From Abyssibacter profundi (GTDB lineage: Bacteria; Pseudomonadota; Gammaproteobacteria; Nevskiales; OUC007), in assembly GCF_003151135.1 (NCBI RefSeq), contig NZ_QEQK01000004.1, forward strand, positions 124,001 to 188,000: a stretch of DNA of 64,000 nucleotides. Reading direction: 5' to 3'. Positions 1 through 64,000 of the stretch are shown here, in pieces. Both the position numbers and the translations under genes were made by a program. A model generated the notes under the pieces. It was not told where the DNA came from and did not search any database. It saw only the letters and a program-made list of their open reading frames with translations. The first letter of the stretch is position 1. Every line of letters begins with the position of its first letter.

Positions 1-586
1 CGATGCTATCCACCAAGGCGGTGGTCCGCGTCTGTAGCACGGCATGCAGAAGCAGCAGTGGAATGGCGACCATCAGTCCGAAGGCTGTGGTGTTCATGGC
101 CACGGAAATACTGGCTGACAGGAGGTCGGCCTTCTCAGCCGGGTTGACGTTGGCCACGGCCGTAAAGCCCTGGATCAGACCGATGATGGTTCCCAACAGG
201 CCCAGCAATGTGGCGACGTTGGCCAACACGGCCAGGTAGTGCGTGCGCTTCTCGAGCTGGGGGGTGACCTCCAGCAAGCTCTCTTCCATGGACATTTCAA
301 CGTCCTGGCGGTCGCTGCTGGTCCGCATGCGGCTGATGCCGTAGGCGAGCACCTGGCCGACGGCTGCTTCGGATTTGCTCGACACCTCGAAGGCGCCCGC
401 ATAGTCCCCGTTAGACAGCAAGGGCTGCAGTTTTTCCCACAGCTTGCGATTACCCGCCTCGGAGCGCGTCAGGTAGATGTAGCGTTCAATAGCGATGGAA
501 AGCCCGATCGCGAGAATGATGACGATGGGATACATGAACAGTCCGCCGTTCTGAAAAAAGCGGACGATGGTGCCGAACACCTCCAT
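1..586 (-). CDS. MotA/TolQ/ExbB-family proton channel protein (3' end outside window)
   Basis: This is a partial gene; about 195 N-terminal codons are visible and it runs off the left edge. The protein belongs to the inner-membrane proton channels that power TonB-, Tol- or Agl-type machines. The visible part has the family layout: a first membrane helix at about residues 14-35 followed by the ERYIYL motif, a long cytoplasmic domain, then two more helices (around LLGLLGTIIGLIQGF and SVAMNTTAFGLMVAIP). The conserved Thr/Gly-rich faces are present. The ATG at 586 lies 15 nt after the stop of the upstream small secreted protein, so it is the fifth gene of one operon with three TPR proteins. An ExbD/TolR partner would be expected just beyond the left edge. 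Which system it energises cannot be told from the window. Confidence 0.9.
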   Translation of the reverse strand, partial: MEVFGTIVRFFQNGGLFMYPIVIILAIGLSIAIERYIYLTRSEAGNRKLWEKLQPLLSNGDYAGAFEVSSKSEAAVGQVLAYGISRMRTSSDRQDVEMSMEESLLEVTPQLEKRTHYLAVLANVATLLGLLGTIIGLIQGFTAVANVNPAEKADLLSASISVAMNTTAFGLMVAIPLLLLHAVLQTRTTALVDSI

Positions 587-601
587 ACGATTGCCTCTCG
601 A

Positions 602-937
602 TTACTGCGTTGATGGTCCAGACGAAAATTCGGGCGGGCGCCTGGCGGTTTCCAGGGCCTGCCAGTACTGCATTTGGCGGCGAAAAGCCGGTGGATCGAC
701 AGGCACTAACGCCTCTTCCAGCAACTTGGCTGGCTTGTCGATACCTTCCTCCGGAGGAGAATTGCGCCACGGCGTGATGTAGAGGCCGATCGGCAACTCC
801 TGCTCGCCGCGAATCGTGGCGCCTTCCAGCTCGATAGGCTCTTCGGCCGGCTGCGCTGACGCCACGCTCAATGCGAGCAGCCCTAAGACTACATGAGCCA
901 GACCGGCACGCACGAGGTTTTGAAACAACCTGATCAT
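602..937 (-). CDS. Small secreted protein of the TPR/ExbB cluster
   Basis: I do not recognise a family for this 111-residue protein. It starts with a clear signal peptide (hydrophobic stretch at about residues 9-26, likely cut after ASA), so the mature part of about 85 residues should be periplasmic. The mature region is acidic and proline-rich and contains an aromatic segment (GLYITPWRNSPPEE) and a C-terminal QYWQALETARRPP. An in-frame ATG 30 nt further upstream exists, but the chosen ATG at 937 overlaps the stop of the preceding TPR lipoprotein as ATGA, which is the usual sign of translational coupling. The gene ends 15 nt before the ExbB-like channel gene, so a structural or accessory role in that envelope complex is inferred from position only. 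Confidence 0.75.
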   Translation of the reverse strand: MIRLFQNLVRAGLAHVVLGLLALSVASAQPAEEPIELEGATIRGEQELPIGLYITPWRNSPPEEGIDKPAKLLEEALVPVDPPAFRRQMQYWQALETARRPPEFSSGPSTQ

Positions 938-1536
938 CGGGTCCTCCGCTCCAGGTCGGCAATCCATAGCGCAACCTGCTCATCGGGCTCGTCGAGCATG
1001 GCCTGATAGGCCTTGTATGCGCCGATGGCCTGCTGGGGTTGGCGCAGGTACAAGTCGTAGAGAATGCCGAGATTACGTTGCGCATCCGTGAATGCCGGAT
1101 CCGCCACCAGCGCCTTGCGATACGCGTCGCGCGCCGCATCGAAATGACCGGCGCGTCGCTCCAGCAGGCCCTGCAGGTTGTAGGCGGGGGCACTACGGGG
1201 GTTTCGTTCCACTGCCTGGCGCACGAGCGTCAGCGCTTCGTCGTTCTCCCCCTTGCGGGCCAGCAAACCGGCAAGGTTGGTATACGGGCCGGCAATCTGC
1301 GGATAGTTGCGAATCATATTGCGCAATGCTGATTCAGCGGCGGCCTCATTTCCCCGTTTGAGGGCATTGATCGCCGCAGCAAAATCATTAAACGCGGCAT
1401 CCGGTATTTCCACCTGCGGCACGGCGGGCAGCTGGATGGCCGCTTCCGCCGGCTCAGGGCGGGGCGCAGGACCACCGGCACAACCCGCAAGCACGCCCAG
1501 CGCGACACAGGTAGCGGCGAGATTAGCGAATCGCAT
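934..1536 (-). CDS. TPR-repeat lipoprotein
   Basis: A 200-residue lipoprotein. The N-terminus MRFANLAATCVALGVLAGC is a lipoprotein signal with lipobox LAGC, followed by a Gly/Pro-rich tether, so it should be membrane-anchored and face the periplasm. Residues from about 50 to 165 form three or four TPR helix pairs (IAGPYTNLAGLLARKG, SAPAYNLQGLLERRAG and FTDAQRNLGILYDLY are typical A-helix starts). The ATG at 1536 is preferred over ATGs further upstream because only this start puts the lipobox at the right distance. It overlaps the end of the preceding gene by 14 nt, and its stop overlaps the next start. TPR proteins of this type scaffold multiprotein envelope complexes; the partners are presumably the other products of this operon. 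Confidence 0.85.
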   Translation of the reverse strand: MRFANLAATCVALGVLAGCAGGPAPRPEPAEAAIQLPAVPQVEIPDAAFNDFAAAINALKRGNEAAAESALRNMIRNYPQIAGPYTNLAGLLARKGENDEALTLVRQAVERNPRSAPAYNLQGLLERRAGHFDAARDAYRKALVADPAFTDAQRNLGILYDLYLRQPQQAIGAYKAYQAMLDEPDEQVALWIADLERRTR

Positions 1537-4375
1537 TGATCGGAAGCTCATAGTTTTCCTGCTTGGCGTAGCGGGCCGGCACAATTTCGGCCAGCGCTTC
1601 GATACTCCGCTGAATCCAGACGTTGTAGACGCCCTGGTCCATGCGAGCGACATTGGTCTCGAAGACGTCGATAGCCTGTTCTTCGATCGGGAAAGCCTGT
1701 TCCTCTAGCAGCAGCTCGTACTGCTCCAGTTCCAGGGCCGAGAGCCCGGCCGGGCGCTGTGACGCCATCAGGTCACGGCTCAGCGTCAGGTAGATCGACC
1801 CGACCCGGTGCGTGGCCTCGGTGGCGATCTCCGCCACACCGGACTGCGCCGCGTCCTGATAGGCCGTCAGCGCCTTGTCCATGGCGGCACGCTTGCGTTG
1901 TAGGCTGGCCTGCAGCGGCAGCGTCAGCTTGATCGACTCGAACTCCTGCAGCGCAGATTCCGCAAGCACGAGAGACGATTGCGCCGCGAGATAACGACTG
2001 CGGTCTGTTTGCTGGCTGCCGGCGGCCGCGTTGGCCCGGACCAGCTCTCTGCGCCAGAAGTTGACCTCGCTGGGGCGATCAATCTCGTCATAGATCTCGA
2101 TAAGACGCTGCCGTATCTCGATGGCCTCTTCGAAGGGGATGGCAAAGCCCGCCAGGTAACTCGAATATGCCTGGCCTGCTGCGGCGAGCGCACCGTTCTC
2201 GTCGTACAACTCGGCTGAGCGTAATGCCGCCTGCTGCCTGGCCGCTTCCGGTTCTGCGCTGTCGCCGGCGATGCGGGCAAACTCGGCTGCGGCCCGTGTC
2301 GGCTGGTCGGATGACAGATAGACGGCGGCCAGTTTGCGCGTCACGTCAGGCTGGCGTTGATCGGCCGGGAAGGTCGACCGGAAGTCCTGTAGCACCTCGA
2401 TAGCGCGGTCCCATTGTTCCGACGCGATGAGCACCGCAGCGGCATCGAACTGGGCGGTTGCGCGAATGCTCGAATCGGGCATTTCCTGGCCGATGCGCAG
2501 GAACTGTGCGACCGCATCGTCAGGCCGGCCCTGATCACGTGCGACCTCGGCCTGGCGATAGATGGCAGAGGCGATCTGGTCACGTGTGGTTTGCCGGCGC
2601 TCGGTGTCGTCTGGTGGTGTCAGCTGCAGGACCTGCTTGAAGGCCGCTTCGGCATCCTGATAGCGCTGCTGATCGAATCGCGACAAGCCGAGTACCTGCC
2701 AGCTGCTGCGGCGCAGTCGGGCATCCGGACGCGGTTGGGTATCGACCACTCGCTGGGCCACCTCTGCAGCCGGCTCCAGTTCGCCCAGGTCGTAGAGGTC
2801 CTCGGCTGCGCGCGTCAGCACGCGTGGGGCTTCTGGGTGCTCGGAGAAGTTGTCTGCGAAGCGCCGGGCAGCGTCCACCGCGACGAGTATGGCCTCTGCA
2901 CGTGCTTCGGTCGGCTGGGCCTCGGCCCACTTGTGATAGCTGTCGACGGCGCCATAGCCAGCGTCGGCCGCGCGAGGGTGGGGCGGGTAGTTGTAGGCAG
3001 CGTTGGTGTACTCGTCAGCGGCGGCCTGATAACGCCCGCGATCGTAGAGGGTATCGGCCAGCAGGGTGTGCATTTCCGGTGCGGCCGGGTCATCGGGGAA
3101 GATCTCGATGAAGCGGCGGTAGTAGCGACCGGCCTGCTCAAAGGCGATCTGCCGTGCCTGGTCGCTGGCGCCATCGCGCTGGGCGCGCGCATGGTAGTAG
3201 CGAGCCACGTCGTTGAGGTTTTCCTTGAGCGCCTCGACCACGAACGGGGCTTCGGCCAGGCCGCGCTGGGTCCAGTATTCCGCCTCTGGATCGTAAATCT
3301 GGACGTAGTCTTCCTTGGCGCCCATGGCGAGATCGATGAACCCGCCGACTTGGAGGGCATCGATGGATTTCAACTGAAAGGTCGGTGCATCCAGTGTGAA
3401 GGGCTCATAGTCCACATAAGCCTTGAACGCAGCGGCTGCATCCGTGTAGCGCTCCTGCTCCAGGTAGAGCTCGCCCAGGTCGGCGAACAGCAGTTCCTCG
3501 TAGCGGGTGCCCCCTTGTTCGTTGAGGAACTGTTTGAGCGAGGCGCCACCGTCACTATAGGCAAAGCTCAGGCTGACGACGCGCAGGACGTCCTGAACCA
3601 GTTCACGGCGTTTTTCGCGAACGCCGGCCACGGCCTGGCTTTCGACAATGGGCGCCTGTCCTGGGGCGAGTTCTCGCTCGAGGATGGGCATGAATGCCTC
3701 AACCGCTTCGGCGTAACGCGATTGCTTGAAGATCGACCAGCCAAGTTTGTACTGGCTTTGCTCGAAGAACTGGCCATCAGGACCGAATTCAACGACTTCT
3801 CGGTAAGCGGCCTCCGCCTGGCGGTAGCGCCGCAAGCGGAACAACAGTTCGGCCTCGCGGAATTTTCCATCGCTGGCATAGCGCGAGTCCGGAAACTCCC
3901 GAGCCAGACGAGATAAGACTTCCACGGCCCGAGCTTCCTGCCCACGGTTCTGGTAGGCACGAGCGAGCTGGTAAAGCACGCGGTCGTTGTTGGGGTCATC
4001 CGGATTGGTGGCCAGGATCTCGCGGTAAAGATTGACCGAGTCGATGCGTTCCTCGTCGCCATAAAGCTCTTGCTGGCGTTCGAACTGAGGATTGACTTCG
4101 CCCACCTGAATCTGGAGATCTGCCAGGCGTCGCATGACTTCCGTGCGGCGGGCGCCTTCCGGTGCCAGTTCCAGAATCTTCCGATAGTTTTCGATGGCCA
4201 GTTCCTGATTGGCCTCGATCTGCTCGGATTGACGAATGCTCAGCTTCGATTCGTCGGGCCGGTCCTGGCTGATGGTGCTAATGGACGGGCCTGGGTCGAT
4301 CTTGGAGGCGCAGGCGCTCAGCAGAACGGTGCTGGAGCAGGCCAGTATCAGCAAACGGCTTTGACTCGCGCGCAT
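1523..4375 (-). CDS. Large TPR-repeat lipoprotein (AglT/PglI-like scaffold)
   Basis: A 950-residue protein that begins with a lipoprotein signal (hydrophobic core then LLSAC, Cys22), so it is an envelope lipoprotein. Nearly all of the mature chain is helical repeat: many TPR or YbgF/BamD-like units can be seen, for example DRVLYQLARAYQNRGQEARA, KLGWSIFKQSRYAEAVEAF, LADTLYDRGRYQAAADEY and ARLRRSSWQVLGLSRFDQQRY. The start at 4375 was chosen because it alone gives a proper signal peptide. It lies 4 nt after the upstream stop. Large TPR lipoproteins next to TolQ/ExbB homologues occur in the gliding-motility (Agl/Glt) machines of myxobacteria and in related clusters of many gammaproteobacteria whose function is not settled. 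The assignment to that class is by architecture and neighbourhood. Confidence 0.85.
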   Translation of the reverse strand: MRASQSRLLILACSSTVLLSACASKIDPGPSISTISQDRPDESKLSIRQSEQIEANQELAIENYRKILELAPEGARRTEVMRRLADLQIQVGEVNPQFERQQELYGDEERIDSVNLYREILATNPDDPNNDRVLYQLARAYQNRGQEARAVEVLSRLAREFPDSRYASDGKFREAELLFRLRRYRQAEAAYREVVEFGPDGQFFEQSQYKLGWSIFKQSRYAEAVEAFMPILERELAPGQAPIVESQAVAGVREKRRELVQDVLRVVSLSFAYSDGGASLKQFLNEQGGTRYEELLFADLGELYLEQERYTDAAAAFKAYVDYEPFTLDAPTFQLKSIDALQVGGFIDLAMGAKEDYVQIYDPEAEYWTQRGLAEAPFVVEALKENLNDVARYYHARAQRDGASDQARQIAFEQAGRYYRRFIEIFPDDPAAPEMHTLLADTLYDRGRYQAAADEYTNAAYNYPPHPRAADAGYGAVDSYHKWAEAQPTEARAEAILVAVDAARRFADNFSEHPEAPRVLTRAAEDLYDLGELEPAAEVAQRVVDTQPRPDARLRRSSWQVLGLSRFDQQRYQDAEAAFKQVLQLTPPDDTERRQTTRDQIASAIYRQAEVARDQGRPDDAVAQFLRIGQEMPDSSIRATAQFDAAAVLIASEQWDRAIEVLQDFRSTFPADQRQPDVTRKLAAVYLSSDQPTRAAAEFARIAGDSAEPEAARQQAALRSAELYDENGALAAAGQAYSSYLAGFAIPFEEAIEIRQRLIEIYDEIDRPSEVNFWRRELVRANAAAGSQQTDRSRYLAAQSSLVLAESALQEFESIKLTLPLQASLQRKRAAMDKALTAYQDAAQSGVAEIATEATHRVGSIYLTLSRDLMASQRPAGLSALELEQYELLLEEQAFPIEEQAIDVFETNVARMDQGVYNVWIQRSIEALAEIVPARYAKQENYELPINAIR

Positions 4376-4379
4376 GGGG

Positions 4380-6767
4380 TTAATTCTCCTGCTGGTCAAA
4401 GATGCGTGCCATCGCAAAACGCGCCTCAATCAGAAACTCCTCGGCCTGACGTCGCTGACCCTTGAGTTCGTTCAGCGCCATGGTTTCCAGCAGATCGCGC
4501 TGAGCGATTAAGGCGGTTTCGATCCGGTCGCTGAGTTCAAAGATTCTGGGACGGGCAGACTGCATTTGCTGTGCTGGAGACCGCAGATGCCGTGTTTGCG
4601 CCAAGGCGGGGGGCGGCTCGGCCAGCGCCAGATCCAGCTCAGGCGGCTGGGCATCGGCCAGTGGGGTTTCGCTGGGCGTCGATGGACGACCGATGCCTTC
4701 TTCCAGGCGCAGTTCCGGCCGCACGCCGTCGCCAAACAGGCGGGTGTGTGCCCGGGCACGGGCGACGGTCTGGTCCGGATCTGCCGGGCGAGCACCTTCG
4801 GCGAGACGGCTGCCGTACGCAGAGATCGCCCGCAGCCAACCTTCGGTACGTCGGGCCAGGAACCGCAGGTCGCGGTAGTTCTTCAGGGCTTCCTGGAACT
4901 GGGTGCTGGCGATGAGCGGGTAGAGGTAATACGTCTCCGGCGCATTGGGCAGGTCGCGGACCTCCCAGGTCCAACCCGCCTCGGAGTCCAGGTCTCTTGC
5001 GATCAGGGTTTCCACCATCCGACCGCTGTAGATGGCGTCTTCGGCCTTATCGAGACGCAGGCGCGTTTCTTCCAACAACTCGGCGGCGCGTAGGTAGTAC
5101 TGCAGCGACTGCCGATGCGCGCCCAGTGATCCCAGCGCCTGGGGAACGGCAACAAAGGCTTCCTGGACGGCCGGATCCATCGGGTCTCGGGCCAGCAGTT
5201 CCGACCAGGGCACCAGCGCCCGCTCCAGACGCTTGGCGGTCTCCCGGTTACTGCGCTGTTCGTCGGTGAGGCCAATGCCCAGTTTCTCGAACAAACTGGC
5301 GTTGCCTCGACCGGGTCGCATCAACAGGGACAGCGAGGAATAGGCTGTCGGAACATCGTCTTGCCCCAGCTCGGCGGTTCCGAAGTACAACGACCAGCCG
5401 TACCCCAGCAGGCCCTTGTTCGCGTATTCGCCTTCCAGTCGGATGCGGCGGAACGCATCGCGCGCATCCTCATACTGCTCTTGCTTCAGGAGTTGATAGC
5501 CCAGCGTAAGGTTGGCCTTGTCCCGCAACGCTGCCAGTTCAAATGTGGGGATGTCGATGCGCCCGACACGTCGTAGGGCGATGATGCCCTCGTTGATGGC
5601 GCCGGTTCGCATCAGGGTGATGGCGTGGTTGTACGCCATGTAGGGCGGCAGATCGCCGAAGGATTGGGCGTCCTGAAACTCGGCCAGCGCCGACTCGAAG
5701 TCACCCAGTCGCATGAACGCGCGTGCCTTAAGGTCATGTGCCTTGCGCTCCGTGTCTTCATCCACGGGCGACACCAGGTCACGAGCCAGCGCCGTCAGCA
5801 GGGCGTTGTAGTGGCCGCGCGTGTAGGCCAGCTCGGCCAAGCGCAGCACCGCTTCGTTGCGCTGCTGGGCGGTGCCCTCACCGCCACGGACGCGCTGTAG
5901 CCGTTGCTCGGCCTCGGCGGGCAGCCCGAAATCGACCAGGGTTCGACCCTCGGCCAACAACAGATCGGGATCCTCCAGGGCGCCGACCGCATGCTGCCGC
6001 GACCAAACGCGCAATTTGGCCAGGGCCGTGAACAGCCGGTCAGTTTCCCGCAGATAGCGCGTGGCCCGCGCCTGTAGCGGGAGTGGCAGGGTCTGGTCTT
6101 CGCCTGAGTCGCTGGCCAGCACGCCCGTGGAGGCCCACTCGCGGGGTGATAGCCGTGGCTCACGCCGCCGACCCGTCCACTCCAGCACGAATTCAACGGC
6201 TTTGGGCTGACCGTTTAGGTAGACCTGATAGGAATCCGAACGCCTGACAGGCGGTGCATTCTCTGCGTCTTCGGCGTAGCGGCCCGAGACTTCGAGCGTA
6301 ATCGTGTGCGTGCCACGCCCAAGATCCAGGCGGGCCATTTCGTGCGCGGCGTCGCGGGTCAACGACACCGCATCATTGAACGGGTACTCGACGACGGTGG
6401 TTTGCTCGCCATTGACCAGCAGCCGCGCGGTTTCGACCACAAAGGCTTTGAGATCAACCGACAGGTAGGCGCTGACCATGTTGCCATCGGGATACAGTAC
6501 ATCGCGTTCGAGCACTTCAAGGTCGACGGCGAGATCAAGGGCGTCGCGCTTGATGGCACGAACCTGATCATCGAGGCCGCGCAACTGCTGCAATTGCTGG
6601 TCAGCTGTCTCCTGGTCGATAGCTTGGACAGTGCCCAACGGGAGGGCAGACAAGCTGACCAGCGCCAGGCAGAGCAGCGTCTTGGTACGGTTCAAGAGAT
6701 TCTCCAGCCGTCGTTGGAGGCGGGGCCCAGACTGTCGGAAACGCAGCGGGCGGGGCGTCGTCGGCAT
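4380..6767 (-). CDS. Large periplasmic helical-repeat protein of the TPR/ExbB cluster
   Basis: First gene of the cluster, 795 residues as an ATG-started frame. A hydrophobic signal peptide (LLCLALVSLSALPLGTVQA) sits about 25 residues in. A TTG at 6695 with GGAG six bases upstream would start the protein directly at that signal peptide and is probably the true start, giving about 771 residues. After the signal comes a region with beta character (around residues 80-180, with LDLGRGTHTITLEVSGRY), then TPR-like helical repeats from about residue 240 to 600, and a C-terminal Glu/Arg-rich helical segment that may be coiled coil. No enzymatic motif was seen. It is probably a periplasmic scaffold that works with the TPR lipoproteins downstream. 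Confidence 0.8.
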   Translation of the reverse strand: MPTTPRPLRFRQSGPRLQRRLENLLNRTKTLLCLALVSLSALPLGTVQAIDQETADQQLQQLRGLDDQVRAIKRDALDLAVDLEVLERDVLYPDGNMVSAYLSVDLKAFVVETARLLVNGEQTTVVEYPFNDAVSLTRDAAHEMARLDLGRGTHTITLEVSGRYAEDAENAPPVRRSDSYQVYLNGQPKAVEFVLEWTGRRREPRLSPREWASTGVLASDSGEDQTLPLPLQARATRYLRETDRLFTALAKLRVWSRQHAVGALEDPDLLLAEGRTLVDFGLPAEAEQRLQRVRGGEGTAQQRNEAVLRLAELAYTRGHYNALLTALARDLVSPVDEDTERKAHDLKARAFMRLGDFESALAEFQDAQSFGDLPPYMAYNHAITLMRTGAINEGIIALRRVGRIDIPTFELAALRDKANLTLGYQLLKQEQYEDARDAFRRIRLEGEYANKGLLGYGWSLYFGTAELGQDDVPTAYSSLSLLMRPGRGNASLFEKLGIGLTDEQRSNRETAKRLERALVPWSELLARDPMDPAVQEAFVAVPQALGSLGAHRQSLQYYLRAAELLEETRLRLDKAEDAIYSGRMVETLIARDLDSEAGWTWEVRDLPNAPETYYLYPLIASTQFQEALKNYRDLRFLARRTEGWLRAISAYGSRLAEGARPADPDQTVARARAHTRLFGDGVRPELRLEEGIGRPSTPSETPLADAQPPELDLALAEPPPALAQTRHLRSPAQQMQSARPRIFELSDRIETALIAQRDLLETMALNELKGQRRQAEEFLIEARFAMARIFDQQEN

Positions 6768-6825
6768 TCTAGCAACAAGTGTCCTTGAATTCGCGGTCGA
6801 TTGAATGATGCGTGGTCAGCTGGGC

Positions 6826-8226
6826 TTAAACGCCCGAATGATCGGCGACATCGACGCGAATCTTCAGGCGCTGTCCCGGTTTGAGGCGGTCCGGCGAGCT
6901 GAGTTTGTTGATGGCGACGATGTCGCTAGTTCGTACACGGTAGCGCTTGGCGATGCTGCCTAGCGAGTCCCCGGAACGAACGGTGTAATAAACCGTTCGT
7001 TCGGTGCGTGATGGTGAGGTCACCACCAGCGTCTGCCCCGGACGGATCACCGTGCGACTGGACAGTCGGTTCCATCGTGTCAGGTCGGCCACGTGGATGT
7101 CGTGCTTGCGAGCGATGGACCAGAGCGAGTCGCCCGCGCGGACCTTGTAGAACCGGGCGCCACTGCTGCGCTGACCGGCTGGCAACCCGGCCACGGCCTG
7201 TTTGGCCCCGCCAGGAATCATCAAGACCTGGCCGATCCGAATGCGGTGGCCCTCTAGCGCGTTGATCGAGCGGATGACGCCAACCGTGGTGTCGAAGTCT
7301 TCGGCGAGTTCACTCAAGGTGTCGCCGGCCTGAACCCGGTGTCGGGTCCAGGTGACCCGCTGCGAAGCGGGTAGGGACTGGAGTGCGAGCGCGAAGTCAC
7401 CGGCTTTATCGGCGGGCAAGAGCAGGCGATGTGGCCCGGCCGGGTCGGTGGCGAATGAGTTGAACGCCGGGTTGAGCCGTCGAATGGCCTCCAGCGACAT
7501 CCCCGCCAGTTTCGCCGCCTGCGGCAGGCCAAGCTGGCCGGGCAGCGACACGGCAATCGTCTGCGGCTGTCGGCTGACCGGCGGAAGGCGGAGGTCGAAC
7601 TGCTCGGGGTGCGCGAAGACCTCAGCGAGCCCCAGCACCCTGGGCACGTAGGCGCGGGTCTGGCTGGGCAGGTCCAGTGACCAAAAATCTGTGGGTCGTC
7701 CGAGTTTGCGATTGCGTGCGATGGCCCGACGTACCCGGCCTTCCCCCGCGTTGTAGGCCGCCAGAGACAACAGCCAGTCGTCGAAGAGGTCATGCAGGTA
7801 GGTCAGATAGCGAACTGCGGCCTCGGTAGACGCGATGATGTCGCGACGGCCGTCGTACCACCAGGTTCGCTGCAAACCGAAGCGATCGGCGGTTTGTGGC
7901 ATGAACTGCCAAAGCCCGGCCGCCGTGCCGGAGCTAAAGGCATTGGGGTCAAACCCGCTTTCGAGAAATGGGATACAGATCAGTTCTGCCGGAAGTTCAG
8001 CGGCGCGTAGCTGCGCGGCAATCACGGCGAGATACGGTTCGGCTCTCCCGACAAGGGTGCGAATTTCATGTGGTCGCGATGCGAAATCATCCGACCAGTA
8101 GCGCACATCCTCATGGTCTTGCTGCCCGATGGCGTAATCCTCGGCCAGGCTGGTCCAAAAATCGGTCGCAAATGCAGGTGCGGCACAGCACAGCACGGCC
8201 GCGGCAAGAAGATGTCGTACTTTCAC
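6826..8226 (-). CDS. mltD: Membrane-bound lytic murein transglycosylase D
   Basis: This enzyme cleaves the glycan strands of peptidoglycan to 1,6-anhydromuropeptides in the periplasm. The 466-residue protein has a signal peptide (residues 1-20), a lysozyme-like SLT domain with the catalytic Glu at 89 in the motif PFLESGFDP, the family signature AAGLWQFMP, and AYNAGEGRVRRAI. It ends with three LysM domains that bind peptidoglycan, near residues 297-345, 357-400 and 413-458, each with the GD(T/S)L motif. E. coli MltD usually shows two LysM copies, so three is a small expansion. It is divergent from the yafS-like/rnhA/dnaQ genes, as in E. coli, but gloB, which sits between them there, is missing. 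Confidence 0.95.
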   Translation of the reverse strand: MKVRHLLAAAVLCCAAPAFATDFWTSLAEDYAIGQQDHEDVRYWSDDFASRPHEIRTLVGRAEPYLAVIAAQLRAAELPAELICIPFLESGFDPNAFSSGTAAGLWQFMPQTADRFGLQRTWWYDGRRDIIASTEAAVRYLTYLHDLFDDWLLSLAAYNAGEGRVRRAIARNRKLGRPTDFWSLDLPSQTRAYVPRVLGLAEVFAHPEQFDLRLPPVSRQPQTIAVSLPGQLGLPQAAKLAGMSLEAIRRLNPAFNSFATDPAGPHRLLLPADKAGDFALALQSLPASQRVTWTRHRVQAGDTLSELAEDFDTTVGVIRSINALEGHRIRIGQVLMIPGGAKQAVAGLPAGQRSSGARFYKVRAGDSLWSIARKHDIHVADLTRWNRLSSRTVIRPGQTLVVTSPSRTERTVYYTVRSGDSLGSIAKRYRVRTSDIVAINKLSSPDRLKPGQRLKIRVDVADHSGV

Positions 8227-8313
8227 AGTGTTATGAATTCCCCGATGGCGCGTTGATTGTCGTGTACCGGGTGGTCACGCACAAGCGAGGGCCGGTTGGT
8301 TATCCTAAGACGC

Positions 8314-9081
8314 ATGGACCCGATGCAACGGCAAGAAGTTCGACTGGACGATCTGCGACGGTGGCGCGCGACCACACGCGGACGCAGCCAGGATCTGCTG
8401 GAGCAGGCCCGGCTACAGACAGTCCTGCCGGGGTTGTTTGGTCGTTCCATCATCCAGATCGGCAGCTGGGGACAGGGCGAAACCCTGATCGAGTCGGCAC
8501 CGATGCCGTTCAAGGCGGTGCTGGGCACCGCCGGCGTGCCCGGCGAGGGTGCGGTGACCCGGTCCGGCGCGTTGCCGTTGCCCAAGGGCGTAGCGGATGT
8601 GATCTTGCTGCCACACAGCCTTGAGTACGCGACCTCGCCGCATCGATTGCTGCGCGAGGCCGATCGGGTGTTGAGCTCGCGTGGGCATCTGCTGATTCTG
8701 GGATTTAACCCGTTCTCCTGGTGGGGACTTCGCCACCGGGTGGGTGCAACCCCTGCGCTCCCGTTGGATGGTCGGTTTCTTAGCCGCCATCGCGTTTGCG
8801 ATTGGTTGCACCTGCTGGATTTCGATGTGCTGGATATTCATCTTTTCGGGGCCGGCTTGCCGTGGCTGCGGCCCACTGCACGAGGAGAGGGCCGGCGCCT
8901 GCGTTACTGGTTGAATCTTGCGGCTGATAGTTACCTGATCGTTGCCCGCAAGCGCAGGATTCCGATGACACCGGTGCAGCAACAATGGCGGCAGACGCGC
9001 CGTGGCGTTGCGCCTGCACTGGACGGGGTGCGGGTGAGTTTTGAAGCGGCTGCCGCGCGGCGCCGGACCGACGACGCATAA
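8314..9081 (+). CDS. YafS-like class I methyltransferase-fold protein
   Basis: A 255-residue protein in the position of E. coli yafS, directly before rnhA and dnaQ. The middle part resembles a Methyltransf_11 domain: [35 protein letters not shown] corresponds to the acidic-loop and post-motif regions, followed by [19 protein letters not shown]. The glycine-rich SAM loop is weak: the equivalent segment reads [13 protein letters not shown] rather than a classic GxGxG. Activity as a methyltransferase is therefore uncertain, which is also true of the family in general. The ATG at 8314 was preferred to upstream frames; a second ATG lies three codons later. The C-terminus (from about residue 225) is basic and of low complexity. 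Confidence 0.8.
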
Positions 9082-9101
9082 ACACTGTACGAGACCAACT
9101 C

Positions 9102-9554
9102 ATGACTCAACGCGTTCGGGCATTCACCGATGGTGGGTGCCGCGGGAACCCCGGCCCGGGTGGCTGGGGCGTGGTGCTGGAATATGGCGAACACCGGCGC
9201 GAGTTGTCCGGTCACCAAGCGGCCACCACCAATAACCAGATGGAACTCATGGCGGCCATCCAGGCGCTGGAATCGCTGTCCCGACAGTGCAGTGTCGATT
9301 TGTACACGGATTCAACCTATGTGCAGAAGGGGATGAATGAATGGCTGGCCAACTGGAAGCGGCGTGGTTGGAAGACCGCTGCCGGCAAGCCGGTCAAGAA
9401 TGCCGACCTGTGGCAGCGGCTGGATGCCGCTGCGGCGCGTCATGACGTCGACTGGCATTGGGTCAAGGGACACGCCGGGCATCCTGGGAACGAAGCCGCG
9501 GACCGCCTGGCCAACGAGGCCATGGATGCCCTGGCCGCAGAGGTGAGCCGATGA
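9102..9554 (+). CDS. rnhA: Ribonuclease HI
   Basis: RNase HI degrades the RNA strand of RNA-DNA hybrids in the cytoplasm and removes primers and R-loops. The 150-residue protein has the complete active site at the standard positions: Asp10 in [16 protein letters not shown], Glu48 in NNQMEL, Asp70 in YTDSTYV and Asp134 in NEAADRLAN, with the helper His124 in KGHAGH. The basic protrusion (residues 85-100, [16 protein letters not shown]) is present, which marks it as the bacterial type I enzyme. Its stop codon overlaps the dnaQ start as ATGA, so the two are translationally coupled; the same gene pair is adjacent, though divergent, in E. coli. Confidence 0.98.
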
Positions 9555-10252
9555 GACAAATCGTGCTGGATACCGAAACCACGGGTCTCGAAACCCGTGA
9601 CGACCATCGAATCATCGAAATCGGCTGTGTCGAGCTGCGCAGCCGGCGTGCCACCGGCAATAATTTCTGGCATTACTTGCAACCCGATCGACTGATTGAC
9701 GAAGGGGCGATCGCGGTGCACGGCATCACCAACGAAATGCTGGCGGAAAAACCCCGCTTTGCCGATGTGGCCGAGGAGTTCGTCGAGTATCTTCGAGGTG
9801 CCGAGCTGATCATCCACAATGCCGCGTTCGATGTCGGCTTTCTTGATCACGAGTTCGCCAAGCTCGAAACGCCCCCGCCACCGCTGGCCGAGTGGTGCAC
9901 CATCACCGATACCCTGACGATGGCGCGGGAGATGCACCCGGGGCAGCGCAATTCGCTGGACGCGCTGTGTAAGCGCTACGACGTGGATAACTCGGGTCGT
10001 GATTTGCACGGCGCGCTACTGGATGCGCAGCTGCTGGCCGAGGTGTACCTGGCCATGACCGGTGGTCAGCAGACCATCGAGCTGGCGGCTGAAGAAGACG
10101 ATGGCCAGCCCAGGGAAGTCGTTCGGTTGTTCCAGCCGCTGACGGGCCGGCCCAGGGTGATTCGCGCCTCGGACGCCGAGCGTGCCGAGCACGCCAGCCG
10201 GGTGCAGGCCATGGTCGACAAGGGCGCGCCGGAGCGTGTGTGGCCGGACTAA
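9551..10252 (+). CDS. dnaQ: DNA polymerase III epsilon subunit (3'-5' proofreading exonuclease)
   Basis: DnaQ is the proofreading subunit of the replicative polymerase core, bound to DnaE. The 233-residue protein starts with the ExoI motif LDTETTGLE (Asp7, Glu9), has Exo[16 protein letters not shown] and Exo[20 protein letters not shown], i.e. the DEDDh exonuclease set. The C-terminal tail beyond residue 185, which contacts the alpha subunit in E. coli, is present and ends with the typical [12 protein letters not shown]. The start at 9551 gives the ATGA overlap with rnhA; a longer in-frame ORF upstream lies inside rnhA and is not used. The gene converges on the antiporter operon, with only 29 nt between the stop codons and no clear terminator. 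Confidence 0.98.
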
Positions 10253-10281
10253 CCGCCCCGCGGGTGATTACAGGGCAGGGA

Positions 10282-11979
10282 CTAACGCAGCAGGCCGAGT
10301 AGAACGACGACACCGATGGCCGTGGTGGCCCACCAGAGCATGGTGCCGGATCGCCACGCGGCCACCAGCCATCCGCCGGGACGCGCCGATGCCAGCACCC
10401 GGGCATCGACCTGGCGCCAGCCCAGTGCAAGGCCGCGCCTCGCGAGGCCTGAAAGCGTTGCGAAAAACGCCACGACGGAACCTGCGAGGGCCGGTGCCGC
10501 CCGCCGGTAGAACCAGTCGGTATCCAGGTTGATCGAGCGCAGTTCCGGCGGGTAAATCCCGGTGCGCATCATGACGGTGAAGGCCAGCGCCGAGAACATC
10601 AGCAACTGCAGCTGCGTGATCACGTGGGTCAGCGTATAGGGTGCGTAGTCCACGGCGAACGGCAGCAACGCGTAAAGCGGCGCTGGGTACACCCCGATGC
10701 CGATACACAGCGCGGCGGCTGCGCCCATCGCAACGAGCATATTGGTCGGTGCTTCGCGGCAGCGTTTGCCGCTATCGTGCGCGAAAAAGGCGAAGTACGG
10801 GATCTTGATGCCGGAATGGTGAAACACGCCGGCTGAGGCGAACAGCAGCATCACGACGACCCACCAGAGGTCTGCCTGTTTGGCCGCTGCACTGATGATC
10901 ATGGATTTCGACACGAAGCCAGAGAACAGCGGAAACGCCGAAATCGATGCGGCGCCGATGATGCAAAACACCGTGGTCCACGGCATCGACTTATACAAGC
11001 CGCCCAGCTCGGACCCGTTAACGGTGCCCACACGCAGCAGCACAGCGCCCATGCTCATGAATAACAAAGCCTTGTAGAGAATGTGGCAGAACGCATGGGC
11101 CGCCGTGCCGTTTAGCGCCAGCTCCGTGCCGATCCCGATGCCAACCACCATGAACCCGAGCTGATTGTTCAGGCTGTAGGCCAGCACCCGCCGCAGATCG
11201 TTCTCGATGACGGCGTAGAAGATTGGAAAGGCTGTCATGATGGCGCCGATCCAGATCAGGTATTCGGTGCCGGCGTAGCCGCGGGCCAGGGCGTAAACCG
11301 CCAATTTGGTGGTGAACGCGGACAGCACCACCGTGCCCGTAACAGTCGCTTCAGGATAGGCATCCTGGAGCCAGTTGTGCAGCAGCGGAAAGGCGCATTT
11401 GATGCCGAATGCCAGAAAAATGAGCCAGCCGCCCGGTGCCTCCAGTCCAATATGTTCGAAGCGCAGTGAGCCCGTGGCATGTGCCTGCATGCCAGCGCCG
11501 GCCAGCAGCAGTAACCCGGAGGCCACCTGAATCAGCAGGTAGCGCATGCCCACCCGGTAGGAGCGCTCGGTGCGTCGGGCCCAGATCAGAAACACCGACG
11601 CGACTGCGGTGAGTTCCCAGTAGATAAAGAGCGTGAGCAGGTCCCCCGCGAGGCAGGCTGCGACGGCGGCACCGGCATAGACCATGCCGGCGACATGCTG
11701 CAGCGTGTCCTGCTCATGCAAGGCATAAATGGCCATGAGCAGGGCCGCGATCAGGAAGATCAGCGCAAAGACGAAGCTCAAAGCGTCGACCCGCAGCGTC
11801 TCCAGCGTGAGGCCCATCAACGAGATCTGGCCGTAGGTTCCGTGCGGCAGGTCGATCAGTACCGCCAGGGCGATGGCCGGCAGGGCCAGCAGCCAAGCAT
11901 GACGTAGCCTGCCCCGCATGAGCGGAACGAGCAGGCCGCCGACCAGCAGCACCAGTCCGGGGTTGAGATCAGGCAGCAT
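10282..11979 (-). CDS. Na+/H+ antiporter subunit D-like (NuoM/MrpD family), third copy
   Basis: Last gene of the antiporter operon; 565 residues, polytopic, with about 14-15 predicted helices. It belongs to the Proton_antipo_M family (NuoL/M/N, MrpA/D). Seen in the sequence: YWELTAVASVFLIW (the conserved membrane Glu), FGIKCAFPLLHNWLQDAYPEA (Lys plus the HxWLPDAYPEA-like signature) and YSLNNQLGFMVVGIG. The C-terminal extension of about 90 residues after the core carries an extra hydrophobic segment. It overlaps the 3' end of the 97-residue membrane protein by 11 nt. As the third large D-type subunit it probably adds a further ion-translocating channel; which ion is carried cannot be read from the sequence. 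Confidence 0.9.
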   Translation of the reverse strand: MLPDLNPGLVLLVGGLLVPLMRGRLRHAWLLALPAIALAVLIDLPHGTYGQISLMGLTLETLRVDALSFVFALIFLIAALLMAIYALHEQDTLQHVAGMVYAGAAVAACLAGDLLTLFIYWELTAVASVFLIWARRTERSYRVGMRYLLIQVASGLLLLAGAGMQAHATGSLRFEHIGLEAPGGWLIFLAFGIKCAFPLLHNWLQDAYPEATVTGTVVLSAFTTKLAVYALARGYAGTEYLIWIGAIMTAFPIFYAVIENDLRRVLAYSLNNQLGFMVVGIGIGTELALNGTAAHAFCHILYKALLFMSMGAVLLRVGTVNGSELGGLYKSMPWTTVFCIIGAASISAFPLFSGFVSKSMIISAAAKQADLWWVVVMLLFASAGVFHHSGIKIPYFAFFAHDSGKRCREAPTNMLVAMGAAAALCIGIGVYPAPLYALLPFAVDYAPYTLTHVITQLQLLMFSALAFTVMMRTGIYPPELRSINLDTDWFYRRAAPALAGSVVAFFATLSGLARRGLALGWRQVDARVLASARPGGWLVAAWRSGTMLWWATTAIGVVVLLGLLR

Positions 11980-12262
11980 CGTCGGACTCCGGTGGCTCGT
12001 AGTAGTCCTCGCGGCGCATTAACAGCACGCGCAGGCCCTTAGCGGCCAGCACCAAGCCCACGCAGCCGATGAATCCGTACCAAGCGTGAAAACCGAACCA
12101 GCCTTCAAAGGCCGTGTAAGCGTGCTTGTGATAGAACACATCAGCAAAGAACAGCACGGCGCAGCTGACATAAACGCCGTAAACAATGGCCTTGATGCGA
12201 CCCGGGTGGTCGAAGAATCCGGGGCGTTCATCCGTGATCTGCTGGTCTGCTTTGCTCGTCAT
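11969..12262 (-). CDS. Small two-helix membrane protein of the antiporter operon
   Basis: A 97-residue protein with two membrane helices (about residues 27-44 and 60-80), a soluble N-terminus, and an acidic C-terminal tail (EDYYEPPESDDAA). I do not know a named family. It starts inside the stop of the second D-type subunit (4-nt overlap) and ends inside the start of the third, so it is embedded in the operon and translationally coupled on both sides. An accessory or assembly subunit of the antiporter is the natural inference, comparable to small single-domain subunits of complex-I-related machines, but nothing in the residues proves it. Confidence 0.75.
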   Translation of the reverse strand: MTSKADQQITDERPGFFDHPGRIKAIVYGVYVSCAVLFFADVFYHKHAYTAFEGWFGFHAWYGFIGCVGLVLAAKGLRVLLMRREDYYEPPESDDAA

Positions 12263-13719
12263 TGAATCGCTTCCTGTAACAGGCGAATGACGGGCTCCGC
12301 CATGACAAATGCGGCCAGGCAGCCCAGGGCCGTGAGGCTCAGCGGAGCGACCATCGATACCGGCGCCTCTCCGGCAGTTGTCTCTGGGGCGCCGTCACCT
12401 GTTGGCAGGGGGCGCATGAAGCCACGCGCCACGATGGGCAGCAGATAGGCGATGTTCAGCAGCGAACTTATCGCCAGCGTGGCGACGATCCAGTATTGAT
12501 CGGCGTCCAGCGCGCCCAGCGTCAGCCACCATTTGCTCCACGTGCCGCCCAGCGGCGGGATGCCGATAATGGACAGGCTGGCCAGACCGAATGCCGCAAA
12601 GGTCCAAGGCATGCGTCGACCCAGGCCGTCGAGCTGAGAGACCAGGGTCTTGTGATGAGCGACGTAAATCGCCCCTGCGCAGAAGAACAATGTGATCTTA
12701 GCCAGGGCATGCATCACGATATGCAGGCCGGCCCCTTGCGCGGCCAAGCTCGTGGCGATGCTGGCGCCCAGCACGATGTACGCAAGCTGGCTAATGGTTG
12801 AGTAGGCGAGCCGGGCTTTGAGGTTGTCCTGCTGCAAGGCAATGATCGAGGCCATGAGGATGGTGAACCCGGCGACCCAGGTCATGACCTCGCTGGCCTG
12901 CGTTTCCAGCAGGTTGTCCAGCCCGAAGATCATGACCGAGACCTTGAGCACCGCGAACACGCCGGCCTTGACGACCGCGACGGCATGTAGCAGAGCCGAA
13001 ACCGGCGTCGGCGCCACCATGGCCGAGGGTAGCCAGCGATGAAACGGCATGAGCGCGGCCTTGCCGATTCCGAATAGGAACAGGGCATAGAGCAGGCCCA
13101 GCACCGGTGGCGAGGCTTTGCCCGTCAGAATGCCGTCCGGCTGGAAGTCCGTGGTGCCAGCAAGCGAGCCGGTCCAGACGATTGCGGGTAGCAGCAAGCC
13201 GATCGATGTCGTCAGCAGCACCCCGAGGTAAATTCGCCCGCCGCGTCGAGCCTCAGCCGTGCCCTTGTGTGTGACCAGCGGCCAAGTGCTGAGCGTGAGT
13301 ACTTCGTAGAAAAGAAACAGCGTAATGAGATTCCCGGCCAATGCGATGCCCATTGCGGCAAAAATGGCCAGCGCGAAGCAGGTGAAGAAGCGCGTGTGAT
13401 GCTGCTCATGTGCGCCGTTGAGATACCCCGCTGCGTACACGGAAGTGATGGGCCATAGACCGGCAGCCACCGAGGCGTATAGCAGACCCAGCGGCTCCAA
13501 CCGAAACAGGATGTCGATTCCCGGCAGCACCGACCACGCAAGCCACTGCGGTCGCTCCCCGGCCAACACCGAGGGCCAGGCGCTGAAGATCACCATGGCG
13601 AGCAGCACACCGCCCAGCAGGGTGCAGGTATCGCGGAGTCGGGCGCGATGACCGGATGCAGCGACAGCCAATGTCGTGATCAGCGGAATGGCCAGTGCAG
13701 CGAAGATCGGATTCATCAC
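12259..13719 (-). CDS. Proton-conducting membrane transporter subunit (NuoM/MrpD family), second copy
   Basis: A 486-residue polytopic protein of the Proton_antipo_M family. The conserved elements are visible: LFLFYEVLTLSTWPLVTHKG (membrane Glu), GIGKAALMPFHRWLPSAMVAPTPVSALLHAVAVVKAG (Lys, and the HxWLPxAMxAPTPVSALLHA signature of NuoM/MrpA-type subunits), and YSTISQLAYIVLGA. The APTPVSALLHA version is closer to MrpA and NuoL/M than to the usual MrpD, so this gene may take over the role of the MrpA N-terminal antiporter domain, which is otherwise missing from the operon. Both ends overlap neighbouring genes by 4 nt. Confidence 0.9.
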   Translation of the reverse strand: MMNPIFAALAIPLITTLAVAASGHRARLRDTCTLLGGVLLAMVIFSAWPSVLAGERPQWLAWSVLPGIDILFRLEPLGLLYASVAAGLWPITSVYAAGYLNGAHEQHHTRFFTCFALAIFAAMGIALAGNLITLFLFYEVLTLSTWPLVTHKGTAEARRGGRIYLGVLLTTSIGLLLPAIVWTGSLAGTTDFQPDGILTGKASPPVLGLLYALFLFGIGKAALMPFHRWLPSAMVAPTPVSALLHAVAVVKAGVFAVLKVSVMIFGLDNLLETQASEVMTWVAGFTILMASIIALQQDNLKARLAYSTISQLAYIVLGASIATSLAAQGAGLHIVMHALAKITLFFCAGAIYVAHHKTLVSQLDGLGRRMPWTFAAFGLASLSIIGIPPLGGTWSKWWLTLGALDADQYWIVATLAISSLLNIAYLLPIVARGFMRPLPTGDGAPETTAGEAPVSMVAPLSLTALGCLAAFVMAEPVIRLLQEAIQ

Positions 13720-15236
13720 TGAGCCCCCAGCAGACTGCTGCCCGCCGCGGTGGTCAGCTCGACCAGCCAGTCACTGTGCAGGCCCAGGTAGATCACCAGG
13801 ATCGAGGCCGCCCCCAAGCTGATCCAGGCACCCGCCGGTAGGGGGCGGGTGCTGTGATGGGCGTCTCCGGCGGTCGCGGTCGCGGTCGCAGTCGCCTTCT
13901 GCGTCGAGGTGGGGGCCGTTCCGAACCACGCGATTTCCACGATACGCCAGCAGTAGATGACGGCGAGCAGAGAACTCACCAGCACCGCCACGACCGCCGG
14001 CCAGTGCGCGGTTTCGATCAGGGCTTCGAGCAGAACCCATTTGCTGATAAAGCCCGCGGTCCCCGGCACGCCAATCAGGCCCAGAGCACCGATGACAAAG
14101 GCGGCAAACAATAGGGGCGCCCGCGATGGCATGCCGGCAAAACTGCTGATTCCGGCATGGCCATGACGCCAGATCAGAACCGCGGCGACGATAAACAGGC
14201 CACACTTGATCACACCGTGGTTCACCATATGCGTGAGTGCGGCGGACGCGCCGGCGGCCGTCCCCAGGCTGATTCCCAGGACAATGTAGCCAATCTGCGC
14301 GAGGCTGGACCAAGCGAGCAGTCGCTTGAAGTCCGTCTGATAAATCGCGGCGATGGACCCTGCGACCATGGCGATACAGGCCAGCCAGCCAAGCAATTCG
14401 CCAATGGGTAAGGCCGAAAACACGACCACTGGCCCGATCACCGTGGCCGCAAACCGCAGAAGAATGTACGCAGCCACCTTGGTGGAGGTGGCCGCCATGA
14501 ACGCGGTGACTAACGAAGGCGCCTCGGCATAGGCGCCCGGCAGCCAGGCATGCAAGGGGAACAGGGCGATCTTGATCGCCAGGCCGATGACAATGAATGC
14601 TGCCGCCGCAACCAGCACACGGCTCCCATAGGCCGGGACCATCCGGTCGGCCAGGTCAGCCATGTTCAGGGTGCCTGTTACGGCATAGAGCAGGCCGACG
14701 CCCGTCAGAAAGAATGTTCCGCCGATTGTCCCAAGAATCAGGTAGCGAAAACTGGCCAGTAGAGCCAGGCGGGAGCGTCCCATCGCGATGAGGGCGTAAC
14801 CGGACAGCGACGAAATCTCGAGAAAGACGAAGACATTGAACGCATCTCCGGTCGCGGCCATACCCAGCAGGCCAGTCAGGCAAAGCGTCAGGCAGCTGTA
14901 GAAGAGGTAGAGGCGCGGCTCGGAGATTTCATCTGCCGCAGAGCGCAGCGCCAAGGGGCTGACGAGCAGCGCAATGCCGCTGACCAGACAGAGAATCAGC
15001 GCATTGGCGTGATCGACCCGGTACTCGATTCCGAACGGAGGTTCCCAGCCACCCAGAAACGCCTGCAGCAGGCCGTGCTGGTCGACCAAGATCAGGCAAG
15101 CGACCGAAAGCGCAAAGCTACTCGCCGCCGCAGCCGTGAACAGACCCCACGCAGCCAGCGGGTGACGAAGCAACACGATGAGTGGCGCAATCAACAAGGG
15201 GATCACAACCACCAGGACGGGCAACTGGCTATTCAC
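13716..15236 (-). CDS. mnhD: Monovalent cation/H+ antiporter subunit D
   Basis: A 506-residue protein, the standard size of MrpD/MnhD, with about 14 membrane helices. It has the Proton_antipo_M core: FVFLEISSLSGYALIAMG (membrane Glu), AIKIALFPLHAWLPGAYAEAPSLVTAFMAATSTKVAAY (Lys and the HAWLPGAYxxAPS signature of MrpD), and AWSSLAQIGYIVLGISLGT. A Thr/Ala-rich loop (residues around 450) before the last helix is unusual and built from repeated ACC/GCG codons (TATATATAGDAHH). It lies directly after the subunit C gene, with a 4-nt overlap, as in canonical mrp operons. Confidence 0.93.
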   Translation of the reverse strand: MNSQLPVLVVVIPLLIAPLIVLLRHPLAAWGLFTAAAASSFALSVACLILVDQHGLLQAFLGGWEPPFGIEYRVDHANALILCLVSGIALLVSPLALRSAADEISEPRLYLFYSCLTLCLTGLLGMAATGDAFNVFVFLEISSLSGYALIAMGRSRLALLASFRYLILGTIGGTFFLTGVGLLYAVTGTLNMADLADRMVPAYGSRVLVAAAAFIVIGLAIKIALFPLHAWLPGAYAEAPSLVTAFMAATSTKVAAYILLRFAATVIGPVVVFSALPIGELLGWLACIAMVAGSIAAIYQTDFKRLLAWSSLAQIGYIVLGISLGTAAGASAALTHMVNHGVIKCGLFIVAAVLIWRHGHAGISSFAGMPSRAPLLFAAFVIGALGLIGVPGTAGFISKWVLLEALIETAHWPAVVAVLVSSLLAVIYCWRIVEIAWFGTAPTSTQKATATATATAGDAHHSTRPLPAGAWISLGAASILVIYLGLHSDWLVELTTAAGSSLLGAQ

Positions 15237-15592
15237 GAGTGGCGCGACTCCTGTTCCTGGCGAATCGCCTCATGCTCCTCGATCGTCTTAAAGGCTTCGT
15301 GGATACGCACGACCAGCGCCAGGCCGACAGCCGTGGTCGCCACACCGACGACAATGGCGGTCAGGATGAGCACATGCGGCAATGGATTGGAGTAGGCCGC
15401 CCCATCGGTCGTGAGAATCGGGGCCGTCCCCCCGTCGACTTTCCCAAGGCTGATAAACATCAGAAACACCGAGGTCTGAAAGACCATCAGACCCAGGAGT
15501 TTCTTCACCAGATTGCCGTGCGCCATGACCGTATAAAGACCGATCATCATCAGCAGCACGACCACCCAGTAATTGTAGTGGGCGAGAATCAT
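15233..15592 (-). CDS. mnhC: Monovalent cation/H+ antiporter subunit C (NuoK-like)
   Basis: A 119-residue protein with three membrane helices, the NuoK-like small subunit of Mrp/Mnh antiporters. The family pattern is clear: a first helix (NYWVVVLLMMIGLYTVMA), the conserved NLVKKLLGLMVFQTSVFLMFISLGK segment that matches the GxxL-x-xxxNL and FxxS region of MrpC/NuoK, and a third helix LILTAIVVGVATTAVGLALVVRI. The C-terminus is a charged helix (EAFKTIEEHEAIRQEQESR). It overlaps subunit B upstream and subunit D downstream by 4 nt each, giving the canonical B-C-D order. Confidence 0.93.
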   Translation of the reverse strand: MILAHYNYWVVVLLMMIGLYTVMAHGNLVKKLLGLMVFQTSVFLMFISLGKVDGGTAPILTTDGAAYSNPLPHVLILTAIVVGVATTAVGLALVVRIHEAFKTIEEHEAIRQEQESRHS

Positions 15593-16020
15593 CCGCGGCC
15601 CCGCCCAGCAAAGCTGAAGAACAGCATCAACATCACGGCAGCCACGGTCAGACCCACGCCCAGTTCGACCAGCAGAATGCCCAGATGCTGGCCATCGCTG
15701 GGGTCGGCTGGGTCGATGGCGGTGTAATCCAGGTAGGCGTAGCCCTGCAACAGACTGAAGACCCCGACCCCTGCGTAGAGCAGGACGCCCAGCGGTGCGA
15801 CCCGGCGCAGCACGGCCATCGGAACCACGGCTCTAGCGGCGTCCAGTCCGAAGACCAGGGCATAGAGCACGATGCCGGCGGCAAAGATTACACCGGCCTG
15901 AAACCCGCCTCCTGGCCCGTAGTCACCGTGAAACTGAACATACAAAGCGAATAGCAGGATCAACGGGATCAAGATCTTGGAGATGACCCGCAGGACCACA
16001 TGTTCATGATGCAGCGCCAT
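15589..16020 (-). CDS. mnhB: Na+/H+ antiporter subunit B (MnhB family)
   Basis: A 143-residue protein with four membrane helices, matching the MnhB domain. The hallmark GPGGGFQAGVIFAAGIVLYALVFG is present at about residues 30-55, after a first helix ISKILIPLILLFALYVQFHG. A third helix (VAPLGVLLYAGVGVFSLLQG) and a fourth (LLVELGVGLTVAAVMLMLFF) follow. In full MrpA proteins an MnhB-like stretch forms the extreme C-terminus; here B is a separate gene. Its ATG overlaps the stop of the MrpA-tail gene by a single base (16020). Confidence 0.93.
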   Translation of the reverse strand: MALHHEHVVLRVISKILIPLILLFALYVQFHGDYGPGGGFQAGVIFAAGIVLYALVFGLDAARAVVPMAVLRRVAPLGVLLYAGVGVFSLLQGYAYLDYTAIDPADPSDGQHLGILLVELGVGLTVAAVMLMLFFSFAGRGRG

Positions 16021-16586
16021 TAGCGGGTGGGCTCCTTGCGCTCGCGGCTGCTACGCCCCAGCAACATCAACACGGCGATGCCGGCGGTGAACACGACGAC
16101 CACTTCGCCCAGCGTGTCGAATCCGCGATAGCTGGCCAGCAGCGTCGTCACCATGTTGGGTATCCCGACCTCATCATGGGTGGTCTCGATGTAGCGCTCC
16201 GCGATGGGGTGCGTCTGAACCGGCGTGTCGGCATCGCCGAACACCGGCATGTCAGAGAATGCGTACAACAGAATTCCACCGCAGGCCACCGCCGTGAGCA
16301 GGGCCGGTAGCCGCTTCTGGTGGGGTGCCTGCTGTTCCTTTGCCCGGGTCAAGCCGAAGGTGGCCAGGAACAGCACCGTCGTCATTCCGGCACCGACAGC
16401 GGCTTCGGTAAATGCCACATCGACGGCATCGAGCAGCACAAACACGCTAGCGCATAGCAGGCTGTAGATCCCGCTAAGCATGGCCACTGCAAACAAGCCA
16501 CGCAGCCGGGCAATGGCCAGGGCAGTGACCACCAGGCAGGCCAGTAAAAAGAGGTTCAGGGCGTCAAACGCCAGACTGTCGATCAC
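16020..16586 (-). CDS. DUF4040/MBH-type antiporter subunit (detached MrpA C-terminal region)
   Basis: A 188-residue membrane protein that corresponds to the C-terminal part of MrpA (DUF4040, NuoJ-like, plus the MBH subunit E-like segment) rather than to the whole approximately 800-residue MrpA. Seen: three helices at about 8-80 with the motif AVDVAFTEAAVGAGMTTVLFLATF, which is the conserved DUF4040 signature, then a periplasmic loop and a last helix VVVFTAGIAVLMLLGRS that follows FRGFDTLGEV-like sequence (YRGFDTLGEVVVVFTAG). Such short forms occur in group-2-like or Mbh-related Mrp modules. The N-terminal antiporter domain of MrpA is not fused here and is presumably supplied by one of the D-type genes downstream. 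Confidence 0.88.
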   Translation of the reverse strand: MIDSLAFDALNLFLLACLVVTALAIARLRGLFAVAMLSGIYSLLCASVFVLLDAVDVAFTEAAVGAGMTTVLFLATFGLTRAKEQQAPHQKRLPALLTAVACGGILLYAFSDMPVFGDADTPVQTHPIAERYIETTHDEVGIPNMVTTLLASYRGFDTLGEVVVVFTAGIAVLMLLGRSSRERKEPTR

Positions 16587-16903
16587 TGTGACCTCCCGGG
16601 ACGGCCAAGCTGAGGGCGCAGGCCGTCAGCCAGGGCCGCCTGGGCCAGCGCGTGGCTGGCCGTGGGGCTGGTCAGCACCAGAAAACCGATGATGAGTACG
16701 AGACGCACGGCCACCGTCCAGTCGGGGGATTGGAGCAGCAGGCCCAGCAATATGAATGAAGCCCCGACGGTGTCGGTCATGCCAGCAGCATGCGATCGGG
16801 TAAACAGATCGGGCATGCGGAACAGGCCGACGCCGCTGAGCACGCAGAATAGGCCACCGATGAGCAGCAGCCCCCAGGACAGGGTATCGACCAACCAGGT
16901 CAT
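16583..16903 (-). CDS. mnhG: Monovalent cation/H+ antiporter subunit G
   Basis: A 106-residue protein of the MnhG family with three membrane helices. The hallmark sequence RMPDLFTRSHAAGMTDTVG lies between helices one and two (about residues 29-47); it is among the most conserved stretches of Mrp antiporters. The third helix (VRLVLIIGFLVLTSPTASHALAQAA) carries the usual TSPTASHxLAxAA motif. The gene overlaps mnhF and the DUF4040 gene by 4 nt each. Role: small structural subunit of the multisubunit Na+/H+ or K+/H+ antiporter. Confidence 0.95.
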   Translation of the reverse strand: MTWLVDTLSWGLLLIGGLFCVLSGVGLFRMPDLFTRSHAAGMTDTVGASFILLGLLLQSPDWTVAVRLVLIIGFLVLTSPTASHALAQAALADGLRPQLGRPGRSQ

Positions 16904-17190
16904 AAGTCGTCCTGCTCGGTTGTCGGCTCCACCCAGCCGAGCTCACCGTAGTGCATGAGCTTGAGCACGGCGACGGTGGCAATGAAGTTGATCAGCGCAT
17001 AAACCAGCGCAATATCGAGAAACTCAGGACGGCCGAACAGAAAGCCCGCGACTGCAATAAACAGCACGGTCTTGGTGCCAAAGACGTTGAGTGCGAGTAT
17101 CCGATCGTAAACCGTGGGACCCAGCAGGGCGCGGGTCAGTGCCAATGCCATGGTCACCGCCACGGCGAACATCGCAGCCGCGAACATCAT
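16900..17190 (-). CDS. mnhF: Monovalent cation/H+ antiporter subunit F
   Basis: A 96-residue protein with three membrane helices of the MrpF/MnhF family. The diagnostic segment GPTVYDRILALNVFGTKTV is seen at about residues 24-42, followed by helices LFIAVAGFLFG and DIALVYALINFIATVAVLKL. The C-terminus is acidic. MrpF family members have been linked to ion (including bile salt) efflux when studied alone, but in this context it is one subunit of the complex. It overlaps mnhE and mnhG by 4 nt. Confidence 0.94.
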   Translation of the reverse strand: MMFAAAMFAVAVTMALALTRALLGPTVYDRILALNVFGTKTVLFIAVAGFLFGRPEFLDIALVYALINFIATVAVLKLMHYGELGWVEPTTEQDDL

Positions 17191-17663
17191 CGACCCGTAT
17201 CCAGTTTGCGGATGCGCTCGGCGAAGCGACCACTGCCGAGTGCTTCCAAGCTATCGGCATTTAGCGCGTGTATCTCGACGCGATCGTCGTTGACCCGAAC
17301 GGCGAGGGTTCCCGGCGTCAGGGTGATCGAATTGGCCAGCAGCGTTTCACCCATGCCAGAGGTCTGCTGGTGAGGCAGCGAGCCCATGGCGGGGTTGAGG
17401 GACTTGCGGCCCTGAATAATCAGCCTGGACACCTTGAGCGAAGAGCGGATGACTTCGATGCTGAGCCAGGCCCAGTAACTCGGCAGCCGCGAGGTGAGGT
17501 GCAATGGAACCATCTCGTGATCGGCCACCGCCATGCGATGGGCGATCCATGTCACCAGCCCGACCGAGAGCACGCCGAGGCTGGTGAGCAGCACGGTGTA
17601 GTGACCTGAAAGCAGTAGCCAGAATGTCAGCAGCAGGACACCCAGACTCGCGACATAGCGCAT
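17187..17663 (-). CDS. mnhE: Na+/H+ antiporter subunit E
   Basis: A 158-residue MnhE-family protein, first structural gene of the antiporter operon. It has two N-terminal membrane helices (about residues 6-40) and a soluble domain with the hallmark LLANSITLTPGTLAVRV, followed by the typical VEIHALN segment. A longer ORF with upstream ATGs overlaps the end of the ArsR-methyltransferase gene; the ATG at 17663 gives the usual protein length and N-terminal helix. It lies 47 nt after that regulator's stop codon, on the same strand, so the operon may be transcribed from a promoter before the regulator. Confidence 0.93.
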   Translation of the reverse strand: MRYVASLGVLLLTFWLLLSGHYTVLLTSLGVLSVGLVTWIAHRMAVADHEMVPLHLTSRLPSYWAWLSIEVIRSSLKVSRLIIQGRKSLNPAMGSLPHQQTSGMGETLLANSITLTPGTLAVRVNDDRVEIHALNADSLEALGSGRFAERIRKLDTGR

Positions 17664-17710
17664 GAAATGCTTAATCCTTTGGGCTGTGTTGCCCGTCTCC
17701 GCCGGCGCGA

Positions 17711-18649
17711 TTACTTGCGCCGGGCCACCGCAATCACCACCTGAAAATACGGTGGCCGCTGTTCCCTTGATCCGCTTCGGCACGATACAACACGCAGCTG
17801 ATGCGTCTCAAGCAAAGTACGTAAAACAAATTCGCTAAAGCCCTGATTTACATGGTCATATGCCCGCGTTGTCGCCGCATGCTCATGCTCCGCCAGCGTC
17901 GCAACCACCAGCGTCCCACCCGGTTCGAGAACCCGTGCCGCCTCGGCCAGCACCTGTTGGGGCGCAGCGGAGTACGTCAGCGCATGCATGCAGAACACGA
18001 CCGAGAAGGCTGCATCCTCGAACGGCAATGCGTGCATATCGGCCTGCTCGAAGCGAACATTAGCGTGATGTGCCAGCCGTCTTCGCCCGGCTTCAACAAC
18101 GTTCCGGCTCAAATCGACACAGGTCACCGTCTTCGCATGGTTGGCCAACAGTTCGGCCAGCACACCGTCGCCTGATGCGATGTCCAGCACATCACCGAGT
18201 TCCAGCAGCTCGATCAGGGCGCGCGCGGTGGCTTCCCAGGTCCGACCCGGGGAGTAGTGCAGTTCCATGCGACCGGCGACTGAATCCGCCCAGGAGAGCG
18301 TGGCATGGCGGCTCCGGATGACTTCGCGAGCCCGCTCCAGATCCGCCCCGATCTGATCATCATCCAGCCGGGTTTTGAGGGCGGCCCACAACGCACCCGG
18401 CAGGCTGTCGCCAACTTCTGGCGAAAAGGAATAAAGCGTACTGCTGCCCATGCGTGCGTCGGTCAGTAGCTTGGCCTCGCGCAGCTTGCTGACGTGAGAG
18501 GACACACGACTCTGAGCCAGGCCGGTGACCTGCGTGAGCTCGGCAACAGACAGGGCGTCACTTTCCAAAACCGCGAGCAGCCGCAACCGCGTGCCGTCTG
18601 CCAGCAGCCGGCAGGCTTGGGTCAGGGCGTCGAGAGATCCGGTTTCCAT
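17711..18649 (-). CDS. ArsR-family regulator fused to a SAM-dependent methyltransferase
   Basis: A 312-residue fusion. Residues 1-90 are an ArsR/SmtB-type winged helix: LTQACRLLADGTRLRLLAVLES, then the recognition helix region VAELTQVTGLAQSRVSSHVSKLREAKLL. No metal-binding Cys pair of the ArsR (CxC) type is seen in the recognition helix. Residues from about 140 form a Methyltransf_11 domain with motif I VLDIASGDGVLAELLANHA, acidic residue in TCVDLS, motif ALPFEDAAFSVVFCMHAL and the post-motif LEPGGTLVVAT. Fusions of this kind are common in proteobacteria and often sit beside methionine-cycle genes; here the neighbour is the Mrp operon, 47 nt downstream. A SAM- or metabolite-responsive repressor is plausible but unproven. 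Confidence 0.9.
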   Translation of the reverse strand: METGSLDALTQACRLLADGTRLRLLAVLESDALSVAELTQVTGLAQSRVSSHVSKLREAKLLTDARMGSSTLYSFSPEVGDSLPGALWAALKTRLDDDQIGADLERAREVIRSRHATLSWADSVAGRMELHYSPGRTWEATARALIELLELGDVLDIASGDGVLAELLANHAKTVTCVDLSRNVVEAGRRRLAHHANVRFEQADMHALPFEDAAFSVVFCMHALTYSAAPQQVLAEAARVLEPGGTLVVATLAEHEHAATTRAYDHVNQGFSEFVLRTLLETHQLRVVSCRSGSREQRPPYFQVVIAVARRK

Positions 18650-18660
18650 GGCGTCACATT

Positions 18661-18688
18661 AAAAAGGCCCGGCGAGATACCGGGCCTT
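18661..18688 (-). terminator. Rho-independent terminator after the phasin gene
   Basis: Read on the minus strand, AAGGCCCGG and CCGGGCCTT form a 9-bp stem around a short loop, followed by a run of T (TTTTAA). It lies 23 nt after the phasin stop and 11 nt before the ArsR-methyltransferase start, so it separates these two transcription units. Confidence 0.85.
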
Positions 18689-18711
18689 GGGACCGCAAGT
18701 GCGGGCCTGGG

Positions 18712-19617
18712 TTAGGACTTATCCGTCGACGACTTCGCCGCGGATGTCGCCCGTTTGACCCGCGAGCTGGAACTTGCAGCGGGCTTGCGGGCGCGAGTTG
18801 CCGACGATTTCTTAGCGGTGCTCGCCGTTTTCGTCGCGGGCTTTCGTGTGGTCGATCGCTTCGCAGCCGTCGACTTCGTGGTGGTCCGCTTGGCAGCGGT
18901 GCTCTTGGCAGCGGTGCTCTTGGCAGCGGTGCTCTTGGCAGCGGTGCTCTTGGCAGCGGTGCTCTTAGCGGCAGTGCTCTTAGCGGCAGTGCTCTTAGCG
19001 GCAGTGCTCTTAGCGGCAGTGCTCTTAGCGGCAGTGCTCTTGGCCCGCGAGGTCGTGCGCTTGGTCGCCGGCTTGCGTGTTGTGGTGCTTTGACTACGTC
19101 CAGTCCCGCGCTTGCCGGTCGTGGCGGTCTTGGTTGCGGCCCCCTCGATTTGCTTGCTGGCTGCATCAACTGCGGATTCCGCAGCGGCACGGGCCGTCTG
19201 GGTGGCCTTGCGAACCTGCTTGGCGGCGGCCGTGGCCTGCTTCTTGGCCGTGCTGAGGTCCTTTTTGGCGGACGGTTTGCCCTGCAGGCCCGAGGACAAC
19301 GCATCGGTGAGTGCAGTTCGCGTTTCCGTGATGATCTGAACGCTGGTCCGTGCGTTGGCGATAATTTGATCGATCGTCTGCTGAAGCAGATCGAGCTGGG
19401 CTTGTGCCGTGCTCTTGATATCGCCCTTGCGACTGCTCGCTTTGAGTCCGTCGACGACAGTCTTGTAACTCTTCTGCAACTCGTCGAGTTCGTGCTCTGC
19501 GAGTCGCTGAATGCCTTCGTAGACAATTTTGTTTGCGCTGATCACCGTCTCGATGGCGATCCCGCGTACGTCTTCCATCTGGGTCTTCAACTTGGCGAGC
19601 TTCTTCTTGGCGGCCAT
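18712..19617 (-). CDS. PhaF-like phasin with histone-like Lys/Ala-rich tail
   Basis: A 301-residue two-part protein. Residues 1-115 are amphipathic helices of phasin type, with few charges on one face (VISANKIVYEGIQRLAEHELDELQKSYKTV, LDLLQQTIDQIIANARTSVQI). From about residue 120 the chain is Lys/Ala/Thr/Ser/Arg-rich and very basic, including a perfect KSTAA pentapeptide array (ten copies) and further KPATK-like repeats. This layout matches PhaF of pseudomonads, which coats polyhydroxyalkanoate granules with its N-terminal domain and binds the nucleoid with its tail, so granules are shared out at division. PHA synthase genes are not in the window; the fadBA genes 280 nt away, which supply 3-hydroxyacyl-CoA metabolism, fit the idea. 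A purely AlgP-like histone role is the alternative. Confidence 0.75.
   Translation of the reverse strand: MAAKKKLAKLKTQMEDVRGIAIETVISANKIVYEGIQRLAEHELDELQKSYKTVVDGLKASSRKGDIKSTAQAQLDLLQQTIDQIIANARTSVQIITETRTALTDALSSGLQGKPSAKKDLSTAKKQATAAAKQVRKATQTARAAAESAVDAASKQIEGAATKTATTGKRGTGRSQSTTTRKPATKRTTSRAKSTAAKSTAAKSTAAKSTAAKSTAAKSTAAKSTAAKSTAAKSTAAKSTAAKRTTTKSTAAKRSTTRKPATKTASTAKKSSATRARKPAASSSSRVKRATSAAKSSTDKS
18886..19041 (-). repeat. 15-bp tandem repeat encoding (KSTAA)n
   Basis: Within the phasin gene, ten 15-bp units each encode Lys-Ser-Thr-Ala-Ala. Two sequence types occur in separate blocks: gctcttggcagcggt (four units, 18901-18960) and gctcttagcggcagt (five units, 18961-19035), with partial or diverged units at either end. 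The differences are synonymous, which points to stepwise block duplication and selection for the peptide sequence. Confidence 0.95.
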
Positions 19618-19896
19618 GGTGTCCCCGATCCTTTCGGTGGCAGATGTCGTGCTTGGAGTGTAGGAGCGGTGAAAATCCCTGTCAAAATCGGCAATTAAGG
19701 CCCGATGACCCCCGAAACGGCTCCGGGTTGTGCCCCATCCGGAATTCCTGCTTGTTCCGGATGTCGGACGCCTGCACAGGCTTGGTTTACGCCCCTAGAG
19801 TGCGTCGATATAGTGGCGCGTCCCTCAATCTTTCTAACGCATGCGTCTCCGGTGGGATGCGTGCATGCCATTTCTACACATCTATAGGACAAGCCT

Positions 19897-22050
19897 ATGA
19901 TTTTCGAAGGAAAGTCGATCCAGTGCCACGCGCTCGGAGACGGCATGATCGAACTGCGTTTCGACCGGCAGGGCGATGCGATCAATAAGTTCGACGCCGC
20001 GACCGTCAAGGAACTGGGTGAGGCCACGCAGGCCATTGCCAGTCACGATGGTGCCAAGGGTGTCATCGTCACCAGCGGTAAGGATGGATTCATCGTCGGT
20101 GCCGATATCACCGAGTTCGGCGCTGCATTCTCACAGTCCGATGAACAGCTCATCCAGTGGTCGGCGGATTCCAATGCGGTGTTCTCCGCGTTCGAGGATT
20201 TGGAGATGCCCACGGTCACGGCCATTAATGGCATGGCGCTGGGCGGCGGTTTCGAGATGGCGCTGTCTTCCGACTATCGCGTCATGTCGTCCAAAGCGGC
20301 GGTGGGATTGCCCGAAGTCAAGCTGGGCATCTTCCCCGGCTTTGGTGGCACGGTGCGTCTGCCGCGCCTCATTGGCGCCGACAACGCCATTGAGATGATC
20401 GCTGGCGGCAGCAACGTCAAAGCCAAGGCCGCCCTGGCGAATGGTTCGGTGGACGCTGTCGTCGAGCCCGACCAACTGCTGGAAGCAGCCAAATCACTGC
20501 TGTCGCTTTGCATTGCTGGTGACATGGACTGGCAGGCACGTCGCGCACAGAAGACCGGGCCGCTGAAGCTGGGGCCGGTCGACTCCATGATGGTCTTTGA
20601 AACCGCCAAGGGTTTTGTGGCCGGCAAGGCAGGCAAGCACTATCCGGCGCCGATCGAAGCGATCAACTGCATTCAGAAGGCCGCCGGCAAGGGCCGCGAT
20701 GATGCGCTGAAGATCGAGCACAAGGGCTTTGTAAAGGTGGCCAAGACCACCCAGGCGCAGGCCCTGATCGGCATTTTCATGAATGATCAGCTGATCAAGA
20801 AGAAATCCAAGGGCTGGATCAAGCAGTCCAAGGAGATCAAGCAGGGTGCTGTGTTGGGTGCCGGCATCATGGGTGGTGGCATCGCCTACCAGGCTGCCTC
20901 CACCGGCACGCCGATGATCATGAAGGACATCAACAAGGCGGCGCTGGATCTGGGCTTGAATGAGGCCTCTAAGCTGCTTAACAAGCAGGTCTCACGCGGC
21001 AAAATGGATGCCGCCAAAATGGCATCGGTGCTTAACAACATCCGCGACACGCTGAACTATGGCGACTTCGGTGAAGTCGACATCATTGTCGAGGCCGTGG
21101 TCGAACGTGCCGACATCAAGAAGATGGTCTACGCCGATGTTGAAAAGTACGCCCGCGAAGACGTGATCATTGCGTCGAACACCTCGTCCATCTCCATCGA
21201 CGAACTGGCATCCGACCTCAAGCGACCCGAGAACTTCCTCGGCATGCATTTCTTCAACCCGGTGCATCGCATGCCGTTGGTTGAGGTGATCCGTGGCTCC
21301 AAGACCTCTGATGAAGCGATTGCGGCTACGGTGGCCCTGGCCAGCCGGATGAAGAAAACGCCCATCGTGGTGAACAACTGCCCGGGCTTCCTGGTGAACC
21401 GTATTCTGTTCCCGTACTTCTTCGGTTTTGAAGGTCTTATCGCCGAAGGGGCCGACTTCCAGCGCATCGACAAGCTGATGGAAGGCTTTGGCTGGCCGAT
21501 GGGTCCGTCCTACCTCAACGATGTGGTTGGCATGGACACCAGTCAGCATGTCGGCCATGTGCTGGCCGCTGGCTATCCGGATCGCATGAGCCCGGCAGAA
21601 GGGCAGAAATCGTCGCTGGACCTGATGGTCGAGGCCGGTCGCCTCGGGCAGAAGTCGGGTTCGGGCTATTACAAGTACGAGCAGGACCGTAAGGGCAAGC
21701 CGAAGAAGGTCAAGGATCCGGAGGCGTACGAGATCATCAAGGGCGCCGTCAAGGAAACCCGAGAGCACTCCGATGAGGAGATCATCGAGCGTCATATGCT
21801 GCCGATGATCATCGAAACGGCGCGCTGCCTGGAGCAGGGCATTGTGGATACGGCCGCTGAGGCCGACATGGGCCTGATCATGGGCATCGGTTTCCCGCCG
21901 TTCCGGGGTGGCGCGCTGAAGTACGCCGACACCCTCGGCCTGGACCATGTGGTCAAGGCCTGCGAGAAGTACGCCTACCTCGGCAAGCTTTACGAGCCGA
22001 CCGAACGCATGAAGGAAATGGCCGCCAAGGGCGAGAGCTACTACGGCTAA
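19897..22050 (+). CDS. fadB: Fatty acid oxidation complex alpha subunit: enoyl-CoA hydratase / 3-hydroxyacyl-CoA dehydrogenase
   Basis: FadB carries out hydration and NAD-dependent dehydrogenation in beta-oxidation and forms a complex with the thiolase FadA. The 717-residue protein has the full length of the family. The crotonase domain (residues 1-190) contains [11 protein letters not shown], the oxyanion-hole segment [19 protein letters not shown] and the catalytic [20 protein letters not shown]. From about residue 312 comes the dehydrogenase with Rossmann motif [16 protein letters not shown], the catalytic [14 protein letters not shown] and [14 protein letters not shown]. The C-terminal domain ends with [14 protein letters not shown]. 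It is followed by fadA after an 81-nt gap that contains a strong hairpin. About 280 nt without genes upstream should hold the promoter; I did not see a confident FadR or PsrA box. Confidence 0.97.
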
Positions 22051-22058
22051 TCGGTCAG

Positions 22059-22089
22059 GCCGGGCCCGTCTTCTGAGCACGGGCCCGGC
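22059..22089 (+). other. Strong intercistronic hairpin between fadB and fadA
   Basis: GCCGGGCCCGT (22059-22069) and ACGGGCCCGGC (22079-22089) are perfect 11-bp inverted arms with a 9-nt loop. No T-run follows, so it is not a standard terminator. A hairpin here would stabilise the fadB message or partly limit read-through into fadA. Confidence 0.75.
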
Positions 22090-22116
22090 TCCCCGATCAA
22101 CGCATCAAGCACATAG

Positions 22117-23292
<1,176 letters not shown>

Positions 23293-23320
23293 ACACGCGT
23301 TGTGCAGAATCGCTAGACCG

Positions 23321-23345
23321 GAAAGCCCGCCTCGTGCGGGCTTTC
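23321..23345 (+). terminator. Rho-independent terminator of fadBA
   Basis: GAAAGCCCGC, a 5-nt loop (ctcgt) and GCGGGCTTTC form a 10-bp stem that ends in a short pyrimidine tract. It lies 29 nt after the fadA stop. Confidence 0.9.
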
Positions 23346-23451
23346 CTCTGTCTGGGTAACCGAAATTTGTGGTTTCGGATGAGCCTGCCGGTCGATTCAC
23401 CACCAGCCGGTACAGTGGCGGGCGACCGGAGCGTTGCCGACCATCGCGCAT

Positions 23452-23478
23452 AAAAAAACCGCCGCGGTCGGCGGCGGT
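23452..23478 (-). terminator. Rho-independent terminator of the EF-hand gene
   Basis: On the minus strand, CCGCCG...CGGCGG stem-loop (CCGCCGCCGACCGCGGCGG) is followed by TTTTTTT. It lies about 37 nt downstream of the EF-hand gene stop at 23515, so that gene is a separate short transcription unit. Confidence 0.88.
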
Positions 23479-23514
23479 GAATTCCCTTGGGGGGCTCGGG
23501 GAGGGAGCTGCTTG

Positions 23515-23868
23515 CTATTCGGCGTACACGTCTTCCAGCATGCCGGGTAGACGGTGGAACTCGACGATGCTGACGCGCTGGTCTCGGTCCTGATCGAGCA
23601 CGCCAAAATGCAGATGCACGGTTCGGCTGGCTGCGGTCTCATCGCCCGTCAAATAGCCATCTCGGTTGGCGTCCAGGGTTTCGAAGGCCCTGCGCGGATT
23701 GTGCTGAAGATTGGCGATATGCAGCGGGGACTGCATCCGGTCCCCGGCGCTGTTATTCGCCAGCAAACTCGTGGACAGGGCTCCAGCAAACGCCAGCATT
23801 GGCAGCATCAATGCGGTACCAAGCAGGGTTCTCGACAGGTAGCGCTGAGTCGTTGATGGCTTGTCCAT
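23515..23868 (-). CDS. Secreted EF-hand protein
   Basis: A 117-residue protein with an N-terminal signal peptide or membrane anchor (hydrophobic residues 14-36, with ALSTSLLA after it) and two EF-hand calcium-binding loops. The loops are Asp66-Glu77 (DANRDGYLTGDE) and Asp92-Glu103 (DQDRDQRVSIVE); both have acidic residues at positions 1, 3 or 5, and 12. The second loop has Gln in place of the usual Gly at position 6, which may weaken it. The family resembles small periplasmic calcium sensors of gammaproteobacteria; the partner is unknown. Upstream on the same strand is a sigma-54 promoter match about 200 nt from the start codon, and a terminator follows, so it is a monocistronic, probably tightly regulated unit. 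GGAAACCGGGAC precedes the ATG. Confidence 0.8.
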   Translation of the reverse strand: MDKPSTTQRYLSRTLLGTALMLPMLAFAGALSTSLLANNSAGDRMQSPLHIANLQHNPRRAFETLDANRDGYLTGDETAASRTVHLHFGVLDQDRDQRVSIVEFHRLPGMLEDVYAE

Positions 23869-24066
23869 GTCCCGGTTTCCTTGTTAACGGCCGATACGGG
23901 ATCGGCACGACATCAAATAAGAGGCCATCCATGGCCTATAGCTGCATCCGGCTTGAAGAGCGTGACGCCTCGACAAAGCCGTGGGGGTGGCGCGACCGTG
24001 GTCGTGACACCCGGCCGGGCATCCTGCCCGGGCAAGACGCCGCAGCTCCATGCCTGCGACGTCGTC
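23869..24066 (-). other. Long structured 5' leader of the EF-hand transcript
   Basis: The roughly 450 bases between 23868 and 24317 hold no convincing gene. Downstream of the sigma-54 site the predicted leader contains several hairpins on the minus strand: GACGTCGCAG / CTGCGGCGTC (10 pairs with one G-U), CCGGGCA / TGCCCGG, GGCCAT / ATGGCC and GCCGAT / ATCGGC. I could not match them to a known riboswitch class. The part from 24094 to 24316 shows nothing beyond the A/T-rich patch and a G/C-rich tail. Confidence 0.5.
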
Positions 24067-24077
24067 AATGCCATGTC

Positions 24078-24093
24078 TGCAACGCGCGTGCCA
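24078..24093 (-). promoter_or_regulatory. Sigma-54 (RpoN) promoter for the EF-hand gene
   Basis: Minus strand reads TGGCACG-CGCG-TTGCA, a full match to the sigma-54 consensus TGGCACG-N4-TTGCW with the required GG and GC spaced correctly. Transcription would start near 24066, about 200 nt before the EF-hand start codon. An A/T-rich stretch (24094-24122) directly upstream could bend for an activator or IHF, though I found no perfect IHF site. Confidence 0.7.
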
Positions 24094-24316
24094 GGAAAAA
24101 CTAACGAAAAATCAATTAGATAGAGGCTAGGGCTGTCGCCGCCCCCCGACAGGTTCTCGGCCGCTTCAAGGAAAAGCCGTGAAAATGGGTGGGTATTGCC
24201 TGTCGTTAAAGGACAACAGGCTGCGCGCGGGTCGCAGGGCGGCGGCCAACGGGCCTGTCCAGATTTTCAGTCTGCGCCCCAGCCGGCAGCGGCGCGTCTG
24301 GTGTGACGCTCTGGGT

Positions 24317-25249
24317 TCAGCCTGATTGGCGGGGTGCATTCGTTGGGTTGTGTTCAGCGCGGACGCGGCGGCGGAAGCCGCCGATCTGAACGCCGCCGAT
24401 GAGCAACATCAAAGCGCCGTAGAGCAGCACGGTGAACAGCACCTGGTCCCCGACAGGGTCGCTAACCCCCACCACGGCCGGAAACAGGCTGGCCTTGATC
24501 AGCAGGCCCAGATTGGTATTTCGAACCGTGAGTTCGATGCCAATCGCAGCCCGGTCGGCTGTGGGCACGGCGAGCATCCGTGGGACCAGCCAGCCCAGCA
24601 GTGTGACCACTGCGATGAAGCCGGCGGTAATACCGAGGTTGGAGAGCCCAAAGGCTTCGATGTCCAGGCGACCGGCCCCGGCGGCACCGACCACGATCAA
24701 GCCGATGGTCAGCAGTGAGCCGCGAATACAGAGTTTGGAGAATCGGCCCGCCTGGGCAGGAAAGGCCCTGAGCACCAGCATGCCGAGGACCAGTGGCAAC
24801 AACAGACAGAGACCGATTTCGATCGCTATCCGCCCGGCCGGCATGCTGAAATCCTCCGGCATGTGATGCGCAATCAACAGCCCCAGTACGATCGGCGTCG
24901 TGACCAGGCAGGCCAGTGTGGCCACGGCGGTCAGCGAGATGGATAAGGCGATATGTCCACGTGCGAAGTACGTGAAGATGTTGGACACCGTCCCACCGGG
25001 GATGGCAGCGCACAGCGCCAGGCCGATGGCCACGCCCACTCCGAGACCGCCCCAGGCCACAAATGCCGCCGCCACGAGGGGGACACCGATTAACTGTAGG
25101 ACCAGCCCGATTGAGACGCTACGGGGGGCGCGTGCCACCTCACGGAAATCGCCGACGGTGAGCGTGGCGCCCATGCCAAGCATGGCAAGCACCAGCTGGG
25201 TGGCGGCAAAAGCGTATTCATGACGCACGTAGGCATCAAACAAGTCCAT
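24317..25249 (-). CDS. Bile acid:sodium symporter (BASS/SBF) family transporter
   Basis: A 310-residue protein with about 9-10 membrane helices. Family features are the N-terminal GMGATLTVGDFREVARAPRS and the discontinuous-helix segment AAIPGGTVSNIFTYFARGHIALSISLTAVATL, close to the BASS signature for Na+ and substrate binding, plus ELTVRNTNLGLLIKASLF near the C-terminus. Bacterial BASS proteins import organic anions (bile acids, pantoate, 2-keto acids) with sodium; the substrate here is unknown. The neighbours, an alpha/beta hydrolase upstream and a lipid-catabolism operon further on, would suit a steroid-like or hydroxy-acid substrate, but this is only a guess. Confidence 0.88.
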   Translation of the reverse strand: MDLFDAYVRHEYAFAATQLVLAMLGMGATLTVGDFREVARAPRSVSIGLVLQLIGVPLVAAAFVAWGGLGVGVAIGLALCAAIPGGTVSNIFTYFARGHIALSISLTAVATLACLVTTPIVLGLLIAHHMPEDFSMPAGRIAIEIGLCLLLPLVLGMLVLRAFPAQAGRFSKLCIRGSLLTIGLIVVGAAGAGRLDIEAFGLSNLGITAGFIAVVTLLGWLVPRMLAVPTADRAAIGIELTVRNTNLGLLIKASLFPAVVGVSDPVGDQVLFTVLLYGALMLLIGGVQIGGFRRRVRAEHNPTNAPRQSG

Positions 25250-25374
25250 GGGGTCTCCTCGTCACCGTGTATCCGGCGTTACAAATAGATGCGGGTGGCC
25301 GACTCTGATGGCCGGTCGCTCATCGCATTGTATGTTGGATGAGCGATGGGAAGTATTCTCGGCGTGAAGGGGCG

Positions 25375-26328
25375 TCAACCCGGGGGCAGGTGCTGGATCA
25401 ACGTATCGGCAATGCGAGGAACCAGCACATTCGGAAAGTCATGCCCCCAACCGTCTATCACGTCCAGGCGGGCGTGCGGGATCTTGTCCTTGAGGTCATA
25501 GGCTGCCTCGACCGGCACGAGCGGGTCGGCCCGACCGTGGAGAACAAGCGTCGGTTGCTTGATCTGACGCACCAACCGACCGCGATGGGGGGAGCCGATG
25601 ATGGCCGCAAGCTGGCGGATGGTGCCGCCGGGGCTGATCCCTCGGTTGGCTTGCCGGGTAATCTTGGCCCGTATTTCGGCATCCGTTTGTTCGAATCCGG
25701 GACTGCCAATGAGTCGATAAGTCTCCACGCCCTGATCGATGATTTCTTCGATGGCCTTGGGACGTTTGCGCATCAACCGTCGTTGCAGCGCCAGGCTGGG
25801 CTGCTTGAGCTTCCGGTGGCCGGTGGTGGTCATGATGAGCGCCGCGCTCGCGACCCGGGCAGGAAAGTTGGCTGCCATGACCTGGGCGATCATGCCGCCC
25901 ATTGAGGCACCGACAACATGGGCCCGGGCCAGCCCCAGGCTGTCCAACAGACCCACCGCATCCTCCGCCATGTCGGCGATTTGATAGGGCACCTGCACCT
26001 GCATGCCCAGGCGCCGTCTGATGACCGTGGCCGGTATGTTGGGCGCCTGGATGCCATCCAAACGCGTCGAACGGCCGACGTCGCGATTGTCGAAACGAAT
26101 GACCTGATAGCCGGCGTCAACCAGAGCGTGACAAAGCGCCGTCGGCCAGAGCACGTACTGCGAACCCAATCCCATGACCAGGAGCACCGCGGGGGCGCCA
26201 GGGTCTCCGAATCGCTGATAGGCCAGATCCAGTGAACCGACTCGGGCGAACTGTTCCGGCGGCTCCGAACGGCCTGACGCTGGGTTGTCGGTCGGCGTGC
26301 CGAGCGGAGAGGGTTGAGCTGAGTGCAT
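25375..26328 (-). CDS. Alpha/beta hydrolase
   Basis: A 317-residue alpha/beta hydrolase, probably an esterase acting on an ester or lactone. The fold markers are complete: the oxyanion strand LLVMGLGSQYVLWP, NRDVGRSTRLDG, the nucleophile elbow GASMGG with Ser142, the acid in HGRADPLVP (near residue 265) and the His in GWGHDFP (near residue 298). This set is typical of the RdmC/aclacinomycin methylesterase-like and TesD-like group. The first 25 residues are of low complexity, so a start further in is possible. It lies 125 nt upstream of the BASS transporter on the same strand and 208 nt downstream of the catabolic operon, behind a G/C-rich hairpin. Confidence 0.85.
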   Translation of the reverse strand: MHSAQPSPLGTPTDNPASGRSEPPEQFARVGSLDLAYQRFGDPGAPAVLLVMGLGSQYVLWPTALCHALVDAGYQVIRFDNRDVGRSTRLDGIQAPNIPATVIRRRLGMQVQVPYQIADMAEDAVGLLDSLGLARAHVVGASMGGMIAQVMAANFPARVASAALIMTTTGHRKLKQPSLALQRRLMRKRPKAIEEIIDQGVETYRLIGSPGFEQTDAEIRAKITRQANRGISPGGTIRQLAAIIGSPHRGRLVRQIKQPTLVLHGRADPLVPVEAAYDLKDKIPHARLDVIDGWGHDFPNVLVPRIADTLIQHLPPG

Positions 26329-26497
26329 GCGGTCAGGTCATCCGGTTGCTTGGGTGGCGCCACAAACCGGCAGGGCGGCTGCGACAATATTTGTGTACAA
26401 GCGGGTACGTAAGGGGTTTAATTTACCATCTGATCAGTCAGGATGGGCAAGGTTGTTTGAGTACCCGGTGGGTGACCGATCGACACCAGGCCGACAC

Positions 26498-26526
26498 CAG
26501 GCCGGCGTCGTCAGAGCGCCGGCCTG
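26498..26526 (-). terminator. G/C-rich hairpin at the end of the catabolic operon
   Basis: CAGGCCGGCG and CGCCGGCCTG are perfect 10-bp arms with a 9-nt loop, located 11 nt after the stop codon of the MDR reductase. There is no T-run, so termination would have to be Rho-dependent or only partial; it may instead protect the mRNA end. Confidence 0.5.
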
Positions 26527-26536
26527 TTGCAGGCGA

Positions 26537-27541
26537 TCAATCCGCGACCTTGAGTACCAGCTTGCCGAAGTTTTCGCCGGAGAACAGCTTCAGCAGGGCA
26601 TCCGGGAACTGGTCCAGCCCGTCAATGACATGCTCTTGACTGACCATGTCACCGTTGCCCAGCCATGTCGCGAGGTCGTTCACGGCCTCTCCGTAGCGCT
26701 TGGCATAGTCGAACACCACCATGCCGGTCATGGAGGCTCGATTGACCAGCAGTGACATGTAGTTCTTCGGTCCCTCAACCGCGGTGCTGTTGTACTGAGA
26801 GATCGCGCCGCAAATCACGATGCGGGCATGCATGGCCAGGCGGGTGAGCACTGCATCGAGAATCTCGCCGCCAACGTTATCGAAGTACACATCCACCCCA
26901 TCTGGGCAGTGGGTGCGCAGTGCCTTCTTCACGTCTTCGCTCTTGTAGTCGATGCAGGCGTCGTAGCCCAACGAGTCCACCGCATGGCGGCATTTCTCAG
27001 GGCCGCCGGCGATCCCGACGACACGGCATCCCTTGATCTTGGCGACCTGGCCGACAACCTGACCGACAGCGCCCGTCGCGCCGGAGACCACAACGGTTTG
27101 TCCCGCCTCGGGCTTGCCGATGTCGAGCAGACCGAAGTAGGCCGTCATGCCGGGCATGCCCAGCGTACCTAGATAGCGGGGCAGAGGCGCCAGGTTGGGG
27201 TCCACCTTGACGACGCCCTTGCCATCACTCACGGCATAGTCCTGCACGCCGAAAATGCCGGAGACCACATCGCCCTCGGCGAATTTCGGATGGTTGGAAG
27301 CCACCACTCGGGCCACGGACATCGCGCGCATTACCTCGCCAATTCCAACCGGTGGCACGTACGACTTGCCCTCGTTGAGCCAGCCGCGCATGGCGGGATC
27401 CAGCGAAATAAACAGGTTACGAACCAACAGTTCGCCTTCACCGGGAGCGGGCGCCGGTGATTCCGTGAACTCGAAATGTTCAGCGCCCACCATGCCAGCA
27501 GGGCGCGACTTCAGCAGATATTGCCGATTGGTTTCAGTCAT
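26537..27541 (-). CDS. NADP-dependent MDR oxidoreductase (CurA / prostaglandin-reductase type)
   Basis: A 334-residue zinc-free medium-chain reductase of the CurA/leukotriene B4 12-hydroxydehydrogenase group, which reduces the double bond of enones. Signature segments: FISLDPAMRGWLNEGKSYVPPVGIGEVMRA (the family's substrate lobe), the nucleotide-binding VVVSGATGAVGQVVGQVAKIKGCRVVGIAGG, DVYFDNVGGEILDAVL and CGAISQYNST. The last gene of the operon, 12 nt after the acyl-CoA dehydrogenase. In the proposed pathway it would handle unsaturated or keto intermediates; the exact substrate cannot be read from the sequence. Confidence 0.9.
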   Translation of the reverse strand: MTETNRQYLLKSRPAGMVGAEHFEFTESPAPAPGEGELLVRNLFISLDPAMRGWLNEGKSYVPPVGIGEVMRAMSVARVVASNHPKFAEGDVVSGIFGVQDYAVSDGKGVVKVDPNLAPLPRYLGTLGMPGMTAYFGLLDIGKPEAGQTVVVSGATGAVGQVVGQVAKIKGCRVVGIAGGPEKCRHAVDSLGYDACIDYKSEDVKKALRTHCPDGVDVYFDNVGGEILDAVLTRLAMHARIVICGAISQYNSTAVEGPKNYMSLLVNRASMTGMVVFDYAKRYGEAVNDLATWLGNGDMVSQEHVIDGLDQFPDALLKLFSGENFGKLVLKVAD

Positions 27542-27553
27542 GAATTCAATCCT

Positions 27554-28771
27554 TTATCGTGAGATATTCATGTGCTTGGCCAACTCCATCTTGGCGATGG
27601 CATTGCGATGAACCTCATCGGGGCCGTCAGCGAGTTTGAGCGTGCGCAACTGCGCATAGGCATAGGCCAGCCCATAGTCCTCGCTCACGCCACCAGCGCC
27701 GTGGGCCTGGATGGCCCAATCCAGGACCTGGCAGGCCATGGCCGGGGCCGCAACCTTGATCATTGCGATTTGTTTGGCGGCGATCTTATTGCCAACGGTG
27801 TCCATCATGTGGGCCGCGTTAAGCGTCAGGAACCGGGCTTGGTCGATCATGATCCGGGCATCCGCAATGCGCTGGCGCGTGACGCCTTGGGCTGCGATGG
27901 GCTTTCCGAATGCCACACGCTGGGTGGTGCGCTGGCACATTTTTTCCAGCGCACGTTCGGCCGCACCGATGGCGCGCATGCAGTGGTGAATCCGGCCTGG
28001 TCCCAAGCGTCCCTGCGCGATTTCAAACCCACGCCCCTCGCCGAGCAGGATGTGGTCCGCCGGCACGCGAACATTCTTGAACTCGAACTCTGCATGGCCA
28101 TGCGGGGCGTCATCGTAGCCAAACACCGGCAGGTGGCGCTTCATGGTGATTCCGGGGGTGTCCATCGGAATCACGATCATGGATTGCTGCTTGTGACGGT
28201 TCTCGTTGTCGGGATCTGTCTTGCCCATGAAGATCATGACTTTGCAGCGTGGATCCGGCGCACCGGTGGTCCACCACTTGCGCCCGTTAATGACGTACTC
28301 GTCGCCATCGCGGACGATGGAAGACTGGATGTTGGTGGCATCGGATGAGGCGACATCCGGTTCGGTCATCGCAAAGCAGGAGCGGATCTCGCCGGCCAGT
28401 AAGGGCTTGAGCCAGCGTTCCTGCAGTTCTGGAGAGGCATAGCGGGCAAAGACCTCCATGTTGCCCGTGTCCGGGGCAGAGCAGTTGAACACCTCGGGGG
28501 CCCAGAACACCTTGCCCATTTCTTCGCACAGCGGTGCGTATTCGAGGTTGGTCAACCCGGCGCCGTGTTCTGACTCCGGCAAGAACAGATTCCAGAGACC
28601 AGCCGCCTTGGCCTTGGCCTTCATTTCCTCCACGACTTGCGTGGGTTGCCAACGATCATCACCGGCATTCACTTCCTCGTGGTAGCGATGCTCATTGGGA
28701 TAAATGTGTTCGTCCATGAACGCCTTGACGCGGGCGATCAGGTCTTTGGTCTTGTCCGAATGCTCAAACAT
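27554..28771 (-). CDS. Acyl-CoA dehydrogenase, ACAD10/ACAD11 (LvaC)-like
   Basis: A 405-residue flavoprotein of the acyl-CoA dehydrogenase family. Visible: N-terminal helices, [20 protein letters not shown] (flavin-binding segment), [48 protein letters not shown] and the C-terminal [34 protein letters not shown]. The [10 protein letters not shown] and DGPDEVHR signatures are typical of the ACAD10/11 branch, whose bacterial members (LvaC) act on phosphorylated 4-hydroxyacyl-CoA. The start at 28771 has AGGAG seven bases upstream and is better than an ATG 12 codons earlier. It follows the APH-like kinase gene by 161 nt, a wider gap than the rest of the operon. Confidence 0.92.
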
Positions 28772-28932
28772 GGAATGACTCCTGAGGACATTGGGTTGGT
28801 CCCGCATCCGTGCAGGCTTGCCAGCCTTCGGCTACGTGGGTTGCGGGCGGGTAAATGAGGGTGAGTTGAAACCAACGGCGTCGCGCCTCTGCGCTCTGGG
28901 CCGGCATTGCAATCGAATCCCGTGGTTGTGGC

Positions 28933-30003
28933 TTATCGCGCCAGAATTTTTTCGACCTGCATCCAGCCCAGTTCGGCCAATGGCCGCGCCCCGCGTCCCA
29001 TGGCTTCAGCCTTTTTGCTGGAGGCGGTGCCCGCTTTCACGCGACCCATGATTCCCTGAAGAATCCCGGCCAGGCGGAACATGTTGTAGGCGATATAAAA
29101 ATCCCAGTGATTCGGATCGATGGGGTCGCGTCCGGTGCGCTCGCAGTACTTGGCCACATAGCTTTGCTCGTCCGGGATGCCCAGCTCGGCGAGGTTGATG
29201 CCGGCCAGGCCACGGAACACACCATGCGGGATGTGCCAGGTCATGCAGTGGTAGGCAAAGTCAGCCAGAGGATGCCCCAGGGTCGATAGCTCCCAGTCCA
29301 GCACCGCCAGAATGCGCGGTTCGCTGGCGTGGTACATGATGTTGTCCAGGCGATAGTCACCATGGACCACCGACACCTCATCGCCTGCGGGGATATTGTT
29401 CGGCAGCCATTCGATCAAGCGGTCCATCGCGTCGATGGTCTCTGTTTCGGATGCCTGGTACTGCTTGGTCCAGCGGGCGATCTGGCGCTCGATATAGTTG
29501 CCGGGCTTCCCGTAATCGGTGAGGCCCACGGCATCGACGTCCACGGAATGCAGCGCGGCGATGGTGGCGTTCATGGCGTCGAAAATGGCCGCGCGGTCTG
29601 CCGGCTCGTGGCCGGGCAGGGTGGGATCCCACATCACGCGACCGTCGACGCAATCCATGACGTAAAACGCCGTCCCGATCACATCCGTGTCTTCGCACAG
29701 GCAGTAGGTCTTGGCCACCGGTACATCGGTGTCCGCCAAGGCGGTGATGACGCGGTACTCCCGGTCGACCGCATGCGCGGATGGCAGAAGCTTGCCCGGG
29801 GGTTTGCGCCGCAACACGTAGTTGCGATTGGGTGTGACCAGTCGGTACGTCGGGTTCGACTGTCCGCCCTTGAACTGCTCGACGGTTAACGGCGTCTGGA
29901 AGTCGGCGATCTGGCTGCTCAGGAATGTGGCCAGGGATGCTTCATCAAACTGATGCCGCTCCTGCACCGGCATGGTCCCGGTGAAGTCTTTTTGATCGCT
30001 CAC
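28933..30003 (-). CDS. APH-like phosphotransferase, ACAD10/11 N-terminal-type (LvaA-like kinase)
   Basis: A 356-residue kinase-fold protein. The core motifs are VVHGDYRLDNIMYH (catalytic loop, HGDxxxxN) and LAVLDWELSTLGHPLADFAYH (metal-binding DWE), with FKGGQSNPTYRL as the glycine-rich loop and a conserved YVLRRKPPGKLLPSAHAVDRE. This matches the domain at the N-terminus of mammalian ACAD10/ACAD11 and bacterial LvaA, which phosphorylates the 4-hydroxyl of 4-hydroxyacyl-CoA so that phosphate can leave. Here kinase and dehydrogenase are separate neighbouring genes. One base separates its start from the stop of the quinone oxidoreductase gene. Confidence 0.9.
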   Translation of the reverse strand: MSDQKDFTGTMPVQERHQFDEASLATFLSSQIADFQTPLTVEQFKGGQSNPTYRLVTPNRNYVLRRKPPGKLLPSAHAVDREYRVITALADTDVPVAKTYCLCEDTDVIGTAFYVMDCVDGRVMWDPTLPGHEPADRAAIFDAMNATIAALHSVDVDAVGLTDYGKPGNYIERQIARWTKQYQASETETIDAMDRLIEWLPNNIPAGDEVSVVHGDYRLDNIMYHASEPRILAVLDWELSTLGHPLADFAYHCMTWHIPHGVFRGLAGINLAELGIPDEQSYVAKYCERTGRDPIDPNHWDFYIAYNMFRLAGILQGIMGRVKAGTASSKKAEAMGRGARPLAELGWMQVEKILAR

Positions 30004-30004
30004 C

Positions 30005-30988
30005 TCAGGCCTCCTGCGGGGTGATGACCAGTTTTCCGGACACCTGACGGTCCATCAGCGCGCGGATGGCCTGGGGCGCTTCGGCCAGCGAGTACGTGCC
30101 TGCAATATGCGGGCGCAGCTTGCCCTCCTGCAGCCAACCGAACAGGGTGCGCAAGTCCTTCATGTTGTTCATCGGTTCGCGCTTGGCATAGTCGCCCCAG
30201 AACACACCGTTGATGTTGCAACCCTTGAGCAAAGCGAGATTCAACGGGATTTTCGGGATCTCGCCATTGGCAAACCCGATGACCAGGAATCGGCCGCGCC
30301 AGGCGATTGCCCGGAGGGCAGCTTCGGAGAATGCGCCTCCGACCGGGTCGTAGATGACGTCGGCGCCTTTGCCGTCAGTGAGTTCACGGACCCGCGTTTT
30401 GAGGTCTTCATCCACATAGTTGATGACCTCGTCGGCGCCATGCTCCTGACAGACCTGGAGCTTTTCGGCGGTTGATGCCGCTGCGATCACCCGAGCCCCC
30501 AGCGCCTTGCCGATCTCGATGGCCGCGATGCCCACGCCACCGGAGGCACCCAGCACCAGCAAGGTTTCACCCGACTGGATTGCGGCGCGGTCGGCCAATG
30601 CGTGATAGCTCGTGGCGTAGGTCATGACGAAGGCCGATGCGGTGACGAAATCCAGCCCCTCCGGCATGGGAACCACTGCACGTGAATCCGCCACCGCCTG
30701 CTCGGCGAAACCACCCCAGCCGGTGAAGGCCAGCACACGATCACCGATGTTGAGATGACCGACCTTGCTGCCTTTGGCCTTGACGATGCCGGCACATTCG
30801 CCCCCGGGCGAGAAGGGCAGATCCGGTTTGAACTGGTACAGGTTCTGGATGATCAGTGTGTCAGGGAAGTTCACGGCCGCACCGTGGACTTCGATGACCA
30901 CCTCCCAGTCGCCCGGTGTTGGGTCGGGCAGGGTGTCGATCTCCAGTGATTCGGGGGGACCGTGGCGCTTGCAGAGCAATGCTTTCAT
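30005..30988 (-). CDS. NADPH:quinone oxidoreductase-family MDR protein
   Basis: A 327-residue zinc-free MDR enzyme. Seen: the N-terminal lobe MKALLCKRHGPPESLEIDTLPDP, VHGAAVNFPDTLIIQNLYQFKPDLPFSPGGECAGIV (family signature), the Rossmann loop LLVLGASGGVGIAAIEIGKALGARVIAAAST, and DVIYDPVGGAFSEAALRAIAWRGRFLVIGFANG. Members reduce quinones or alpha,beta-unsaturated carbonyls with NADPH. In ACAD10/11-type gene clusters of other proteobacteria such an oxidoreductase is a frequent companion; its part in the pathway is unclear. Confidence 0.9.
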   Translation of the reverse strand: MKALLCKRHGPPESLEIDTLPDPTPGDWEVVIEVHGAAVNFPDTLIIQNLYQFKPDLPFSPGGECAGIVKAKGSKVGHLNIGDRVLAFTGWGGFAEQAVADSRAVVPMPEGLDFVTASAFVMTYATSYHALADRAAIQSGETLLVLGASGGVGIAAIEIGKALGARVIAAASTAEKLQVCQEHGADEVINYVDEDLKTRVRELTDGKGADVIYDPVGGAFSEAALRAIAWRGRFLVIGFANGEIPKIPLNLALLKGCNINGVFWGDYAKREPMNNMKDLRTLFGWLQEGKLRPHIAGTYSLAEAPQAIRALMDRQVSGKLVITPQEA

Positions 30989-31015
30989 GGCTGTCTCCTA
31001 GATTTGAATACAGTG

Positions 31016-31861
31016 TTATCGCGTGCCAAGCGGGTTGGTCGGCGCTCGCTGTTCCAAGATGTCTTGCATCCGGGTTTCGACCTGCCGGACGGCACCACCG
31101 TGAGGCAGAATGTAAAAGCGGCCATCGCGCACCGCCTCCATGGTCACCTGGGCGATGTCGGCAGCCGACAACCGCCCGGCTTCGATGGCGGCCTTGACGA
31201 ACTTGGCGTACTCCTCGCCCTGCGGATTGGCATCGGCGTATTCGGCCGGGCGATTGCGTTCGGAGTCGGCGATGCCGGTCTTGAAAAACGCCGGACAGAG
31301 CACCGAGACGCCGATCGCACCCCCCGCGGCCTGCAGTTCGTGGTGCAGACATTCCGACAGCGTGACGACACCGTGCTTGCTCACGCAGTAAACACTGGAG
31401 CCCGGAACCGAACTCAGGCCCGCCAGGGATGCGGTGTTGACGATGTGGCCGGGCTCGCCGGATTCGAGCATGCGTGGCACAAAGCTTTTGACACCATGAA
31501 CCACGCCCATGAGGTTGACGCCCAGCACCCAGTTCCAGTCATCCAGCGTGCTGGTCCAGGTCGGACCCGACACCGCCACACCCGCGTTGTTGAACACGAG
31601 GTGGGCCGCTCCGTAGTTGTCATAGGTGGCGTCACAAAGGGCTTGTACGGCTTCGGCCTTGGATACATCCACCTGCCGGGTGAATTGCTCCGTGCCGTCC
31701 GGCAGCAAAGCCACGGTTTCAGCCAGACCCTGCGCATCCACATCAGCCAGCGCCAAACGCATGTCGGCCTGGGCACAGAGCAGACTGAGTTCGCGCCCCA
31801 AACCGCTACCGGCACCCGTGATGACCGCGACCTTTCCTGTGAGCTCGTTCATGGCGCTCAT
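31016..31861 (-). CDS. SDR-family oxidoreductase
   Basis: A 281-residue classical short-chain dehydrogenase. It has the cofactor motif ITGAGSGLGREL (TGxxxGxG), LVFNNAG (NNAG), Ser in NTASLAGLSSVPGSSVYCVSKHG with catalytic Tyr and Lys (YxxxK), and Asp in ADVDAQG near the second strand, which suggests NAD rather than NADP. The start at 31861 overlaps the stop of the next SDR gene as ATGA. A second in-frame ATG lies three codons later. The C-terminal 40 residues (DGRFYILPHGGAVRQVETRMQDIL) match the SDR5-type hydroxysteroid/hydroxyacyl group. Likely oxidises a hydroxyl of the operon's substrate. Confidence 0.88.
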   Translation of the reverse strand: MSAMNELTGKVAVITGAGSGLGRELSLLCAQADMRLALADVDAQGLAETVALLPDGTEQFTRQVDVSKAEAVQALCDATYDNYGAAHLVFNNAGVAVSGPTWTSTLDDWNWVLGVNLMGVVHGVKSFVPRMLESGEPGHIVNTASLAGLSSVPGSSVYCVSKHGVVTLSECLHHELQAAGGAIGVSVLCPAFFKTGIADSERNRPAEYADANPQGEEYAKFVKAAIEAGRLSAADIAQVTMEAVRDGRFYILPHGGAVRQVETRMQDILEQRAPTNPLGTR

Positions 31862-32628
31862 CCGATGAGGTAGCCGCCGTCAACGGCCAACGTGGTGCCG
31901 GTGCAGTAGCTGGCAGCGTCGGAGGCCAGGTAGAGCACGGCGCCGGCCATTTCGTCTGGCGCTGCGATCCGCTTCAGCGGGACATGCTGCAGCATGGTCT
32001 CGCGGATGCTGTCGTTCTTGACCAGCGCCGAGGCGAACTTGGTGTCCGTGCCACCGGGAAGCAACGCGTTGACGCGGACCTTGCTCGTGCCGAGTTCCTT
32101 GGCGAAGGATTCGGTCATATTGATGACCGCAGCCTTGGTGATCGAGTACACGCCCTGTAGCAGCCCCGGATTTTTACCATTGATGGACGCCACGTTGATG
32201 ATGCTGCCGCCGCCTTGTTCGATCATCATGCGCGAGGCGTGAACGGTCATATAGAAGTAGCCTCGGACATTGACGTCGAGCGTCTTCTGAAACGCATCCA
32301 GCGGCGTGTCGATGGTCGGGCCGAAGTAAGGGTTGGCCGCGGCATTGTTGACCAGGACATGGACCTTGCCGTGCTTGTCGCGCACCGCGTTCCAGAAGGA
32401 CTCAATCTGGTCCATGTCTCCGATATGGCAGGTCAAGGCCTCGGCACTGCCGCCAGCCTCCCGGATGGCCGCGGCAACGGCCTCGCAGCCGTCAATCTTG
32501 CGGCTGGAGACGATGACGTGTGCGCCCGCGCCGGCCAAGGCGTGGGCAATCGCCTCGCCAATCCCTCGGCTGGCACCCGTGACGACCGCAACGCGGCCGG
32601 TGAGGTCGAACATTTCATTCGGTGTCAT
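31858..32628 (-). CDS. SDR-family oxidoreductase (3-oxoacyl reductase/DHRS4-like)
   Basis: A 256-residue classical SDR with cofactor loop VVTGASRGIGEAIAHALAGAGA, SSRK after the second strand (NADP-favouring basic residue), NNAAANPYFGP, catalytic Ser in INVASINGKNPGLLQGVYSITKAA with Tyr and Lys, and the C-terminal YCTGTTLAVDGGYLIG. The NAAANPYFGP motif is typical of the DHRS4-like and ACAD-cluster SDRs. It lies 8 nt after the histidine phosphatase gene and overlaps the next SDR, so the three are one transcript. Confidence 0.9.
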   Translation of the reverse strand: MTPNEMFDLTGRVAVVTGASRGIGEAIAHALAGAGAHVIVSSRKIDGCEAVAAAIREAGGSAEALTCHIGDMDQIESFWNAVRDKHGKVHVLVNNAAANPYFGPTIDTPLDAFQKTLDVNVRGYFYMTVHASRMMIEQGGGSIINVASINGKNPGLLQGVYSITKAAVINMTESFAKELGTSKVRVNALLPGGTDTKFASALVKNDSIRETMLQHVPLKRIAAPDEMAGAVLYLASDAASYCTGTTLAVDGGYLIG

Positions 32629-32636
32629 GTCGCTTC

Positions 32637-33329
32637 CTATCGATAGGTGATGAACGAACGATCACTTGTCTGCTGCAAGTGTGCGAAATTATTGAAATAA
32701 CTGAGGCTAACCTGACCCGGGCGGTAGATGATGCTGGTCACGCTGCTGTTGGCGATTACCCAGTTCAGGCTTTGCATTTGTTCATTGTCCAGTCCGAGCA
32801 CCCATTGCACCGCCGCACCGATGGGGCCGCCGGAGGTGAACACGGCGGTACGACGCCGGCTGTCATCTTCGAGTACACGCTGTAGCGCCGCGACGACCCG
32901 ATCGCGGAACTGCGGCCAGGATTCCTCATACTCGTCGTCGTTGCGTCCCCCCATCCACCGGGCGGTCGCCTGGCTGAACAGTTCCTGAAAGGCCTGTTTG
33001 GGATTGGATTTCTCGGCCACCAGCCGCTGCATGATGCCGCCCTCGGCAAAATCCGGCCGATAGCGAAGCAGCACATCCTGAAAATCGTATTCGTCGAAGC
33101 CACCGTCGATGGCCAGTTCAGGTGGGTTGGGCAGCGCGATCATCGCGCCTTCGGCGGTCTCCCGGTGGCGTCGCATGGTCCCGGCCATCAGGCTGTCGAC
33201 CTGCAATTGGCAACTCGACCACCAGCGCCCGAGTGCCCGCGATTGCTCCACCCCCAGTTCAGACAACTTGTCGTAGTCGGCGGCTCCGAATGAGGCCTGA
33301 CCGTGCCGAACGAGTAGTAACTCGGCCAT
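32637..33329 (-). CDS. Histidine phosphatase family protein
   Basis: First gene of the catabolic operon; 230 residues. The catalytic phosphohistidine is His9 in LLVRHGQASFG, followed by DYDKLSELGVEQSRALGRWW, a second RHRE-type segment (GTMRRHRETAEGA) and the second catalytic region VFTSGGPIGAAVQWVL, in which the usual His after TSG is replaced by Gly-Gly; this deserves care when activity is assumed. Phosphoglycerate-mutase-like phosphatases of this kind are often encoded with ACAD10/11-type kinases, where they could remove or recycle a phosphate. Divergent from the LysR gene across a 93-nt gap. Confidence 0.85.
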   Translation of the reverse strand: MAELLLVRHGQASFGAADYDKLSELGVEQSRALGRWWSSCQLQVDSLMAGTMRRHRETAEGAMIALPNPPELAIDGGFDEYDFQDVLLRYRPDFAEGGIMQRLVAEKSNPKQAFQELFSQATARWMGGRNDDEYEESWPQFRDRVVAALQRVLEDDSRRRTAVFTSGGPIGAAVQWVLGLDNEQMQSLNWVIANSSVTSIIYRPGQVSLSYFNNFAHLQQTSDRSFITYR

Positions 33330-33381
33330 GCGAATCGTATCCCTTTGATAGCGCTGGTCGGAGCATAGGCAGGCCGGTAAG

Positions 33382-33396
33382 ATGAATCCAATGAAT
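33382..33396. promoter_or_regulatory. Possible operator in the divergent LysR/operon promoter region
   Basis: The 93-nt gap between the phosphatase and LysR starts contains ATGAAT-CCA-ATGAAT (direct repeat of six bases with a 3-nt spacer) in an A/T-richer context (33382-33420). LysR regulators usually bind such a shared gap, though a classic T-N11-A palindrome was not clear. Confidence 0.35.
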
Positions 33397-33422
33397 GTTA
33401 TCTATCCGAATGCATAAACGAA

Positions 33423-34358
33423 ATGAATTTAAGGCAGCTTGATTTAAATCTGCTCGTGGTTCTGGACGCCATTTATTCCGAGGGGGGCATTACCGCGGCA
33501 GCCCGACGCCTGCACCTGACCCAGCCGGCGGTCACCCACGCGCTCAACCGCCTGCGTCAGCACTTCGGTGATCCGCTGTTTGTGCGGGAAGGCCGCCAGA
33601 TGCTGCCCACTCCAATGGCCAGAAACCTGATCCGTCCGCTCAAGCGGTCGCTACGAAGCATCGAGATCATGTTGCATGAGGTCGATCGTTTTGAACCGGC
33701 GACGACGCCACGGCGATTCAGCCTGGGGGTGCGCGACGTTTTGGAGTCGGTGCTGTTGCCGCCGCTGATGCGTTCCATTACCAAGGCGGCGCCCCTGGTG
33801 GATCTGGAGGCGGTCCAAACGGTGCGACGCACGTTGGCCAGTGATCTCGATAGCGGCGAGTTGGATGCCGCCATTGATGTTCTGCTGCCCTTGCCGGATA
33901 GCATTCATCGTCAGCGCATTGTGTTTGACCGATTTGTTGTGGTCGCGCGCAAGGGCCATCCGGACGTGGGAAAACGACTGTCACTGGCCACTTATCTGGC
34001 GCAGGACCATGTGCTGGCGACGGTGAGGCGAACCGGCGGAGGGATGGAAGATGTGAGCCTGGCTCAGCTCGGCCAGACTCGTCGAATACGCCTGCGCTGC
34101 CAGCACTACTTCGCCGCATGCCGTGTGGTCAGCGAGACGAATCTGATCCTGACCATGCCGGAAAACTACGCCCGGGTGGCCAATGCCGGGCTCGACAACC
34201 AGGTGTTGCCGGCCCCGGTCGACATGACGCCCCTTGATGGCTACCTCTATTGGCACCGCAACGTTGAGAACGACCCGGCCAATCGCTGGTTTCGTGAACA
34301 GGTGCTGGGCGCACTGCCGGGCGTGCAGGACACCGGCCATCATCAGAATCGCGGATAA
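33423..34358 (+). CDS. LysR-family transcriptional regulator
   Basis: A 311-residue LysR-type regulator. The winged helix spans residues 1-60 (LDLNLLVVLDAIYSEGGITAAARRLHLTQPAVTHALNRLRQHFGDPLFVREGRQM), a near-consensus LTTR sequence of the LeuO/NodD-like branch. The effector domain starts at about residue 90 (RRFSLGVRDVLESVLLPPLM). It is divergent from the catabolic operon, the usual arrangement for a LysR protein that controls its neighbour in response to a pathway intermediate. The peptide/radical SAM genes follow 81 nt downstream on the same strand, so they may lie on the same message or have their own promoter. Confidence 0.93.
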   Translation: MNLRQLDLNLLVVLDAIYSEGGITAAARRLHLTQPAVTHALNRLRQHFGDPLFVREGRQMLPTPMARNLIRPLKRSLRSIEIMLHEVDRFEPATTPRRFSLGVRDVLESVLLPPLMRSITKAAPLVDLEAVQTVRRTLASDLDSGELDAAIDVLLPLPDSIHRQRIVFDRFVVVARKGHPDVGKRLSLATYLAQDHVLATVRRTGGGMEDVSLAQLGQTRRIRLRCQHYFAACRVVSETNLILTMPENYARVANAGLDNQVLPAPVDMTPLDGYLYWHRNVENDPANRWFREQVLGALPGVQDTGHHQNRG

Positions 34359-34439
34359 ACAAGGCTCGAGGCTTGCGCTGCAATGCCGCGAGGGTCGAGG
34401 ATCAACCTGGGGATTGCTTAGAAACAAGGGGAGTGTGTG

Positions 34440-34685
34440 ATGTCGAAGTCGAAGTCAGATGCCTCGTTGCCTTACGACGAGGATGGATTGTCTGCAGCGG
34501 GTTACCACGGGGCCGGCTTTTTGCTGTTGGATCAGCCGGGTGACGCGCCCAAGCTGCCGCCCGCACTGGTTGAGAAGCTCGAAGGCTTGGTGGAGCAGGC
34601 CTGTCATACGGTCTTGCATGAGGCGGCGCAGGCCGATCCGTCGCTGGTGACCATGCATCCGTGGATTCGTGTGATTCCGCGCTAG
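34440..34685 (+). CDS. Candidate RiPP precursor peptide
   Basis: An 81-residue small protein with a strong ribosome site (AGGGGAG seven bases before the ATG at 34440; an in-frame GTG just before it is less likely). The sequence starts with a polar segment, has LLLDQPGDAPKLPPALVEKLEGLVEQA as a likely helical leader (residues 28-54) and ends with VTMHPWIRVIPR. Cys55 is the only cysteine. No known domain was recognised. It is followed after 12 nt by a radical SAM gene, the arrangement of a RiPP precursor and its maturase. The C-terminal HPWIR holds aromatic residues two places before a possible cross-link partner (Trp75-Ile76-Arg77), as in three-residue cyclophane peptides. No protease or exporter was seen nearby. 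The function is an inference from gene order and shape. Confidence 0.6.
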   Translation: MSKSKSDASLPYDEDGLSAAGYHGAGFLLLDQPGDAPKLPPALVEKLEGLVEQACHTVLHEAAQADPSLVTMHPWIRVIPR

Positions 34686-34697
34686 CCGGCCTCACGC

Positions 34698-35786
34698 GTG
34701 AACGTTGTTCTCAAGCTCAGCAAGCTCTGCAATCTACGTTGCACCTACTGCTACGAGTATGAGCATCTGGCCAACCCGGCACGCATGCCGATCACCGGGT
34801 TGGCACATTTTTTTCGCTCCCTGGCCGAGTGGCTGGACACGCAAGAACAGCGTGTCCGGATTGAAGTCGCGCTGCATGGGGGCGAGCCACTGCTGTTGCC
34901 CGTCGACTATCTCACCCAGGTGATGACCAGCCAGGCGCCACTGCGGAATGCCGGACACCCGGTCCGCAATACGGTCCAGTCGAACCTGTACCGTATGCGA
35001 CGGGAGACACTCCGCTTTTTGGAAACGTTCGACGTCGGGCTCGGCGTCTCTATCGACGTGCATGGACAGGCGCGGGTGGATGCCAGTGGACGCTGCGCCG
35101 AAGCCGTGGTCGATCGTCATCTACGTGACCTGCTGGATAGCGGGCTGGCCGATCGTATCGATCTCGGCGGCATCAGCGTGCTGCATGCCGGCAATGTTGA
35201 TCAGGCGGTGGCGACGTACCAGTACTTTGCGGAACTGGGCCTGAATTACCGGATTTTGCCAATCTTCTCGATGCAGACGCCGGAGCCGCGGATGCGTTCG
35301 TTAATGCTTCCGCCTGCCCGCATTGTTGAGGCCTTTCGGGCGGTTTTACAGGCCAGGCTGGCGGATGGCGCAGGCGGCATTCGCATCGAACCGCTTGAGG
35401 AATACTTGCAGACAGCTGGGCTTCGTCAGCAGGGCGAGCGGCGGCCGCCTGTTAGCGACAAGCTGCCCTGGTCGCTCATCGTCGATACGCAAGGGGACGC
35501 CTACCTGCATGCCGATGCGTACAGCCCGGGTGCCCGGCTGGGAAATGTCTTCTCGGATGCCTTCTCCGACATCATGGGTTCCAGCGCCTATGCCCAGGCG
35601 CTGCGACAGCAGCATCAGCGGACCAGGCTATGCGAACCCTGCCCATGGGGGGCGCAGTGCACACGGTTGCCGATGGCACAGGCATTGTTCAGCGAACGGA
35701 CGCTGGGTGCCGACGGGCAGGGTCGATGCGCCGTGGCTCGACCCTTCCTGCAAACCCTGGACGATTGGCTTGGGCAGGCGGCCTGA
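34698..35786 (+). CDS. Radical SAM protein, likely peptide maturase (SPASM/twitch-type C-terminus)
   Basis: A 362-residue radical SAM enzyme. The 4Fe-4S cluster motif CNLRCTYC (Cys11, Cys15, Cys18) lies near the N-terminus, followed by YEYEHLAN, the GGEP motif (ALHGGEPLLLP) and the strand LGVSIDVHG, the pattern of peptide-modifying rSAM proteins such as XyeB, FxsB and GrrM. The C-terminus has a cysteine set Cys312, Cys315, Cys321 and Cys344 (CX2CX5CX22C), which suggests an auxiliary cluster of reduced SPASM type. Translation starts at GTG 34698 with no good ribosome site, so it is probably coupled to the small gene 12 nt upstream. Later ATGs would lose the cluster motif. The likely substrate is that upstream peptide. 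Confidence 0.88.
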   Translation: MNVVLKLSKLCNLRCTYCYEYEHLANPARMPITGLAHFFRSLAEWLDTQEQRVRIEVALHGGEPLLLPVDYLTQVMTSQAPLRNAGHPVRNTVQSNLYRMRRETLRFLETFDVGLGVSIDVHGQARVDASGRCAEAVVDRHLRDLLDSGLADRIDLGGISVLHAGNVDQAVATYQYFAELGLNYRILPIFSMQTPEPRMRSLMLPPARIVEAFRAVLQARLADGAGGIRIEPLEEYLQTAGLRQQGERRPPVSDKLPWSLIVDTQGDAYLHADAYSPGARLGNVFSDAFSDIMGSSAYAQALRQQHQRTRLCEPCPWGAQCTRLPMAQALFSERTLGADGQGRCAVARPFLQTLDDWLGQAA

Positions 35787-35826
35787 GACAGCGGCTGGAG
35801 TCGCGCCCTCAAGCACCCCGCCCACC

Positions 35827-38013
35827 CTATTGGCCCAGTAGCTGCTGAAATCGCGGTAACCCCCGAAGCGGGGACCAAACCGGGTGTAATCGCAAGAACT
35901 GGATGCTCGGACCAAAGGGTTGACGATAAAGCTGTTCAAGCAGAACCAGACAACGGCTTTGTTCGCCTGCCAGCGCCCAGGCCATGGCGACACGCGTGGC
36001 CACGTCGGAGTAACCGACCGGGTCGACGTCCACCGGCATCAGGTCCAGTGCCCGCTGGCCATGTTGCAGCGACGTCAGCTTGTCACCCAAACCGGCCGCA
36101 ACCAGGGCGAGATCCGCCTCGAAGCCAGGGTTGTTGGGTTGGGACTGTCTGGCGGTTTCGAGATGGTCCCGCGCTGTCTGCAAGTGGCGCCCCGCGCCAG
36201 GGTCATCGCGTAGAACAGCCATGAGTCCCTGCGCCAGCGCGCGCGGCGTGCGTCCCAGGCCGCCGCTTGCCGGCAGCCATGTTCGCGGATAGCGATTGAT
36301 CAGCGCGGCGGCCCGTTCCAGGTCCGACTCCCACGCCGCCGCGATGTATCTCATATAGGTGATGCTGTGGCCTGGGTCGACGTCTGCTGGAATATCGTTC
36401 AGCACACGGCGCAGGGGCGCGGTGTCGCCGCGAGATTCGACGATGAACATCGCATGATCGATGCGTTTAAAGGGGTCATCGGGGTCGAGTGCCGCCAGCC
36501 GTTGATAGAGGGGAGCCGCTTCCTCATACCGCCGCAGACCGCGCAACAAACCTGCGAAATCGGCGAGCAAGCTGAGGTTCTCAGGGTCGGATGTGACGGC
36601 CGATTGCATCATGCTCACGGCCGCTTCCCATTGACCGAGGCGGCGGTGAGCGCTGGCCATGTAGTGTTTGATGTCTGCCGCCCCCGGCTGTCGGAGTTCG
36701 GCCTGCTGATAGGCCGCAAGGGCGCCAATGTAGTCTCTGAAACCCGCCGCACGGTACAAGCCGAGCGCCAGGTGAGCCTCTGCAAGATTCGGGTCGGCAC
36801 CCAATGCGGCATCGAGTGCGTCACTGGCCTGCTGCAGCCGGCGGGGGTCTGTGTCGTAGCCGAACCAGTGCGTAAACGTATGCACGCGGGCCAGTGTCGC
36901 CTGTGCGAGTGCAAAATCCGGGTCTTCCGCCACCGCGCGGTCCAGCAGTGCCTGGCTGCGAAACAGGCTGGCCCGCCCGGTGCCATCCCGGCGCAATTCA
37001 TCGCGTGCCTGCAGATAGGCCTGATACGCCGATGCATCTGTCGTTGGAACCTGCGTCATGGCCTGCACTTCTGTCGGGCGCAAAGTGGCGCCAATCGACG
37101 CGGCGACGTGCTGGGCGATCTGACTCTGAATCTCGAAGACATCCGCCAGTTCGCCATCGAGCACATCCACCCATAAGTGGGTGTCTGTGGCGACCTCGAC
37201 CAACTGGGCGTTGACCCGCAGGCGCTGTCCGATGCGCTGGACGCTGCCTTCGAGCACGTGGTTCACGCCCAGGCGTCGCCCGATCTCGGGGACCGATGCC
37301 TGGCTGTCCCGGTACCGCTCGACCGATGTTCGCGAGATGACCCGAAGATCCTGGACCCGCGACAGGTGCGTCAACACGTTTTCGTGCACGGCATCGACGA
37401 GGTAGCGGGTGGCCTCGGGGTGTTCGCTGTAGTTCTCGAACGGAAGCACGGCGATCGTCGGCTGTTTCGGCTCAGTCCCCACGGTGGGTTGATCCGCCTC
37501 GATCAGGACTCGGGCACCCATCCAGCCCATCAGTACGACCATCAAACCACCCAACAACCAGCCAGCCGTCCGAGCGCCAGCCGACCTGTTGCGATGGCTT
37601 GTTCGAGGGGCGGTCGCGGCCGCCGTGGGGCTTGGCGCAGTGGCGGAGGCCGGGTCTGCCGCCGGGGGCAGCGGGTGGAAATCGCCCCCGAATCGATAAC
37701 CGTAGCCATGCGCGGTTTCAATCGCGGGGGCGGCGGCCGTGCCCAGCGCGCGCCTGAGCTTGGTGACCGCGCGGGCAATCACCGAGTCGGAGACGACACG
37801 TCCGTCCCAAAGATCATCGATCAAGGTTTGCTTGGAGACGGCCTCGCCCTGGCGGCGGATGAGCAGGCAGAGCAGGTCGAATGGCTTTGGCTCAATCGGG
37901 ATGAGCAGGCCGTCGCGGAATAGCTGGCGACTCCGCTCATCGACCTCCACATCGGCAAAACGGCCATGCAGTGGATTTGTCATGGCCGCTGCGGCGTCGT
38001 TCTGTTTGATCAT
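35827..38013 (-). CDS. CadC-like membrane regulator with winged helix, FlgO/TolB-like and TPR domains
   Basis: A 728-residue one-protein sensor-regulator. Residues about 18-110 are an OmpR-type winged helix (PFDLLCLLIRRQGEAVSKQTLIDDLWDGRVVSDSVIARAVTKLRRAL; GYGYRFGG), then a Pro/Ala/Thr-rich linker, one membrane helix (about 148-167), a periplasmic FlgO/TolB-like domain (PTIAVLPFENYSEHPEATRYLVDAVHENVLTHLSR, residues about 184-300) and TPR repeats from about 320 to the end. This is the ToxR/CadC architecture extended by TPRs, common in gammaproteobacteria; targets and signals are unknown. It converges on the radical SAM gene (40 nt between stops) and is divergent from the LuxR-type gene, which makes that a candidate target. 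Confidence 0.9.
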   Translation of the reverse strand: MIKQNDAAAAMTNPLHGRFADVEVDERSRQLFRDGLLIPIEPKPFDLLCLLIRRQGEAVSKQTLIDDLWDGRVVSDSVIARAVTKLRRALGTAAAPAIETAHGYGYRFGGDFHPLPPAADPASATAPSPTAAATAPRTSHRNRSAGARTAGWLLGGLMVVLMGWMGARVLIEADQPTVGTEPKQPTIAVLPFENYSEHPEATRYLVDAVHENVLTHLSRVQDLRVISRTSVERYRDSQASVPEIGRRLGVNHVLEGSVQRIGQRLRVNAQLVEVATDTHLWVDVLDGELADVFEIQSQIAQHVAASIGATLRPTEVQAMTQVPTTDASAYQAYLQARDELRRDGTGRASLFRSQALLDRAVAEDPDFALAQATLARVHTFTHWFGYDTDPRRLQQASDALDAALGADPNLAEAHLALGLYRAAGFRDYIGALAAYQQAELRQPGAADIKHYMASAHRRLGQWEAAVSMMQSAVTSDPENLSLLADFAGLLRGLRRYEEAAPLYQRLAALDPDDPFKRIDHAMFIVESRGDTAPLRRVLNDIPADVDPGHSITYMRYIAAAWESDLERAAALINRYPRTWLPASGGLGRTPRALAQGLMAVLRDDPGAGRHLQTARDHLETARQSQPNNPGFEADLALVAAGLGDKLTSLQHGQRALDLMPVDVDPVGYSDVATRVAMAWALAGEQSRCLVLLEQLYRQPFGPSIQFLRLHPVWSPLRGLPRFQQLLGQ

Positions 38014-38321
38014 TCCAGCCCCCGGGTGCCCGGATGGAGACTACCACCGAGCGGGACAATCCCATGATCGGGGACAGGAATAGCCGCTCATGGACCCGGC
38101 CACATCCGTTAGGTCGATTGGCCGAGTACGAACGCTGGCCCGACCAGGATTGCACGGAAAAAATTCTAAGTCATTGAAAGATAAAGAGAGATTGATTGGT
38201 CAGGAAATGGTCATGAATTGGTCTACGTCGCGTCAGGACTTCCTGCCTCGACGCCTCGATGCTGACCCAGCCGACGCAGGCCGCGCCGGCACGTCAACGT
38301 CAGCAATCGGGAGAGGGCAGG

Positions 38322-38987
38322 ATGGCAGATTCAATATCCGACCTGGTTCACCTGGACCAGAAGACATCAGAGGATTACTTCAGACGCAATGCCTGGCTGG
38401 TGGACGCACTCTGCGGAGATGATGCGGCCTTCATGCTACTGGACGAGTCCGCACTCGTCGGCTACGTCAGTGGGGGCGCGCGCTGTCTACTGGGCAGTCT
38501 CCCCGCGCTGCGGATTCATCAGGGGCGGCTTTCGTCTCAACGGGCACAGGACCGCGCGGTGCTGGATGAGCTGTGTCACAGGGTCCGCGGTATCGGCCAG
38601 GGTGGTCTTTGTGATCCCGATCATTTGTTCACCCTGGGCGCGGTAGGAACACACCGACGGCTTGTCGTACAGCTCACCTGGGCGGGGCGCACCCGACTGC
38701 AAAAACCCGGAACCCTGGTGGTGCTGCGGCTGTTCGAAGAGTCGCCGCAGATTCGCATTTCGCGTCGCATGCTCTGTAAGCACTACGGTCTGACCAGCAC
38801 GGAGGCCGCGCTGGCCGCTTCCTTGGCCGAGGGCAAACCGTTAAGCAAGTTCCGACTGCAGCAAGGAACAGCGATGAGTACGGTGCGGACACAGCTTCGT
38901 CATGTGTTTCGCAAGGTGGGGGTCAACAGCCAGGCCGCACTGATTCACACGCTACTGACGGGGCCGATGACGTGGCAGCGAATGTAG
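38322..38987 (+). CDS. LuxR-type transcriptional regulator
   Basis: A 221-residue protein with a C-terminal LuxR/GerE-like helix-turn-helix at about residues 155-215 (HYGLTSTEAALAASLAEGKPLSKF, STVRTQLRHVFRKVGVNSQAALIH). The N-terminal domain of about 150 residues has PAS-like character (FMLLDESALVGYVSGGARCLL) but no family was recognised and no phosphoacceptor Asp pattern of a response regulator is seen. The ATG at 38322 has a rich ribosome site (GGGAGAGGGCAGG). The last 16 nt overlap the start of the PKD-like protein, so both are probably made from one message. Confidence 0.8.
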   Translation: MADSISDLVHLDQKTSEDYFRRNAWLVDALCGDDAAFMLLDESALVGYVSGGARCLLGSLPALRIHQGRLSSQRAQDRAVLDELCHRVRGIGQGGLCDPDHLFTLGAVGTHRRLVVQLTWAGRTRLQKPGTLVVLRLFEESPQIRISRRMLCKHYGLTSTEAALAASLAEGKPLSKFRLQQGTAMSTVRTQLRHVFRKVGVNSQAALIHTLLTGPMTWQRM

Positions 38988-40063
38988 TCAGTCGGCACGT
39001 CCCGCTATTGTTGCTCTGCATAGCATGCTGCGGACTGGCCTATGGACCGGCGACCGAGCGCAGCACCCCGCCTCAGCCAGGACAAACGCGGTTGGTGATT
39101 GCTGTCTCCGGCGCGAGGGGCGAGGCAGGTCGTCCACCACCGGCAACACGCGCACCGGAGGTCCCGCAGCTGGCGCTGCCAGGCCATGGCGGCATCCATG
39201 TGCTGGCGGAGGAACCATGGCTGGACTTGGGCATCCAGACATGGTCGGCGGCGCCTGTTGCAGGACTGATAATTCAGACTGATGGTGAGGATCGCTATTG
39301 GGCATGGACGACACCGACCGTCGCTGAGCTTGGCGGCGGGTCGGGGCAGATTCGAGATTGGAGCTTGCGCTTGGAACTCGACCCGTCGGTCTCAGCCGTG
39401 CAGTGCCTGCAAATGGCGGTTCACGATGAGCTGGGGCGGGTGTCGCCGTACCGCAAGCTCTGTCTGGCGCGACGGAAACACGGTGGTCCGGTCGCCAACG
39501 CGGGTGCTGACCTCACCGTCTACGAAGGCGAGGCGGTTCAGCTTACCGGCGACTTGCGGTTGATCGGGCAGTCCTTACAGACGGTTCGGTGGCGGATGAA
39601 AGATGCCCCTAACAAGGTCCGCCTGCATAACCCGGCAAGCGTGTCGCCGTCGTTCACGGCGCCCCGGGTGGATGCCCCGACGACCTTGACGCTGGAAATG
39701 ATGGTTCAGGACATGGCGGGCGGGCGAGCAACGGACACGCTGCGTGTGACGGTGCTCGATACCCATCAATCGGCCAGGCCCGTGGTGGATGCCGGAATGG
39801 ATTTGACCGTGCAATCGGGTCGGCAAAGCGTCGCGCTGACGGGGCGCGTGACGGATCTGGATAGCGCGGTCTCCGTGTATTGGATGGTCGATGATCCCTC
39901 TGTGCAGTTGCAGGATCATCAACGGCTACGAACCCTGTTCGATGCCCCCCGTGTTGACGTGCCCACATTGCTGACGTTCATGCTGGTGGCGGCCGATGGC
40001 CATCATCAGCAGCGCGATACCGTGCTGGTGCGGGTCGAACCGCCTGCAGCGAGGCACCATTGA
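38972..40063 (+). CDS. Secreted protein with two PKD/Ig-like repeats
   Basis: A 363-residue protein that starts at GTG 38972 inside the LuxR-type gene. The N-terminus is a signal peptide (HVPLLLLCIACCGLAYG); the cysteines do not form a clean lipobox, so it is either secreted or a poorly conserved lipoprotein. Two tandem repeats of PKD/cadherin-like type can be aligned, at about residues 173-265 (PVANAGADLTVYEGEAVQLTG ... TATDTLRVTV-like end) and 272-357 (PVVDAGMDLTVQSGRQSVALTG ... QRDTVLVRV). The first 170 residues show no recognised domain. A surface-adhesive or binding function is typical of such folds but not demonstrated. It is followed by convergent genes. Confidence 0.7.
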   Translation: MAANVVSRHVPLLLLCIACCGLAYGPATERSTPPQPGQTRLVIAVSGARGEAGRPPPATRAPEVPQLALPGHGGIHVLAEEPWLDLGIQTWSAAPVAGLIIQTDGEDRYWAWTTPTVAELGGGSGQIRDWSLRLELDPSVSAVQCLQMAVHDELGRVSPYRKLCLARRKHGGPVANAGADLTVYEGEAVQLTGDLRLIGQSLQTVRWRMKDAPNKVRLHNPASVSPSFTAPRVDAPTTLTLEMMVQDMAGGRATDTLRVTVLDTHQSARPVVDAGMDLTVQSGRQSVALTGRVTDLDSAVSVYWMVDDPSVQLQDHQRLRTLFDAPRVDVPTLLTFMLVAADGHHQQRDTVLVRVEPPAARHH

Positions 40064-40100
40064 GCAAAGCCAGGCGGCGATGACCGGACAGCGGGTCGCG

Positions 40101-40616
40101 TCAGTTCAGAAAAAAGACCGTTCGATCGCCGCGTTCCACGCGGAGTGTTCCGCTGCGGAGCATGTCGTCGATGACGCCACGTAAATCGGCCGCGCGTTGG
40201 CACTCGATACCCCAGATGGCCGCCAAGGCGGAGGCGGTGAGACCCACCTCGCCGGCACGGGCCGCCAAGCGGAAGATATCGAGTACAAGCGCGCGCATGT
40301 CGGTGCGGCTGAGCTGAACAAAGCCTTGCGTCTTGCTGGCATCCTCCGTGGCCTCCTCCTCCGGCTCGGGAGGTGGTGCCAAGTGCTCGAAGCCTTGTGG
40401 CGTCAGGCGAAGAAAGGTCTGGTCGCCGTGCACGATGTCGAGTTCGCCGGCCGAATGAAGATCGGCCGTGGCACCGGCGAACGCGGCGTCGTCCAGCCCG
40501 GTCTTGCGCCAAGCATAGTGAACAACAACCGCGTCGGCGCCGTCGCGCACGGTATCGATATGCCGAGCGATAAGATCTCTGAGCAGGTCGGTCGTTTGAT
40601 CTGGCAGCTGCGTCAT
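40101..40616 (-). CDS. Hypothetical protein with two winged-helix-like modules
   Basis: A 171-residue protein I cannot place in a family. It has two helical modules, about residues 8-80 (ending in a hairpin TFLRLTPQGFEHLA) and 106-171 (ending RVERGDRTVFFLN), joined by an acidic Pro/Glu linker. The second module (LDIFRLAARAGEVGLTASALAAIWGIECQRAADLRGVIDDMLRSGTL) aligns well with module two of the neighbouring 292-residue protein, so these genes are paralogous in part. The start at 40616 overlaps the upstream stop as ATGA. Winged-helix folds usually bind DNA or proteins; no charged recognition helix stands out. Confidence 0.7.
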   Translation of the reverse strand: MTQLPDQTTDLLRDLIARHIDTVRDGADAVVVHYAWRKTGLDDAAFAGATADLHSAGELDIVHGDQTFLRLTPQGFEHLAPPPEPEEEATEDASKTQGFVQLSRTDMRALVLDIFRLAARAGEVGLTASALAAIWGIECQRAADLRGVIDDMLRSGTLRVERGDRTVFFLN

Positions 40617-41491
40617 GACTGTTGTACAGCTTGTCCGATCACCCATTGGATGGCCCGGCCACGCGCTGCACGCGCGAGTTTTTTCCCGCTATCCGTTAGA
40701 TGCAGGCTATGGGTGTCGCGGGCGAAATCCACATGCCCCAGTCGATAAAGCGACTCGACGGCAAGAAACGCACGGAAGTCAGGAATCTTCAACTGTCCCA
40801 GACGGTAGATGACTTCACCAAAACTCGTGGATCCGCGACCTTCTGTGTTTTCAACCGTATGGGCTGCAAGCAGACAAAGCGTCTTGCTGTCCACCCGGCT
40901 CGCGTTGAGGTCCTCTCTCCGAAGTGCCGGTGCCATGGCCAGTAGGTCGGCTGGAGGTGGTCGACCTGCCACATAGGCCTGTCCATCCCGGCTCAGGCTG
41001 ATGGTTCGCATGCGAAGTCCGGTGAATGACGCCAGACTGTCGCGCTGGAGCAGGTCGATGGCATCGCGCAATTCCCCGGCGCGCAAGCCGGAGATGGCCC
41101 AGCGCTCGGTGAGTTCCTTAAGCGAGATTCGGGTGGCGCCGCCGCGTGTGATGACGTCCAGGGCCACGGCGCGCAACGAGTATTCGGTGGGCGGCCCGCT
41201 GCGCAGATGTAGCTCGGTGGCGGCATCCTGCTCAATGGCCGCGCACTCCGGGTCGATGAGCAGCGAATAGCCTTCCGGGGTCAAGGTAACGCGCTGCTCA
41301 TCGGTTGCGATGAGTGCTGTGCTGCGTAGCTGCTCCAACGCTTGGTCCAGGGCTGATTCCGTGGAGGACAGCAGCGACCAGTGATAGGAAAGCAGCCTGC
41401 GGGTGACGCCAGCCCGGAGGTCGTGGCTATCCCGGTTGATGAGGTTCAGGACGCGATTGCAGTCGTGATCCGCGTGGAAGGAAAAATCCAT
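40613..41491 (-). CDS. Hypothetical protein with three winged-helix-like modules
   Basis: A 292-residue protein without a recognised family. Three modules of about 70 residues each end in a similar beta-hairpin: VTLTPEGYSLLI (near 70), ISLSRDGQAYVA (near 167) and LHLTDSGKKLAR (near 266), a pattern typical of wings in winged-helix domains. Module two (RAVALDVITRGGATRISLKELTERWAISGLRAGELRDAIDLLQRDSL) matches module two of the next gene, and module one also resembles that gene's first module. Upstream ATGs would overlap the end of gloA; the ATG at 41491 (MDFSFHADHD) is chosen. Acidic overall. The gene lies 70 nt after gloA on the same strand and is coupled to its shorter paralogue. Confidence 0.7.
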   Translation of the reverse strand: MDFSFHADHDCNRVLNLINRDSHDLRAGVTRRLLSYHWSLLSSTESALDQALEQLRSTALIATDEQRVTLTPEGYSLLIDPECAAIEQDAATELHLRSGPPTEYSLRAVALDVITRGGATRISLKELTERWAISGLRAGELRDAIDLLQRDSLASFTGLRMRTISLSRDGQAYVAGRPPPADLLAMAPALRREDLNASRVDSKTLCLLAAHTVENTEGRGSTSFGEVIYRLGQLKIPDFRAFLAVESLYRLGHVDFARDTHSLHLTDSGKKLARAARGRAIQWVIGQAVQQS

Positions 41492-41561
41492 GGTTTCGCG
41501 AGTCGGGTCGAATGCTAGACAGTAGGCGTCCGGGCGCCTGCTGTCCACGCGGGAACGATGG

Positions 41562-42002
41562 CTACCAGGTGCCGCTGTTTTCCATGGTTGCCCAGGGCGC
41601 TGTGGGGGCCAGCGCCTCACCGCGTTGCAACAGCTCCACTGAGATGCCATCCGGTGACCGGACAAACGCCATGTGTCCGTCGCGAGGCGGTCGATTGATC
41701 ACGACACCGGCCTGCTGCAGCCGTTCGCAGGTCGCGTAAATATCGTCAACGCGGAAGGCCAGGTGCCCGAAGTTCCGGCCTCCGGTGTAGGTTTCCGGGT
41801 CCCAGTTGTAGGTCAACTCGATGAGCGGGGATTGGTGCGTCTTCGCACGCTCGACGTCTCCGGGGGCGGCCAGATAGATCAGCGTGAAGCGCCCCTGTTC
41901 ACTCTCGTATCGGTGCACTTCTTTCAGGCCCAGCGCATCACAATAAAACGCGAGCGAAGCGTCGATGTCCGCGACGCGGACCATCGTGTGCAGGTATTCC
42001 AT
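41562..42002 (-). CDS. gloA: Lactoylglutathione lyase (glyoxalase I)
   Basis: GloA converts the methylglyoxal-glutathione hemithioacetal to S-lactoylglutathione in the cytoplasm. The 146-residue protein has the four metal ligands at or near the E. coli positions: His5 (LHTMVRV), Glu62 (PLIELTYNWD), His80 (NFGHLAFRVDDI) and Glu123 (GISVELLQ). ELTYNWD and GRNFGHLAF are family signatures. The last 20 residues are a short extension. It is the third gene of a same-strand run with the SLC13 permease and the ArsC-like gene (2-nt gap). The usual partner gloB was not seen in the window. Confidence 0.97.
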   Translation of the reverse strand: MEYLHTMVRVADIDASLAFYCDALGLKEVHRYESEQGRFTLIYLAAPGDVERAKTHQSPLIELTYNWDPETYTGGRNFGHLAFRVDDIYATCERLQQAGVVINRPPRDGHMAFVRSPDGISVELLQRGEALAPTAPWATMENSGTW

Positions 42003-42004
42003 GT

Positions 42005-42397
42005 TCAGTCCTGTTGGGGAGGTGAGTCGGGTTGCTCGGCGCCGGCAAACCAGGCCAGGCGGCTCTCGGCTTCGGCGCGCGGGTAGCCTGTTTGCACTTG
42101 CTGATCCCGTTGGAACACCGGCCGTTTGATCAGGCTGGGGTGTTCAGCCATCAACGCAATCAGGGCAGACACATCCGTGGGGTCTTGAACCTGTTGGCCC
42201 AGTTTGCGCCAGGTGGTGCCGCGGCGGTTCAGGACCTGGTCAATGCCCAGCATGTCGACCCAGCCACTGATTGTTGTGGGTTCGATGCCTTCGGCGCGGA
42301 AATCGTGGAAGCGATAATCAACGCCGCGCTCGGCCAAATCTTTTCGTGCGCGGCGAACGGTGTCGCAGTTCTTGATGCCGTATAGCGTGGGTTTCAT
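42005..42397 (-). CDS. ArsC/Spx-family thioredoxin-fold protein (YffB-like)
   Basis: A 130-residue protein of the ArsC/Spx family. The active-site-like Cys11 lies in YGIKNCDTVRRARKDL, followed by FHDFRAEGI and RRGTTWRKL, then SLIKRPVFQ, the pattern of E. coli YffB, a small glutathione-interacting protein, rather than a true arsenate reductase (no ars genes are nearby). It lies 5 nt after the SLC13 permease and 2 nt before gloA, which fits a glutathione-linked role. Confidence 0.9.
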   Translation of the reverse strand: MKPTLYGIKNCDTVRRARKDLAERGVDYRFHDFRAEGIEPTTISGWVDMLGIDQVLNRRGTTWRKLGQQVQDPTDVSALIALMAEHPSLIKRPVFQRDQQVQTGYPRAEAESRLAWFAGAEQPDSPPQQD

Positions 42398-42402
42398 CGT
42401 GC

Positions 42403-44178
42403 TTAAGCTCGCAGATCAAAGCTGAGGACTAGCGTCACCACCGTGGTCACACCCACGATGATATTCATGGGGATGCCCGCCTTGAGAAAATCGGTCATCC
42501 GGTATTGGCCTGGTCCATAGACCATGAGATTGGTCTGGTAGCCAAGCGGGGTGGCGAAGCTTGCCGAGGCCGCCATCATGACCGCAAACAAGTAGGGTGC
42601 TGGGGCCAGACTCAGCTGCTCGGTCAGGCTGAGCGCGATTGGCACCATGATGACCGCAGCGCCATTGTTGGTGATCATCTCTGTCAGCATCTGCACCGTC
42701 ACATAGATCAGCACCAGCAGCAGAATGGGGCGGTCGCCTGCGATGCTGACGACCAGCTCAGCGATGGCGTTCGCCGCGCCGCTACTGGCCAGGGCCGCGC
42801 CCAGCCCGAGCGAGGCACCGATGGTGATCAGAATTGGAAGATCGATGGTGCGCAATGCCTGCGCCGGTGTCATGCAACGGGTGACGAGCATGCCGGCCGC
42901 GGCGAGTAGCCCGGCGTCCAAGATGCTGAGCAACCCGGTGGCCGCAGCGAGCACAGCGGCGATTAACAAGCTCCAGGCCAATCCGGCCTTGTCGTGGCGA
43001 GGCCGGTCGACATCAAGATCGCTAATGAGCAGGAAGTCGCGGCTGTTCTGCAGCTTGCTGACGAAGCCGGGGCGCGCCTCCATCAACAGGCTGTCGCCAG
43101 CCTCGATCCGGATGCTGCCCAGACCACCCTTGATGCGCTGGCCATTGCGTGAGACGGCCAGCACCACCGCGCCGTAGCGCTCGCGAAAGCGGGAATCCTT
43201 GAGCGTGCGTCCGACGGCATCGCAGTTGGTCGACACGACGGCCTCCACCAGACGGCGTTCGGGGCGGGACTCCAGAATGGTTGGCTGTTGCTTGTCGCCT
43301 ACGGAAGGCTGGATGCCACGAATGGCGAGCAAATCCTTGATGGCGTCCGGATCGCCGGCAAACACCAGCCGGTCATTGCCCAGCAGGGTTTCCTCTCCCG
43401 CAACGGCCGATAGCACGGTGCCCTGTCGCCCGATTTCGACCAGGAACAGGGTGCGCAGATTACGTAAGCCGGCCTGTTCGATGGTTTTGCCAACCAGCGG
43501 GCCGGTCGCGTCGACGGCAACTTCGACGGTGAATTCACGTAACGATTCGCTGGCGGTTGGGGCGCGCCGATCCGGGAGGATGCGCGGTAGCACGAAGATG
43601 ATGAACAGCCCGCCCACCACCGCGACAGGCAGACCCACCAAGGTGATTGCGAACAGCCCGAAGCCCGGCTCGCCCGTTAAATCCTGATACTGACCGTTGA
43701 CCACCAGGTTGGTACTGGTCCCGATCATGGTGAGCGTGCCGCCGAGAATGGCCGAGTAACTCAGCGGAATCATCAATCGAGATGGGGCGGCATCGATTCG
43801 GCGGCACCAGGTGTTGATCGCCGGGATCATTGTGGCGACAACCGGCGTGTTGTTAAGAAAGCCGCTGAGACCGGCGACCGGCGCGAAGACGCGGAAGATG
43901 GCCGAACGGATATGACTCGGCCGGCCCAGCACGTTCTGCACAATCCACTGGACCCCGCCGGTGGACGTGATGCCGCCGGCGACGATGAACATCACCGCGA
44001 CTGTCATCAAGCCCGTGTTGCCGAAGCCGGCAAAGGCCTCGGTGCTGCTCAGCACCCCGCTGACGGATAGCACGGTCAGCGCACCCATCAGAATGAGGTA
44101 GGGCGGCAGTGTCACGGTGATCAGCGCGACCAGCGTACCCAGGACAACTGCGATGGCAATCCATGCCTCTGGCGACAT
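42403..44178 (-). CDS. SLC13-family permease with two RCK-C (TrkA-C) domains
   Basis: A 591-residue transporter. The N-terminal half of the membrane part (residues 5-185) has GFLNNTPVVATMIPAINTWCRR and the loop ILGGTLTMIGTSTNLVVNGQYQ, the SNT-type signature of SLC13/DASS sodium-coupled anion carriers. Two RCK-C domains follow at about residues 205-285 (LVGKTIEQAGLRNLRTLFLVEI) and 300-375 (DAVGRTLKDSRFRERYGAVVLAV), then the second membrane half with MLTEMITNNGAAVIMVPIAL and SASFATPLGYQTNLMVYGPGQY. This layout fits sulfate or dicarboxylate uptake in bacteria; the substrate is not determined. It heads a possible three-gene unit with the ArsC-like gene and gloA. Confidence 0.92.
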   Translation of the reverse strand: MSPEAWIAIAVVLGTLVALITVTLPPYLILMGALTVLSVSGVLSSTEAFAGFGNTGLMTVAVMFIVAGGITSTGGVQWIVQNVLGRPSHIRSAIFRVFAPVAGLSGFLNNTPVVATMIPAINTWCRRIDAAPSRLMIPLSYSAILGGTLTMIGTSTNLVVNGQYQDLTGEPGFGLFAITLVGLPVAVVGGLFIIFVLPRILPDRRAPTASESLREFTVEVAVDATGPLVGKTIEQAGLRNLRTLFLVEIGRQGTVLSAVAGEETLLGNDRLVFAGDPDAIKDLLAIRGIQPSVGDKQQPTILESRPERRLVEAVVSTNCDAVGRTLKDSRFRERYGAVVLAVSRNGQRIKGGLGSIRIEAGDSLLMEARPGFVSKLQNSRDFLLISDLDVDRPRHDKAGLAWSLLIAAVLAAATGLLSILDAGLLAAAGMLVTRCMTPAQALRTIDLPILITIGASLGLGAALASSGAANAIAELVVSIAGDRPILLLVLIYVTVQMLTEMITNNGAAVIMVPIALSLTEQLSLAPAPYLFAVMMAASASFATPLGYQTNLMVYGPGQYRMTDFLKAGIPMNIIVGVTTVVTLVLSFDLRA

Positions 44179-44270
44179 GCGAGATAGACTCGGACGGACG
44201 AGGCCGCATTATTTCATGGGCCAGGCGTGGCTGAGATCGCAGATGAGCGATCTGGCATAAGTGCATGCAT

Positions 44271-44297
44271 AAAAAAGCCCCGCCACGAGGGCGGGGC
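44271..44297 (-). terminator. Rho-independent terminator of the DUF4212/symporter operon
   Basis: On the minus strand, GCCCCGCC and GGCGGGGC flank a 5-nt loop and are followed by TTTTTT. It lies 37 nt beyond the symporter stop codon. Confidence 0.92.
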
Positions 44298-44333
44298 CAG
44301 ACTCCCGACGAAGGAGCGAGGTGCCGTCGGGCG

Positions 44334-46109
44334 TCAGTGACCGGTCGGCAGACCGGCTCCACGGGGGATACGTACGCTTTCCACCAGATCCTGAATATGC
44401 GCAGGGGGTGCTTGGGTGACGCGCGAGACCGCGAAGGCCACGGCGAAGTTCAGCAGGGCACCGATCGCACCAAATGACTCGGGCTGGATGCCGAATAGCC
44501 AGTAATCGGCCGTGTTCGGAAACCAGTTCGTGCCGGGGACGAAGAACCAGCCCTTGAACACGAAGATGTAGACAATGGTGCTGGTCAGCCCGGTCAGCAT
44601 GCCGGCGATGGCACCGGCCTTGTTCACACGCTTGCTGAAGATTCCCATCATCAGAGCCGGGAAGATCGATGAGGCGGCGAGTCCGAATGCCAGTGCAACC
44701 ACCTGTGCCGCAAATCCCGGTGGATTCATACCCATGTAGCCGGCCAGCAGCACGGCCCCCGCCATGGCGATTCGACCGGCCCTAAGCTCTTGTTTCTCAT
44801 TGATCTGCGGCATGAACATGCCCTTGAGCAAATCGTGGGAGATCGCCGAGGAAATCGCGAGCAAGAGCCCCGCTGCCGTGGAGAGTGCGGCGGCCAGGCC
44901 ACCGGCTGCGACCAGGGCAATCACCCATCCGGGTAGCTGGGCGATCTCAGGGTTGGCCAGCACCATGATGTCGCGATCCACCGTGACCATTTCATTGCCT
45001 TCCCAGCCGTATTGCTGGGCCTGGGCGGCAAACTCCGGGTTGGCGTCGTTGTAATACTGGATGCGACCGTCGCCGTTCTTGTCCTCGAAGGCGAGCAGGC
45101 CGGTTTTCTCCCAGTTCTTAAACCATTCTGGCCGATTCTCGTATTCCAGATTGCCATCGGGGGCACCCACCGGCCCGGTCTGAATGGTCTCCATGAGGTT
45201 GAGACGGGCCATGCCGCCAACCGCCGGGGCGGTGGTGTAGAGAATGGCAATGAACACCAGCGCCCAGCCTGCAGAGATGCGTGCATCGGAGACCTTGCGC
45301 ACGGTGAAGAACCGAATAATGACGTGCGGCAGGCCCGCGGTTCCGATCATCAGCGACATGGTCAGCAGAAAGATGTTGAGCGTGCTGCCATCCGGGTCGG
45401 TGAATGAGGCAAAACCAAGATCGGTGACGACCTGGTCCAGCTTGTCGAGTATGGGTGTGCCGTCCGCCATATCGGCGCCCAGGCCCAGCTGCGGCACAGG
45501 CACCCCCGTCAGCTGAAAACTGATGAATATTGCGGGAACGGTGTAGGCAAAGATCAGCACGCAGTACTGAGCGATCTGGGTGTAGGTGATGCCCTTCATT
45601 CCGCCCAGCACGGCGTAGAAGAACACGATGGCCATCCCGATCATGACGCCGGTTTCGAACTCCACTTCCAGAAAGCGACCAAACGCCACGCCCACACCCT
45701 TCATCTGGCCGATTACGTAGGTGATCGAGGCCACAATGAGACACAAAACGGCGACCATTCGGGCCGTCTTCGAATAGAAGCGGTCGCCGATGAACTCGGG
45801 CACGGTGAACTTGCCGAACTTCCGCAGATAGGGTGCCAGCAGCAACGCCAGCAACACATAGCCTCCGGTCCACCCCATGAGATAAGGCGAGGCGTTGTAG
45901 CCCAGGAAGGCGATCAGGCCGGCCATTGATATGAAGGAGGCAGCGCTCATCCAGTCGGCCGCTGTGGCCATGCCGTTGGAGATCGGGTTCACCCCACCAC
46001 CGGCCACGTAAAAGTCTTGTGTGGATCCTGCGCGGGCCCAGATCGCGATGCCGATGTACAGCGCAAAGGTCAGACCTACGACGAGGTAAATCCAGGTTTG
46101 TGTATCCAT
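44334..46109 (-). CDS. Sodium:solute symporter, VC_2705/ActP-like
   Basis: A 591-residue SSS-family transporter with about 13 helices, close to the acetate permease ActP. Family marks are FYVAGGGVNPISNGMATAADWMSAASFISMAGLIAFLGY, VPEFIGDRFYSKTARM, GMKGITYTQIAQYCVLIFAY and GTAGLPHVIIRFFTVRKVSDAR (typical GLPHxLxRFFTV motif). An inserted loop of about 90 residues (around 310-395; GRIQYYNDANPEFAAQAQQ) is present, as in the VC_2705-type proteins that pair with DUF4212 subunits. The neighbouring crbSR and acs genes point to acetate or another short-chain carboxylate as substrate. It sits 6 nt after the DUF4212 gene. Confidence 0.92.
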   Translation of the reverse strand: MDTQTWIYLVVGLTFALYIGIAIWARAGSTQDFYVAGGGVNPISNGMATAADWMSAASFISMAGLIAFLGYNASPYLMGWTGGYVLLALLLAPYLRKFGKFTVPEFIGDRFYSKTARMVAVLCLIVASITYVIGQMKGVGVAFGRFLEVEFETGVMIGMAIVFFYAVLGGMKGITYTQIAQYCVLIFAYTVPAIFISFQLTGVPVPQLGLGADMADGTPILDKLDQVVTDLGFASFTDPDGSTLNIFLLTMSLMIGTAGLPHVIIRFFTVRKVSDARISAGWALVFIAILYTTAPAVGGMARLNLMETIQTGPVGAPDGNLEYENRPEWFKNWEKTGLLAFEDKNGDGRIQYYNDANPEFAAQAQQYGWEGNEMVTVDRDIMVLANPEIAQLPGWVIALVAAGGLAAALSTAAGLLLAISSAISHDLLKGMFMPQINEKQELRAGRIAMAGAVLLAGYMGMNPPGFAAQVVALAFGLAASSIFPALMMGIFSKRVNKAGAIAGMLTGLTSTIVYIFVFKGWFFVPGTNWFPNTADYWLFGIQPESFGAIGALLNFAVAFAVSRVTQAPPAHIQDLVESVRIPRGAGLPTGH

Positions 46110-46115
46110 CTCGAC

Positions 46116-46382
46116 CTACTCCTCGTGAACGTCGTACTTGCGGTCGAGCTGATTCATCTTGTGGACGTAGACGAATATCAGGGCGACAAAAATGTAGATT
46201 GAACCCTGCTGAGCGAAGAAAAAGCCCAGCTTGTAACCCCCGAGGGGGATCTGGTTCAGCAGGTCGACGAGCAAGATGCCGGCGCCGTAAGAGGCGACAA
46301 ACCAGACGATGAGTAACACCGTCAGCAGTCGCACGTTCTCTTTCCAGTAGGCGGCGGCACCCGGATTGGGTGCGTTGTTCAC
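46116..46382 (-). CDS. DUF4212 small subunit of sodium/substrate symporter
   Basis: An 88-residue protein with two membrane helices, matching DUF4212 (sodium/substrate symporter small subunit). AYWKENVRLLTVLLIVWFVASYGAGILLVDLLNQI and GFFFAQQGSIYIFVALIFVYVHKMNQLDRKY are characteristic; the FFFAQQGSI(Y/F)xFVxLIFxY motif is nearly invariant. It precedes the symporter by 6 nt, like the YjcH-ActP pair of enterics. The promoter region upstream carries a candidate CrbR operator 98 bp before the start codon. Confidence 0.95.
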   Translation of the reverse strand: MNNAPNPGAAAYWKENVRLLTVLLIVWFVASYGAGILLVDLLNQIPLGGYKLGFFFAQQGSIYIFVALIFVYVHKMNQLDRKYDVHEE

Positions 46383-46479
46383 GATGGACTCCTCCAGTCT
46401 TTGATCTTGTTGAATCCGCTCCCCACGCGGGTGACGGAACCTGTTCGACTCTAGGGAGACTGGCCGGGGTGTCCTAGCT

Positions 46480-46491
46480 CGACTTTAGTCG
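46480..46491. promoter_or_regulatory. Candidate CrbR operator, site 1
   Basis: CGACTTTAGTCG, a perfect 5-bp inverted repeat (CGACT/AGTCG) with a 2-nt centre, lies 98 bp upstream of the DUF4212 start in the divergent gap with crbS. The same pattern recurs before crbS and dcaP and, half-degenerate, before acs. Confidence 0.55.
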
Positions 46492-46572
46492 TAAATCGAT
46501 GGCCGATGGCCCGTGTGCGGACGGGATAATTCAAGTAAATACAAAGGGCTAAGGCGATCATTGGCCGGCCCG

Positions 46573-46584
46573 CGACTTTGGTCG
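46573..46584. promoter_or_regulatory. Candidate CrbR operator, site 2
   Basis: CGACTTTGGTCG (arms CGAC/GTCG) lies 73 bp upstream of the crbS start. It shares ten of twelve bases with the site before acs and extends to GTCGAA like the dcaP site. Confidence 0.5.
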
Positions 46585-46656
46585 AATGTGATCGGCGCAT
46601 CCCGTGGTGTCAGTCCGTGACCAGCGGGACCGCACAGGGCGGGGAGACCCTCAAGA

Positions 46657-49600
46657 ATGAACGGACCACTAATCGGCCTGAGTCTGGCAGCGTACATGAC
46701 GCTGTTGTTCGTGGTGGCCTGGCAGGGCGACCGACGGCCGGGCGGGGAGGGGCGCGCACAGGCGGTCACCCAGGCCTTGTCACTGGCCGTTTACTGCACC
46801 ACCTGGACGTTCTTCGGCGCGGTCGGCACGGCCAGTCTCAGTGGCTGGCTTTATCTGCCCATTTATCTCGGTCCGGCGCTGGTTTATGTACTGGGCTGGA
46901 AACTCATCCGTCGCATTGCCGAAATCAGCCGCAGCAACAATCTCACGTCCATCGCGGACTTTCTGGCGGCGCGGTTTGGACACAATGCCGCGCTTGGGGC
47001 CCTGGCCACCGGGCTTTGCCTTTGCGCCACACTGCCGTATATCGCCCTCCAACTCCGGGCCGTTGAGTCGACATTCCAAGTTCTGGCGCCGACCACCACC
47101 GCCGGTGGCCTGGAGACGGCGTTCGGCATTGCCGCCGTCATGCTCGTGTTCTCGCTCATGTTCGGCGCAAGGCATCTGACACGCGGAGAGAAGCACCCGG
47201 GCGTGGTCCGTGTCATCGCCCTTGAGTCGCTGCTCAAACTGGCGGCGTTAATTGCCGTGGCGTGGTTTGCGCTCACTCAGGTCCTCGACGGACCCTTCGG
47301 TCTGTGGACTGAACTGGCCGATGCGTCGCAGGGCCACGCCTTAAGCCAGATCGAGCTGGGCGCAGAGTTCTGGACCTACACGCTGCTCTCGGCCTGCGCC
47401 ATCGTTCTGCTCCCGCGGCAGTTCCACATCGCCATGGTCGAACATTCGACCGAGCGTGGTGTTCGCACCGCACGTTGGCTGTTTCCGTTGTACTTAGTGT
47501 TGCTCAGCCTGGCGGTGCTCCCGATCTCCGTTGCCGGCGACAACGAGCTCGCGGCGCAGGGCCATGATCCGGATCGCTATGTCCTGCTGCTGCCACTGGC
47601 TGCGGGTGAAGATGGTCTGGCGTTGCTGGCCTACCTGGGCGGGGTCGCGGCGGCCACCGGTATGGTCATCGTCTCTGCGCTGGCGATGAGCATCATGATC
47701 AGCAACGAGTGGGTGCTGCCTTGGTTACTACGCTCGGGTCAGAACGTTCGCACCCGGCGCCTGGATGCGCTGATTCTCAACATTCGCCGCAGTGTGATTG
47801 GCTTGGTGATCCTCGGCGCCTATGGCTTTCATTTGCTGGCGACCGATACGCGAAGCCTGGCCGGGCTGGGCTTGCTGGCGTTTGTGGCCGTCGCCCAGCT
47901 CGCTCCTGCCTTTGTTTTAGGGCTGCTCTGGCGGGGGACATCGGCGCGTGGTGCCATCGTCGGGATTAGCGTGGGCTTCTTGATTTGGGGTGTCTGGCTG
48001 GCTCTGCCCACCATGGCGCCTGGCGTGTTGCTGGCGGCCCCCAACGCGGCGACGCTGGGGTGGGGGTCGGTGACCGTGACCACCTGGCTGTCGCTCATCG
48101 CCAATAGCGGATTGCTGGTCTCGGTGTCGGTACTCAGCCGGCGCTCGATTGTTGAACAGGCGCAAGCCAACCGCTTCTGTCGTCGCGAGTTCATGGTGCC
48201 GGCCAGCCAGCCGGTCCAGCGCCAGGCCCGTGTGCAGGACATTTTGTTCCTGCTCGATCGTTTTGTTGGCGAGGTGCGGACCTCGCTGGTCGTTCGTCAG
48301 GTCGAAAAAGCCACCGGGCAGCAGCTTTCGCCGATGGGGCGGGCCTCAGCAGAACTCATGCAGGCCGCCGAGCGCCAATTGGCAGGCGCGGTGGGCACAA
48401 CATCTGCGCGCATGGTGCTGGATAGCGCGCTGCAGGATGTGGAGCTGTCCATCGAGGAGGTTGCGACCATACTCGACGGGACACGGGAGGATCTTCGTCT
48501 CAGCCGGCGTTTGCTGCGCGCCACACTCGATAACGTCAACCACGGGGTGAGCGTCATCGACAGCGACTTGCGCATCGCCGCATGGAACCAACGCTACCTG
48601 GACCTGTTCCAGTATCCGCCAGGCCTGATTACAGTGGGCCGGCCGCTGGCCGACATCATCCGTTACAACGCCGAGCGTGGTCTCTGTGGCCCGGGTGACC
48701 CTGAGGCCCATGTGCATAAGCGATTGGAGCATATTCGTGCCGGTACGCCCCACCGTTACGAGCGGACACGGCCCGACGGTACGGTGATTGAAATGCAGGG
48801 TAAGCAACTGCCGGGTGGTGGCTACGTCACCAGTTTTGCCGACATCACCGATCACAAGCGGGTCCAGCAGGAGCTGCAGGCGGCCAATGAAAATCTGGAG
48901 GCCATCGTCCAGGAGCGTACGCGCGCCTTGCAGCTGGCCAAGCAGGCGGCCGAGCGGGCCAATCGCAGCAAGACGCAGTTTCTTGCAGCAGCAAGCCATG
49001 ATTTGATGCAGCCGATTAGCGCGGCGCGCTTGTTCGCCGCCTCCTTGTTGGAGCAGGCCGATGGCCAGCAGGTCCAGGTGGCTGCCCAGCGGATTGCCTC
49101 GGCGCTGGATGGGGCTGAGGCGGTGCTCAGTGACCTTTCCGAGATCAATCGACTGGATGCGCGGCGGGTACCGGTGCGTCATGAAACCGTCGATTTGCAG
49201 GTCGAGTTGGGGGCGCTCGTCGAGGAATGTCGGCCGATAGCCCGGGCGCGCGGCATCGAACTACGCGATCACATCGCGCCCGTCCACGTGCGTACCGATC
49301 GCCTGCATCTGCGCCGGATTGTCCAGAACTACCTGTCCAATGCGCTGCGATACACCAGCCGGGGTGGTGTGCTGATCGGAACCCGTCGGGTGGGAGGTGG
49401 ATTGCGTGTGGCGGTTTACGACACGGGCCCGGGCATTCCCGTGGAGCGGCAGGAAGAGATTTATCAGGAGTTCCAGCGACTGCCGATCGAGGATGCCCAG
49501 GCCGGCCAGGGCTTGGGTCTGGGTTTGGCCATCGTCCAGCGCATGGCCCGATTGCTGGGGCATGCGATTGGCTTACGCTCCGAGCCGGGGCGTGGCTCGT

Positions 49601-50064
49601 GCTTCTGGATAGATCTACCGCCGGCCACCTCCCGGCCGAAGGCGTCCGCCCCGACCGCCCCAGAGGCGACGTCACAAACCGAACTCACCGGCACCCAGGT
49701 GCTTTGCCTGGATAACGACCCCCGGGTGCTCGAAGGCCTGTCAGTCTTGCTCCGCGGCTGGGGCGCGACCACTCGCTGTGCCGGCGACCCGGATCAGGCC
49801 CGTACGGTGATGACGGGGCCGCCGGACCTCGCCATTGTGGATTATCGCCTCGATGACGGAGTGCTCGGGCACGAGGTGTTACAGGCGCTACGTCGTGACT
49901 GGGCTCGGGACGTGCCAGCCATACTCATCACCGCAGATCGCAACCATGAGGTCCGTCAGGCCGCCGTCCAGGCGGGCATGGTTCTACTCCACAAGCCGGT
50001 CAAACCCGCCACGCTGCGGGGGGCCATTCGCCAGGCCCGGGCTTTGGGTCGGCGCGCGCCCTGA
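46657..50064 (+). CDS. crbS: CrbS-type hybrid sensor histidine kinase with SSS transporter domain
   Basis: A 1135-residue sensor. Residues 1 to about 510 are a 13-helix sodium:solute-symporter-like domain (AVYCTTWTFFGAVGTASLSGWLYLPIYLGPAL and NNLTSIADFLAARFGHN are typical of CrbS). A PAS-like region follows (TLDNVNHGVSVIDSDLRIAAWNQRYLDLF, near 630-740), a coiled linker (QAANENLEAIVQERTRAL), the dimerisation domain with phosphoacceptor His781 (AAASHDLMQPISAARLF), an ATPase domain (LSNALRYTSRGGVLIG, GQGLGLGLAIVQRMARLLG) and a receiver with Asp1062 (AIVDYRLDD) and KPVK. CrbS and CrbR control acs and acetate use in Vibrio and Pseudomonas. It is transcribed away from the symporter genes and towards crbR, which lies convergently 40 nt beyond its stop. 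Confidence 0.95.
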   Translation: MNGPLIGLSLAAYMTLLFVVAWQGDRRPGGEGRAQAVTQALSLAVYCTTWTFFGAVGTASLSGWLYLPIYLGPALVYVLGWKLIRRIAEISRSNNLTSIADFLAARFGHNAALGALATGLCLCATLPYIALQLRAVESTFQVLAPTTTAGGLETAFGIAAVMLVFSLMFGARHLTRGEKHPGVVRVIALESLLKLAALIAVAWFALTQVLDGPFGLWTELADASQGHALSQIELGAEFWTYTLLSACAIVLLPRQFHIAMVEHSTERGVRTARWLFPLYLVLLSLAVLPISVAGDNELAAQGHDPDRYVLLLPLAAGEDGLALLAYLGGVAAATGMVIVSALAMSIMISNEWVLPWLLRSGQNVRTRRLDALILNIRRSVIGLVILGAYGFHLLATDTRSLAGLGLLAFVAVAQLAPAFVLGLLWRGTSARGAIVGISVGFLIWGVWLALPTMAPGVLLAAPNAATLGWGSVTVTTWLSLIANSGLLVSVSVLSRRSIVEQAQANRFCRREFMVPASQPVQRQARVQDILFLLDRFVGEVRTSLVVRQVEKATGQQLSPMGRASAELMQAAERQLAGAVGTTSARMVLDSALQDVELSIEEVATILDGTREDLRLSRRLLRATLDNVNHGVSVIDSDLRIAAWNQRYLDLFQYPPGLITVGRPLADIIRYNAERGLCGPGDPEAHVHKRLEHIRAGTPHRYERTRPDGTVIEMQGKQLPGGGYVTSFADITDHKRVQQELQAANENLEAIVQERTRALQLAKQAAERANRSKTQFLAAASHDLMQPISAARLFAASLLEQADGQQVQVAAQRIASALDGAEAVLSDLSEINRLDARRVPVRHETVDLQVELGALVEECRPIARARGIELRDHIAPVHVRTDRLHLRRIVQNYLSNALRYTSRGGVLIGTRRVGGGLRVAVYDTGPGIPVERQEEIYQEFQRLPIEDAQAGQGLGLGLAIVQRMARLLGHAIGLRSEPGRGSCFWIDLPPATSRPKASAPTAPEATSQTELTGTQVLCLDNDPRVLEGLSVLLRGWGATTRCAGDPDQARTVMTGPPDLAIVDYRLDDGVLGHEVLQALRRDWARDVPAILITADRNHEVRQAAVQAGMVLLHKPVKPATLRGAIRQARALGRRAP

Positions 50065-50104
50065 GTGCGTGGCTGCAACCGGATTGGCGTGCCGGCGGCG
50101 CCGG

Positions 50105-50809
50105 TTACCTCGGTGCGGCCGATGACGGGGTTTGATCCATCGTCGTTTCCGGGTCTGCCACATCCAGCTGCCGTGCCGCGATGACAGCTGCGGTCCGGTT
50201 ACTCACCTTGAGCTTGCGCAGAATGGCGGTGACGTGCGCCTTGACGGTCGCCTCTGTCACATCCATCTCAAATGCAATCTGCTTGTTCAGCAAGCCATCG
50301 GCCAGCCGTGTCAATACGCGAAACTGCTGCGGAGTCAGGCTGGCGATGCGGTCCGCCAGCTCCTGGTCGGTGGTTTCCGCGGGGGAACGCTGATCCGGAC
50401 CGAGGTCGGGAAACGCGGTGTCGCCGTTGAGAACCCGCTGGATGGAATGGGAGATGGCCTGCGGAGAGGCGGACTTCGGAATGTAACCGACGGCGCCGAG
50501 ACGTTCTGCGCGCCGGATGACATCGGGTTCTGTGATCGCCGAGACAATCACGATCGGCAGGCTAGGGTGATTACCTCGTAGGAAAGCGAGGGTAGAAAAC
50601 CCGTAGGCGCCAGGCATGCGCAGGTCCAGCGTGCAGAGATCGGCATCGGGTGCAGTACCCACCGCCGCCTGCACGGCCTGTGCAGACTCGGCTTCGATGA
50701 TGGTCGCGTCATCCAGCACCTGCTCAACCGCCCCGCGCAGCGCGGAGCGGAAGAGCGGGTGGTCATCGGCGACGATGACGGTGGCGGTTTCCGATCGGAT
50801 TTCGGCCAC
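50105..50809 (-). CDS. crbR: CrbR-type response regulator (LuxR family)
   Basis: A 234-residue NarL/FixJ-type regulator, cognate of CrbS. The receiver has the acidic pair Asp15-Asp16, phosphoacceptor Asp62 (LCTLDLRMPGAYGF), the Ser/Ala switch (VSAITEPD) and Lys in IPKSASPQAI. The LuxR helix-turn-helix spans about 156-215 (LTPQQFRVLTRLADGLLNKQIAFEMDVTEATVKAHVTAILRKLKVSNRTAAVIAARQL). It lies 5 nt downstream of acs, so it is transcribed as acs-crbR; activation of acs by CrbR would therefore raise CrbR as well, a positive loop inferred from gene order. Confidence 0.95.
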   Translation of the reverse strand: MAEIRSETATVIVADDHPLFRSALRGAVEQVLDDATIIEAESAQAVQAAVGTAPDADLCTLDLRMPGAYGFSTLAFLRGNHPSLPIVIVSAITEPDVIRRAERLGAVGYIPKSASPQAISHSIQRVLNGDTAFPDLGPDQRSPAETTDQELADRIASLTPQQFRVLTRLADGLLNKQIAFEMDVTEATVKAHVTAILRKLKVSNRTAAVIAARQLDVADPETTMDQTPSSAAPR

Positions 50810-50814
50810 GGTGT

Positions 50815-52764
50815 CTAGCCGGTTATCCCTTCGTGTCCGGCGATGAGCTGATCGACGACTTCGGGGTCTGCCAACGTGGAGGTGTCGCCCAGGTTGTCGT
50901 AACTGTCCTCAGCAATTTTGCGCAGGATACGGCGCATGATTTTTCCAGACCGGGTTTTGGGCAGACCGGGTGCCCACTGCAGCAGGTCCGGTGTGGCAAT
51001 GGGGCCTATTTCCTTGCGCACCCATTGTTTGAGTTCTGCGGCCAGCGCATCGGTCTCGTTGACGCCTGCGGCCGTGGTCACGTACACGTAAATCCCCTGG
51101 CCCTTGACGTCATGGGGATAGCCGACGACGGCGGCCTCTGCCACGGCCTCATGCGCCACCAGCGCCGATTCGATCTCGGCCGTGCCGAGGCGATGCCCGG
51201 AAATATTCAGCACATCATCGACGCGGCCGGTGATCCAGTAGTAACCATCGGCATCGCGACGCGCGCCGTCGCCGGTAAAATAACGACCGGGATAGGTCGA
51301 AAAATAGGTCTGGACAAAGCGCTCATGGTCACCAAACACCGTGCGCATCTGGCCGGGCCATGAATCCAAAATCACCAAGTTGCCCTCGGTGGCTCCCTCC
51401 TTGATCTGCCCCTGCTCGTCGACCAGTGCGGGCTGGATACCGAAGAATGGCTTGGTGGCCGAACCAGGTTTGAGCGCGCGGGCGCCGGGGAGGGGACTGA
51501 TCAGGATGCCTCCGGTCTCGGTCTGCCACCACGTGTCCACAATGGGGCAACGCTGCTCACCGACAACTCGGTGATACCACTCCCAGGCTTCGGGGTTGAT
51601 CGGCTCGCCCACACTGCCCAGCAACCGCAGGCTCTTGCGTGAACTCCGCTTCACCGGTTCGTCGCCTTCCCGCATCAGCGCCCGAATGGCCGTGGGAGCG
51701 GTGTAGACGATGTTCAGCTGATGCTTATCAACCACCTCCCAGAGGCGGCCGGCATCCGGGTAAGTTGGGACGCCTTCAAACATGGTGGTGATGGCGCCAT
51801 TGGCCAGCGGGCCATAGACGATGTAGCTGTGCCCGGTGACCCAGCCGACATCGGCCGCACACCAGTAGCGGTCCCCATCGTGGTAGTCGAAGACATACTG
51901 ATGGGTCAGCGAGGCGTACACGATGTACCCACCCGAGGTGTGCAGTACACCCTTGGGCCGGCCGGTCGATCCGGAGGTGTAGAGAATGAACAGCGGATCT
52001 TCCGCATTCATGACGGCAGGCGGGCAGTCGGCCGACGCGGCTTCCATGGCCTCGTGGTACCAACGATCACGTGCGTTCCACTGAATGTCGCCGCCGGTTC
52101 GGCGCACGACCAGTACCTGTTCGACATGCTGGGCACCTGGTCGCTCCAGTGCTGCATCGACATTCGTCTTCAAAGCAATGGTGCGCCCGCCGCGATACCC
52201 CTCGTCGGCGGTGATTACGAAGCGAGAACGGCCATCTTCGATCCGGCCAGCCAAGGCATCCGGGGAAAAGCCGGCAAAGACCACCGAATGCACCGCGCCG
52301 ATGCGTGCGCAGGCCAGCATGGCGTAGGCCGCTTCCGGAATCATCGGCATGTAGAGCGTGACCACATCGCCTTTGCCCACGCCCATCGCCTTGAGCACAT
52401 TGCCCAGCCGACTGACCTGCTCATGGAGTTCGCGGTACGTGATTTCCTTGGACTCGTCCGGCGAATCGCCTTCCCAGATGATGGCGGTTTGATCCGCCTT
52501 GTCCGCTAGGTGGCGGTCCACGCAGTTTGCGCAGACATTGAGCTGGCCATCTTCGTACCATCGGATGTGCACGTCATCCGGGCCGAAACTGACATCCTTA
52601 ATCTGAGTGGGGGCTTTGATCCAGTCGATGCGCTTGGCCTGCTCGGCCCAATAGCCTGTGTTATCACGGATGGACTCGGCGTATTCGGCGTCGTATCGGG
52701 CCTCATCGACCAAGCATTGACCCGTCCAGCTGTCCGGAACGGGGTAGAGGGCTTCGTCTGCCAC
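50815..52764 (-). CDS. acs: Acetyl-CoA synthetase (AMP-forming)
   Basis: Acs converts acetate, ATP and CoA to acetyl-CoA through acetyl-AMP. The 649-residue protein has the family length and motifs: [22 protein letters not shown] (P-loop-like A3), [20 protein letters not shown] (A5), [41 protein letters not shown] (A7-A8) and the regulatory lysine in [13 protein letters not shown], the usual site of reversible acetylation. The Trp of WWQTETG, which limits the pocket to acetate, is present. Its promoter should lie in the 120 nt upstream, where CGACTTTGGCCT (52874-52885) resembles the candidate CrbR operator. The gene product feeds acetate taken up by the symporter, and acetyl-CoA from fadA shares its fate. 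Confidence 0.98.
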
Positions 52765-52873
52765 GGCTTGTCTCCTGCGCTTGTTCTTCGGATGGGTCCA
52801 AGCAGACGCCGGATTGCTCCGACGCCTGCTTCGGCTGTCTCTATTGGACAGTGATCAAGGCGCTAAGCCTATT

Positions 52874-52885
52874 CGACTTTGGCCT
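52874..52885. promoter_or_regulatory. Candidate CrbR operator before acs (degenerate)
   Basis: CGACTTTGGCCT, preceded by TT (TTCGACTTTGGCC), matches the left arm and centre of the CGACTTTGGTCG site and lies 110 bp upstream of the acs start; it touches the dcaP stop codon. The right arm is degenerate. Confidence 0.4.
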
Positions 52886-54084
52886 TAGAACGCATATTTC
52901 GCCGAGAACTGAAGTCGGTCCATGGCACCTTCAGCGCCGCTGGCCATCTCGCGCTCTGCGTGCATCAGCTCGACGCCGGTAGTCAGGGATGATGTCACCG
53001 AATGCAACAGATTCACGTGTATGGAGGAGGCCGACTCGACATCGCCGTCGCCATCGAAGGCACCGAACACGAAGGAGCTGCGTGTCTTGGGCGTCCAGAA
53101 ATGCCGATAGGCCACGAAGGCTGCGGAGCTGTCGATGGCCTCCAGATCACCTTGAGCATCGACCTGGGCATCAAAGTTCGCCAGCACACCCAGATAGCGA
53201 CCCAGCCCGGAGCCGGTGGTGGCCATGAACTTAATGTCATCTCGACCCACCGCGAACTTGCCGGAAACACTGATTCCGCCGCCGATAACCGAGTCATCCA
53301 CACCGCCGGGGTCCTGCGATTCAATGGATCGCAGCAGACCGGCCACAACCAGCGGGCCAGCCTGCCAGCGGAGGGAGAGGTCCGGCACACTGTTGTCATC
53401 TGTGGTCGTGTCGCCTGCTGCGATGCGGCTTTCGGGATTCTCCAGTGCGATCTGGAAGCGCCCCTTGGTATAGCGAATCATCGGCTGACGAATGAAGACC
53501 GTGCTCTCCGTCGGGCCGATGAAATCAAGAGTCTCGGGCAGGGCGCCGACGTTCTGAAAGGTCGACCAAGCCTGGCCAAAGAGCCAGTTTCCGTAGGTGA
53601 AGAACGCCTGTCTCAGCCGCGGCTGGTAGGAGTTGCTAATGGTTTCGTTGCCGGCGTCACTGTTCTGAAAGTCGACTTCGAGGTGGGTCTTTATGGTCTG
53701 ACCATTGTCCAGCGGGGTCGAGGTGCCAACGACGAGGCGGCTCTGCTTGGCATGCATGTCGTACAGCGTCAGGCCACCCGAGCCATCATCCAGCGGAACA
53801 CTGCGCGGGCCGGCGTAGTAGTCACGGCCCAGTGGTTCCAGCGAGGCCGCCGGGCGCGCCTCGTAGTCGGTCATCATGGCGTCCAGCTTGATGTAGCCCT
53901 TGATGGCGACGGTAGTCTTGCCGACGGTCATGCTTCGATGCGGTGGCGCTTTGTGCGCTGGTGCCGCATCAGGCGGTAACAGTGCGGGGCCGCTGGGTGT
54001 TGTCTGTGCGAGCGCGGGGCCGGCGCCGAGCATGAGCAGCGGCACAATGGCTCCGTGCAGGGCCGATAGACGCAATACGGACAT
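52885..54084 (-). CDS. DcaP-like outer-membrane porin
   Basis: A 399-residue outer-membrane protein with a signal peptide (LLMLGAGPALA). It belongs to the DcaP family of trimeric porins: after a Pro/Ala-rich start come KTTVAIKGYIKLDAMMTDYE, DYYAGPRSVP, AKQSRLVVGTSTPLDNGQTIKTHLEVDFQN, and RQAFFTYGNWLFGQAWSTFQNVGALPETLDFIGPTE, which are hallmarks, and a C-terminal strand ending in Phe (RLQFSAKYAF), the usual signal for outer-membrane insertion. DcaP porins pass small dicarboxylates and other organic anions. It is transcribed towards acs on the same strand. Its own upstream gap carries two candidate CrbR operators, so control by acetate is likely and it may be the outer-membrane entry for the same substrate. 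Confidence 0.9.
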   Translation of the reverse strand: MSVLRLSALHGAIVPLLMLGAGPALAQTTPSGPALLPPDAAPAHKAPPHRSMTVGKTTVAIKGYIKLDAMMTDYEARPAASLEPLGRDYYAGPRSVPLDDGSGGLTLYDMHAKQSRLVVGTSTPLDNGQTIKTHLEVDFQNSDAGNETISNSYQPRLRQAFFTYGNWLFGQAWSTFQNVGALPETLDFIGPTESTVFIRQPMIRYTKGRFQIALENPESRIAAGDTTTDDNSVPDLSLRWQAGPLVVAGLLRSIESQDPGGVDDSVIGGGISVSGKFAVGRDDIKFMATTGSGLGRYLGVLANFDAQVDAQGDLEAIDSSAAFVAYRHFWTPKTRSSFVFGAFDGDGDVESASSIHVNLLHSVTSSLTTGVELMHAEREMASGAEGAMDRLQFSAKYAF

Positions 54085-54144
54085 GGGGTCTCCTCCTGTT
54101 ATTGGTGTCCGCGATCATTGGCCTGCTGATCGGTAGCGTCTATT

Positions 54145-54156
54145 GGCCTTTAGTCG
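54145..54156. promoter_or_regulatory. Candidate CrbR operator before dcaP, site 1 (half-degenerate)
   Basis: GGCCTTTAGTCG lies 61 bp upstream of the dcaP start; on the minus strand it reads CGACTAAAGGCC, with one perfect arm. It mirrors the degenerate site before acs. Confidence 0.4.
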
Positions 54157-54170
54157 AGTTTTCCGTGGCC

Positions 54171-54186
54171 TTCGACCAAGGTCGAA
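54171..54186. promoter_or_regulatory. Candidate CrbR operator before dcaP, site 2 (perfect palindrome)
   Basis: TTCGACCAAGGTCGAA is a perfect inverted repeat with 7-bp arms and a 2-nt centre, 87 bp upstream of the dcaP start. It contains the CGACYWWRGTCG core found before DUF4212 and crbS. Confidence 0.6.
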
Positions 54187-54204
54187 TCGTCGGCCCCAAA
54201 ACGA

Positions 54205-54231
54205 CACGGCCCCCGGTGAACGGGGGCCGTG
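54205..54231 (-). terminator. Rho-independent terminator of the fumarase gene
   Basis: CACGGCCCCCG and CGGGGGCCGTG form an 11-bp stem with a 5-nt loop, followed on the minus strand by TCGTTTTGG. It lies 19 nt after the fumarase stop. Confidence 0.88.
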
Positions 54232-54249
54232 CAAAGCGTATTCGGGCGA

Positions 54250-55770
54250 TTAGCCGGAGCGCTTGAGATCCTCGATACGGATCTTCCATTCCGCCGGTCC
54301 GGTTTCATGGACCGATTCGCCGGTGCTGTCGACGGCAACCGTCACCGGCATGTCCTTGACCTCGAACTCGTAGATCGCCTCCATGCCCAGGTCCTCGAAG
54401 GCCACAACTCGGGAGCCGACGATCGCCTTGGACACCAGATAGGCTGCGCCGCCCACGGCCATGAGATAAACGGACTGATGCCGTTTAATGGCCTCGCGGG
54501 CCACCGGTCCGCGCTCGGCCTTGCCGACCATGCCTAGCAGGCCCGTCTGTTCCAGGATGTCGTTCGTGAACTTGTCCATCCGCGTGGCCGTGGTCGGGCC
54601 CGCCGGGCCGACGACCTCATCGCGCACCGGATCGACGGGGCCGACGTAGTAGATGAAACGCCCTTTGAGATCCAGCCCTTCGGGCAGGCCTTCACCAGAC
54701 TCGAGCAAGCTTGTCAGACGTTTGTGGGCCGCATCGCGGCCGGTCAACATTTTGCCGTTGAGCAACAGGGTTTCGCCTGGCTTCCAGCTGCGCACGTCGT
54801 CTGCGGTGACCGTGTCCAGGTCGACACGACGTGAGCTGCCGCCACCTTCTCGGCTGACCACCGGCCAGTCATCGAGCGACGGCGGGGTTTGGAGTGCAGG
54901 GCCGGACCCGTCGAGGACGAAGTGGGCATGGCGGGTGGCTGCGCAGTTCGGAATCATGGCCACCGGCAGGTTGGCCGCATGGGTGGGGTAGTCGCGGATC
55001 TTGACGTCCAGCACGGTCGTCAGCCCGCCCAGGCCCTGGGCCCCGATCCCCAAATCGTTGACCGCATCCATGATCTCCAGCCGCAGCTCTTCGGCGCGTG
55101 TCTGCGGGCCACGTTCACGCAGCGCCTGGATATCCACCGGGTCCATCAGCGACTCCTTGGCCATGACCATGGCTTTCTCTGCCGTGCCGCCGATACCGAG
55201 GCCCAGCATTCCAGGTGGACACCAACCCGCGCCCATGGTGGGGACGGTCTTGACCACCCAGTCGACGATGGAGTCCGAGGGGTTGAGCATGACGAACTTG
55301 CTCTTGGCCTCCGAGCCGCCACCCTTGGCTGCGACCTGTACATCCACCGTATCGCCAGGGACGATCTCCATGTGGATGACCGCAGGCGTGTTATCCCGGG
55401 TGTTCTGCCGTTTGCCCGCCGGGTCGGCCAGAATCGAGGCGCGCAGCACGTTATCGGGATGCTGGTAGGCGCGTCGCACGCCCGCATTAATCATGTCGGT
55501 TAGCGACAGTTCGGCATCCCACTGCACGTCCATCCCGACCTTGATGAACACGGTGACGATCCCGGTGTCCTGACAAATCGGACGCTTGCCCTCGGCGCAC
55601 ATGCGCGAGTTGATGAGGATTTGGGCCATGGCGTCCTTGGCCGCGGGATTTTCCTCACGCTCGTAGGCTGCGTGCACCGCCTGAATGAAATCCAGCGGGT
55701 GGTAGTAGGAAATGAACTGCAGTGCGTCGGCGACGCTGTCTATGAGGTCGTCCTGACGGATGACGGTCAT
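54250..55770 (-). CDS. Class I fumarate hydratase (4Fe-4S)
   Basis: An iron-sulfur fumarase of the TCA cycle (fumarate to malate). The 506-residue single-chain form joins alpha and beta domains as in E. coli FumA/FumB. Cluster ligands are visible in KRPICQDTGIVTVFIKVG, WCPPGMLGLGIGGTAEKAMVMAKESL and MIPNCAATRHAHFVLDG. The C-terminal domain begins near residue 340 (LKPGETLLLNGKMLTGRDAAHKRL, then FIYYVGPVDPVRDEVVGPAGPTTATRMD). The start at 55770 follows GGGGAG and gives the family's N-terminus (MTVIRQDDLIDSVADALQFISYYHP); in-frame ATGs further up are ignored. It is a separate unit with its own terminator. Confidence 0.96.
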   Translation of the reverse strand: MTVIRQDDLIDSVADALQFISYYHPLDFIQAVHAAYEREENPAAKDAMAQILINSRMCAEGKRPICQDTGIVTVFIKVGMDVQWDAELSLTDMINAGVRRAYQHPDNVLRASILADPAGKRQNTRDNTPAVIHMEIVPGDTVDVQVAAKGGGSEAKSKFVMLNPSDSIVDWVVKTVPTMGAGWCPPGMLGLGIGGTAEKAMVMAKESLMDPVDIQALRERGPQTRAEELRLEIMDAVNDLGIGAQGLGGLTTVLDVKIRDYPTHAANLPVAMIPNCAATRHAHFVLDGSGPALQTPPSLDDWPVVSREGGGSSRRVDLDTVTADDVRSWKPGETLLLNGKMLTGRDAAHKRLTSLLESGEGLPEGLDLKGRFIYYVGPVDPVRDEVVGPAGPTTATRMDKFTNDILEQTGLLGMVGKAERGPVAREAIKRHQSVYLMAVGGAAYLVSKAIVGSRVVAFEDLGMEAIYEFEVKDMPVTVAVDSTGESVHETGPAEWKIRIEDLKRSG

Positions 55771-55910
55771 GCGGTACTCCCCGGTGGTCGAATCGATACG
55801 GCCGGGGATTGTAGGCGATTTAAGCGCGGGTGCCGGCTTGCGACCTGCCGACACCCTTTGGCCAGGCCTGGGAAACTCCCCAGGGAAGCACCGAATCAGT
55901 CCATGCTTCG

Positions 55911-57350
55911 CTAGCAGGTCATGTTCAGCTTAATCCGTGTCTTCGGATTGAAGTACTTAATCGTCGCCTTCTTGAAGTTCGTGTCCACGAACAGGTTGCA
56001 GTAGTACTCACCCTTGCGCCATGCCATGGAGACACTGCTGTCGTTGCTGTAGTTGAGTTCGAAGCGACCGTCGAAGGCTGGGTAGGTATTGCGAAACTCC
56101 ATGAGCTTCAACAGGCGTTTGACCACCGGTTGCTCGACCGCCTCGTTGACCTGCTCCCGGCTGTAGAACTGCCGGTTAATATCGCGCAGCTCCCCGGTTG
56201 TTTCCATCAATTCGTCGTCATTAATGCCTGCGAGCAGCCCCACGTAGTACACCTGCGGAATGCCCGGTGCGAAAAACTGGATGGCACGGGCGCAGATGTA
56301 AGCGTCGTCATTCTGCTTGAGGGCGTCGTAAAACGTGCAGGTCAGCTGGTAGATCGCCCCCACGCTGTGCACATTGGCGGCGGAGCGGCGCAGGATGGGG
56401 TCGGCCGAGCGATCCTGAACGTTGTCCACCATCGCCTGAATCTTGTCCTTGGGCAGAATGCCCTCGACATCGGGGATGCAGATCCCGTCGTGGGTATCCA
56501 GCACGGTGCACTGGTTGCGCGGACAGACCCGCAGCCAGTTCTTCAGGTATTCGGTGTTGTTGTCCAACAGCGTGTAAAGAAGCAGCGGGGGCAGGGCAAA
56601 TCCATAGGCCCACATGCCGCGATTGGCGATGGCGAACTGGTAGCTGGAATGGTCGTGGACCTCGGGCAACACCTCGGCATTGTGTTCACGGGCCACATTG
56701 TTGATCCACTCGAGAATCTCGTAAACCCGGGGCTCCACCAGAAAGCAGCTGGTTCCAATGATCTTGGTGGTGTAGCCGAAGGCGTCCAGCCGGAACAGCT
56801 TGACTCCGCGCTCGGTGAGGAACTGGATGTACTCCTCCATCAGCGCGTATGTCTTTTCGGACTTGTAATTCAGGTCGATCTGATGCTCGGTGAAGGTGCA
56901 CCAGACTTGGCCTTCCGTGCCATCGGCGAACTGCACGTCCCGGAAGGGTTCTTTCTCTTTCCGGATGTGAATCTTGGCCATGTCATCCGGTGTGATCTCA
57001 CCCATCTCATGAATATGGACGAATAAATCCGCGTACTCGGACTTGTAACCCTTGGCGATGAAGTCCTTGAACTCTTCGGATTCATCCGAGATGTGGTTCA
57101 GCGTGAGGTCCAGGCACAGGTCGTATTTGGCGGAGATACGCTCCACATCGTCCCAGTCGCCGTAGTTCGGATCCACGAGCTTGTGCGTTAGCGGAGAGAA
57201 CCCGCCGTCGGCATTCGAGGGGTAGATCGGCAGGATATGCACGCCGCCAACCGCCTTCGAGAAATGTTGTTCCAGGATGTCGTAGAGGTCCCCGAGGTTG
57301 TCCCCCATGCGATTGGGGTAAGCAATGAGCTGAACCTGGTTCTTGAGCAT
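55911..57350 (-). CDS. Sucrose-phosphorylase-type GH13 (subfamily 18) enzyme
   Basis: A 479-residue GH13 enzyme of the sucrose phosphorylase group, which cleaves a glucoside with phosphate to give glucose 1-phosphate. The N-terminus QLIAYPNRMGDNLGDL matches the family start (QLITYxDxxG). Catalytic residues are Asp189 (FRLDAFGY), Glu230 (VLPEVHDH) and Asp288 (LDTHDGI). IQFFAPGIPQVYYVGLLAGINDDELM is a strong family signature. Related phosphorylases act on glucosylglycerol or glucosylglycerate, so the acceptor is open; a compatible-solute role is as likely as sucrose use. No PTS, permease or regulator for sugars is adjacent. The TCT/TGC-rich end (TRIKLNMTC) has an unusual terminal Cys. Confidence 0.9.
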   Translation of the reverse strand: MLKNQVQLIAYPNRMGDNLGDLYDILEQHFSKAVGGVHILPIYPSNADGGFSPLTHKLVDPNYGDWDDVERISAKYDLCLDLTLNHISDESEEFKDFIAKGYKSEYADLFVHIHEMGEITPDDMAKIHIRKEKEPFRDVQFADGTEGQVWCTFTEHQIDLNYKSEKTYALMEEYIQFLTERGVKLFRLDAFGYTTKIIGTSCFLVEPRVYEILEWINNVAREHNAEVLPEVHDHSSYQFAIANRGMWAYGFALPPLLLYTLLDNNTEYLKNWLRVCPRNQCTVLDTHDGICIPDVEGILPKDKIQAMVDNVQDRSADPILRRSAANVHSVGAIYQLTCTFYDALKQNDDAYICARAIQFFAPGIPQVYYVGLLAGINDDELMETTGELRDINRQFYSREQVNEAVEQPVVKRLLKLMEFRNTYPAFDGRFELNYSNDSSVSMAWRKGEYYCNLFVDTNFKKATIKYFNPKTRIKLNMTC

Positions 57351-57523
57351 CGACGATGTCCTTGTGGCCGAGTATCACATGTAGTCGATGAAGCCAGCAT
57401 GTCGCAAGAGCCGCTACAGGGCGTCTGAACGCACTGACCTCATGGACGCGGTGTTCACGACTCTACCTGCGCTGGCATCCGGTTGCGAACCCCGATGGCC
57501 GGCTGTGGGGCTATACTCGGCGT

Positions 57524-57817
57524 ATGAACGCAGATCGAAACCGGTTACGTGCGATCACCCTGGGGCTGACCGTTGCCCTGCTGGCTGGCGGCCCGGTGTC
57601 CGCTCGCCAGGATGGGCGATTCGAAGGCAATGAGTATTTCGGTGATGCCGGGGAAGGGTTCTTCGGCGATCCATCATCGGGGTATCACGGCATGCCGTTG
57701 CTCGAACCGGACATTCCGCCGCGTGCGTACCGGGTGGCCAAACCCGGCGACACCGCATACCTGAAGCTGGAGCCGGCGCGCATCATCGAGTTTGATCCGC
57801 GCATGTACGGCGATTAG
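57524..57817 (+). CDS. Small secreted hypothetical protein
   Basis: A 97-residue protein with a signal peptide (LRAITLGLTVALLAGGPVSA, cleaved near residue 28). The mature part of about 69 residues is acidic and rich in Gly, Tyr, Phe and Pro (NEYFGDAGEGFFGDPSSGYHG), followed by a more conserved-looking end AKPGDTAYLKLEPARIIEFDPRMYGD. I do not know the family. It is a single gene, divergent from the phosphorylase, and its stop lies 13 nt from a palindromic repeat element, so 3' processing or termination may involve that element. Confidence 0.65.
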   Translation: MNADRNRLRAITLGLTVALLAGGPVSARQDGRFEGNEYFGDAGEGFFGDPSSGYHGMPLLEPDIPPRAYRVAKPGDTAYLKLEPARIIEFDPRMYGD

Positions 57818-57830
57818 GGCGAGGGTGGCC

Positions 57831-58098
57831 AGGGAAGCGCTGACTGATTCGCACCACCAAGACGGAGCCGGTTTTCCCGCGAACCCAGGCGGAGAGAGTG
57901 CCGCTTGGTCATTCCAAGTCAGCGAACGACAACGCAGGATCGCGGGAAAACCGGCCCGTTCCGTCAGGATTGCGCCTGCAAACAGGCCAGGCTGCGTTGC
58001 TCGTCGCTCATTTGGAATGACCAAACCTTGTTCCTCGCGCCTTGCCTGGCCTGTTTGCAGGCAGCAACTTGGCGGTTCGAATCAGTCAGCGCTTCCCT
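57831..58098. repeat. 268-bp palindromic repeat element with 21-bp terminal inverted repeats (MITE-like)
   Basis: The perfect 21-bp ends are AGGGAAGCGCTGACTGATTC(G) at 57831-57851 and its reverse complement at 58078-58098. Inside are three more perfect inverted repeats: 57867-57882 with 57940-57955 (GCCGGTTTTCCCGCGA), 57905-57917 with 58012-58024 (TTGGTCATTCCAA) and 57974-57992 with 58044-58062 (GCCTGCAAACAGGCCAGGC). The second pair crosses the first and third, so all cannot form simple hairpins at once. No ORF of note and no clear target duplication was seen. It resembles a non-autonomous mobile repeat of the kind dispersed in many proteobacterial genomes. Confidence 0.85.
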
Positions 58099-59215
58099 AG
58101 CGACCTCGTATAAACACGGGGCCTTCCAGCTTGCGCATCATCTGGCGTCCGTCACGGTCGGTCAGCGCTTTATCGATGATGACCACGTAGCGGCCGACCG
58201 ACAGGGGCTGTGACTGCACCAGCGCCGGGTTGCGTGCGCTGCTCCATTCTATTTCAACGACTTGGCCGTTGTCATCCAAGACTCGCACGTGGTCCGCGAC
58301 GGCCTCCAGCGAGGCAGGTGGTGCCGTGAACAGCAGGGCAAGCCCCGCGTTATCGGCCTGTGCTTCGCCGGCAAAGCGCAGAGACAGGACTTGTTCACCC
58401 ACCGCGGCTGTCGGCCACCAAGGCTTGAGGTCGACCGCCGAGGGCTGTGGTTTGGCCTCGGGGGCGGCTGGTCTCGAGGCGGTGGTGGGTTTGGGGGGAG
58501 CCGGTTTGGACGCCGTGGACTGCGGGTCTGGGCGGGGCGCCAATTGCGGCTTGGGCCGATCCGGTTTCGGGGCAGCCGGCTTCGGATCAACCGGGGCAAC
58601 AGGCGTCGCCTGGCTTGTCGTTGCTGCTGACTCGGCCGCGGGCACAGCAGCATCAGATGCCACGTCCCCATTGTCTGCGGCTCCCTCAGATTCGGCCTGC
58701 TGCTCAGCGGCGGCGACGGCCAGCGGGTCGGCAGCCTGCTGGGTCAGCGAGTCCACATAGGCCATCAATTCATCGGTGGCGACCTCGGCTGCGACCTCAC
58801 GGGCGATGCGCTGGGCGACGCGCTTGGCTTCCCGCGCCGCCAATTGTTCGGTACCGCTAAGCTCAGACAGGGCCGGCGCTTCTGCAAGGCGCAGGGTCGC
58901 GGCCGTGCTGACGTCACCGGTCCGCTGGGCGATCTCCTGGCGCGCCACCTGGCCTGCGATCTCACGTGCGGTCATCGCAGCGACACGCTCGGCTTCTTCT
59001 CGGCCAATGCGCACGGCATCGGCCGCACTGAACGTGTCGGCCTGTTGTTGAGCCGAGAACAGGGAACCAGAATCGCCACGCACGCGCTTGACCGTGGCCG
59101 AATCGAACAGGAAGACGTCGACCGCGAGAAAGACCACGACGGCGACAATAACAACGGCGATCAGGGTCAACAGGGCACCCAGTGCCCCGCCGCGCATGCG
59201 ATGGGAATCAGTCAT
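58097..59215 (-). CDS. Single-pass membrane protein with Ala-rich helix and Pro/Lys/Ala linker
   Basis: A 372-residue protein of no recognised family. One membrane helix (about residues 12-34, LGALLTLIAVVIVAVVVFLAVDVF) follows a short cytoplasmic start. Residues about 55-160 form a long helix rich in Ala, Arg and Glu (AADAVRIGREEAERVAAMTAREIAG, REAKRVAQRIAREVAAEVATDEL), then a Pro/Ala/Lys linker (about 190-265, with PKPAAPKPDRPKP repeats) and a folded C-terminal domain of about 100 residues ending in Ile-Arg-Gly-Arg. Its TAG stop lies within the end of the palindromic element. The ATG at 59215 is used. The gene upstream encodes a shorter protein of the same general type. Confidence 0.7.
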   Translation of the reverse strand: MTDSHRMRGGALGALLTLIAVVIVAVVVFLAVDVFLFDSATVKRVRGDSGSLFSAQQQADTFSAADAVRIGREEAERVAAMTAREIAGQVARQEIAQRTGDVSTAATLRLAEAPALSELSGTEQLAAREAKRVAQRIAREVAAEVATDELMAYVDSLTQQAADPLAVAAAEQQAESEGAADNGDVASDAAVPAAESAATTSQATPVAPVDPKPAAPKPDRPKPQLAPRPDPQSTASKPAPPKPTTASRPAAPEAKPQPSAVDLKPWWPTAAVGEQVLSLRFAGEAQADNAGLALLFTAPPASLEAVADHVRVLDDNGQVVEIEWSSARNPALVQSQPLSVGRYVVIIDKALTDRDGRQMMRKLEGPVFIRGR

Positions 59216-59224
59216 AAAACTCGA

Positions 59225-59250
59225 TAAAAAAGTAAGCGCGCCGTGCGCGC
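59225..59250 (-). terminator. Possible terminator or attenuator between the two membrane-protein genes
   Basis: On the minus strand, GCGCGC-ACG-GCGCGC forms a 6-bp G/C stem, followed by TTAC and TTTTTT. It lies just after the 99-residue gene and 9 nt before the next start, so it could reduce expression of the downstream gene. Confidence 0.55.
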
Positions 59251-59255
59251 TGGGG

Positions 59256-59555
59256 CTAGAGCTGGTCTGCAACTTCCGAACGTGCCACGTCTGCCGCAGT
59301 CTGTTGGGCAGCGGCGAGGGCGACCGAACGTGCGACGCGACGAAGCTGGGTCTCGGCTGACGAGACCTCGGATTCAGGCGCGGGGCTGGCCGTGAGCGAT
59401 GCCGGTCCGGTCGAACCGAAAACCTCTTCGGCCGTCGCGCCCTGCGTCTCGGTGGCCTGTTCACTGCGGTCGACCAGCGCGTTCAGTGCGAACACCGTGC
59501 CAAATGTTACGCCGACGACGACCAGAAACATGATCACAGTTTGGATGCGTAGCAT
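59256..59555 (-). CDS. Small single-pass membrane protein, Ala-rich
   Basis: A 99-residue protein with one N-terminal membrane helix (VIMFLVVVGVTFGTVFALNAL) and a helical Ala-rich tail (AETQLRRVARSVALAAAQQTAADVARSEVADQL) that has the same Ala/Arg/Val heptad style as the helix of the next gene. No family was recognised. The start at 59555 (GGGGATTACTC before ATG) is chosen over an ATG 24 codons upstream. The two genes are probably related in function through this helix, for example by pairing in the membrane, but this is only inferred. Confidence 0.65.
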   Translation of the reverse strand: MLRIQTVIMFLVVVGVTFGTVFALNALVDRSEQATETQGATAEEVFGSTGPASLTASPAPESEVSSAETQLRRVARSVALAAAQQTAADVARSEVADQL

Positions 59556-59732
59556 GAGTAATCCCCCAGTGGATATGCTGTCGTTATTGTGGCGCAGACT
59601 GTGCAGGATTGCGCGTCTTGCCGTCAATGCAGCGGCCCGACGACGCGCGGCCAGCCCCGCGAATATGACGTGGAGTGGCTGCGCAGGGCCTGAGCGCCTA
59701 TTCTGCCGCGCGAAATTGATCGGTCACTGCTT

Positions 59733-60758
59733 ATGTACGCCCTGGCGCGTCCCCTGTTGTTCACCCTTGACGCCGAGTTGGCGCATCACCTGACGCTGGC
59801 GACCCTTTCGAGGGCTCCCGGGCTCGCAGGGTTGTTTCCCTGCGCCGAAGAAGATCCTTGTGAAGTCATGGGCCTGCAGCTTCGAAACCGTGTGGGGCTT
59901 GCAGCGGGTCTCGATAAGAACGCGGCCTGTATACCTGCCTGGGCACGTTTGGGGTTTGGTTTGATCGAGGTGGGGACGGTGACGCCTCGACCCCAGGCGG
60001 GGAATCCCAAGCCTCGGATGTTTCGACTTCCGGAACACCAGGCCATCATCAATCGCCTCGGGTTTAATAACGGCGGTCTAGACCGTGTTCTCGAAAACGT
60101 GCGCCAGAGCGACCGCGGGGCAGCACGGCTGGGTATTAATCTGGGCAAAAACGCCGATACCCCGGCGGATCAGGCGTTGGCGGATTATCAGCAAGGCATG
60201 GAAGCGGCCTATTCGCTGGCTGATTATCTCACCGTGAATATCTCCTCTCCCAACACCAAGGGCTTGCGTGACTTGCAGGCCGGCGATGCGCTGACCGGGC
60301 TGCTCGACGGGCTGGCCCAGTGTCGTTCTCGGCTGGCCGATGTCAGTGGCCGCAAGGTGCCGGTGGCGCTGAAGATTGCACCGGATGTCACCGATGAGCA
60401 GGTCCGTAGCATGGCTGATGCGGTCATTCGGTACGGATTCGATGGGATCATCGCGACCAATACCACCATCGATCGAGCAGCGGTTGCAGAGCATCGTTAT
60501 GCGCAACAGGCCGGAGGATTGAGCGGGGCGCCCGTCCGGGATGTCGCGACGCGGGTTCTCCGCGTACTGAAAGACCATGTGGGCAATGCCTGTGCGCTGA
60601 TCGGCGTTGGTGGGGTCCTGGAACCCGAAGACGCCGTGGCCAAGCTTGCGGCGGGGGCCGATCTGGTTCAGATCTACACCGGCCTGATCTATCGCGGCCC
60701 TCGACTGGTTGGTGAGTGCGTGGACGCCATGCGTGCATTTGGCGGGTCACGCAACTGA
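59733..60758 (+). CDS. pyrD: Dihydroorotate dehydrogenase (quinone), class 2
   Basis: PyrD oxidises dihydroorotate to orotate with quinone as acceptor in pyrimidine synthesis; it is peripherally bound to the inner membrane. The 341-residue protein starts with the hydrophobic N-terminal helices (YALARPLLFTLDAELAHHLTLATL) of class 2 and has NRVGLAAGLDKNAACIPAWARLGFGLIEVGTVTPRPQ, NRLGFNNGG, YLTVNISSPNTKGLRDLQ with the catalytic Ser, KIAPDVTD, GIIATNTTIDR, and the FMN phosphate loop ALIGVGGV. A single gene convergent with nothing close; the ATG at 59733 has a modest ribosome site. Confidence 0.97.
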   Translation: MYALARPLLFTLDAELAHHLTLATLSRAPGLAGLFPCAEEDPCEVMGLQLRNRVGLAAGLDKNAACIPAWARLGFGLIEVGTVTPRPQAGNPKPRMFRLPEHQAIINRLGFNNGGLDRVLENVRQSDRGAARLGINLGKNADTPADQALADYQQGMEAAYSLADYLTVNISSPNTKGLRDLQAGDALTGLLDGLAQCRSRLADVSGRKVPVALKIAPDVTDEQVRSMADAVIRYGFDGIIATNTTIDRAAVAEHRYAQQAGGLSGAPVRDVATRVLRVLKDHVGNACALIGVGGVLEPEDAVAKLAAGADLVQIYTGLIYRGPRLVGECVDAMRAFGGSRN

Positions 60759-60875
60759 AATCCAACCGACGCATGATAATCTGCTGCGTATGGCCGTGAC
60801 GGCACCGACAATCCCGGGGAGTCTAGGGGTAAGGGTGTCGAAGCCATCTGATTCACCACACTCAAGGAAGACCCC

Positions 60876-62057
60876 ATGAACCGTATGCTGTTTGCATCGG
60901 CATTTGCCGGTGCCTGCCTCGCTGGCCCTGCCGCCGCCGTCTCACCCGACGATGCACGCATCCCCTACGTCGGTGCCGCCGGCGAGTTTGTTTCGGTGGA
61001 TTCCACGCGCGCCAATGATGATGGTGTGGGGGCGCGGCTGCGGCTGGGCTTTCCGCTGAAGAATCCGGCCAGTGCGCTGGAGGTCAGCCTGTATAGCAAC
61101 TCACTGGAGCGTGATCTCGACGGCGAGAACGATTACCAATTTGGTCTGTTCGTCGATTATGTCCACGATCTCAGTGCCTATGTCGGTGATCTGCCGGTCA
61201 AACCATTCGTGCTGGCGGGTCTTGGTCTGGCTGAAGACGACATTCTCGCCAACAACGACATCCATCCGGCCATCAATGCAGGCGGTGGTGTCCTGGTGCC
61301 CTTGGTTCGCAACATCGCCTTGCGCGCTGAGGCCCGTTACATGGCTCAGTTCAACAGCGAACACTACGCGGATGAAAATCTGCTGAACGACCTGCGATTC
61401 AATGTCGGCGTGCAGATTCCGCTGTCATGGCATTTCGGTCAGACCGCGTCCGCGCCAGAGAAGAAGGAATGCGAGCTCACGGTGATCGACCCACAAACCG
61501 GGCGCACCGATTGTGTCGTCGACACGGATCAGGATGGCGTCATCGATCAAAAGGATGTGTGTCCAGGCACTCCGCTGGGCACCGTCGTCAACGCCAGTGG
61601 TTGTCCGCTCGCACAGAAGAAGGACACGGATGGTGACGGTGTGACCGATACCTTTGATCGCTGTCCTGACAGCGCCCCCGGCGCCAAGGTTGATGATCAG
61701 GGCTGCGAAGAGCAGGAGGTGGTCGTGCTTCGCGGCGTGACGTTTGAAACGGATTCGGCAGTCTTAACCGCCAACGCCAAGATTGTCCTGAAGCGCCAGG
61801 CTGAGAAGCTCAAGACGCAGCGGGCAGCGCTGGTCGAGGTCGCTGGCCATACCGATTCCCGCGGAGCAGCCGAGTACAACACGGAACTCTCCCAGGCGCG
61901 CGCGCAGTCCGTCGTCGACTTCCTGGTCGCCGAAGGCGTGCAGGCATCGCGGCTGACGGCGCGTGGCTACGGCGAGTTTGAGCCGGTGGCCAGCAACGAG
62001 ACGGAAGAGGGGCGTGAACTCAATCGTCGGGTCGAGTTGCGCACCATCGCAGAATGA
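60876..62057 (+). CDS. OmpA-family outer-membrane protein with thrombospondin type-3 repeats
   Basis: A 393-residue protein: signal peptide (FASAFAGACLAGPAAA), an eight-stranded beta-barrel-like domain up to about residue 190 (GAAGEFVSVDSTRANDDGVGARLRLGFPL ... LRFNVGVQIPLSWHFG), calcium-binding type-3 repeats (DTDQDGVIDQKDVCPGTPLGTVVNASGCPL and DTDGDGVTDTFDRCPDSAPGAKVDDQGC), then an OmpA C-terminal peptidoglycan-binding domain (VTFETDSAVLTANAKIVLKRQ, VEVAGHTDSRGAAEYNTELSQARAQSVVDFLVAEGV, GYGEFEPVASNETEEGRELNRRVEL). This is the porin/anchor type common in marine gammaproteobacteria. It anchors the outer membrane to the cell wall. Confidence 0.95.
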   Translation: MNRMLFASAFAGACLAGPAAAVSPDDARIPYVGAAGEFVSVDSTRANDDGVGARLRLGFPLKNPASALEVSLYSNSLERDLDGENDYQFGLFVDYVHDLSAYVGDLPVKPFVLAGLGLAEDDILANNDIHPAINAGGGVLVPLVRNIALRAEARYMAQFNSEHYADENLLNDLRFNVGVQIPLSWHFGQTASAPEKKECELTVIDPQTGRTDCVVDTDQDGVIDQKDVCPGTPLGTVVNASGCPLAQKKDTDGDGVTDTFDRCPDSAPGAKVDDQGCEEQEVVVLRGVTFETDSAVLTANAKIVLKRQAEKLKTQRAALVEVAGHTDSRGAAEYNTELSQARAQSVVDFLVAEGVQASRLTARGYGEFEPVASNETEEGRELNRRVELRTIAE

Positions 62058-62083
62058 TGCGCTGAGCTGACGGTACACGCCAC

Positions 62084-62113
62084 AAAAAAGCCCCGGTTTT
62101 CCGGGGCTTTTTT
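62084..62113. terminator. Bidirectional terminator between ompA-type gene and sthA
   Basis: AAAAAAGCCCCGG-tttt-CCGGGGCTTTTTT is a symmetrical stem with A-run and T-run, placed between the convergent OmpA-family gene and sthA, and can serve both. Confidence 0.95.
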
Positions 62114-62130
62114 GATGGTTGCGTGCTGGC

Positions 62131-63531
62131 TTACACCAACCGGTTCATCCCGTTCAGTGCCGCAACCCGATAGGCTTCGGCCATGGTCGGGTAGTTGAAT
62201 GTGGTGTCGATGAAGTGCTGCAGCTGGCGTTCGCCGCCCCTGGCCATGACCGTCTGACCAATATGGACAATCTCGGACGCGGCTTCGCCGAAGCAATGGA
62301 TGCCGAGTATCTCCAGCGTCTCGGCATGAAAAATGAGCTTGAGCATGCCCACTTCCTCTCGCACCATCTGCGCGCGTGCCAAATGCTTGAAGAATGCATG
62401 ACCGATCTCGTAAGGCACGCCCGTCTCGGCCAGTTCTCGCTCCGTCTTGCCCACTGAGCTGATCTCGGGAATCGTGTAAATCCCCGTCGGCATGAGGTCA
62501 AAGCGGAGCGATCGCGCCTCGCCGGCCACGATGTGTGCGGCAGCAAAGCGACCCTGGTCGTAGGCACTGGAAGCCAGCGCCGGAAACCCGATGACATCGC
62601 CGACCGCATAAATCGACGGCACTTCAGTCTGATGATGCTCGTTGACCTTGAGTTGACCGCGGCCATCGGCTTCCAGCCCGACCGCTGCCAGATTGAGCGA
62701 ATCCGTGTTTCCCGTGCGGCCATTGGCCCACAGTAGGTAATCGGATTTGATCCGCCGCCCTGATTCCAGGTGCAACACCACATCATGGTCGCGGGGTTCG
62801 ACACGCGCCATCTTTTCGTTGTGGCGGATGGTGACCCCGCGGTCACGCAGGTGGTAGGACAGCGCTTCGGTGATCTCATCGTCCATATAGGAGAGCAGTC
62901 GTGACTGGGTATTGACCAGGTTCACGCGGATGCCGAGGTGGCTGAAGATCGATGCATATTCGCTGCCGATGACGCCTGCGCCATAAATCGTGATCGATCG
63001 CGGATGTTCCTCGCATTGAAGAATCGTATCGCTGTCACGAATGCGTGGATGCGAGAAATCCAGTTCCGGCGGGCGGTAGGGTCGCGACCCTGTCGACAGA
63101 ATGATCGCGTCGGCTGTCAGGGTTTGCGCCTGCGCGCCGGGGGCCGTGACTTCGACGGAATTCGGGCCGGTGAGCCTGGCCGTGCCCTCGATCAGCGGCA
63201 CGTGATTTCGCTCGTAATACGCGCGGCGCAGGCTGGTCTGCCGCGCGATGACGCTGTCGGCGGTCCGCAAGATCTCGGGGTAGGTGAGGTGCAGGTGCTT
63301 GCGAAACTCCTGGTAGAGCGGCTCCCGCCGAATTTCGGAATACCGTCGTGCGGCGTGGCGTAGCGCCTTGCTCGGGATGGTGCCCCAATGGGTGCAGCCC
63401 CCACCCACATCGACATAGCGTTCGATGACGGCGACGGACCGCCGGTTCTTGGCGGCCATCATGGCGGCGCCTTCGCCGCCGGGTCCGCTGCCTATGACGA
63501 TGACATCGTAGTGGGGATTGCGCTTCGCCAA
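62131..63531 (-). CDS. sthA: Soluble pyridine nucleotide transhydrogenase (Si-specific)
   Basis: SthA transfers hydride between NADPH and NAD+, which corrects NADPH excess. The 466-residue flavoprotein has the FAD motif [35 protein letters not shown] (the SthA-type CTHxGTIPSK, lacking the second redox Cys of lipoamide dehydrogenase), the NAD motif [34 protein letters not shown] and the C-terminal dimer interface [19 protein letters not shown]. The start at 63531 was chosen as it gives the family's [14 protein letters not shown]. The gene is convergent with the OmpA gene and closes the transcription unit at the shared terminator. Confidence 0.97.
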
Positions 63532-63671
63532 GATCGGGTGCCCTGAGCTTTAAACCTGCGCTAAATCATAGCACTGCAAGGACTTTTTATTCCTGGGTTC
63601 ACGATTTATTCACCTGTACTGTGTGTTATAAAAGCCTCGTAAATCATTGATCTCGTGTACGAGGATTCTGC

Positions 63672-64000
63672 ATGTCGAACAGCTTCGGCAGCCATCTGGC
63701 CTATTTCTCCGAGCAACAGTGCGGGCGGCAGTGGCGAGCCTTTCTCGGTGCTCTGGCGGAAGAACTTGCCGAGCAGATGTCGGACGACGAAATTCAGTCC
63801 TTCATGTACGTGCTTGGCCGCCGGATGGGTGAGTCGGTACAACCTGCCGAAGCCAGCACCCTGGAAGAGATGGAAGCTGCGGCTAACGCGATCTGGGCAG
63901 ATTGGAACTGGGGCCTGGTCCGATTCAAGGATGTTCAAACCAGCCTTGAGATCATCCACGACTGCGCGCCATTTCGCGCGGCCTTTGGCGCTGCGGGGAT
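63672..64000 (+). CDS. bcsD: BcsD-like cellulose synthase subunit D (3' end outside window)
   Basis: Partial; 109 codons visible before the right edge. The sequence SHLAYFSEQQCGRQWRAFLGALAEELAEQMSDDEIQSFMYVLGRRMGE resembles the start of BcsD proteins (YYAEQQCSPQWRxFF type, MYQIGRRMA), followed by STLEEMEAAANAIWADWNWGLVRF. BcsD forms periplasmic octamer rings that guide cellulose strands out of the cell in Gluconacetobacter and related systems. GAGG lies seven bases before the ATG. The 140 nt upstream is A/T-rich (63560-63640) and should hold the promoter. A bcs operon probably continues beyond the window; the assignment rests on similarity recalled from the family, not on a search. Confidence 0.7.
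   Translation, partial: MSNSFGSHLAYFSEQQCGRQWRAFLGALAEELAEQMSDDEIQSFMYVLGRRMGESVQPAEASTLEEMEAAANAIWADWNWGLVRFKDVQTSLEIIHDCAPFRAAFGAAG

Follow-up and report, generated by a model that had tools for sequence, protein, structure and literature searches.

Peptides cross-linked by radical SAM enzymes include the antibiotics darobactin and dynobactin, whose family enzymes DarE, DarW and DynA are encoded in a minimal layout of one precursor gene and one radical SAM gene. The same layout is seen at the locus described here, a pair of adjacent genes within a 64,000-nucleotide stretch of Abyssibacter profundi DNA (the window, to which all positions refer). The triceptide maturases, or 3-CyFEs (XyeB/XncB, FxsB, GrrM/OscB and YhhB), also resemble the locus in having one auxiliary cluster, an adjacent precursor and a short operon, the likeness in cluster number resting on the cysteine sets of FxsB and an XyeB-like enzyme. 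XncB forms links between Trp C6 and Arg C-beta, and a Trp-X-Arg cyclophane would therefore not be new chemistry (PMC11002830). A further comparison is offered by ChlB-ChlA (PDB 9gm3/9gmc): ChlB, solved with its precursor leader, has a peptide-modifying radical SAM fold like that of our enzyme model (TM 0.72-0.76) but is only 17-18% identical to it in sequence. Undescribed pairs of radical SAM enzyme and peptide are common, and one survey found 22 unreported pathways (PMC9062424); nothing at the locus points past known chemistry. Judged on its sequence, the locus is a credible, putative source of a natural product and does not represent a new kind of system.

The first gene (34440-34685, + strand) encodes 81 residues, ends with a TAG at 34683-34685 and is preceded by the strong Shine-Dalgarno-like sequence AAGGGGAG (34426-34433, + strand), 6 nt before the ATG at 34440. 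The TAG and the 12-nt spacer CCGGCCTCACGC (34683-34697, + strand) separate it from the second gene (34698-35786, + strand), which starts with a GTG at 34698, encodes 362 residues and has no Shine-Dalgarno sequence. Direct reading thus bore out the earlier note on the extent and spacing of both ORFs and on the ribosome site, strong on the small gene and lacking on the other, and the numbering that it gave for Trp75-Ile76-Arg77 and His73-Pro74-Trp75 was correct. Both ORFs lie in one reading frame, with the TAG and four codons between them, and the profile alignment of the enzyme family ran through the TAG. We read this shared frame as tight coupling rather than read-through; amber read-through, which would yield some maturase fused to its own substrate, is much less likely.

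The 81-residue ORF is a real gene with host-like composition and codon usage. Its codon score, trained on 25 other genes of the window, was +0.26 per codon compared to -0.38 ± 0.12 for composition shuffles, a difference of 5 standard deviations that was reached by 0 of 2000 shuffles. The peptide frame was the only one with a positive score at 34440-34685, all other frames being negative; an antisense ORF of 97 residues scored -0.69 per codon. Furthermore, its GC3 (0.73) equals that of the neighboring genes. Coding statistics and a position matching that of the relatives' precursor ORFs (see below) together mark it as a putative RiPP precursor gene. Searches of 100 relatives, of plasmids and of viral contigs gave no homologue of the peptide above threshold, and a sub-threshold Hymenobacter match (E 0.1) sits on a replication gene. 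Neither of the two findings that the earlier note would have taken as refuting, widespread homologues lacking the radical SAM gene and conservation lying away from the C-terminal aromatic motif, was made. Scans of NCBIfam and Pfam matched it to no precursor family, including those of the triceptides, and to no Nif11-type leader (PF07862/TIGR03798). AF2 predicted a mostly disordered peptide with one low-confidence helix, a possible leader helix at residues 41-65 (34560-34634, + strand; pLDDT about 50).

The 362-residue product is a radical SAM/SPASM-like maturase. It scored 36.1 bits against PF04055 (cut-off 29.5) and carries, as previously noted, a CX3CX2C motif near its N-terminus (C11, C15 and C18; 34728-34751, + strand) that is invariant in an alignment of 18 sequences. 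The SPASM domain PF13186 scored 18.9 bits, just under its cut-off of 21.5. In a cysteine map against an anaerobic sulfatase maturase (anSME, L034), DarE (L026), FxsB (L035) and an XyeB-like enzyme (L032), from which GrrM was absent, C312, C315, C321 and C344 (35631-35729, + strand) occupy the Aux II positions of anSME, and 0 of 4 Aux I positions are filled; we take the names Aux I and Aux II to be those used for anSME structures. The C-terminal cysteine set is thus reduced and SPASM-like, as the earlier note held, with the Aux II equivalents alone present and a single auxiliary cluster predicted. This Aux II-only pattern is common to the whole clade of the enzyme, FxsB and the XyeB-like enzyme, whereas DarE retains its Aux I cysteines. 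No NCBIfam model reached its cut-off on the enzyme; the best were those for sulfatase maturase, DarW, DynA and AmcB, with 83-93 bits against cut-offs of 349-650. The AF2 model (pLDDT 85.5) has anSME and ChlB as its nearest folds.

The enzyme had been likened to XyeB/FxsB/GrrM-type maturases. The single auxiliary cluster upholds this for FxsB and the XyeB-like enzyme, whereas placement in these families fails: triceptide maturase models gave 38-73 bits against cut-offs of 310-450 (XyeB 38.1/450, FxsB 64.1/370, GrrM 48.2/310), and the enzyme falls in a separate clade. A reduced SPASM-like set does not make it a member of those families. The clade has nine members including the maturase, received 100/100 support and lies outside DarE, XyeB-like/FxsB, GrrM and anSME. 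Its hosts are Nostocales, a myxobacterium, Streptomyces, the IMG/VR contigs L004 and L097, and a genome of the same order (G053), the one genome of that order with a relative of the enzyme (29% identity). At 27-33% identity to the maturase, members share with it the cysteine set and an upstream small ORF. The nearest, on L097, is 31-33% identical, has a different core, and grouped with the maturase at 99/92 and 98/94 in two maximum-likelihood trees.

At least eight relatives were collected, from a profile scan and scans of viral contigs. With the enzyme as a single query sequence, a pattern scan across 85,000 species genomes (genome_contigs) returned no relative, and a three-sequence profile was needed to recover them from this set; class and phylum samples yielded no further clade member. 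By tblastn, seven relatives gave 122-171 bits and the next best locus 81 bits, L097 being added later. Among NCBIfam models, DynA scored highest on the relatives that were scanned (132-151 bits, compared to 89 bits for the maturase), all of these values being far under its cut-off of 450. Our search of the open-access literature, outside of which most subscription papers lie, found no description of the clade. The maturase thus comes from a small branch of enzymes that is scattered widely, is unnamed in NCBIfam and has at least three precursor types; the two-gene locus is an easily tested member of it and suggests no new principle.

Among the relatives listed, a small precursor-like ORF lies directly upstream of the radical SAM gene on the same strand in all seven that are readable (L022, L025, L028, L004, L023, L024 and L097); the contig of the eighth, L021, ends about 0.2 kb upstream of the radical SAM gene, with no clear precursor readable. 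By Pfam and NCBIfam, three of these ORFs have Nif11-type leaders (L025, L023 and, borderline, L004). Because of this conserved association of a small ORF with the modifying enzyme in 7/7 readable clade members, a precursor and its maturase is the best reading of the locus, as proposed earlier, with a probability of roughly three in four. The relatives' leaders are of the Nif11 or a secreted type, in contrast to the peptide studied here, which has neither. Most of the upstream ORFs carry C-terminal cores containing Trp or Tyr, with the sequences GPSFVQNQPY, GPPWVQNQPY, GPSWVQNQPY and GPSWVKQMAY. In five of the eight relatives the radical SAM gene is followed by a gene with an HxD...H motif (HDAST-type, 2OG-like), which is absent at our locus and at L097; two scanned copies had no Pfam match. 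The resulting trio of precursor, radical SAM enzyme and HxD...H protein of ~295 residues, in L022, L025 and L028 (Nostocales), L004 and L021, has GPxWVQNQPY or a similar sequence as its precursor core, which is unreadable in L021, and appears, from its sequences, to be an undescribed RiPP family whose partner resembles a 2OG oxygenase. A JmjC_2 gene is also present at L025, and RiPP precursor-radical SAM pairs lie on L004/L098 and L097, IMG/VR contigs that are catalogued as viral.

The putative core comprises residues 66-81, DPSLVTMHPWIRVIPR (34635-34682, + strand), on account of its C-terminal position and a suggestive likeness to the relatives' cores. The likeness of DPSLVTMHPW to GPSWVQNQPY had P 0.011 against 371 real 81-residue segments when allowed anywhere in the peptide, 0.003 within the C-terminal 20 residues and 0.035 against shuffles, in a test chosen post hoc once the alignment had been seen; over the whole length, similarity to the relatives' precursors was at chance level. 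In this register Trp75 aligns with the Tyr of the relatives and not with their Trp. A second register, PWIRVIP with PWVQNQP, fits too, and neither is decisive. The C-terminal likeness is thus a hint of a shared core. By analogy with known Trp-X-Arg cyclophane chemistry, we tentatively regard Trp75 with Arg77, in Trp75-Ile76-Arg77 (34662-34670, + strand), as the likeliest candidate for a three-residue crosslink.

We infer that the peptide is the substrate of the maturase and propose the following course. The ribosome site of the small gene would serve translation of the peptide, and re-initiation (translational coupling) 12 nt past the precursor stop would give the maturase. The N-terminal portion of the peptide would be bound as a leader by the enzyme, whose CX3CX2C [4Fe-4S] cluster would, with SAM, generate a 5'-deoxyadenosyl radical that takes a hydrogen from a residue of the C-terminal core; the resulting carbon would then be bonded to an aromatic side chain, while an electron would pass to the single auxiliary cluster. 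Since no dedicated functions are linked to the pair, consistent with the earlier remark that no exporter or protease lies nearby, leader removal and export would presumably be carried out by general host functions. A tethered AF2 model, in which the TAG was read as Gln to join peptide and enzyme, gave no confident docking.

Several other readings start from the enzyme. A role as anaerobic sulfatase maturase, or as a close derivative of one, with its substrate protein encoded elsewhere, would fit its top NCBIfam score (sulfatase_rSAM, 92.7 bits) and anSME being its nearest solved fold; yet this score is far under the cut-off of 349, the Aux I cysteines are missing, the tree sets the enzyme apart from anSME, and the genome, which is 99.75% complete, yielded no PF00884 sulfatase. 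This reading is largely refuted and highly improbable. A daropeptide- or dynobactin-type locus that makes an antibiotic directed at BamA is very unlikely, although it draws on the scores of DarW (92 bits) and DynA (89 bits), among the best of the enzyme, and on a first tree in which DarE/DarW-like enzymes were a weak sister of the clade. These scores, like that of DarE (66 bits), are far under the cut-offs of 650 for DarE and DarW and 450 for DynA, and the sister relation was lost once GrrM was added, so that the two trees disagree on how the clade relates to DarE. DynA itself was missing from both, the DynA reference search having returned only an anSME-like protein. Moreover, the enzyme lacks the Aux I cysteines kept by DarE, the core motifs differ in that a WNWxKxF-like core (DarE cores: PMC9055067) is absent from the peptide, and the strain-specific segment around the pair contains no DarBCD-like genes. 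As for a viperin-like antiviral enzyme, suggested by a PADLOC pVip match of 40 bits, we give it almost no credence: the NCBIfam viperin model scored 34 bits where its cut-off is 180, the SPASM-type C-terminal cluster counts against viperin, and the model is nearer in fold to anSME and ChlB.

Other readings start from the peptide or the pair. The small ORF could encode a stand-alone protein or accessory subunit, with the radical SAM enzyme acting elsewhere and adjacency incidental, as would suit a peptide with no detectable homology to any precursor and a mostly disordered predicted structure. We consider this unlikely, because every readable clade member shares the operon layout, several with recognized RiPP leaders, and only the small ORF has a Shine-Dalgarno sequence. 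The pair could also be a non-functional remnant of a cluster that has lost its tailoring and export genes, given that it is absent from genus-mates, lacks the relatives' 2OG-like partner and lies in a genome (99.75% complete) in which no C39 peptidase-type exporter was found. Against such decay, which we hold improbable, both ORFs are intact with normal coding bias, all catalytic cysteines are retained, and the nearest relative, on L097, likewise has no 2OG-like partner. Finally, the precursor-maturase pair might found a new RiPP subclass, defined by a clade unnamed in NCBIfam, a new leader type, the follower-less core HPWIRVIPR and a Trp75 crosslink formed without a partner enzyme; this proposal is doubtful.

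Comparison with two genus-mates placed the pair in a strain-specific segment of 5.8 kb (34317-40091), which holds the precursor, the maturase, a CadC-like/TPR gene on the - strand, a LuxR-like gene and a PKD-domain gene. Both genus-mates keep the preceding LysR gene at 84-85% identity and lack the segment; their backbone is contiguous there, with 27-42 bp after LysR followed by the convergent gene that is found beyond 40091 in the window. LysR, which the earlier note had named as preceding the locus, is therefore conserved backbone and no part of the locus, and this synteny rejects it as a regulator of the cluster. The GC content of the segment is host-like, and no integrase or convincing terminal repeats were seen at it; a 19-nt near-repeat (34335-34353 and 39998-40016, 89%) lies near both ends. 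The protein encoded at 35827-38013 (- strand), a CadC-like winged helix with TPR, is unmatched in the family's other three genomes and weakly matches part of TIGR04510, the model for a peptide modification system cyclase (41 bits, cut-off 400). At 38259-40063, a LuxR-type HTH-like gene, called by eye with no Pfam match, overlaps the gene for the PKD-domain protein. Elsewhere in the window, 104 nt at 57828-57931 have an 82% match to positions 6-109 of L134, a genus-mate contig, at the end of the phosphotransferase gene of that contig, and may represent a small dispersed repeat.
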